Shown: piece after piece, positions 1-35,038 of the stretch
Layout: each line of letters opens with the position of its first letter
How positions within the stretch are numbered: position 1 is the stretch's first letter
Assembly (NCBI GenBank): GCA_020859745.1
Contig: JAJBVQ010000054.1
Coordinates: forward strand, 1-35,038
Length of the DNA: 35,038 bases
Source of the DNA: Rikenellaceae bacterium
GTDB lineage: Bacteria > Bacteroidota > Bacteroidia > Bacteroidales > Rikenellaceae
Reading direction: 5' to 3'
Position numbers and translations under genes: made by a program
The notes under the pieces: model-generated
Database searches by the model: none
Told to the model about the DNA's origin: nothing
The model's input: the letters and a program-made list of their open reading frames with translations, nothing else

Positions 1-1
1 C

Positions 2-214
2 TTTATTTTCATCTGGTTCGGACATATCAACTGGGAACTGGGGGCATGCGTGGCCGTCGGCGGCGGTTTCGGCGGCTGGCTGGGCGAGAGATTCGTCGAG
101 AAGAAAGATACGCGCACCGTCAAAGACTGGTTCATGGTCGCGCTGGTCATCTCGGTGATCTATATGCTCCTGTTCGTCCAGTTGCACCTGCACGACGGAA
201 TTTTCTATCTTTGA
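2..214 (+). CDS. C-terminal fragment of a membrane protein, possibly TauE/SafE-family permease (5' truncated by window edge)
   Basis: Open frame from base 2 to TGA at 212-214: FIFIWFGHINWELGACVAVGGGFGGWLGERFVEKK...WFMVALVISVIYMLLFVQLHLHDGIFYL. Hydrophobic C-terminus with a Gly-rich GGGFGGWLGERF segment similar to TauE/SafE C-terminal repeats. Confidence 0.5.
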   Translation, partial: FIFIWFGHINWELGACVAVGGGFGGWLGERFVEKKDTRTVKDWFMVALVISVIYMLLFVQLHLHDGIFYL

Positions 215-239
215 TCCCCGAGCATTCACAGAAATACCT

Positions 240-794
240 ATGGAACTGATCCGCATTCAAGACACCGCGCACCCCTATTCGGCCCGGGCCTGGGAGATCT
301 ACGAACAGAGATTCCCGCTTTGCGAACAGCGGCCGCTGGCCGAGCATATCAAAGCACTGGACGACCCGGCGTTCCACTATAACCTCCTTGCGGACGAGGG
401 CCGGTTGGTCGGGCTGCTGTCGTGGTGGGACTGGGAAGCGAAAGACGGCACACCCTTCCGTTTCGGTGAGCACTTCGCGATTTCGCCCGATATACGCGGA
501 GGCGGCTACGGTTCGCGGGCGCTGAAGTACCTGCTGGGCAGCGGCGAACGGCTCGTCCTGCTAGAGATCGACCCGCCCGTGGACGATATTTCGCGGCGGC
601 GCGAACAGTTCTATATGCGGAACGGGCTGGTGACCAACTACGAATACAACCATGTACACCCGTCGTTCCGCCCGACGACCGAACCGCATAAGCTGCTGAT
701 CATGAGCTACCCGCGTCCGCTCACACCCGGCGAATTCAGGGAATTCCAGCGTTTCAACAACGAACGGGTACTCCGCTACTCCGAAATCAAGTAA
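240..794 (+). CDS. GNAT-family N-acetyltransferase
   Basis: 184-aa ORF with GNAT-like core (FAISPDIRGGGYGSRALKYLL, then LVLLEIDPP...RREQFYMRNGL). Confidence 0.8.
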   Translation: MELIRIQDTAHPYSARAWEIYEQRFPLCEQRPLAEHIKALDDPAFHYNLLADEGRLVGLLSWWDWEAKDGTPFRFGEHFAISPDIRGGGYGSRALKYLLGSGERLVLLEIDPPVDDISRRREQFYMRNGLVTNYEYNHVHPSFRPTTEPHKLLIMSYPRPLTPGEFREFQRFNNERVLRYSEIK

Positions 795-837
795 ACCGAA
801 ACCGCAAGACCCGGACCCGTAAGTTTCAATAAAAAAG

Positions 838-851
838 ACTATAATTATAGT
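838..851. promoter_or_regulatory. 14-bp perfect palindrome ACTATAATTATAGT, candidate BlaI-family operator
   Basis: ACTATAA/TTATAGT dyad about 60 bp upstream of the blaI-like ATG, just upstream of a TATATTTG -7 element. Confidence 0.5.
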
Positions 852-872
852 TGTAGTTTCGGAATAAAAGTT

Positions 873-880
873 TATATTTG
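873..880 (+). promoter_or_regulatory. Putative Bacteroidota -7 promoter element (TATATTTG) for the BlaI/M56 operon
   Basis: Matches TAnnTTTG consensus, 33 bp upstream of ATG at 913; degenerate -33 candidate GTTG at 850-853. Confidence 0.55.
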
Positions 881-912
881 CCCATACGAAAGAACATATA
901 CCTTAGCCTATC

Positions 913-1305
913 ATGAAACAGAAGAAACAACCCGCCGAGCTGACCCGCGCCGAACTGGAGGTCATGCAGCATATCTGGCGGCTGGGAGAGGCATTCCTCG
1001 GGGAGGTGGTCGAGGAGTTCGCCGAGCCGAGGCCTGCCTATACGACCATCTCGACCGTGATCCGCACGCTGGAATCCAAAGGGTTCGTCGCCCATCATGC
1101 GGTGGGAAAAAGCCACCGCTACTACCCCGCCGTCAGCAAAGAGGAGTACCGTTCGCGGTTCATGAAACGCGTGGTGAGCAACTTTTTCAACGATTCGCCG
1201 GGACAGGTGCTCTCTTTCCTGGCCGAAAGCGGCTCGCTCACCGTCGAGCAATATGAGGAACTGAAGCGTGTGGCACGCCAGATCGCCGAAGAGACGGAAA
1301 AATAA
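913..1305 (+). CDS. BlaI/MecI/CopY-family transcriptional repressor
   Basis: 130 aa; LTRAELEVMQHIWRLGEAFLGEVVEEF...YTTISTVIRTLESKGFVAHHAVGKSHRYYPAVSKEEY is characteristic of the family; followed by an M56 peptidase gene. Confidence 0.93.
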   Translation: MKQKKQPAELTRAELEVMQHIWRLGEAFLGEVVEEFAEPRPAYTTISTVIRTLESKGFVAHHAVGKSHRYYPAVSKEEYRSRFMKRVVSNFFNDSPGQVLSFLAESGSLTVEQYEELKRVARQIAEETEK

Positions 1306-1341
1306 CCGAGCCTTCACAGTCCAAACAAAATCCGGAAAACC

Positions 1342-2844
1342 ATGTTCTCGCAAGGATACCTGATCGATACGCAGCTCTGCATCGCCGCCCTGTGGCTTTT
1401 CTACATTGCCGTCCTGCACCGGCGCACTCAACTGGCGGCCGCACGCATCTACCTGCTTGCGCTCGTTCCGGCAGGCCTGTTACTGCCTCTGCTGCGGATT
1501 CCGCTGCTGCCCGCACCGGAGATTGCGGCCACGCCGGTGATGATCGGAACGTTACCTCGTCTCGATCTGCCGCTGACCGCCGCAGCCGCACCGGAAACCG
1601 ACTGGACACCGTGGATTTTGGGCCTGCTCTATTGTTTTGGGACGCTGGTATCTGCAACCCTAACGATTATCGGGCTGCTCCGCACCCGTCGCCAACTTAA
1701 CCGCACCATGCGCGGTGAAGTTATTTTTTCACAAACCGTTGCGGGGGCATATTCCGCATTCGGACGCATCTTCGTGAACGATAAATTCAAGGGTTCCCCA
1801 ATGCTCGGCCAGATACTGGCCCACGAACGGAGCCATATCGGTCACAAGCATTCGCTGGATTTGCTGTGGATGAGCCTGTGGCGTACGCTCCTGTGGTTTA
1901 ACCCTCTGGTGTGGCATACGTTCAGGCTGTTGCGCGAAGTACACGAATTCCAGGCTGACCGGGATGTAATCCGGCAGGGAAACCCGGTCGTTCCGTATGT
2001 GGAGCTGCTGATCGGCACTGAAGCGGGCATCTATCCCGGCACTGCGAACGGCTTATGCTATGCCCTCACGAAGAAACGGCTTAAAATGATCGCACAGGCC
2101 ACACGCAGCGCCGGTGCCGGCGGGTACCTCCGGCTGGCCGCACTGGTGCCGCTGACGGGATTGCTTTTGGGCGCATTCTCGCTCACGACCCAGGCGGCAG
2201 AACCGGTGACACCCCACTCTCAGCCTGCTGTTCCGGCAACTTTAGTCGATACGCTGAAACGAATCGATCTTCAAGTCGAGCGGATACCGGACACGCTTGA
2301 TCTTCGGGTCGAACCTGTTGCGAAAGCACCGGACAAAAACCTGAACATGATCGACCTCGATGTACGGCGGGATACGACTTCAAAAGCGAACGATGCCGAT
2401 TCGCACCCGCTTTTCGTGGTGGATGGTATAATCGTCAAAGGTGCCAAGTCGTTCGACGATATAAAGCCGAAATCTTACCGGCAAATCACCGTATTGAAAG
2501 GAGAGTCGGCTACGAAAACCTACGGCGAACAGGGCCGTAACGGGGTGATTCTCATCACGACCGCCCCCCAGGAAAACCAGTCCGGAGTCAAACTCAGCGG
2601 ACAGATCGCCATCCAAAACGGGGAGCTCCGGATGCCGCAGGAATCGTTTATCGGCACCTCCGGCAGTTTCGACAGCATAAACGGACGCCGTGTTACCGTG
2701 CGCATCAGTAAATCCGAGCGCAAAAAGGGTATTACCGCGGCGGCTAAACTGCTTGAAGAACATCCCGACCTGTTCTACGCCACGCCGGAAGGCAGCGTGA
2801 CCAATCGGGAACCCGTCTCAGTGAGTATATATAACGAAGAATAG
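1342..2844 (+). CDS. M56 (BlaR1-like) membrane metallopeptidase with C-terminal TonB-receptor plug-like domain
   Basis: 500 aa; N-terminal TM segments, zinc motif HERSH in LAHERSHIGHKHSLDLLWMSLWR, EFQAD motif; C-terminal FVVDGIIVKGAKSFDDIKPKSYRQITVLKGESATKTYGEQGRNGVILITT resembles a SusC/TonB plug. Confidence 0.9.
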   Translation: MFSQGYLIDTQLCIAALWLFYIAVLHRRTQLAAARIYLLALVPAGLLLPLLRIPLLPAPEIAATPVMIGTLPRLDLPLTAAAAPETDWTPWILGLLYCFGTLVSATLTIIGLLRTRRQLNRTMRGEVIFSQTVAGAYSAFGRIFVNDKFKGSPMLGQILAHERSHIGHKHSLDLLWMSLWRTLLWFNPLVWHTFRLLREVHEFQADRDVIRQGNPVVPYVELLIGTEAGIYPGTANGLCYALTKKRLKMIAQATRSAGAGGYLRLAALVPLTGLLLGAFSLTTQAAEPVTPHSQPAVPATLVDTLKRIDLQVERIPDTLDLRVEPVAKAPDKNLNMIDLDVRRDTTSKANDADSHPLFVVDGIIVKGAKSFDDIKPKSYRQITVLKGESATKTYGEQGRNGVILITTAPQENQSGVKLSGQIAIQNGELRMPQESFIGTSGSFDSINGRRVTVRISKSERKKGITAAAKLLEEHPDLFYATPEGSVTNREPVSVSIYNEE

Positions 2845-2851
2845 TATCCCT

Positions 2852-2882
2852 AGCCCTGTCCGCGAAAGACAGGGCTTTTTTT
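2852..2882 (+). terminator. Rho-independent terminator
   Basis: AGCCCTGTC-cgcgaaa-GACAGGGCT perfect 9-bp stem followed by T-tract, just after the M56 stop codon. Confidence 0.9.
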
Positions 2883-2936
2883 GACTATCCGGGATAAATT
2901 TTCGTTAACTTTACAGGCGATAAAACCGAACCGCCG

Positions 2937-4115
2937 ATGGTGAAAGAGAGATTATGGACCGGAAGCTTCTTTGCTGCGTGTGGCGCCAACTTCCTGATGT
3001 TCTTCGCATTCTATATGCTCCTGCCGATACTCCCCATGTACCTGGCCGAACAGTTCGCCGTCACTAAATCCACGGCCGGTCTTATCCTCTCGTCGTACAC
3101 CATTATGGCCCTGCTTTTCCGCCCTGTCGCCGGATTTATGGTCGACAGTTTCCCGCGTCAGCCGCTGCTGCTGATCTGCTACACCTTTTTCATTTCCTAT
3201 TTCGGCGGCTATATGCTGGCCGGGGCTTTGGCCGTGTTCGCCATACTGCGCGCCACGCACGGCATGGCTTTCGGGATGGTGACCGTATCGGTCAATACCG
3301 TCGCCATCGACATTATGCCGGCGGCCCGGCGGGGCGAAGGGATCGGCTACTTCGGCGTTTCGACCAACCTGGCCATGGCCATCGGGCCGATGGTCGCCCT
3401 GATGATCCACGATGCCACGCCGAATTACAACTGGATATTCGCCACGGCGTTGTGCGTCGGACTGCTGGGGCTCTTCGTGGCCTCGCTGATCAAGGGAACA
3501 AAAACCGAGGCGGTAGGGGCCAAACAGACCTTATCGCTGGACCGGTTCCTGCTGGTAAAAGGAGTTCCGGGTGCGATCACAACCATCTTCCTGTCGTTCG
3601 CCTACGGGATACTGAGCACCTATGTAGCCGTTTACGGGAAAGAGGAGATCGGGCTGACCGGCGGAACCGGCATGTTTTTCGTCTGCCTTTCCGGGGGATT
3701 GGTCGTGTCGCGGCTTATCTCCGGTCGGCTTATCAACCGGGGGTACCTGACGCTGGTCAGCAAGGTGGGGATCTCCGTCCTGATAGCGGGATTCCTCTGC
3801 TTCGTCCTACTCAAACATCCGCTCTCGTTCTACGGCTGTGGCGTGGCGATCGGGGTGGGATACGGACTGCTCTGCCCCACTTTGCAGACCATGTTCATCA
3901 ACCTGGCCAACCACAACCAGCGGGGAACGGCCAATGCCACCTACCTGACCTCTTGGGATTTCGGCGTAGGCTCCGGGGTGCTGCTCGGCGGCATCATCGC
4001 CCAGCATACCTCCTATTCTTCGGCTTTCCTGCTGGGTACTGTCTTGCTTTGCATCGGCCTGACCCTCTTTTTCCTGTGGGCCGGCCCCTATTTCAACCGC
4101 AACAAGCTACGATAA
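2937..4115 (+). CDS. MFS transporter
   Basis: 392 aa, about 12 TM segments, MFS-like pattern ILSSYTIMALLFRPVAGFMVDSFPRQ. Confidence 0.9.
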   Translation: MVKERLWTGSFFAACGANFLMFFAFYMLLPILPMYLAEQFAVTKSTAGLILSSYTIMALLFRPVAGFMVDSFPRQPLLLICYTFFISYFGGYMLAGALAVFAILRATHGMAFGMVTVSVNTVAIDIMPAARRGEGIGYFGVSTNLAMAIGPMVALMIHDATPNYNWIFATALCVGLLGLFVASLIKGTKTEAVGAKQTLSLDRFLLVKGVPGAITTIFLSFAYGILSTYVAVYGKEEIGLTGGTGMFFVCLSGGLVVSRLISGRLINRGYLTLVSKVGISVLIAGFLCFVLLKHPLSFYGCGVAIGVGYGLLCPTLQTMFINLANHNQRGTANATYLTSWDFGVGSGVLLGGIIAQHTSYSSAFLLGTVLLCIGLTLFFLWAGPYFNRNKLR

Positions 4116-4124
4116 ACGAGAAGA

Positions 4125-4144
4125 GGGCCGTATTCCTACGGCCC
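4125..4144. terminator. Possible bidirectional terminator hairpin between convergent genes
   Basis: GGGCCGTA-ttcc-TACGGCCC between the MFS stop and the GntR stop; no strong T-tract on either strand. Confidence 0.45.
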
Positions 4145-4207
4145 CCTTCATTACAGGCAACGCGAACCCGGATCGACCCGATCCGTTCGCTTAACATGGC
4201 TACTTTC

Positions 4208-4561
4208 TTACCGTTTGGCGTAACGGTCGGCCACCTCGTCCATCGAGACCTCCAGCGTCTCCATGGTGTCGAACACTTCCGGCAGCGTCACTTCGAAAAA
4301 TTCGGTCCGTTTCAGGCCGATCACCCGCTGTTTCGCCCCTTTGGCCACAAAATAGCCGATGCCCCGGCTGTTGGTGATGATCTCGGCCATTTGCAACCGT
4401 TCATAGGCCCGCATCGCCGTATTCGGATTCACCTGCAACTGTGCAGCCAGATCCCTCACCGAGGGGATACGCTCCTCCTCCGGCCACCGTCCGCCGGCGA
4501 TATTGTCGCATACGAAATCGACAATCTGCTGGTATATAGGTTTTTCAGATTTGAAATCCAT
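4208..4561 (-). CDS. GntR-family (YtrA subfamily) transcriptional regulator
   Basis: 117 aa: MDFKSEKPIYQQIVDFVCDNIAGGRWPEEERIPSVRDLAAQLQVNPNTAMRAYERLQ, short C-terminal domain typical of the YtrA subfamily. Confidence 0.93.
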   Translation of the reverse strand: MDFKSEKPIYQQIVDFVCDNIAGGRWPEEERIPSVRDLAAQLQVNPNTAMRAYERLQMAEIITNSRGIGYFVAKGAKQRVIGLKRTEFFEVTLPEVFDTMETLEVSMDEVADRYAKR

Positions 4562-4565
4562 GATC

Positions 4566-5360
4566 TTATCTTGTTATTTGCAGAGTGGAAAAACGCCGCC
4601 ACGCGATATACATCCAAATGAGCGTGAAGACCACCCCGGCACCGAGGATCACCCAGCTTCCTGTACGGCCTGCCATCCAGAACAACAGGTGGATTGCGGA
4701 CTCCGGATTGGTCGTGACCGATACTTGCATATAAACGAACACCGGGATCGACAACACGAAATTCGCCAGCAGCGTCAGCAGGAACTGATGGCGGCGGAAG
4801 ACGACAGCCCCGGCCAGGAAGAACGCCATTCCGGAAAAAGTGCTCACAATGTTCGCTGTTAAAAACAACCCCGTCATCGGTTCGTTTACCCGGACAATGC
4901 TTCTGCTCCACCACTCGCCCATGACGCTGCAAATATTGTCGAAACCCAGTAATTTCGCCCACAGCGCGTCGTTCAGCAGTGCGATAACGATCAGCATGAC
5001 CGGCACCGCGATCAGGTTCAGCAGCGATGCGTAAAGGAATTTTTCGCTTTTGGCCGCCGGCAGCATAAAAGCCGACGATGCGCCTCCTTTTGAAAAATAG
5101 CGTTTGAAACTGCCCGACAGGTTGAAATAGACGATAAAGCCCATCGCCATCGCCACGAAGAACCGGGGCAGCACATATCCCACACCGCCACCGGCATCCA
5201 CCGTCCCTCCGGCGAAAATCACTTTGATATTCCATAACATGTAGATCACCATGCAGAACACCACGAAACCGCCCAGTTTGAGCAGCAGGCTGCGGCGTTC
5301 GCCGGCCAGTTCGGCCCGTGCGAGAAGACCGAAACGTTTCCAGGAAAATGTATCTTTCAT
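4566..5360 (-). CDS. ABC transporter permease-like membrane protein
   Basis: 264 aa, several TM segments, between ABC ATPase and GntR genes on the same strand with 4-6 nt gaps. Confidence 0.75.
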   Translation of the reverse strand: MKDTFSWKRFGLLARAELAGERRSLLLKLGGFVVFCMVIYMLWNIKVIFAGGTVDAGGGVGYVLPRFFVAMAMGFIVYFNLSGSFKRYFSKGGASSAFMLPAAKSEKFLYASLLNLIAVPVMLIVIALLNDALWAKLLGFDNICSVMGEWWSRSIVRVNEPMTGLFLTANIVSTFSGMAFFLAGAVVFRRHQFLLTLLANFVLSIPVFVYMQVSVTTNPESAIHLLFWMAGRTGSWVILGAGVVFTLIWMYIAWRRFSTLQITR

Positions 5361-5366
5361 AATCGT

Positions 5367-6191
5367 TTACCGGTTAAAAAGTTGTTTGATCGCCTGGCGG
5401 TTGGCCACCGCGGCGTTGAAAAGCAATTCCATGTCGAGCGGCGACTCCGCACCCGAATCGTTGACCTGCACGCCCCAGCGGCCGTGGATGGTCTGTTCGG
5501 CATACAGCGCCGGATCGTCCTCCTCCAGATGAACGAATTGCAGTTTGTCCGTAATCTCCGCCGTGGTGGCATTCAGCAGGATCTCGCTGCCGTCCAGCAC
5601 CACCACCGAGTCGATCAGCTGGTCCAGGTCCCTGACCTGATGCGTCGAAACGATGATCGTCCGTTCCTCATTCGCCACCGACGCGATAACCCGCCGGAAC
5701 GAGCTTTTGGACGGAATGTCCAGCCCGTTGGTCGGCTCGTCCATAATCAGCAGCGGCGTATTGCAGGCGATGGCGAAGGCGATATAGGCCTTCTTTTTCT
5801 GCCCGAACGACATCTGGTGGAACTTCTGCGCTTCCGGCACCTCCAGTTCCCGCATCAGGTTCGTGAGCTGTTCGCGCGAAAAATTCGGGTAAAACCCGCC
5901 GTACACGCGGGCATATTCATCCATGTTCATGCGCGGCAAGTCGAACTCTTCCGGAAGGACGAACACCTGACTCAGGAACCCCGGCTCCCGTTTTCGGGGA
6001 ATCCGGTTCAACACGGCGATCTCGCCCGTTTTCGGGAACAAAAGGCCCGCCATCAGCTTCAGCAGCGTGGTTTTCCCCGCCCCGTTCTTGCCCAGCAGGC
6101 CATATATGGATCCCCGCCTGAGGTCGAGGTCCAGATCGTCGAACAGCCTGCCTCCCCGGTAGCCGAACGACACATGCTTAAATGTTATCAT
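5367..6191 (-). CDS. ABC transporter ATP-binding protein
   Basis: Walker A GLLGKNGAGKTTLLKL, signature-like SFGQKKK, Walker B LLIMDEPTNGLD, H-loop STHQ. ATG at 6191 (MITFKHVSFGYRGG) preferred over the longer ORF start at 6305. Confidence 0.93.
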   Translation of the reverse strand: MITFKHVSFGYRGGRLFDDLDLDLRRGSIYGLLGKNGAGKTTLLKLMAGLLFPKTGEIAVLNRIPRKREPGFLSQVFVLPEEFDLPRMNMDEYARVYGGFYPNFSREQLTNLMRELEVPEAQKFHQMSFGQKKKAYIAFAIACNTPLLIMDEPTNGLDIPSKSSFRRVIASVANEERTIIVSTHQVRDLDQLIDSVVVLDGSEILLNATTAEITDKLQFVHLEEDDPALYAEQTIHGRWGVQVNDSGAESPLDMELLFNAAVANRQAIKQLFNR

Positions 6192-6250
6192 ATTATAAAT
6201 AGTGTTAGTTAACTCCCGATTCCCTTTGCCCGTTCGCGGCAAAGTTTCTA

Positions 6251-6274
6251 TGTGTATTACAATATTAACACACT
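6251..6274. promoter_or_regulatory. Dyad TGTGTA-N12-CACACT, candidate YtrA-type GntR operator
   Basis: Inverted half-sites between the minus-strand -7 element (6276-6283) and the ABC ATPase start; resembles the AGTGTA/TACACT YtrA half-sites. Confidence 0.45.
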
Positions 6275-6275
6275 G

Positions 6276-6283
6276 CAAATGTA
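6276..6283 (-). promoter_or_regulatory. Putative -7 promoter element (TACATTTG) for the ABC/GntR operon
   Basis: Reverse complement of CAAATGTA matches TAnnTTTG. Confidence 0.5.
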
Positions 6284-6324
6284 GGATAATCCTTCGAACC
6301 TGCAAACTTTTCCCCGGAAAATTT

Positions 6325-6332
6325 TATCTTTG
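6325..6332 (+). promoter_or_regulatory. Putative -7 promoter element (TATCTTTG)
   Basis: Matches TAnnTTTG 45 bp upstream of the acyltransferase ATG. Confidence 0.5.
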
Positions 6333-6376
6333 TTAACCTAACCGACCGGACAGTCCGGACTAAACTCTCTTTTCGA

Positions 6377-7480
6377 ATGACCCAAAGCCCCTCCCGCCGC
6401 ATTCCGTGGCTCGACGTGCTGCGCATCGTCGCCTGTTTTCTGGTCGTCTTCGCCCACAGTTGCGACTTTTTCGTAGCCCGGTTCGACGACGACCGTACCG
6501 AATTCCTCTCCGGCGCTTTCTGGGGCAGCATGACCCGCGCCTGCGTCCCGCTTTTCGTGATGATCACCGGCGTTCTGCTGCTTCCCGCGAAACTGGAAAT
6601 GGGGCCGTTCTACCGGCGCAGGCTCGGCAGGATCATCTGGCCGCTGATCCTGTGGAGCGTCGTCACGCCGCTGCTCTATCTGGCCTACGGCCATGCCGAA
6701 GGGGCGAACGCGCTGTACAATATAGCCTCTTTCCCGCTCAATTTCAACTATGCCACCACACCGCTGTGGTATCTCTATATGTTGGTGGGGCTTTACCTGA
6801 TCATCCCGATCGTTTCGCCGTGGGTGGCGCAGGCTTCACGCAAAGACCTCAAACGGTTCCTGTATATCTGGGGTTTCACGCTTTTCATTCCCTACATCCG
6901 GCTGCTGGCCCCTTTTTGCGGGTACGTGGGCAATTACGGCGACCTCGGCATCTTCGGCGAATGCGCGTGGAATCCGTTCGGGACTTTCTACTACGTCAGC
7001 GGATTCCTTGGCTATATCGTACTGGCGTATTACCTGAACAAATACCCCTCCGGGCGGCCTAAAAAACAGGTCATCTTCCGCTCGGCGGCGCTCTTCGTGC
7101 TCGGCTACGCCCTGACTTTCGGCGGCTTCGTGATGACCCAGAAATACTACCCGACCGATTACGCCTACCTGGAGATTCCGTGGTTTTTCACCGGTTTCAG
7201 CGTATTCCTGATGACCTACGGCGTTTTCACGGCCTTGCAGACGATCCGCGTGACGAACGACAAAACCGTCGCACGGCTGAACAAAGTCGCGATGCTGACT
7301 TTCGGCATCTACCTCTGCCATTTCTTTATCGTCCAGCTGGGCTACGATTTCGTTTACAACTTCATACCCCTTCCTGCCTACCTTCAGATACCGGTCATCG
7401 CCGTGCTGGCGTTCGGCGTGTCGGCCGGAGTGGTATGGTTGTTGCAGAAATTGCCTTATCATAAATACTTAATCGGATAA
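6377..7480 (+). CDS. Acyltransferase family 3 membrane protein (surface polysaccharide O-acyltransferase-like)
   Basis: 367 aa; RIPWLDVLRIVACFLVVFAHSCDFF and PLWYLYMLVGLYLIIPIVSPWV motifs. Confidence 0.88.
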   Translation: MTQSPSRRIPWLDVLRIVACFLVVFAHSCDFFVARFDDDRTEFLSGAFWGSMTRACVPLFVMITGVLLLPAKLEMGPFYRRRLGRIIWPLILWSVVTPLLYLAYGHAEGANALYNIASFPLNFNYATTPLWYLYMLVGLYLIIPIVSPWVAQASRKDLKRFLYIWGFTLFIPYIRLLAPFCGYVGNYGDLGIFGECAWNPFGTFYYVSGFLGYIVLAYYLNKYPSGRPKKQVIFRSAALFVLGYALTFGGFVMTQKYYPTDYAYLEIPWFFTGFSVFLMTYGVFTALQTIRVTNDKTVARLNKVAMLTFGIYLCHFFIVQLGYDFVYNFIPLPAYLQIPVIAVLAFGVSAGVVWLLQKLPYHKYLIG

Positions 7481-7486
7481 CAGACC

Positions 7487-8170
7487 ATGAAGAAAATCCT
7501 TTTTATCGCTTCGGCGCTCCTTTTCACGGGCGCGGCGATGGCACAAAGCCCGGACATGAAGATGAACCGGAACTACGTGGAGATCAACAGTTCGGCGGAC
7601 ACGTTGGTTGTTCCGAATAAATTCCGCATCTCCATCACCATTTCCGAGGCTCCGAGCAAGGGCAAGACGTCCATCGCCGAACTGGAGCGGTCGCTGGCCC
7701 GGGCCCTCGATGCGTCGGGCGTGGACATCAAGACGCAGCTCGTCATCACCGGGCAGTCCAGCGCGGACGGCAAACGCAAGGACATCTACCAGTACAAGAA
7801 CTACCTGCTGACGCTGACCGACCCGCAGATGGTCGAAACCGTGTTCAACGAACTGCAAACCAACGGTATCGCCAATGCGTCGCTGACCCAGAGCACGCGC
7901 ACCGACCTGAAAGAATTGCAGGCCATGGTGCGGGTGAAAGCCATGAAAAATGCGCAGCAAACGGCCGGCGAACTGGCCGGGGCGCTGGGCCAAACCATCG
8001 GCAAAGCCATTATGATCCAGTCCTACTCGTCAGCCCCTGAGGCAATTATGCTGCGTAGTTACGCCGCAGCGAAATCGGGCAACGCCATGCAGGACGCCGA
8101 GATGCCCGAACTCAAATTCAACGACGTGCGCGTGAACCAGAGCGTGACCGTCCGTTTCATACTGGAATAA
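7487..8170 (+). CDS. SIMPL domain (DUF541) periplasmic protein
   Basis: 227 aa, signal peptide MKKILFIASALLFTGAAMAQ, then SADTLVVPNKFRISITISE...; ends with VNQSVTVRFILE. Confidence 0.75.
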   Translation: MKKILFIASALLFTGAAMAQSPDMKMNRNYVEINSSADTLVVPNKFRISITISEAPSKGKTSIAELERSLARALDASGVDIKTQLVITGQSSADGKRKDIYQYKNYLLTLTDPQMVETVFNELQTNGIANASLTQSTRTDLKELQAMVRVKAMKNAQQTAGELAGALGQTIGKAIMIQSYSSAPEAIMLRSYAAAKSGNAMQDAEMPELKFNDVRVNQSVTVRFILE

Positions 8171-8213
8171 ACATTAGGAACAGAATACTGTTATTTTGTT
8201 TGAAATTTAACAC

Positions 8214-8240
8214 AACGGCGGGATAATCCCGCCGTTTTTC
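8214..8240 (+). terminator. Rho-independent terminator
   Basis: AACGGCGGGA-taa-TCCCGCCGTT perfect stem followed by TTTTT. Confidence 0.88.
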
Positions 8241-8289
8241 GTATATTGCGCACTGCACTCAGAGTTACGAAAAATTTTTCAAAAAGATA

Positions 8290-10569
8290 ATGGTATTCGA
8301 CATCGAGATGATCCGGCAGCGATACGCCGGCATGCCGCAGGCAGTGGCGGAAATCCGCAAAGCAACGGGACGGCCTTTGACATTGGCCGAAAAGATTCTG
8401 CTCACGCATTTACACGATAGAGGCCAACGGCCGGTTTTCCGGCGCGGCGAGGATTATGTCAATTTCGCCCCCGACCGGGTCGCTATGCAGGACGCCACGG
8501 CGCAGATGGCCCTGCTCCAGTTCATGAACGCGGGACGCAGCCGGGTGGCAGTGCCTTCGACCGTTCACTGCGACCACCTGATCCTGGCGGACAGTGGTGC
8601 GGGAACGGATCTGCCGGTGGCCCGGAATACCAATCGGGAAGTCTACGACTTTTTGGCCTCGGTGTCCAACAAATACGGTATCGGTTTCTGGAAGCCGGGC
8701 GCAGGGATCATTCACCAGGTGGTTCTGGAAAACTACGCTTTTCCGGGCGGCATGATGATCGGCACCGACTCGCACACGCCGAATGCGGGCGGCCTGGGGA
8801 TGATCGCGGTAGGGGTCGGCGGGGCAGATGCCGCGGACGTGATGTCGGGAATGCCGTGGGAACTGAAGATGCCGAAACTGATCGGCGTCAAGCTTACGGG
8901 CCGGCTCAGCGGCTGGGCCTCGCCGAAAGATGTCATCCTCAAACTGGCGGGCATACTGACCGTCAAAGGCGGTACCAACGCCATCATCGAATATTTCGGC
9001 GAGGGGACGGAGACCCTTTCCGCGACCGGGAAAGCGACCATCTGCAATATGGGAGCCGAAGTGGGGGCCACTACTTCCCTGTTCCCCTACGACGCGAAGA
9101 TCGCCGGTTACCTGCGGGCCACCGGGCGGGAGGAGGTCGCCGCGCTGGCGGACGGGATCGCCGCCGAATGCCTGACGGCGGATGCGGGAGTGCTGGAACA
9201 GCCTGAGCGATATTACGACCGCTTGATCGAGATCGACCTGTTCGCGTTGGAGCCCTATATCAACGGCCCGTTCACGCCGGACGCCGCGGCGCCTATTTCG
9301 GAATTCGTGCGGATCGCCCGCGAGAAAGGCTATCCGGAACGAATGGAAGTGGGGCTGATCGGCTCCTGCACCAACTCTTCGTACGAAGATCTGGCCCGCG
9401 CCGCTTCCGTCGCCCGGCAGGCGGCCGAAAAGGGACTCAAGGTGCAGGCCGGGTATATCATCACGCCGGGTTCGGAACAAGTCCGCTACACGGCGGCGAG
9501 GGACGGCCTGCTCGGCGAACTGGAATCCATCGGCGGGGTGGTGATGGCCAATGCCTGCGGGGCGTGCATCGGCCAATGGAAACGCCACACCGACGACCCG
9601 AAACGGGCGAACTCGATCGTGACCAGTTTCAACCGCAACTTCGCGGCCCGCAACGACGGGAATCCGGCCACGCACGCTTTCGTGGCGTCGCCGGAACTGA
9701 CTACGGCCCTGACCATCGCGGGACGCATTACGTTCAATCCGCTGACCGATACGCTGACCAACGAACGGGGCGAAACGGTGAAACTGGATGCGCCGCAGGG
9801 AGATGAACTGCCGGTCAAAGGGTTCGCCGTGGACGACCCGGGCTATCAGGCTCCGGCCTCGGACGGCTCGTCGGTGACCGTTGCCATCGCACCCGATTCG
9901 CAGCGGTTGCAGCGGTTGGAACCGTTCGCAGCATGGGATGGAACGGATTACGAGGGGCTGCGCCTGTTGATCAAAACGCAGGGGAAGTGTACGACGGATC
10001 ATATTTCGGCGGCGGGGCCGTGGCTGCGGTTCCGGGGGCACCTGGAAAACATCTCGGACAACCTCCTGATGGGGGCGACCAACGCTTTCGCGACTCCCAA
10101 CGGCGAGGCGATAAATAATGTACTGAATCCGCTCACGGGTGGATATGGCAAGGTTTCCGAGGTGGCGAAAGCCTATAAAGCGCAAGGGTTGGGAAGCATC
10201 GTGGTGGCGCAGGAGAACTACGGGGAAGGCTCATCGCGCGAGCATGCGGCGATGGAACCGCGGTTCCTGAATGTCAAGGTTGTGCTGGCGCAGTCGTTCG
10301 CCCGCATCCACGAGACCAACCTCAAGAAACAGGGGATGCTGGCCCTGACTTTCGCCGACAAGGAGGACTGGAACAAGGTGCGCGAAGACGACACCGTTTC
10401 GGTTCGGGGATTGAAAGATTTCGCTCCGAACGTCCCGCTCACAGTAGTTTTAAACCATGCCGACGGGACTTCAGACACCATAACGGCCAACCACACCTAC
10501 AACGCGTTGCAGATCGAGTGGTTCAAAGCGGGCAGCGCACTGAATCTGATCAGTAAAAAAACGAAATAA
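8290..10569 (+). CDS. acn: Aconitate hydratase (mitochondrial-type, about 760 aa)
   Basis: 759 aa; [77 protein letters not shown] motifs including Fe-S cysteines. Confidence 0.97.
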
Positions 10570-10570
10570 C

Positions 10571-11836
10571 ATGGAAAAGATCACGATCACGAACGGCGCC
10601 TTGCAGGTGCCGGACAGCCCGGTCATCCCGTTCATCGAAGGGGACGGCATCGGGGTGGACATCTGGCCGGCGGCGCAGCGCATCATGGATGCGGCGGTAG
10701 CCAAGTGCTACGGGGGCAAACGTAAAATCGAGTGGAAAGAGGTGCTGGCCGGCGAAAAGGCTTTCAACCGAACGGGCAGCTGGCTGCCCGAGGAGACCCT
10801 GGAGGCTTTCCGCGAATACCTGGTGGGGATCAAAGGGCCGCTGACCACGCCGATCGGCGGCGGCATACGGTCGCTCAATGTGGCGCTGCGGCAGGAGCTG
10901 GACTTGTATGTGTGCCAGCGCCCTACCCGCTATTTTCAGGGGGTAGTGACGCCTGTTAAACGGCCGCAGGACGTGGATATGGTCATTTTCCGCGAAAATA
11001 CGGAGGACATTTACGCCGGGATCGAATGGCAAACCGGAACACCGGAGGCCAAAAAAGTATTGGATTTCCTCGTGAACGAAATGGGCGTGAAGAAGATCCG
11101 GTTCCCGGAAACCTCGTCGTTCGGCATCAAACCGATCTCGAAAGAGGGGACGGAACGGCTGGTGCGGGCGGCTATCCGGTATGCGGTCGATCATAAGCTG
11201 CCTTCGGTCACGCTGGTGCACAAAGGGAATATTATGAAATTCACCGAAGGCTCATTCAAGAACTGGGGCTACGAGCTGGCGGAACGCGAATTCGGCGACA
11301 AGACCTTTACCTGGGCCGAATGGGAGCGGATCAAAAAAGCGGAGGGCGAGGAGGCTGCCAATGCGGCGCAGGAGGCTGCGACCAAAGCGGGCAAAGTCAT
11401 CGTAAAGGATGCCATTGCCGACGCTTTCCTGCAATGGACGCTGCTTAAGCCGCGCGAATTTTCGGTCATCGCCACGCCGAACCTGAACGGGGATTACATC
11501 TCGGATCAGCTGGCGGCCATGGTGGGCGGCATCGGGATCGCGCCGGGCGCCAACATCAACTATGTAACCGGGCACGCCATTTTCGAGGCCACGCACGGCA
11601 CGGCGCCGATCCATGCCGGGAAAAACAAAGCCAACCCGTGTTCGCTCCTGCTGTCGGGGGTCATGATGCTCCAATATATGGGTTGGCACGAAGCGGGCGA
11701 AGCCATTGTCAAAGCGATGGAAAGCGCATTTACCGAAGGAAAAGCGACTTATGACCTGGTCCGTTTTATGGAAAACGGCACGAAACTCTCGACCGGCGAA
11801 TTCGCCGACCTGCTTATCTCAAAAATCAATAACTGA
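10571..11836 (+). CDS. icd: NADP-dependent isocitrate dehydrogenase
   Basis: 421 aa; [82 protein letters not shown]. Confidence 0.97.
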
Positions 11837-13201
11837 TGGATATGAATAAAGACTATCTGATATACAAACTGTCGGAGACCGTCAAAGAGACAGCGCGGAT
11901 CGAAAACGAACTGTTCAAATGCTTCGGCGTGAAACGCGGCCTGCGGAACGAAGACCACTCCGGGGTGCTGGTGGGGCTGACCAACATCGGGGACGTGGTC
12001 GGTTACGAACGCCTGCCGGACGGGGGGGGGGCTCAAGGCCATACCGGGGAAACTGCTCTACCGCGGCATCGAGGTTTCGGACCTGGTGCACGGCGTGCAG
12101 GCCGAGAGCCGGCTGGGATACGAGGAGACGGCTTTCCTGCTGCTCTCGGGCTACCTGCCCGACCGGGAGGAACTGGAAACCTTCGCCAACCTGCTGAACG
12201 AGCAAATGGTACTGCGACACGCCACCAAGATGAACATCCTGCAGCTCTACGGGAACGACATTATGAACATCCTGGCGCGGTCGGTGCTGGTGCTCTATGC
12301 TTTCGACGAGAACGCGGACGACACCTCGCGCGATAACCTGATCCGCCAGTCGGTGGACCTGATCGCCAAATTCCCGTCGATCATCGCGTACGCCTACCAC
12401 ACCATGAACCACAACAAGAACGGCGGTTCGCTACACATCCGCATCCCGAAGCCCAACTTCTCGCTGGCCGAGAATTTCATCTATATGATGAAAGGCTCGA
12501 AAGGGTACACGCCGTTGGATGTCAAAGTGTTGGATCTCTGCCTGATCCTCCACGCCGAGCACGGCGGGGGGAACAACTCGACCTTCACCACGCGTGTGAC
12601 CAGCTCATCGGGAACCGACACCTACTCCTCCATCGCCGCGGCCATCGGCTCGCTTAAAGGGCCGTTGCACGGGGGCGCCAACTTGCAGGTGATCGATATG
12701 TTCACCCACCTGCGCGAAGCGATCTCGGACTGGTCGGACGAGAAAGAGGTCAAAGAATACTTGATGCGAATGCTCCGCAAAGAGGTGTACGACAAAAAGG
12801 GGCTGATCTACGGGATCGGGCATGCCGTTTACACGATTTCAGACCCGCGCGCGCTGCTTCTCAAGGAGATGGCGCGGTCGCTGGCCAAGGAAAAGGGGCG
12901 CGAGAAAGAGTTCGACTTCCTCGAAACGGTGGAACGCATCGGGGTCGAGAGCTTTATGGAGTTCAAGGGCAACTCGGTCAACAAGCGGGTTTGCGCCAAC
13001 GTGGATTTCTACTCCGGCTTCGTGTACGATATGATCGGGCTGCCGCGCGAGGTATATACCCCGCTGTTCGCCATGTCGCGCATCGCAGGCTGGGTGGCCC
13101 ACCGGATCGAGGAGCTGAATTTCGACAGCCGGCGGATCATCCGCCCGGCCTACAAGAATGTGGCTTCCGCCACGGAGTACAAACCGTTGAACAAACGGTA
13201 G
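11836..13201 (+). CDS. gltA: Citrate synthase, with apparent +1 frameshift at a G10 tract (12022-12031)
   Basis: Frame 1 encodes [65 protein letters not shown]; frame 2 continues LKAIPGKLLYRGIEVSDLVHGVQAESRLGYEETAFLLLSGYLP...; together a complete citrate synthase. Confidence 0.93.
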
Positions 13202-13222
13202 ACTGCGGTTCTGTGCAAACAG

Positions 13223-13257
13223 AAAAACGGCTCTCCGCGTTGCGGAGAGCCGTTTTT
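13223..13257. terminator. Bidirectional rho-independent terminator
   Basis: AAAAACGGCTCTCCGC-gtt-GCGGAGAGCCGTTTTT between convergent gltA and purC. Confidence 0.92.
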
Positions 13258-13276
13258 GCATCATGACCGGCAAAAG

Positions 13277-14242
13277 CTATTTCAGCCGCGCCAGCATATT
13301 CTTCACATTATTCTCGATGCGATCCTGAATCGCCGCTTCGGTCGCCGTATCCGACCCCCGGTCGAATTTTTCGCCCGTGATATGCTCATACAGTTCGATA
13401 TAGCGCTCACTCACGCTGTTCACGAACTCGTCCGTCAGCTCCGGCATCACATCGCCCTTGCGCCCCTGAAAATTATGATCCATCAGCCATTCGCGCACAA
13501 ACTCTTTGGAAAGTTGCCGCTGCTGCTCGCCCTTGTCGAAACGTTCCTGATAGCCGTCCGCATAGAAATAACGAGAACTGTCCGGCGTATGTACCTCATC
13601 GATCAGGTAGATCTCGCCGTCTTTTTTGCCGAATTCATATTTGGTATCCACCAGGATCAGCCCGTGCTTGGCCGCAATATCGGTTCCCCGCTCAAACAGT
13701 TGCATGGCATACTTTTCCAGCACCGCATAATCCTCGGTGGAAACCAACCCCTGCTTGATGATCTCCTCTTTCGAGATATTCTCGTCGTGCAGCCCCAATT
13801 CCGCCTTGGTAGTCGGCGTGATGATCGGTTTCTCGAACTTCTGGTGCTCGCGCATCCCGTCCGGCAGCGGCACTCCGCAGATCGAACGTGCCCCGGCCTT
13901 GTAGTCGCGCCACGAACTACCCGTCAGGTAACCGCGCACGATCATCTCCACGGCAAACGGCTCGCACTTGTACCCCACCGTCACCATCGGGTCCGGCGAA
14001 GCGATCTTCCAGTTGGGGCAAATATCCGTCGTGGCATCCAGCGCCTTGGCAGCGATCTGGTTCAGCACCTGCCCTTTGAACGGTATCCCTTTGGGCAACA
14101 CCACGTCGAAGGCCGAGATACGGTCGGTCACCACCATCACCAGATACTTGTCGTCGATGTTATAGACATCGCGTACCTTGCCTTCGTACAAAGACTTCTG
14201 ACCGTCGAAGTGCATGTCGGTCTTTACCAATGCTTTCGCCAT
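13277..14242 (-). CDS. purC: Phosphoribosylaminoimidazole-succinocarboxamide synthase
   Basis: 321 aa; [88 protein letters not shown]. Confidence 0.97.
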
Positions 14243-14271
14243 GATTTTTCGAATGTAATTTATGTAAATTT

Positions 14272-15267
14272 TCAGTGAGTTGAATGCTTCTCGAACGCCT
14301 GCACGATACGCCCCACCAGCTCGTGCCGTACAATATCCTTTTTGTCGAACTCCACCACCGCGATCCCCTTGATCTTGCGCAGCATCTCGATCGCCGGCAT
14401 CAGGCCCGAATCCATGCGGTTCGGCAAATCGACCTGCGTCACGTCGCCCGTTACGATAAACTTGGCATTCCGCCCCATGCGCGTAAGGAACATCTTGATC
14501 TGTGACAGGATCGTATTCTGTGCCTCGTCCAGAATAACGAACGCATTATCCAGCGTCCGCCCGCGCATGTAGGCCAACGGCGCGATCTGCACGATCCCCT
14601 CCTCCATGTAATCCTGCAATTTCTTCGGCGGGATCATGTCATTCAGCGCATCGTACAAAGGCTGCAAATACGGGTCGAGCTTCTCCTTCATATCCCCCGG
14701 CAGGAACCCCAGCTTCTCCCCGGCCTCCACCGCCGGACGGGTCAGGATGATCCGCTTCACCTCCTTATTCTTCAAAGCACGCACCGCCAGTGCTATCGCG
14801 GTATAGGTCTTTCCACTCCCCGCCGGCCCGACGGCGAACAACAGGTCGTTCTTGTCGTACAGCTCGACCAGCTTCCGCTGGTTCGCCGTCCGGGCCCGGA
14901 CGATATTTCCGTTATTCCCGTACACGATGACATCGTCGGCCACCGAACCGTCGCCGCCATTCCCGCTCGCACCGTTCACCCCGGCAGGGACGGAAGCGGG
15001 CCGCGCATGAACCGGCGTGTCGAAAACCTGGTCCAGTACCTGCGGCGAAATATGCCCGTAGCGTTGGTAATAACGTATCAACTGCGCGAACCGATCCTCG
15101 AAACGGGCGATTTGCTCTTCCGAACCTAAAAGTTTCATCGTTCCTCCGCGCGCCACGATCTTCAGTTGCGGGAATTTCCCCGTCAGGTAGTTGAAGTTGG
15201 CGTTGGCCGGCCCGTAGAAATCCACCGGGTCTATGACCCCGCCGAGGTCGATGATCATTTCACTCAT
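14272..15267 (-). CDS. PhoH family protein (P-loop ATPase)
   Basis: 331 aa; [73 protein letters not shown]. Confidence 0.96.
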
Positions 15268-15289
15268 AGTTCAGTTCAAGCAGATAATA

Positions 15290-15934
15290 TTATTTGAGAA
15301 TCATATAGCCTATCGAAATAGCCACCTTGCGCTCGTTGACCTTCAGGTTGGGCGTATAGATGTCCGTAACTCCTTTGTCCGTGATATTGGTGAAGTTGCC
15401 GCAGTACCGTGCATCAACGGTCAGCCGGCCCAGGTCGATCCCGATGCCCGCCTGGTAACCCATCACGAAACTCTGGAGCCTCGGCGCCACTTTGGCCTCT
15501 TTCACCCCCGCATTCATCACCTCGTCCATCGGAAAACGGAACGACGGCCCCAGCATCAGGCGCACGATCGAGAATTTCCACCCCACCAGCACCGGCACCT
15601 CGATCCAGTTGGAGCGGATCTTCAGCTTGTCGCCATACTGGCCGCCCCCGCCGTTGGTCTCGTCGATCGGGAACGTACCGTTCGTGCGGCTGTACACGAT
15701 CTCCGGCTGGAGCAGGAAACCCAGGGGCAGGCGCAGCCGCGCCTGGAAGCCGAGCTCGAAACCCGGTTTGGTGCTGCTTTTATCATACCGGTCCCGGTTG
15801 CCCGAGAAGGTGTATTTCAGGTCCGAGCTATTGACCAGCAGGCCGCCCTTGACCCCGAACTGAAACAAAGATTGTGCCCGGACACCGGAGAATCCGCCTA
15901 ATATGATGCACGCTGCGAGGAGAATTTTTTTCAT
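15290..15934 (-). CDS. Outer-membrane beta-barrel protein (PorT-like family)
   Basis: 214 aa with signal peptide MKKILLAACIILGGFSGVRAQ followed by LFQFGVKGGLLVNSSDL..., GFELGFQARLRLPLGFLLQPEIVYSRT. Confidence 0.8.
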   Translation of the reverse strand: MKKILLAACIILGGFSGVRAQSLFQFGVKGGLLVNSSDLKYTFSGNRDRYDKSSTKPGFELGFQARLRLPLGFLLQPEIVYSRTNGTFPIDETNGGGGQYGDKLKIRSNWIEVPVLVGWKFSIVRLMLGPSFRFPMDEVMNAGVKEAKVAPRLQSFVMGYQAGIGIDLGRLTVDARYCGNFTNITDKGVTDIYTPNLKVNERKVAISIGYMILK

Positions 15935-15958
15935 CCGAAAGTATTTTAATATAAGTTA

Positions 15959-15966
15959 CAAAGATA
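15959..15966 (-). promoter_or_regulatory. Putative -7 promoter element (TATCTTTG) upstream of the OMP gene
   Basis: Reverse complement of CAAAGATA; matches TAnnTTTG about 25 bp upstream of the ATG. Confidence 0.5.
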
Positions 15967-15979
15967 CTCCATTTTTCGG

Positions 15980-17425
15980 TTAGAGCAACGGGCTGAACAG
16001 CCTCGCCACCGACTCCTTGAACATATCCGTGCGCGAGCGCGTAGCCCACCGTTTCCGGGTCAGTTTGGTGCACCCCTCCAGATCCTCCAGGAACCGCCGT
16101 TCGATCTGGTCCGTGATCCCGCGGTCGTAGATCATAGCCGTCACCTCGAAATTGTCCTCAAAACTCCGGTTGTCCATGTTCGCCGTACCGATCGAGCTGA
16201 AATGGTTGTCGATGGTCATGATCTTGCTGTGGTTGAACCCCTCGTTGTAGAGATAGACTTTGATCCGGGCTTCGAGAAGCTCCGCGACGTACGAGCGCGA
16301 AGCCCAGTAGACGATCTTGCTGTCCGAGCGCGAAGGCAGCATGATCCGCACGTCGATCCCGCTCAGGGAAGCCACTTTCAGCGCCGTCAGCAGCGACTCG
16401 CCCGGCGTAAAGTACGGCGTTGAGATATAGATATGGTCCGTTGCCTTGTTGATCGCCGCGAAGTAAGCCTGCATGATCGTGGCCCAGTCCGAGTCCGGCC
16501 CCGACGTAGCGATCTGCACCGCCGTATCCCCCATGTAATCGTCATGCAACGCCAGGTATTTCTCCTTGTCCCGCAACTGGATTCCGGTGGCGAAATACCA
16601 GTCCGTCAGGAACGTCAGCTGGAGCATGTGCACCGCCGTGCCTTCGATCTTGAGGTGCGTGTCGCGCCAAGGGCCGTGCTTGGTTCCGTGCAGGTAGCGG
16701 TCGGCGATATTCAGCCCGCCCGTAAACCCCACTTTCCCGTCGATCACCGCGATCTTGCGATGGTTCCGGTAGTTGATCTTGCTGGTCAGCCACGGAAAGA
16801 CGACCGGCATGAAACAGTGCACCTGCACCCCCGCCTCGCGCAGCGACCGGATAAAGCTCCGCTTGAGGTTCCAGCTCCCCACGTCGTCGTATATGAAACG
16901 CACCTCGACCCCGGCCTGCGCCTTAGCTTTCAGGATGTCCGCGATCTCGCCGCCCAGGGCGTCGTTCTCGAAGATATAGTACTCCAGATGGATAAAAGAT
17001 TCCGCCCTTTTCAGGGCGTCGATCAGCGACGAGAAGGTCTGCCGGCCGTCGTTCAACACCTCCAGTCGGTTGTTGGTGGTCAGCAGGGACTTATTGTTGT
17101 TCAGCAGCAGGGTGATGATCTCCCGGTTCGAAGCCACTTCGGGATTGGCAAAGCTGTCGATCTCCCGCAGTTGTTTGTAACTGAGGTGTTCGAACTGTTT
17201 GAGATCCTTGATCTCCTTGCGGTTGAAAATTTTCTGTTTGCGGTAGTCCTGCCCGAAGAAGATGAAAAGCCCGATGCCGATAAAAGGCAGCAGGACGATG
17301 ACCGCTATCCACGACAAAGCCCTGACCGGGTCGCGCCGCTCGTGAAGCACGGTGAAAACCGTGGCGATCACCACCAGGAAATAGAATACCAGCAGCGAAT
17401 ATATGACGATACTCCATAGGTCCAT
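15980..17425 (-). CDS. cls: Cardiolipin synthase (PLD superfamily)
   Basis: 481 aa; two HKD motifs (HRKIAVIDGKVGFTGGLN; HSKIMTIDNHFSSIGTANMDNRSF) and N-terminal TM hairpin. Confidence 0.96.
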   Translation of the reverse strand: MDLWSIVIYSLLVFYFLVVIATVFTVLHERRDPVRALSWIAVIVLLPFIGIGLFIFFGQDYRKQKIFNRKEIKDLKQFEHLSYKQLREIDSFANPEVASNREIITLLLNNNKSLLTTNNRLEVLNDGRQTFSSLIDALKRAESFIHLEYYIFENDALGGEIADILKAKAQAGVEVRFIYDDVGSWNLKRSFIRSLREAGVQVHCFMPVVFPWLTSKINYRNHRKIAVIDGKVGFTGGLNIADRYLHGTKHGPWRDTHLKIEGTAVHMLQLTFLTDWYFATGIQLRDKEKYLALHDDYMGDTAVQIATSGPDSDWATIMQAYFAAINKATDHIYISTPYFTPGESLLTALKVASLSGIDVRIMLPSRSDSKIVYWASRSYVAELLEARIKVYLYNEGFNHSKIMTIDNHFSSIGTANMDNRSFEDNFEVTAMIYDRGITDQIERRFLEDLEGCTKLTRKRWATRSRTDMFKESVARLFSPLL

Positions 17426-17483
17426 AACGCTAAGTTAGCGATTTTTCCGTCCGGGTATCTTCTTCAGCAAAAGAAATGCCGTT

Positions 17484-18182
17484 TTAGGCTTCGTGCGCGT
17501 CCCGGTATTTGTACCCCACCCCTTTGACGGTTACGATATAGTCGGCGCCGATCTTCTCGCGCAGTTTGCGGATATGCACGTCGATGGTACGCTCCCCGAC
17601 CACCACGTCGTCGCCCCACACCGCCGTGAATATCTCGTCCCGAAGGAAGACCTTCTGCGGCTTGGAATAGAGCAACGCCAGCAGTTCGAACATCTTGCGC
17701 GGCAGCACGATCTCCTCGCCGTTTTTGACTACGAGATACCGCTCCCGGTCGATAATCAGCGAACGGTTATCCGGCCCGGCAGGAGCATCCGGAACACCCA
17801 AGGCGTCGCCGTCCACCCGCTTGAGCAGCGCACGTATGCGACTCACCAGCACATTCGGGCGCACCGGCTTGGCGATATAATCGTCGGCCCCGGCATCGAA
17901 CCCGGCCACCTGCGAGTAATCCTCCGAACGAGCCGTGAGGAACGCGATCACGGCATCCTCGGTCTGCGGCATCCTGCGCAGCCGGCGGCAGGTTTCCATC
18001 CCGTCCATATTCGGCATCATCACGTCGAGCAGCACCAGGTGCGGCGAGACCTCGGCCGCTACTTTCATGGCCTCCATGCCATCGGCCGCCGTGAAGACTT
18101 CGTAACCCTCCTTTTTCAGGTTGTAACGGATAAATTCGAGGATGTCCGCCTCGTCATCCACAATCAGCACCCGGTAATTCAT
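17484..18182 (-). CDS. OmpR/PhoB-type response regulator
   Basis: Receiver domain (VLIVDDEADILEFIRYNLKKEGYEV, LVLLDVMMPNMDGMETC) and winged-helix DNA-binding domain (VGERTIDVHIRKLREKIGADYIVTVKGVGYKY). ATG at 18182 (MNYRVLIVDDE) preferred over 18230. Confidence 0.95.
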   Translation of the reverse strand: MNYRVLIVDDEADILEFIRYNLKKEGYEVFTAADGMEAMKVAAEVSPHLVLLDVMMPNMDGMETCRRLRRMPQTEDAVIAFLTARSEDYSQVAGFDAGADDYIAKPVRPNVLVSRIRALLKRVDGDALGVPDAPAGPDNRSLIIDRERYLVVKNGEEIVLPRKMFELLALLYSKPQKVFLRDEIFTAVWGDDVVVGERTIDVHIRKLREKIGADYIVTVKGVGYKYRDAHEA

Positions 18183-18225
18183 AGTTTTGTCCGATATTTG
18201 CATAAACAAATCCGCGCCACGATCC

Positions 18226-18241
18226 GGCAAGCATGCTTGCC
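18226..18241. repeat. 16-bp perfect palindrome GGCAAGCATGCTTGCC
   Basis: Direct reading of sequence; lies 44 bp upstream of the response regulator start. Confidence 0.8.
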
Positions 18242-18302
18242 CGTTTCCGGCTCATATTATTTTTATTACTACAAGTTTAACGTATAATTATCGAAATACG
18301 CA

Positions 18303-18310
18303 TAAGTTTG
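18303..18310 (+). promoter_or_regulatory. Putative -7 promoter element (TAAGTTTG)
   Basis: Matches TAnnTTTG 25 bp upstream of ATG at 18335. Confidence 0.45.
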
Positions 18311-18334
18311 TGAAATCTTAACAGAAAGTTAACT

Positions 18335-18637
18335 ATGAACAGTACGATGAACCTGCTGCTGCGCGCCGCCATCGCCGCCGCGGCCAGCGACCGGGAAAAA
18401 TTCGTGGACAAAGTCAGCTCGCTGATCGAAGATAAAGTGGGCACCTCGCCCGAGACCGCGGAACAGGTGGCCGGAGGGATCGACCAACTGGTCGACATGC
18501 TGGACCAACACCTCTTTTTCCAGCAGCTGACGGGCAATACCGTTGCCGAAACGGCCGAACTGGAAAAGAAGATCGACCGCCTGACCGAGGCGATCGACAA
18601 ACTGAACGACAATCTCGAAAAGATAGCCGGTAAATGA
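18335..18637 (+). CDS. Small helical/coiled-coil protein of unknown function, translationally coupled to ABC1 kinase gene
   Basis: 100 aa, Ala-rich N-terminus, amphipathic C-terminal coiled coil (AELEKKIDRLTEAIDKLNDNLEKIAGK); stop overlaps next start (ATGA at 18634-18637). Confidence 0.85.
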   Translation: MNSTMNLLLRAAIAAAASDREKFVDKVSSLIEDKVGTSPETAEQVAGGIDQLVDMLDQHLFFQQLTGNTVAETAELEKKIDRLTEAIDKLNDNLEKIAGK

Positions 18638-20280
18638 AACTGACCAATATATACATCAGTTACCTGAAGGTCAACCGGGCGCTGGAGATCGCCGGGATCC
18701 TGATCCACCAGGGGTTCGACGAGCTGATCGCTCGCACCTGGATGGGACGTCGCATCCGCAAGCGGCGGATACAGCAGTCCAAGCCCGTATATACCACCGA
18801 GGAGAGGCTGCGCCTGACCATCGAAGACCTGGGCCCCACCTATATCAAGTTCGGCCAGATACTGGCCGACCGTCCCGACGTGGTATCGGAGCGCTTCCGC
18901 AAAGAGCTGAAGAAATTGCAGTCCCGCGCCCTGCCATTCGACGACCAGCTGGCGCGCAACCTGATCGAGGACGAACTGAGCGCCCCGATCGAAAAGGTGT
19001 TCGCCACCTTCGACGAAACGTGCATGGCCTCGGCCTCCATCGGGCAGGTTTACGGCGCCACGCTGCTGGACGGTTCGCCGGTGATCGTCAAGATACGGCG
19101 GCCCAAGATCGAACAGAAGATCAAGCTCGACCTCTACCTGATGCGTTTCCTGGCGGCCAAGCTGGCCAAGAACTATCCGGAGATGGCGGCGATCAATATT
19201 ATCGGCGTGGTAGACGAATTCGGCGAAAGCATCCTGCGCGAACTGGACTACAACAACGAGGCGGCTAATATCCTCCGCTTCCAGCAGATGTTCGAAAACG
19301 AGCCGACGGTCTACATACCGAAAGTTTACCTCGATTACACGTCGCGGCGGCTCCTGGTGATGGAGCGGATCACGGGGATCACCCCGGACGACCCGACGGT
19401 GCTGAAAGCCAACGGACTCGACACGCAGCAAATCGCGCTGAACGGAGCCAACGCCCTACTGACAATGATCCTGCGGTACGGCTTTTTCCACGCCGATCCC
19501 CACGCGGGCAACCTTTTCATCATGCCGGACAACGTGATCGCATTCATCGACTTCGGGATGGTGGGCGTACTGACGCCGAGGGACATGGATTTCCTGGCCA
19601 ACATTTCGCTGGGCTTCGTCAAACGCGACCCGACGATGATCGCCGATTCGCTGATCACCCTGTGCAACGTTCGCTTCTTCAAAAAGCGCGACGAACTCAT
19701 TTTCAGCCTGCAACAGCTGACGGCGCAGTACAGCCACGTGCCGATCGACAAGCTGGACTATGCCGGCATGATCCAGCAGTGCATCAACCTGATCACTAAA
19801 TATTCGCTTCAGATACCGAGCGGCATCTTCATGCTGGTCAAATCGTTGGCGACTATTCAAAAAGTAGCTGAAAAACTGGACCCAGACATTCCTTTTACGC
19901 CATTGATCACGCCCTACGCCAAGGACGTGATCATGCACCGCTTCGCGCCGCGCAAACTGGCCGGGGAGCTGTACCAGACGCTGAAAAACTATGCCAACCT
20001 CGCGCTGAACCTGCCCAACGACATCAGCGAGATCCTCTACAAGCTCAAACAGGGGGAGATTCGCCACAATATCCGCTTCGAGAACAGCGAAATGCTGCAA
20101 AAGGCGGTGCGGAACGTCGGGTTCCGGATGGCCTACGCCATTATCCTCGTCGGGCTGTTCATCGGTTCGGTACTGCTGATCAACACCCGCTCCGACCTCT
20201 CTTACGCCAAGTTCCTCCTATGGGCTTCGTCGCTCCTGATCTTCATACTGATCTTCAAATGGATGTTCCGGCGGAAGTGA
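18634..20280 (+). CDS. ABC1/AarF/UbiB family atypical protein kinase-like protein
   Basis: 548 aa; LGPTYIKFGQILADRPDVVSERFRKELKKLQ, ASIGQVYGATLLDGSPVIVKIRRP, GFFHADPHAGNLFIMPDNVIAFIDFGMVG; C-terminal TM segments. Confidence 0.96.
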   Translation: MKLTNIYISYLKVNRALEIAGILIHQGFDELIARTWMGRRIRKRRIQQSKPVYTTEERLRLTIEDLGPTYIKFGQILADRPDVVSERFRKELKKLQSRALPFDDQLARNLIEDELSAPIEKVFATFDETCMASASIGQVYGATLLDGSPVIVKIRRPKIEQKIKLDLYLMRFLAAKLAKNYPEMAAINIIGVVDEFGESILRELDYNNEAANILRFQQMFENEPTVYIPKVYLDYTSRRLLVMERITGITPDDPTVLKANGLDTQQIALNGANALLTMILRYGFFHADPHAGNLFIMPDNVIAFIDFGMVGVLTPRDMDFLANISLGFVKRDPTMIADSLITLCNVRFFKKRDELIFSLQQLTAQYSHVPIDKLDYAGMIQQCINLITKYSLQIPSGIFMLVKSLATIQKVAEKLDPDIPFTPLITPYAKDVIMHRFAPRKLAGELYQTLKNYANLALNLPNDISEILYKLKQGEIRHNIRFENSEMLQKAVRNVGFRMAYAIILVGLFIGSVLLINTRSDLSYAKFLLWASSLLIFILIFKWMFRRK

Positions 20281-20305
20281 CGCATAAAATGTGTATATTC
20301 GTCCT

Positions 20306-21388
20306 ATGAACATCTTGCAGATCGTACCGAACAAGGGCTGGGGCGGGGGCGAGAGATACGTGTGGGAGCTGTCCCGCAGCCTGTCGGAAGCGGGGCACGA
20401 CGTGAGCGTCGTGATCCCTCCCTGCGACATACTGGCCGAGCGGTTCGTCGGACTGAATACCTGCACCCTGCGCTTTAGGGGGCCTTACGATCCGGGCGCC
20501 ATATATCGTCTGGCCCGGCTGGTCGAAGAGCATAAAATAGAGATCATCCATACCCATATTTTCAAACATGCGACCGCGGCGCTTCTGGCCCGGAAATTAT
20601 ACGGACTCGACGTGCGGGTGGTCATGACCCGACACCTGTGCCGCCCGGCGAAAAAGAGCCTGCACTACCCTTGGCTCTACCGGCATATCGACCGGCTGAT
20701 CTTCGTATCGGCGGAAGCCGAAAGATCGTTCCTTTCGTCCGGCCCGCAGATAGCGGCGGACCGCATGACGGTCATAACCAACAGCGTCCGGCCGGATGCG
20801 GGTACTTGGGCCGTTGACCTGCGCCCGGAGTTGGGCTTGGGCGACAACACATTCCTGATTGCTTTCGCCGGGACGATCATGCCGGAAAAAGGCGTTGAAT
20901 TTATCCTTGACCTTGCTGCCGGGCTGCGGAAGATCGCACCGCCCATCGTTTTCGTGCTGGCGGGGAAAACTCCCGAAGGCAAAGAGGCATATATGGAGCA
21001 CCTGCGAAGCGAGGTAGCACGACGAGGGTTGGGCGAACAGGTACGGTTCCTGGGCTTCATCGACCGCACGATCGCCTTTTTCCGGCAAGCGGACGCCGTA
21101 ATCGTGCCCACCCTTATCCCCGAATCGTTCGGTTTGGTGGTCGTGGAGGCCATGATCGCCGAAAAACCGATATTCTTTTCCGAAAACATCCCGTCCGAAG
21201 TGATCACCCCGGAGGAGGGGGTACGGATCGACGTGGAGGATGTCCAAGAGAGCTGCCGCCTGATCCGGGAGCTGGCACAAGACCCGGCCCGGCAACAACT
21301 GTTGGCGGAGAGAGGTCATCGAAGGTGGCAGGAACGCTTCACTTACGACCGTTTCCTGGAACGGATATTGGACGCTTACCGAAACTGA
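20306..21388 (+). CDS. Glycosyltransferase family 4-type (GT-B)
   Basis: MNILQIVPNKGWGGGERYVWELSRSLSEAGHDV; FAGTIMPEKGVEFILDLAAGL; IVPTLIPESFGLVVVEAM. ATG at 20306 preferred over GTG at 20291. Confidence 0.93.
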   Translation: MNILQIVPNKGWGGGERYVWELSRSLSEAGHDVSVVIPPCDILAERFVGLNTCTLRFRGPYDPGAIYRLARLVEEHKIEIIHTHIFKHATAALLARKLYGLDVRVVMTRHLCRPAKKSLHYPWLYRHIDRLIFVSAEAERSFLSSGPQIAADRMTVITNSVRPDAGTWAVDLRPELGLGDNTFLIAFAGTIMPEKGVEFILDLAAGLRKIAPPIVFVLAGKTPEGKEAYMEHLRSEVARRGLGEQVRFLGFIDRTIAFFRQADAVIVPTLIPESFGLVVVEAMIAEKPIFFSENIPSEVITPEEGVRIDVEDVQESCRLIRELAQDPARQQLLAERGHRRWQERFTYDRFLERILDAYRN

Positions 21389-21392
21389 ACAT

Positions 21393-22423
21393 ATGGACCG
21401 AACCCCGCTGGTCAGCCTGATCATACCGGCCTATAACGTGGCCGAATACCTGCCCCAATGCCTCGACTCGGCTTTGGGACAGACCTACCCGAACCTACAG
21501 ATCGTAATCGTCGATGACGGCAGCACAGACCGAACGCCTTCGGTCATAGACCGATATGCGGCATCGGATCCGCGCGTTATGGCCATTCATCAGGAGAATG
21601 CGGGAGTGATGCTGGCCCGAAAGCGGGCTATCGAAGCCGCAACAGGCGAATACCTCTGCTTTCTGGACGGCGACGACTACCTGCCATTGGACACTGTCGA
21701 AATCCTGTACCGGGGAATCGAACAATGGCAAACGGACATTATCTGCGGCGACATCGTTCGGGTCAGTGATGGCTATAAGCTCTCAAAACCGGAAAAGTGG
21801 GACGGCACGATCGACGGGAACACATTCATGCGCTACCAGCTGACCAACGTGATGGAGGGATATCTGGTCGCAAAGCTATACCGGCGCGGCTTGTTCGAGG
21901 GGCTGCAATATCCGGCGGACATCTCGTTGCCGAAGACAAATTCCTGAACATCCAGATCGCGGCAAAAGGGGCGACGGTCGGACATATCGCACAAAACGTC
22001 TATTTCTACGTCAAACGACAGGATTCTGTCAGCCACAGGACGACTCCCATCGAATACAGCATCGGATATGCCGCCCACGTAGAGCGATTCCTGCGGGAAG
22101 AGGGATGCTACGACCGTTTCGAGAAAGAGTTCGTCCTGATGCAGGTTAAATTCTACCTGATGTATATCAACCACACCTCCAGTCCGAGCATCGCGGGGCA
22201 TCCGTTCACGGTCCGGCTGTACGAGCAACTCCGGAAACCGGAGATACGGGAGATGTTGACCGATAATTTTTCCGCAGGGGAAAGGGCCGTGATCTGGTTG
22301 CACAAAAGCCGGGCCACGGCTTGGATGGGAAAAATAGCAAGCACCGCCCTGCGTATCCGGCATAGCGTCGCCAAAAGAACAGGCGGCAAAAACGGCGTTA
22401 AGCCGACACGAGATCAAGAATGA
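21393..22423 (+). CDS. Glycosyltransferase family 2 (GT-A), with apparent -1 frameshift near 21926
   Basis: Frame A: PLVSLIIPAYNVAEYLPQCLDSALGQTYPNLQIVIVDDGSTDRTP...FLDGDDYL...LFEGLQYPADIS; frame B resumes VAEDKFLNIQIAAKGATVGHIAQNVYFYVKRQDSVSHR... to stop at 22421-22423. Confidence 0.88.
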
Positions 22424-23252
22424 CGAACACGGCGTAGGCAATGCTCGCCAAACCGTTGGTCAGGCCGAACATGGCCCCGATACGCGACAAATCGCCTGGC
22501 CGCACGATCAGGTGCTGGTAAACCAACAGTCCCAAAAATAGGGCGGCACCGATCCAATATAAGATCCCGTTGCCGAGCTGCGCCCCCACGACGACGACCA
22601 TCGCCGCCGTCACCAAGTGCAGCGATACGCTGGCCCACAACGCTCCCCGCACACCCAACGCTGCCGGAATGGAGTGCAGCCGCTCCGACTGGTCGAAACC
22701 GGCATCCTGCAAGGCATAAATAATATCGAATCCGGACACCCAGGTCAGCACCAGCACCGAAATCCATACGGGCGTCGCCGTCAAAGTCCCGGTCACGGCG
22801 ATATAAGCCGCCGAAGGTGCGATCGCCAGCCCGAGGCCCAGCACGATATGGCACAAAGCCGTAAAACGTTTGGTATAGCTGTACCCGAGCACGACAGCCA
22901 GCACCACCAGCGACAAAGCCAGCGTCAACCGGTTGAACGTAGCGGCCACGGCGACAAATGCAACCGAGTTGAGCACCACGAACCACTTCCCCGCCCGGAC
23001 GCTGATCTTACCGGCCGGAATCTCCCGTCCCGCCGTCCGGGGGTTCATGCCATCGAAACGCCGGTCGATCACCCGGTTGAACCCCATCGCCGCATTGCGG
23101 GCAAACACCATGCAACCCAGCACGGCGACCAGAGTCCACGGGTCGAACCCCGCCGCCAAAACCCCCAAGGTATAACCGATCAGCGCAAAAGGCAGCGCAA
23201 ACGCCGTATGCGCGAATTTGACCAACGAAAAGTAATCCTTGACCTGTCCCAT
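22398..23252 (-). CDS. UbiA-family polyprenyltransferase, MqnP/TIGR01475-like
   Basis: 284 aa; DYFSLVKFAHTAFALPFALIGY, MGFNRVIDRRFDGMNPRTAGREIPAGKIS, GFDIIYALQDAGFDQSERLHSIPAALG (two aspartate-rich motifs). Confidence 0.93.
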   Translation of the reverse strand: MGQVKDYFSLVKFAHTAFALPFALIGYTLGVLAAGFDPWTLVAVLGCMVFARNAAMGFNRVIDRRFDGMNPRTAGREIPAGKISVRAGKWFVVLNSVAFVAVAATFNRLTLALSLVVLAVVLGYSYTKRFTALCHIVLGLGLAIAPSAAYIAVTGTLTATPVWISVLVLTWVSGFDIIYALQDAGFDQSERLHSIPAALGVRGALWASVSLHLVTAAMVVVVGAQLGNGILYWIGAALFLGLLVYQHLIVRPGDLSRIGAMFGLTNGLASIAYAVFVILDLVSA

Positions 23253-23261
23253 ATCAAACTG

Positions 23262-23780
23262 CTAAGAACGGGACAGATAGGGTTCCAGAATACTGACCAG
23301 CTTCGTAATGTCCCGCGAAGGATTGGCCACCACCACATTGGCGCGTTCGTAATGCTCCTCCCGTAAGGCCAGCGTATCGACAATATACTGCAAAAGCTCT
23401 TCCGGCGACTTATCCGCCAGAAGCGGGCGGCACACCCGCGCAGCCATCAGCCTGTCCGCCAGCATGCCCGGGCTCAGTTTCAGGTAGACCGTCACCCCGT
23501 TTGCGTTCATCAACTCCATATTGGCATTGAAGCACGGCGTCCCCCCTCCGGTGGAAACCACCCGATCGCCCCCATGTAAAATGATATTCTGCAAATACTT
23601 TCGTTCCAGCGTCCGGAAATACGCCTCACCGCGGCCGGAGAATATCTCCCCGACGGTCGCCCCCTCGCCCTCCTCGATCACCTTGTCCAGGTCGAGGAAA
23701 CCGTATCCCAGCCGCTGGGCCAAAGGACGTCCCAGCGTCGTCTTGCCGCTGCCCATAAATCCGATCAGGAAAATCAGCAT
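23262..23780 (-). CDS. aroK: Shikimate kinase
   Basis: 172 aa; LIGFMGSGKTTLGRPLAQRLGYGFLDLDKVIEEGEGATVGEIFSGRGEAYFRTLE, VVSTGGGTPC. Confidence 0.96.
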   Translation of the reverse strand: MLIFLIGFMGSGKTTLGRPLAQRLGYGFLDLDKVIEEGEGATVGEIFSGRGEAYFRTLERKYLQNIILHGGDRVVSTGGGTPCFNANMELMNANGVTVYLKLSPGMLADRLMAARVCRPLLADKSPEELLQYIVDTLALREEHYERANVVVANPSRDITKLVSILEPYLSRS

Positions 23781-23801
23781 AACATTCGTTTTTCAGGTTG
23801 G

Positions 23802-26495
23802 CTAAAACAACTCCAACTGGTTGCCGCTTTCCACCGCCTCGCTATCATCCGCAACGGCGGTTTCGGCACCCACCACAACTCCGCCCGCATTATCCTGCGG
23901 CTCCCCGGCAGGGCCATCCTCCTGTTCCGGCTCCGGCGCCGCCTCTTTTTGCAACGGCTCCAGCCAGACGACCTCTTCGAGCGTCAGGGTCGAAAGGCGT
24001 TTCCCTTTGGCCCGGTGGCTCTTCACACCGATAAACGCATCGGCGTCCACCACCTCCGGCGAACGGCCGTTGTATTTGCCGCCGTATTGCAACTGGATCA
24101 CCGGGTACTTGTCGTCGTTCATCGTCACGAATTCGTTCTCCGGCTCCACAAACTGCTGCGGCTTCTGGTCGCACTGCTCCGCCTGGAAACGCTTGATATA
24201 GTGCAATCCTTGCTCCTTGTCCATGTAGACCACCGTGTAGATCTTGTCCGTATCGTATTTCTCGATAAAGAGCAGGTTCTCCGGGAAATGCTGCCCGACA
24301 TCGTAATTGGAGGTATAGTACTGCGCATCTTTGGTGAATACCACCAGCCGGTCGTCGCCGGAGAATTCACCCAGCAACTCGCCCCGCTCTTCCGTATTGA
24401 GCCGGTTAATATCGTGGTCGAACCAGATATTCTGCCCGCCCAGCGTCGAGGAACCGCGCTCCTTGAGCACGATCTTGTGGAGGGCATACCGCGAGAAAAG
24501 GTTCCCCTGCGACTGCCGTCCCTTAATGACCAGGTCGCCGAAATTAAGGTCGGTGATGAGTTTCTTGAGCCTCGGCCGCGGCTTGAAGTAGATTTTCAGC
24601 GTTTCGGCCTCGCCGTTCGGGTTCACGCTCATATAGAGCACCTCACTCCCCGGCGTCCCTTTGGTTATGTCATACTCCCGGTCACGCGTAATCCCTTTGA
24701 TCGCACACCGCTTCATCATAATGGCCCCCTTCAGCCCGTCCCGGTACAGCACGTTGTAGATCGTCCGCTCGTCGTTGCGCTTGAACACCCCGATATAGAG
24801 GATATTCTTGCTGAAAAACGCCTTTTCCGAGACCTTGGTGATCGTATATTTTCCCTGTTTATTGAAGATGATCACGTCGTCGATGTCCGAGCAGTCGCAC
24901 ACGAACTCCTCTTTTTTCATCCCGGCCCCGATCCCGTAGAATCCCTCCGCCCGGTTGACATACAGTTTGGCATTGGCCACCACCACCTTCGCCGCCTCTA
25001 TCGTGTCGAAGCTCCGAATTTCCGTCTTCCGCTCCCGGCCTTTGCCGTGTTTCTTCAGGATATTCCGGTAATACGCAATCGTATAATCCGTTAGCGTCGC
25101 CAAGTGATGCTGCACTTCAGCTATCTCGGCTTCGATATTGCGGATCAACTCTTCCGCCCGGAAAGCGTCGTAGCGCGAAATGCGTTTGATCTTGATCTCC
25201 GTCAGCTTGACGATATCCTCGCGCGTCACCTCCCGCCGCAACTGCGGCTTGAACGGCGTCAGTTCCCGGTCGATGGTTTCGAGAACCCCCTCCCAGGTGG
25301 TACACTCTTCGATGGCGTTGTAGATGCGGTTCTCGATGAAGATCCGCTCCAGCGACGACATGTGCCACTCCTCGTTCAATTCCCCCAACCGGATCTCCAG
25401 CTCCCGTTTCAACAAACCCTTGGTATTTTCGACCGAGCGGCGCAGCATGTCGCTGACCCCGATGAACAGCGGTTTCTTATCCTCGATCACGCACGAGTTC
25501 GGCGAAATGGAGACTTCGCAGTCGGTAAAAGCGTACAGCGCATCGATGGTTTTATCCGGCGACACGTCCCCGGACAAGTGCACTACGATCTCGACATTGG
25601 CCGCCGTGTTATCGTCCACCTTCTTGATCTTAATCTTCCCCTTCTCGTTGGCCTTGAGGATCGAATCGATCACCGTCGAAGTGTTCTTCCCATATGGTAT
25701 CTCGGTGATTACAAGGGTCTTTTTATCCTGTTTGGCGATCTTCGCGCGCACTTTGACTGCACCGCCGCGCATCCCGTCGTTGTATTTCGAACAGTCGATC
25801 ATCCCGCCCGTCGGAAAATCCGGATAAAGCACAAACTCCTCCCCCTTAAGGTATGCAATCGAAGCCTCCAAGAGCTCGATAAAGTTATGCGGCAATATCT
25901 TCGAGGCCAGCCCCACGGCGATCCCTTCGACCCCCTGTGCCAGCAGCAGCGGAAACTTCACCGGCAAAGTCACCGGCTCCTGATTGCGGCCGTCGTACGA
26001 GAGCATCCACTCCGTCGTTTTCGGGTTGAAGACCACATCCAGCGCCAGTTTCGACAGCCTCGCCTCGATATAACGGGGCGCCGCAGCGCTGTCCCCCGTC
26101 AGGATATTACCCCAGTTCCCCTGCGTATCGACCAGCAGGTCTTTCTGTCCCAGCTGCACCAAAGCATCCCCGATCGAGGCGTCCCCGTGCGGATGAAACT
26201 GCATGGTGAAACCGATAATATTGGCCACCTTATTATATCTGCCGTCGTCCATGCGCTTCATGGAGTGCAGGATACGCCGCTGAACCGGCTTCAAACCGTC
26301 GTCCAGGTGCGGCACCGCCCGCTCCAGGATCACATAGGAAGCATAATCCAGGAACCAATCCTTATACATCCCGGTCAGCCGGTGTGCGACCGCCTCATCG
26401 GTCAGCCGGGCATATTTCCCGTGCTTCTCAGCCGTCACTTCGGCCACCTCCTCCACCTCTGCGTTCAGAGTCCCGTTCTCGTCTATTGTACTCAT
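23802..26495 (-). CDS. parC: DNA topoisomerase IV subunit A (GyrA/ParC family)
   Basis: 897 aa; LDDGLKPVQRRILHSM, FHPHGDASIGDALVQLGQ, AAPRYIEARLS with active-site Tyr; adjacent to subunit B gene. Confidence 0.95.
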   Translation of the reverse strand: MSTIDENGTLNAEVEEVAEVTAEKHGKYARLTDEAVAHRLTGMYKDWFLDYASYVILERAVPHLDDGLKPVQRRILHSMKRMDDGRYNKVANIIGFTMQFHPHGDASIGDALVQLGQKDLLVDTQGNWGNILTGDSAAAPRYIEARLSKLALDVVFNPKTTEWMLSYDGRNQEPVTLPVKFPLLLAQGVEGIAVGLASKILPHNFIELLEASIAYLKGEEFVLYPDFPTGGMIDCSKYNDGMRGGAVKVRAKIAKQDKKTLVITEIPYGKNTSTVIDSILKANEKGKIKIKKVDDNTAANVEIVVHLSGDVSPDKTIDALYAFTDCEVSISPNSCVIEDKKPLFIGVSDMLRRSVENTKGLLKRELEIRLGELNEEWHMSSLERIFIENRIYNAIEECTTWEGVLETIDRELTPFKPQLRREVTREDIVKLTEIKIKRISRYDAFRAEELIRNIEAEIAEVQHHLATLTDYTIAYYRNILKKHGKGRERKTEIRSFDTIEAAKVVVANAKLYVNRAEGFYGIGAGMKKEEFVCDCSDIDDVIIFNKQGKYTITKVSEKAFFSKNILYIGVFKRNDERTIYNVLYRDGLKGAIMMKRCAIKGITRDREYDITKGTPGSEVLYMSVNPNGEAETLKIYFKPRPRLKKLITDLNFGDLVIKGRQSQGNLFSRYALHKIVLKERGSSTLGGQNIWFDHDINRLNTEERGELLGEFSGDDRLVVFTKDAQYYTSNYDVGQHFPENLLFIEKYDTDKIYTVVYMDKEQGLHYIKRFQAEQCDQKPQQFVEPENEFVTMNDDKYPVIQLQYGGKYNGRSPEVVDADAFIGVKSHRAKGKRLSTLTLEEVVWLEPLQKEAAPEPEQEDGPAGEPQDNAGGVVVGAETAVADDSEAVESGNQLELF

Positions 26496-26521
26496 TTATA
26501 TCTCTTTCCGTAATCTACCTA

Positions 26522-28432
26522 TTATATGGCTTCAGCAGCCGTCTCTTCCTCCATGCCGGTCAGCACCTGCGCGTTTTCCAGCTCTTCGATCAGGTCTTCC
26601 TCGATCTTCAGGTTGTCGATAATGAAATCCTGCCGCTCCTGCGTGTTCTTTCCCATATAGAATTCCAGCATATCTGACACCGGGTCGCCTTTGGTGAGCC
26701 GCACCTTTTCGAGGCGTATCCCTTCGCCGATAAACTCCTTGAACTCATTGGGCGAGATCTCCCCCAGCCCCTTGAACCGCGTGATCTCGGGATTGGTCCC
26801 CAGCTTGGCGATAGCCTGTTGGCGCTCCTGTTCCGTATAGCAATACCTCGTTTCCTTCTTATTCCGCACCCGGAACAGCGGCGTCTGCAATATATATAGA
26901 TGCCCCCCTCGAATGATGTCCGGGAAAAACTGCAAAAAGAAGGTGATCAGCAGCAAACGTATGTGCATCCCGTCCACATCGGCATCGGTGGCGATAATCA
27001 CTTTGTTGTACCGCAGGTTGTCCATATCCTCCTCGATATTCAGGGCCGCCTGCAACAGGTTGAACTCTTCATTCTCGTAAACGATCTTTTTGGTCAGGCC
27101 ATAGGTATTCAGCGGCTTGCCCCGCAAGCTGAACACCGCCTGCGTATTGACATCCCGGCTTTTAGTGATCGAACCGCTGGCCGAGTCCCCCTCGGTGATG
27201 AAGATCGCGCTCTCCTCCGCCCTTTCGTCCTTGTCGCCCAGATGAATCCGGCAATCCCGCAGTTTTTTATTGTGCAGCGAAACCTTTTTGGCAAACTCCC
27301 GCGCCTTTTTCTGGATTCCGCTGATCGCCTTGCGCTCCTTCTCCGCCTCCTGTATCTTTTTTAACAGGATATCAGCCGTTTCCGGGTTTTTATGCAAGTA
27401 ATTGTCGAGGTGCTCTTTCAGGAAATCGATCACGAAGTTGCGCACCGTCACCCCATCCGGCGACATCTCTTTCGAACCCAGTTTAGTCTTGGTCTGCGAC
27501 TCGAACACCGGCTCCTCCACCTTGATGCTGATCGCCGCAATGATCGACGTCCGTATATCCGCCGCATCGAAATCTTTTTTATAGAATTCCCGGATCGTCT
27601 TGACAACCGCTTCGCGGAAAGCCGCCTGGTGCGTCCCCCCCTGCGTGGTATGCTGCCCGTTGACGAACGAATAATAGCTCTCGTTATAACCCGTCCCGTG
27701 CGTCATCGCCACCTCGATATCCTCGCCCCGCAGGTGAATCGGCGGATAGAGGAAGTCCCCGCCCACACTCTCGGTCAGCAGGTCGAGCAACCCGTTTTTC
27801 GACACGTAAGGCACTCCGTTGAACTTGATCACCAGCCCGGCATTCAGGTAGGTGTAGTTCCGGAGCATCGTTTCGATATATTCATAGTTGTAGCGGTAGG
27901 AGCCGAACACTGCTTCATCGGCCACGAACTGCACCCGCGTCCCATTCTTCTCACCCGTCGAGTCGGTATGCTCCCCGGTCTTGGAACCCGCCGCAAACTC
28001 GATGGTCCGCGCCTCGCCGTCCCGCGTGCTGGTTATCGTAAAAGTCGAGGACAAAGCATTCACCGCCTTGATACCCACCCCATTCAGCCCGACAGATTTC
28101 TTAAACGCTTTGGAGTCGTACTTGGCTCCGGTGTTCATCTTCGAAGCCACCTCTTCCAACTTGCCCAACGGGATCCCGCGACCGTAGTCGCGAATGGTCA
28201 CCGTAACGCCGTCCACATTGATCTCGATCTGCTTGCCGAAACCCATCATATACTCGTCCAGCGAGTTGTCCAACACCTCCTTGATCAGGATATAGATCCC
28301 GTCGTCGGGCTGCGACCCGTCGCCGAGTTTACCGATATACATCCCCGGCCGGCGGCGGATATGCTCCTTCCAGTCGAGGGTCTGGATATGTTCTTCCGAA
28401 TAGTTGCTTGCTGCCTATTGTGCTGCTGTCAT
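26522..28432 (-). CDS. parE: DNA topoisomerase IV subunit B, with in-frame TAG at codon 6 (28415-28417); uninterrupted ORF begins 28342 or earlier
   Basis: LLKKIQ..., [46 protein letters not shown]. Upstream of MYIGK the frame reads [29 protein letters not shown], matching the conserved topo IV B N-terminus. Confidence 0.93.
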
Positions 28433-28448
28433 CTCGTATTTTGTTCTC

Positions 28449-29195
28449 CTACTGTTTATCCTTGTAATGGCGCGGCGCGATCGCTTTGTGCGTATCGCAC
28501 ATCAAAGTGTTGAGCGTGTCGCGCAACTCCCTGGCCGGCGCCTTCGAAATCTCGTTCGCGCTGATCGGCGCCAGTATCCGCACCTGAAAGGTATGAGGCG
28601 CCGCAATCCCGCCTTTCCCGAAAGCATCGAACGTCCCGTCGATCACCACGGGCAAAATATCCGCCCCGCTCTGCTGCGCCAGTATCATCGCCCCCTCCTT
28701 AAAGTTATTCACACATCCGGTCTTGGTCCGCGTCCCCTCCGGGAACATAATGATGCTGACCCCGTCTTTCAGATAATCCTCGCATTTCTGCAACATCGCT
28801 TTGGCGCTGGCCGTGCCGCCCCGTTCGATCGCCACGTCGCCGTGCATCCACAGCACCCAGCCGAAAATCGGTATCTTGTACACCTCCCGCTTCGAAACCC
28901 ACTTGAAGTTGAAAGGAAGCACGTACAGCAACGGTATATCGAGCATCGCCTGATGGTTCGACACCACGACATACGACCGTCCGTAGATCACGTTCTCCAA
29001 ACCGGTGACCCGCACTTTCCACCACGGGCAGAGCCGGTAGATGTTCTTCGACCAGAAACGCGACACGTGGTGGCAAACCACCCGGTTGCGGTCGAACAGC
29101 ACGGTCAGGAGCCACACGACGGCGAATACAACGAACATAACGATCGTGAATACGAACATGACGACCTGATAATAAATAGTTTTTAACCTTCTCAT
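28449..29195 (-). CDS. plsC: 1-acyl-sn-glycerol-3-phosphate acyltransferase
   Basis: 248 aa; VVSNHQAMLDIPLLYVLPF (NHxxxxD motif), IIMFPEGTRTKTG. Confidence 0.95.
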   Translation of the reverse strand: MRRLKTIYYQVVMFVFTIVMFVVFAVVWLLTVLFDRNRVVCHHVSRFWSKNIYRLCPWWKVRVTGLENVIYGRSYVVVSNHQAMLDIPLLYVLPFNFKWVSKREVYKIPIFGWVLWMHGDVAIERGGTASAKAMLQKCEDYLKDGVSIIMFPEGTRTKTGCVNNFKEGAMILAQQSGADILPVVIDGTFDAFGKGGIAAPHTFQVRILAPISANEISKAPARELRDTLNTLMCDTHKAIAPRHYKDKQ

Positions 29196-29218
29196 AAATA
29201 ATAAATTATATCATTTAC

Positions 29219-31303
29219 CTAAAATTCGGCACGAGCTACATTCCCGACCGTAACCGTCAGTTTACGGTCCTTGCCGACCGACCCGACTCCCGGAATCTGC
29301 ACCTCGGCCGATTCACCCGGAGCCGCAGCCACGCTTACGATCCCCTCTCGCACGACCTTATCGCCCGAAGTCAAATGGTAGGTTACGGTAAACTGTTCCA
29401 AGTCCGTATATTGCAGCCGGTTCTCGAATTTATAAATCCCCTTCGAGGCATCCACCTGCGTAATGGCCACATTGGCAAAAAGCGTGCGCAGCTGTTCGTC
29501 CTGCGACATCGCCGCCAGACCGACTTTCCCATTATTCGCCGCGCTTCGCTGATAGTCGTCCGAAAGGATATACTTCCCGCCCGGAATCCGCGCCGTCAGC
29601 GACATGTCGTTCCAACGCTCCAGAAAAGCCCCCTGCAAACCCGGCGTCGTCCACCACGCCGGATCGAACGTCACCCGGGAAGGCACCAGCGGACGTCCCG
29701 ATCCGTTTACCGCCGACTCCGGATAATCCGGGCAATAAACGTCCGTGTTCCACTCCTTGGCCGCCCCATTATACACGACCGGCCGCGTCCGTTCCTTGCC
29801 TTTGAGCATTAGGTAGCCCTGGTACATGTTGTACCCGTTCCCCGAACGATCGCCCAGCGACCACATGACCACCGAAGGATGGTTCTTATTCCGCTCGTAC
29901 ATCGCCGCGATCCGGGCCAGATAGGCCTCGCGCCACGTCGGATCGTTCGAAATATTCCCGCCTTTGTTCCGGTTGTTACCCAGGCCCCAGGTATTTATGT
30001 CCGCCACATCGCAGACGTAAAAGCCCAACTCATCGCAAAGCTGGTAGAAACAGTACGGCTGCGGATAGCCGTCCGTGCGGATGGCATTCACCCCCGCAAA
30101 TTTCATTTCGGTCAGCATTTGCCGCATCCGGGCCGTATCCACATAATTACCCGTTGCGGGCGTATGTTCCGCCAAATTCACCCCCTTGAAAACCACCGGC
30201 TTCCCATTCACCAGAAATTGTTCGCCTTTAGTCTCGACCGTGCGGAACCCGACCCGGCAAGCCACATATTCGGTGAACCGTCCTTCCCGCTTGATCCGGT
30301 ACAGGATGGTATACAGGTTCGGTTGTTCCGCCGACCATTTCACGACGTTCGGGATAGAAGCGGTGAACCGGATCGTGTCCTCGACCCGCATACCCACCTC
30401 CACATCCCGGAAGTTGCTGTTCACCAGTTTGCCCTGCGGATCGTACAGGTCATAATATACGGTCACCGGGAATGGGTTTAGCAACTGCGTTTTCAGCAGC
30501 ATGGCCGTTTCCAGCAGGCCGTTGGTGTAGGTCGGGTCGAGCGTGGTCTGGACCAGATAGTCCCGCATGCGGATCTTCGGCTGGGCGAACAGGAAAATAT
30601 CCCGGTTGATCCCCGCCAGCCGCCAGTCCTGCCAGTCTTCCAGATAACTCCCCTCGGTAAACTGCGGCACCACCAGCGCCACCCAGTTGCGCCCCTCGCC
30701 CACATAGCGGGTCACGTCGAACTCGACCGGGTTTTTCGAATCTCTTCTGGAAAAACCGACCTCTTTGCCGTTGACATAGACCTTTACGCCCGCCTTAACC
30801 GCCCCGACATGTAGGAAGTGCGCCTTGTCGAACAGGTCGAACGGCACGGTAAATTTCCGGATATAGACCGCCACCGGCGAATCGCCCGGCAAGTGAGGCG
30901 GCCGCACTTCTCCTTTCGACTTGGCGAAATCATAGGCTTTCGAGGCGAACACCGCGCTCCCCTCGCCGCCGTGCCCCTCCAGCTCCCACGCCCCCGGCAG
31001 GGTAACGGTTTCCCATTCCTTCGTCAGTTTTTCCAGAGCGTCCCCGGTGCCCGAGACCTGCCTCGGCACAGCGGATTGCGACGGAAACAGTCTGTAACTC
31101 CACTCTCCGTTCAGCCCGACGTAATACTGCGAGCTGTCGAAATCGTTACGGAACGCATCCCGCTGGTTGCGGTAACTTACGAAAACCGAGCGGGGAAGCT
31201 CCTGGTTCTCCGAGATCACGTACGGGGCGGCATATTTTTTCGGTCCGGCATACGAGCCGTATGTCAGGGAAAGCAATGCGATTGCGGCAAGAAGTCGTTT
31301 CAT
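29219..31303 (-). CDS. Glycoside hydrolase family 2-like secreted protein, probable catalytically inactive homologue
   Basis: Signal peptide MKRLLAAIALLSLTYGSYAG; GH2 sugar-binding jelly-roll region, Ig-like region and TIM-barrel-like NAIRTDGYPQPYCFYQLCDELGFYVCDVADINTWG, HPSVVMWSLGDRSGNGYN. ATG at 31303 preferred over 31366. Confidence 0.88.
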   Translation of the reverse strand: MKRLLAAIALLSLTYGSYAGPKKYAAPYVISENQELPRSVFVSYRNQRDAFRNDFDSSQYYVGLNGEWSYRLFPSQSAVPRQVSGTGDALEKLTKEWETVTLPGAWELEGHGGEGSAVFASKAYDFAKSKGEVRPPHLPGDSPVAVYIRKFTVPFDLFDKAHFLHVGAVKAGVKVYVNGKEVGFSRRDSKNPVEFDVTRYVGEGRNWVALVVPQFTEGSYLEDWQDWRLAGINRDIFLFAQPKIRMRDYLVQTTLDPTYTNGLLETAMLLKTQLLNPFPVTVYYDLYDPQGKLVNSNFRDVEVGMRVEDTIRFTASIPNVVKWSAEQPNLYTILYRIKREGRFTEYVACRVGFRTVETKGEQFLVNGKPVVFKGVNLAEHTPATGNYVDTARMRQMLTEMKFAGVNAIRTDGYPQPYCFYQLCDELGFYVCDVADINTWGLGNNRNKGGNISNDPTWREAYLARIAAMYERNKNHPSVVMWSLGDRSGNGYNMYQGYLMLKGKERTRPVVYNGAAKEWNTDVYCPDYPESAVNGSGRPLVPSRVTFDPAWWTTPGLQGAFLERWNDMSLTARIPGGKYILSDDYQRSAANNGKVGLAAMSQDEQLRTLFANVAITQVDASKGIYKFENRLQYTDLEQFTVTYHLTSGDKVVREGIVSVAAAPGESAEVQIPGVGSVGKDRKLTVTVGNVARAEF

Positions 31304-31325
31304 GGGCGGACATTTTTCTAAACGA

Positions 31326-31333
31326 CAAATATA
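31326..31333 (-). promoter_or_regulatory. Putative -7 promoter element (TATATTTG) for the GH2-like gene
   Basis: Reverse complement of CAAATATA, 23 bp upstream of ATG at 31303. Confidence 0.5.
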
Positions 31334-31415
31334 ACGTTTTTTCGGGATATGCCCTACCCTTTCCATCCCGCGGCGACGCGGCGAGACGGTAAAAAAGTAT
31401 TTGTAAAAAAACGTT

Positions 31416-31423
31416 TATATTTG
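31416..31423 (+). promoter_or_regulatory. Putative -7 promoter element (TATATTTG) for fabD
   Basis: Matches TAnnTTTG, 25 bp upstream of ATG at 31448. Confidence 0.55.
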
Positions 31424-31447
31424 CCCCTGACTTTAAACTGAAAAAAC

Positions 31448-32329
31448 ATGAAAGCATACGTTTTCCCCGGTCAGGGCGCACAGTTCACCGGTATGGGCAA
31501 AGAGCTGTACGATACCGTGCCGGCTGCCAAGGAGATGTTCGAAAAAGCCAACGAGATCCTCGGCTTCCGCATCACGGACATCATGTTCAACGGCACCGCC
31601 GACGAGCTGAAACAGACCAAGGTAACCCAGCCGGCGGTGTTCCTCCATTCGGTGATCCTGGCCAAATCGCTGCCGGATTTCAAACCGGACATGACGGCCG
31701 GCCATTCGCTGGGTGAATTCAGCGCATTGGTGGCGGCCGGGGCGCTGAGCTTCGAAGAGGGGCTCAAACTGGTGTCGAAACGTGCGCAGGCCATGCAGAA
31801 AGCCTGCGAAATGCAGCCTTCGACCATGGCGGCCATCATCGGGCTGCCGGACGAAGTGGTCGAGGAGGTGTGCGCCTCGATCCCGGAAGTGGTCGTGGCG
31901 GCTAACTACAACTGTCCGGGGCAGTTGGTGATCTCCGGCTCGATCGAAGGGATCGACAAAGCCTGCGAGCAGCTGACGGCCAAAGGCGCCAAGCGGGCGC
32001 TGAAACTGAGCGTCGGCGGCGCGTTCCACTCCCCGCTGATGGAACCGGCCCGCGTGGAGCTGGAAGCGGCGATCCAAGCGGCGCAGTTCACCGCGCCGGT
32101 ATGCCCGGTCTATCAGAATGTGGACGCCAAGCCGTATACCGACCCGGAAAAGATTAACGCCAACCTGATCGCGCAGCGCACCGCTCCGGTGCGGTGGACC
32201 CAGACGGTGCAGAACATGATCGCCGACGGAGCCACCTCGTTTACCGAACTCGGGCCGGGCAACGTGCTGGCCGGACTGATCAAAAAAGTGAACAAAGAGG
32301 CGGTGTGCGAATCCAAAAGCACGCTTTAA
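31448..32329 (+). CDS. fabD: Malonyl CoA-acyl carrier protein transacylase
   Basis: 293 aa; YVFPGQGAQFTGMGKELYD, TAGHSLGEFSALVAAGALSFEEGLKLV, GAFHSPLMEPA. Confidence 0.97.
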   Translation: MKAYVFPGQGAQFTGMGKELYDTVPAAKEMFEKANEILGFRITDIMFNGTADELKQTKVTQPAVFLHSVILAKSLPDFKPDMTAGHSLGEFSALVAAGALSFEEGLKLVSKRAQAMQKACEMQPSTMAAIIGLPDEVVEEVCASIPEVVVAANYNCPGQLVISGSIEGIDKACEQLTAKGAKRALKLSVGGAFHSPLMEPARVELEAAIQAAQFTAPVCPVYQNVDAKPYTDPEKINANLIAQRTAPVRWTQTVQNMIADGATSFTELGPGNVLAGLIKKVNKEAVCESKSTL

Positions 32330-32350
32330 ACTTTCGAAATGACCGATACG

Positions 32351-32393
32351 GCTGCGGGGTTTTCCTAATGGAAAGCCCCGCAGCTTTGTTTTT
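32351..32393 (+). terminator. Rho-independent terminator
   Basis: GCTGCGGGGTTTTCC-taat-GGAAAGCCCCGCAGC (one G-T pair) followed by TTTGTTTTTT. Confidence 0.88.
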
Positions 32394-32440
32394 TATAATA
32401 ACGCACAAATGATTACCTTTACCTGTATCAATCACGCCTT

Positions 32441-32932
32441 ATGAAAAAGACTCTTTCCATCGACCTTGGGGGGCGTCCGTTCGTCATCGACGAGGACGCC
32501 TACGATATGCTGGACAACTATCTGGGACAAATCGGGATGCGGCAGGTAACGATCGACGAAATAGCTGACATCGAACGCCGGCTGGCGGACATGTTCTCTG
32601 AAACAGGGCTTGCGATCATCCATATCGAGACGGTCAGGAATGCGACGGCACGGATCGGCTCGCCGGACAGTTTCGGCGCCCCGAAGCCTGAGCCGGCAAT
32701 ACATCAAACTCAACCCAAACGTCTGTACCGCAGCCGGAAAGACAGGGTGATCGGCGGCGTATGCGGAGGATTGGCCGAATACTTCGGAGTCGATCCGCTC
32801 GCCATACGGCTGGCGTTCCTGCTCCTGCTGTTCTTCGGGGGCGGGCTGATTCTCTATATCATTTTCTGGATCATCGTACCGCAAAGACCGGTCACTTTTA
32901 TGGACGGCGGTACCGAAGCGAGGGGTCGGTAA
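32441..32932 (+). CDS. PspC domain-containing protein with N-terminal Bacteroidota-type cytoplasmic domain
   Basis: 163 aa; LYRSRKDRVIGGVCGGLAEYFGVDPLAIRLAFLLLLFFGGGLILYIIFWIIVPQ; N-terminus MKKTLSIDLGGRPFVIDEDAYDMLDNYL. Confidence 0.93.
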   Translation: MKKTLSIDLGGRPFVIDEDAYDMLDNYLGQIGMRQVTIDEIADIERRLADMFSETGLAIIHIETVRNATARIGSPDSFGAPKPEPAIHQTQPKRLYRSRKDRVIGGVCGGLAEYFGVDPLAIRLAFLLLLFFGGGLILYIIFWIIVPQRPVTFMDGGTEARGR

Positions 32933-32980
32933 CGGCAGGCAAAAAGGGCCGTCCGCTTTTCTTTTTACTGACAAATACGG

Positions 32981-32988
32981 TATCTTTG
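32981..32988 (+). promoter_or_regulatory. Putative -7 promoter element (TATCTTTG)
   Basis: Matches TAnnTTTG, 32 bp upstream of ATG at 33020. Confidence 0.5.
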
Positions 32989-33019
32989 TAAGAAATTACT
33001 GACCTCTCCACCTCAACGC

Positions 33020-34069
33020 ATGAAAAGGTTCCTATCGCTCGATGTTTTCCGGGGCATGACCATCCTGATGATGATCGTCCTGAACAACCAGGCCGGCGGC
33101 TCGGTCTTCGCTCCCTTGGTACACAGCAGCTGGGACGGTGTGACGTTTGCCGATATGATCTTTCCTTTCTTCCTTTTCATTATGGGCGCGGCCATGTGGT
33201 TCTCCACGCACCGGCACGACTATGGCGTACGCGATACGCGCTCCAAGTCGGGACGGATGGGCCGCATCTTCCGGCGCAGCATCATTCTGTTTGCTCTCGG
33301 GATCCTGTTGAACTGGATGCCGTTCGACGATTATTTCGCTTTCGTGCGTATTCCGGGGGTGCTGCAACGGATCGCCCTGGCCTATTTCTTTGCCGCCGTG
33401 CTGACGCTCTATATGCCGCGCGTCCGGGCTATCGTACTGAGCGTTATCGTACTCTTGGCGGGGTATTGGTTCCTGCTGGACGCCTGGGGCACCGATGTGG
33501 TGGGACGCGTCGATGTAGTTTTGCTGGGATCTTACCACCTGCTGACCCCGACGTTCGATCCGGAGGGGCTGCTGAGTACTATCCCGGCTATTGCCAGCGT
33601 ACTGATTGGTTACCTTGCGGGACGGATGATGGACCAGCCCAACAGCATGAGCGGGGGGATCAGCTCGCTGATGGTGGTCGGGCTGTTGCTCACGGGGGCG
33701 GGGATCCTGTGCGGCCTCTTCTGGCCGATGAACAAGCAACTTTGGACGGGCAGCTATGTGCTGTTCACCTCGGGGACGGCGATGGTCATCTGGAGCCTGC
33801 TGTCGTTCTTCATCGAATATATGCAGGCGAAGAACTGGTGCGAGTTTTTCACTATCGCGGGGACCAACTCGCTCTTTATCTATTGCCTCTCGATCGTGCT
33901 GGCCAAGCTGTTCGCCCTGTGGGGCGTGACGCAGGCCGTGTACGGGTTTTACCAGAGCTACCATGTGCCCGACTCCGTCGCCTCGCTGATGTGGTCGCTG
34001 ACCATGGTGCTCCTCTGCTGGCTGGTCACCTGGCCGCTTTACCGGATGAAAATTTACATTTCCGCTTAA
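33020..34069 (+). CDS. HGSNAT-like (heparan-alpha-glucosaminide N-acetyltransferase / DUF5009-type) membrane acyltransferase
   Basis: 349 aa multi-TM; FLSLDVFRGMTILMMIVLNNQAG, HSSWDGVTFADMIFPFFLFIMGAAMW, VRIPGVLQRIALAYFFAAV, NKQLWTGSYVLFTSG; close to the human HGSNAT pattern [22 protein letters not shown]. Confidence 0.92.
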   Translation: MKRFLSLDVFRGMTILMMIVLNNQAGGSVFAPLVHSSWDGVTFADMIFPFFLFIMGAAMWFSTHRHDYGVRDTRSKSGRMGRIFRRSIILFALGILLNWMPFDDYFAFVRIPGVLQRIALAYFFAAVLTLYMPRVRAIVLSVIVLLAGYWFLLDAWGTDVVGRVDVVLLGSYHLLTPTFDPEGLLSTIPAIASVLIGYLAGRMMDQPNSMSGGISSLMVVGLLLTGAGILCGLFWPMNKQLWTGSYVLFTSGTAMVIWSLLSFFIEYMQAKNWCEFFTIAGTNSLFIYCLSIVLAKLFALWGVTQAVYGFYQSYHVPDSVASLMWSLTMVLLCWLVTWPLYRMKIYISA

Positions 34070-34073
34070 CGAC

Positions 34074-35038
34074 ATGAAAACCATACCCTCCTGTACCCTG
34101 CTGCTGACTACGGCCCTGACGGCCGGAGCGGCTGAACGGACTGCCGCCCAGCGGCCGAATATCATCTTTTTCCTGGTGGACGACATGGGGTGGCAGGACA
34201 CCTCCCTGCCGTTCTGGAAAGATACGACGGACCTGAACCGCACCTACCGCACGCCGAACATGGAGCGGTTGGCGGCGATGGGGACGAAATTTACCGACGC
34301 TTACGCGTGCCCGGTGAGTTCGCCCTCGCGCATCAGCCTGATCACGGGTACCAACGTGGCGCAGCACAAGGTGTCGAACTGGACGCTGCAAAAGAATACG
34401 CCGACCGACTCGCACAGCGATTCGCTGACCTTCGAGCGGTGGAACTATAACGGCACCTCGCCGGTTCCGGGGGTCGAGAACGCCTTTTACGCCACGCCGC
34501 TGGCACAAGTGCTCAAAGATAACGGCTATACCACTCTATTTGTAGGAAAGGCTCATTTCGGGGCTTTGGACACCCCGGCGGCCGATCCGCTGACGATGGG
34601 TTTCGACCGCAATATCGCCGGGCATGCGGCCGGTGCGATGGGGAGTTACCTGGGCGAGGACAATTATGGTAATTACCCGGCAGGGACGTGGACCAAGCCG
34701 TGGGGGACGCCGATGCTGGAGAAATACCACGGAACGGACACGTTCCTGACCGAGGCGCTGACTTTGGAAGCCTCGAAACTGATCGACAGCTCGGCGGCTG
34801 TGAACAAGCCGTTTCTCCTCTACATGAGCCATTACGCCGTCCATGCGCCGTTCAAGGCGGACAAGCGGTTTATCCAGAAATACCGGGACCGGGGCATGAC
34901 GGAGGTCGAGGCGGAATATGCGGCGATCGTCGAGGGGATGGACAAGAGCCTGGGGGATTTGATGGAGTTGGTGCGGGAGAAAGGGATCGCGGACAACACG
35001 ATCTTTATCTTCATGTCGGATAACGGCGGCTACAGAGC
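34074..35038 (+). CDS. Sulfatase (arylsulfatase family S1, Ser-type), 3' truncated by window edge
   Basis: Open frame to window end, absent from ORF track because no stop: MKTIPSCTLLLTTALTAGAAERTAAQRPNIIFFLVDDMGWQDTS...YACPVSSPSRISLITG...FVGKAHFG...FLLYMSHYAVHAPF...FIFMSDNGGYR. Confidence 0.96.
   Translation, partial: MKTIPSCTLLLTTALTAGAAERTAAQRPNIIFFLVDDMGWQDTSLPFWKDTTDLNRTYRTPNMERLAAMGTKFTDAYACPVSSPSRISLITGTNVAQHKVSNWTLQKNTPTDSHSDSLTFERWNYNGTSPVPGVENAFYATPLAQVLKDNGYTTLFVGKAHFGALDTPAADPLTMGFDRNIAGHAAGAMGSYLGEDNYGNYPAGTWTKPWGTPMLEKYHGTDTFLTEALTLEASKLIDSSAAVNKPFLLYMSHYAVHAPFKADKRFIQKYRDRGMTEVEAEYAAIVEGMDKSLGDLMELVREKGIADNTIFIFMSDNGGYR

Follow-up and report, generated by a model that had tools for sequence, protein, structure and literature searches.

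A predicted LacZ-type GH2 pseudoenzyme kept beside fabD in Rikenella, and its short relatives across Rikenellaceae

What keeps a gene in place once the enzyme it encodes has apparently lost its chemistry? The question is raised by one open reading frame in the window, by which we mean the whole 35,038-nucleotide stretch of Rikenellaceae bacterium DNA analysed here. The frame lies on the minus strand at 29219-31303, and its translation begins MKRLLAAIALLSLTYGSYAG. A first-pass annotation had described it as an intact gene, with signal peptide and promoter, for a GH2 protein apparently devoid of catalytic and Mg-site residues that looks to be maintained in a non-catalytic role. The gene and its surroundings are laid out as follows.

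29219-31303, minus strand: predicted secreted LacZ-type GH2 pseudoenzyme, 694 amino acids plus stop (from sequence, AF2 model and fold matches)
31326-31333, minus strand: TATATTTG, a TAnnTTTG-type Bacteroidota -7 promoter element, about 25 nt before the ATG
31244-31303, minus strand: predicted signal peptide, residues 1-20, no lipobox Cys (read from the sequence; N termini of orthologues comparable)
30578-31114, minus strand: domain 1, jelly-roll sugar-binding, PF02837, residues 64-242 (Pfam)
30242-30571, minus strand: domain 2, Ig-like, PF00703, residues 245-354, under stronger constraint than any other domain of the pseudoenzyme (Pfam and conservation)
29579-30238, minus strand: degenerate, shortened TIM barrel, PF02836 positions 1-174 of 302, residues 356-575 (Pfam, alignment and AF2)
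29222-29494, minus strand: LacZ domain 4 (LacZ_4, PF16353; Pfam and alignment)
31448-32329, plus strand: fabD, divergently oriented, a marker of the conserved locus
28449-29195, minus strand: plsC-like acyltransferase, the downstream neighbour, conserved together with parE and gyrA/parC

Membership of the GH2 family is evident from Pfam matches (PF02837, 3.2e-27; PF00703, 8.1e-11; PF02836, 3.5e-44) and from the fold: LacZ enzymes are the top matches of an AF2 model (pLDDT 81.4, pTM 0.86) that retains barrel-like strands, with those of B. thetaiotaomicron, Thermotoga and E. coli the closest solved structures. By sequence, too, the nearest solved proteins are LacZ-type beta-galactosidases. The protein scores 390 bits against the NCBIfam equivalog NF052611, below the cut-off of 999. 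In alignment with full-length LacZ, domain 5 is absent and the C terminus follows domain 4. Six Rikenella-group orthologues, and L123 as well, keep the promoter box TATATTTG ahead of their ATG. Translation could in principle begin at another ATG, at 31366, but the box would then fall within the extended frame, and the signal peptide starts at 31303. Neither the protein nor its setting resembles a PUL surface glycan-binding protein: there is no lipobox, and the neighbours are fabD, plsC, parE and gyrA, not SusC/SusD. Elsewhere in the window, positions 33020-35038 hold a membrane protein with a weak DUF5009 match and then a sulfatase cut by the window end, a pair kept beside fabD in several Rikenella-group genomes. 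Open frames of up to 469 amino acids on the plus strand at 23802-28513, antisense to gyrA/parC and parE, are shadow frames of high-GC coding sequence, not genes.

We mapped LacZ positions onto the window protein by aligning it to full-length LacZ from Rikenellaceae. Three short segments, all on the minus strand, hold the decisive positions.

29984-30010, minus strand: DVADINTWG, residues 432-440, in which Mg ligands E416 and H418 have become N437 and W439 (alignment)
29843-29854, minus strand: GDRS, G484-D485-R486-S487 (codons GGC GAT CGT TCG), in which N460 has become D485 and the acid/base E461 has become R486 (alignment)
29675-29677, minus strand: R543, in place of the nucleophile E537 (alignment; Arg in all eight members of the Rik clade)

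Each of the altered motifs singled out by the first-pass annotation was borne out, at the coordinates it gave. The acid/base Glu of the WSLGNE motif is missing, the nucleophile segment has been rewritten and shortened around R537-P538...P541-S542-R543, and all three Mg ligands (E416, H418 and E461) are replaced, by N437, W439 and R486, respectively. Further losses are H357 to A378, H391 to G412 and W568 to E562. In LacZ, H357, H391, N460 and W568, together with the Mg site, hold galactose. Two substrate contacts, D201 (here D188) and Y503 (here Y527), are retained, so that to call all functional residues lost is slightly too strong. The GH2 retaining mechanism needs two carboxylates. With both gone, catalysis by that route is not credible, and the window protein is predicted to be dead in this respect.

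An error of sequence or assembly at these positions can be dismissed, because seven genomes, two of them from cultured strains (Rikenella microfusus DSM 15922 and Millionella massiliensis), agree at both catalytic positions. Eight genomes were sampled from the GTDB genus Rikenella, to which the window belongs, and every one has the gene, seven as a complete copy and one (G002) as a contig-end fragment. The gene adjoins fabD wherever that flank was recovered, and in all seven complete copies it is followed by plsC, parE and gyrA/parC. GDRS and an Arg at the nucleophile position occur in 7/7; a copy at the same locus in another genus (G019), which with these seven makes up the Rik clade (n = 8), reads GDNA, with Asn at the acid/base position, and again Arg at the nucleophile position. 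The canonical Glu pair was looked for and is carried by none of the orthologues, nor does the alignment reveal another pair of Glu residues in its stead; the full-length LacZ proteins of the same genomes, in contrast, have these residues intact. The median dN/dS (NG86) of the Rikenella-group copies is 0.107, compared with 0.101 for plsC, 0.053 for fabD and 0.031 for parE, with dS near saturation in every pair except G000/G005 (dS 0.17, ratio 0.10). The strand bearing the pseudo acid/base position, residues 476-500, is 92% invariant across the seven genomes. The dN/dS values and the intact frames speak strongly against decay. With its catalytic residues lost and the gene under purifying selection, the protein would thus qualify as a pseudoenzyme, and maintenance without catalysis, as first proposed, is the outcome that the orthologues support.

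The gene is not confined to Rikenella. Nearly every near-complete Rikenellaceae genome encodes one or two short relatives (about 430-780 amino acids) that have lost the catalytic residues. At a threshold of E <= 1e-75, a type A profile matched 108 of 110 near-complete genomes and a type B profile 106, in frames mostly of 430-780 amino acids; only two, the reduced genomes G068 and G148 (1.3 and 1.6 Mb), lack a match to either. Neighbouring genes, named by sequence recognition and shared clusters, place type A downstream of malic enzyme and not far from fabD; type B beside a DUF4954-like gene, AsnS and RpoN, with Der alongside in some genomes; and type C beside GlmS, in some genomes with Der. 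Forty further members were read, yielding 36 usable frames. The nucleophile segment of LacZ is absent from all of them, and residues at the acid/base position differ freely from one protein to the next, a few having Glu. In many type B proteins the chain stops short of barrel closure, at a conserved GEWNSDL. Long type B frames (950-1540 amino acids), considered as fusions to the DUF4954-like neighbour, proved to be open-frame read-through upstream of the real start. Five type A/B pairs gave dN/dS of 0.12-0.19, and frames are intact in about 100 Rikenellaceae genomes. Outside the family, among the matches listed for 148 genomes of the order Bacteroidales, only two short forms appeared, both in contig-end fragments; the other listed matches are full-length, at about 1030-1330 amino acids. 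Two individual loci may be mentioned here. The match of a type C relative beside GlmS (L155, G012:C399) contains an in-frame TAA, possibly through decay or assembly error, and at L090 (G033:C40) a type A form adjoins a full-length LacZ-type gene on the same strand with WSLGNEAG intact.

Where did these proteins come from? Intact full-length LacZ genes occupy the corresponding positions in other genomes: next to plsC-parE-gyrA in G034 and next to malic enzyme in G013, G026 and G032 for the fabD lineage, and at the Der locus in Rikenella and G019. The best tree, which is not fully supported, has one group made up of Rik, R2 and type A forms plus the fabD-region LacZ (support 74/99.7) and another in which the Der-region LacZ joins types B and C (support 64/75). 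Together, the loci and the tree suggest that two ancestral LacZ genes each turned into a pseudoenzyme in place. Free trees require several losses of catalysis, with R2 joined to the active L136 at 99/99 and L134 and L142 active within the fabD lineage; AU tests at the 5% level do not reject a single clade of pseudoenzymes (p = 0.096 with R2, 0.22 without). Among the sampled genera with one active copy the two lineages are reciprocal, the lineage of some copies being assigned from the tree only: Rikenella, G019 and G036 combine a pseudo fabD-lineage copy with an active Der-lineage copy, and G011, G013, G026, G031 and G032 show the opposite. In G010, G014 and G025 the two pseudo forms occur together, and no full-length LacZ gave a strong match. 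A full-length LacZ homologue of 1103 residues, L133 (G027:C5), carries E461K, E537A, H540R and W568S; it is a predicted pseudoenzyme that has not been truncated and perhaps represents an intermediate stage.

The distribution of sequence constraint bears most directly on function. In four genomes, the fraction of invariant sites in the pseudoenzyme is 0.91 for domain 2 and 0.71 for the barrel; for the active LacZ of the same genomes the values are 0.74 and 0.91 (log-odds difference, z = 5.6). Identity is higher in domain 2 than in the barrel for 28/28 pairs of the Rik clade, compared with 0/36 pairs of LacZ from Rikenellaceae and 0/153 from other Bacteroidales. Within the genus, domain 2 and strand 476-500 are the best-kept parts. 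In the Rikenella copies, constraint has shifted from the barrel to domain 2, the opposite of active LacZ. This dominance of domain 2 is clear in the Rik clade only: after exclusion of four of the 40 extra relatives, whose automatic frames were wrong, domain 2 and barrel are equally conserved in type A, and the barrel part is slightly more conserved than domain 2 in type B, both types still being unlike active LacZ.

The movement of constraint off the barrel is the main reason that we favour a protein-protein or scaffold role. In the scenario that we propose, a LacZ-type GH2 beta-galactosidase gene near fabD in the ancestral Rikenellaceae would have lost catalysis and then been kept as a secreted or periplasmic pseudoglycosidase, and a second LacZ locus, in the Der neighbourhood, would have met a parallel fate, which would account for the one or two such proteins in most genomes of the family. 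The binding surfaces may comprise the beta-sandwich face of domains 1 and 2 and strand 476-500 with its cluster of R486, R543 and D485. The protein would most probably belong to an envelope complex, in which it would help assembly or act as a scaffold, its partner possibly being itself or another LacZ-derived protein of the same cell. That it is a maintained pseudoglycosidase working by binding as such a subunit, and not by glycan hydrolysis, is a reading to which, as a matter of judgement, we give about an even chance. A bolder extension, that the two near-universal secreted proteins, LacZ derivatives by parallel loss, assemble with each other or with a remaining LacZ into an envelope structure on which the family depends, seems to us rather improbable.

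Other explanations account for parts of the same evidence. A lectin-like function, with either the jelly-roll domain 1 or the former pocket, now remodelled by two arginines, holding a glycan (perhaps anionic) for uptake or for other enzymes, is possible but on the whole unlikely. The jelly-roll domain is present in all forms, the pocket strands GDRSGNGYN, PSR and FLERWND are largely invariant in seven genomes, the persistence of D188 and Y527 means that some sugar contact is possible, and some inactive GH18-like proteins are lectins (PMC11180146). Yet the galactose-holding residues H357, H391, N460 and W568 and the Mg site are gone, the window gene lies outside any PUL, type B relatives end before beta-6 and so have no closed pocket, and BT1284, the best-studied Bacteroidales pseudo-GH, showed no glycan binding under the conditions assayed (PMC11180146). 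Because constraint lies in domain 2 and type B ends before barrel closure, pocket-type glycan binding is generally less likely than a role of the beta-sandwich or in protein-protein contact. Mixed LacZ oligomers, in which a cell's fabD-lineage and Der-lineage proteins co-assemble and only one is active, would explain the reciprocal pattern of active and pseudo copies and the constraint on domain 2 in the latter; domain 2 forms part of the subunit contacts in LacZ. The two genes are unlinked, however, and since G010, G014 and G025 lack a strong full-length LacZ match, pseudo forms need no active partner and such oligomers cannot be general; we regard this explanation as improbable.

That the gene is a relic, a secreted LacZ slowly decaying and retained by chance, is strongly disfavoured. 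The divergence and shortening of types A and B, the in-frame stop in G012 and the two genomes matching neither profile would fit such a history, but dN/dS values of 0.10 within the genus and 0.12-0.19 in the type A/B pairs, the intact frames of about 100 genomes, the conserved GEWNSDL ends of many type B forms and the invariance of strand 476-500 all speak against it. We consider it most improbable of all that the protein is still active on another substrate, its catalytic residues having moved elsewhere, for instance to D485 and E562. D485 is invariant across the Rik clade, E562 is present in 7/8 of its members, and the modelled barrel keeps its strands; nevertheless, G019 has Thr in place of E562, both catalytic positions are taken by arginines in the Rikenella group, constraint has left the barrel, and an acidic pair common to the A, B, C and Rik forms was looked for in the alignment and does not appear.

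These genes matter beyond this locus. Glycosidase-family profiles match the short pseudo-GH2 genes present in almost every Rikenellaceae genome, and the window gene matches beta-galactosidase models; glycan-degradation inventories of the family, including Alistipes, may therefore be overcounted. Two LacZ loci turned into conserved pseudoenzymes, with intact versions in sister genera, offer a natural series from enzyme to binding protein, and, being secreted and near-universal in a family common in the gut, such a protein gives genetic work a concrete target.

Inactive GH homologues are already a known kind of protein, and the open-access literature yielded no report of a GH2/LacZ pseudoenzyme family and none of a GH2 pseudoenzyme in Bacteroidales. 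With LacZ-type GH2 beta-galactosidases (3BGA/3DEC of B. thetaiotaomicron, E. coli LacZ and 6SD0 of Thermotoga) the window protein shares the order of jelly-roll, Ig, TIM and LacZ_4 domains, at 25-28% identity over about 720-740 alignment columns and TM scores of 0.74-0.76 (query length); unlike them, it has other residues in place of the catalytic Glu pair, the Mg site and most of the substrate contacts, a shortened barrel and no domain 5. The closest bacterial precedent is the BT1284 group of GH18-like pseudo-endoglycosidases, which includes the GH18-like protein of B. faecium and is conserved across many gut Bacteroidales (PMC11180146). These too are inactive GH homologues that combine a beta-sandwich with a TIM barrel, and they are catalytically impaired, with no detectable glycan binding under the assayed conditions (PMC11180146). 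They differ in GH family and ancestry, and BT1284 is PUL-encoded, whereas the window gene sits among housekeeping genes and is vertically inherited. The GH28 pseudoenzymes of leaf beetles are likewise dead GH copies that have been kept (PMC6549527); they differ in belonging to a multigene family of eukaryotes that serves digestion and whose active enzymes are present alongside them, and their physiological impact is strong and measurable (PMC6549527).
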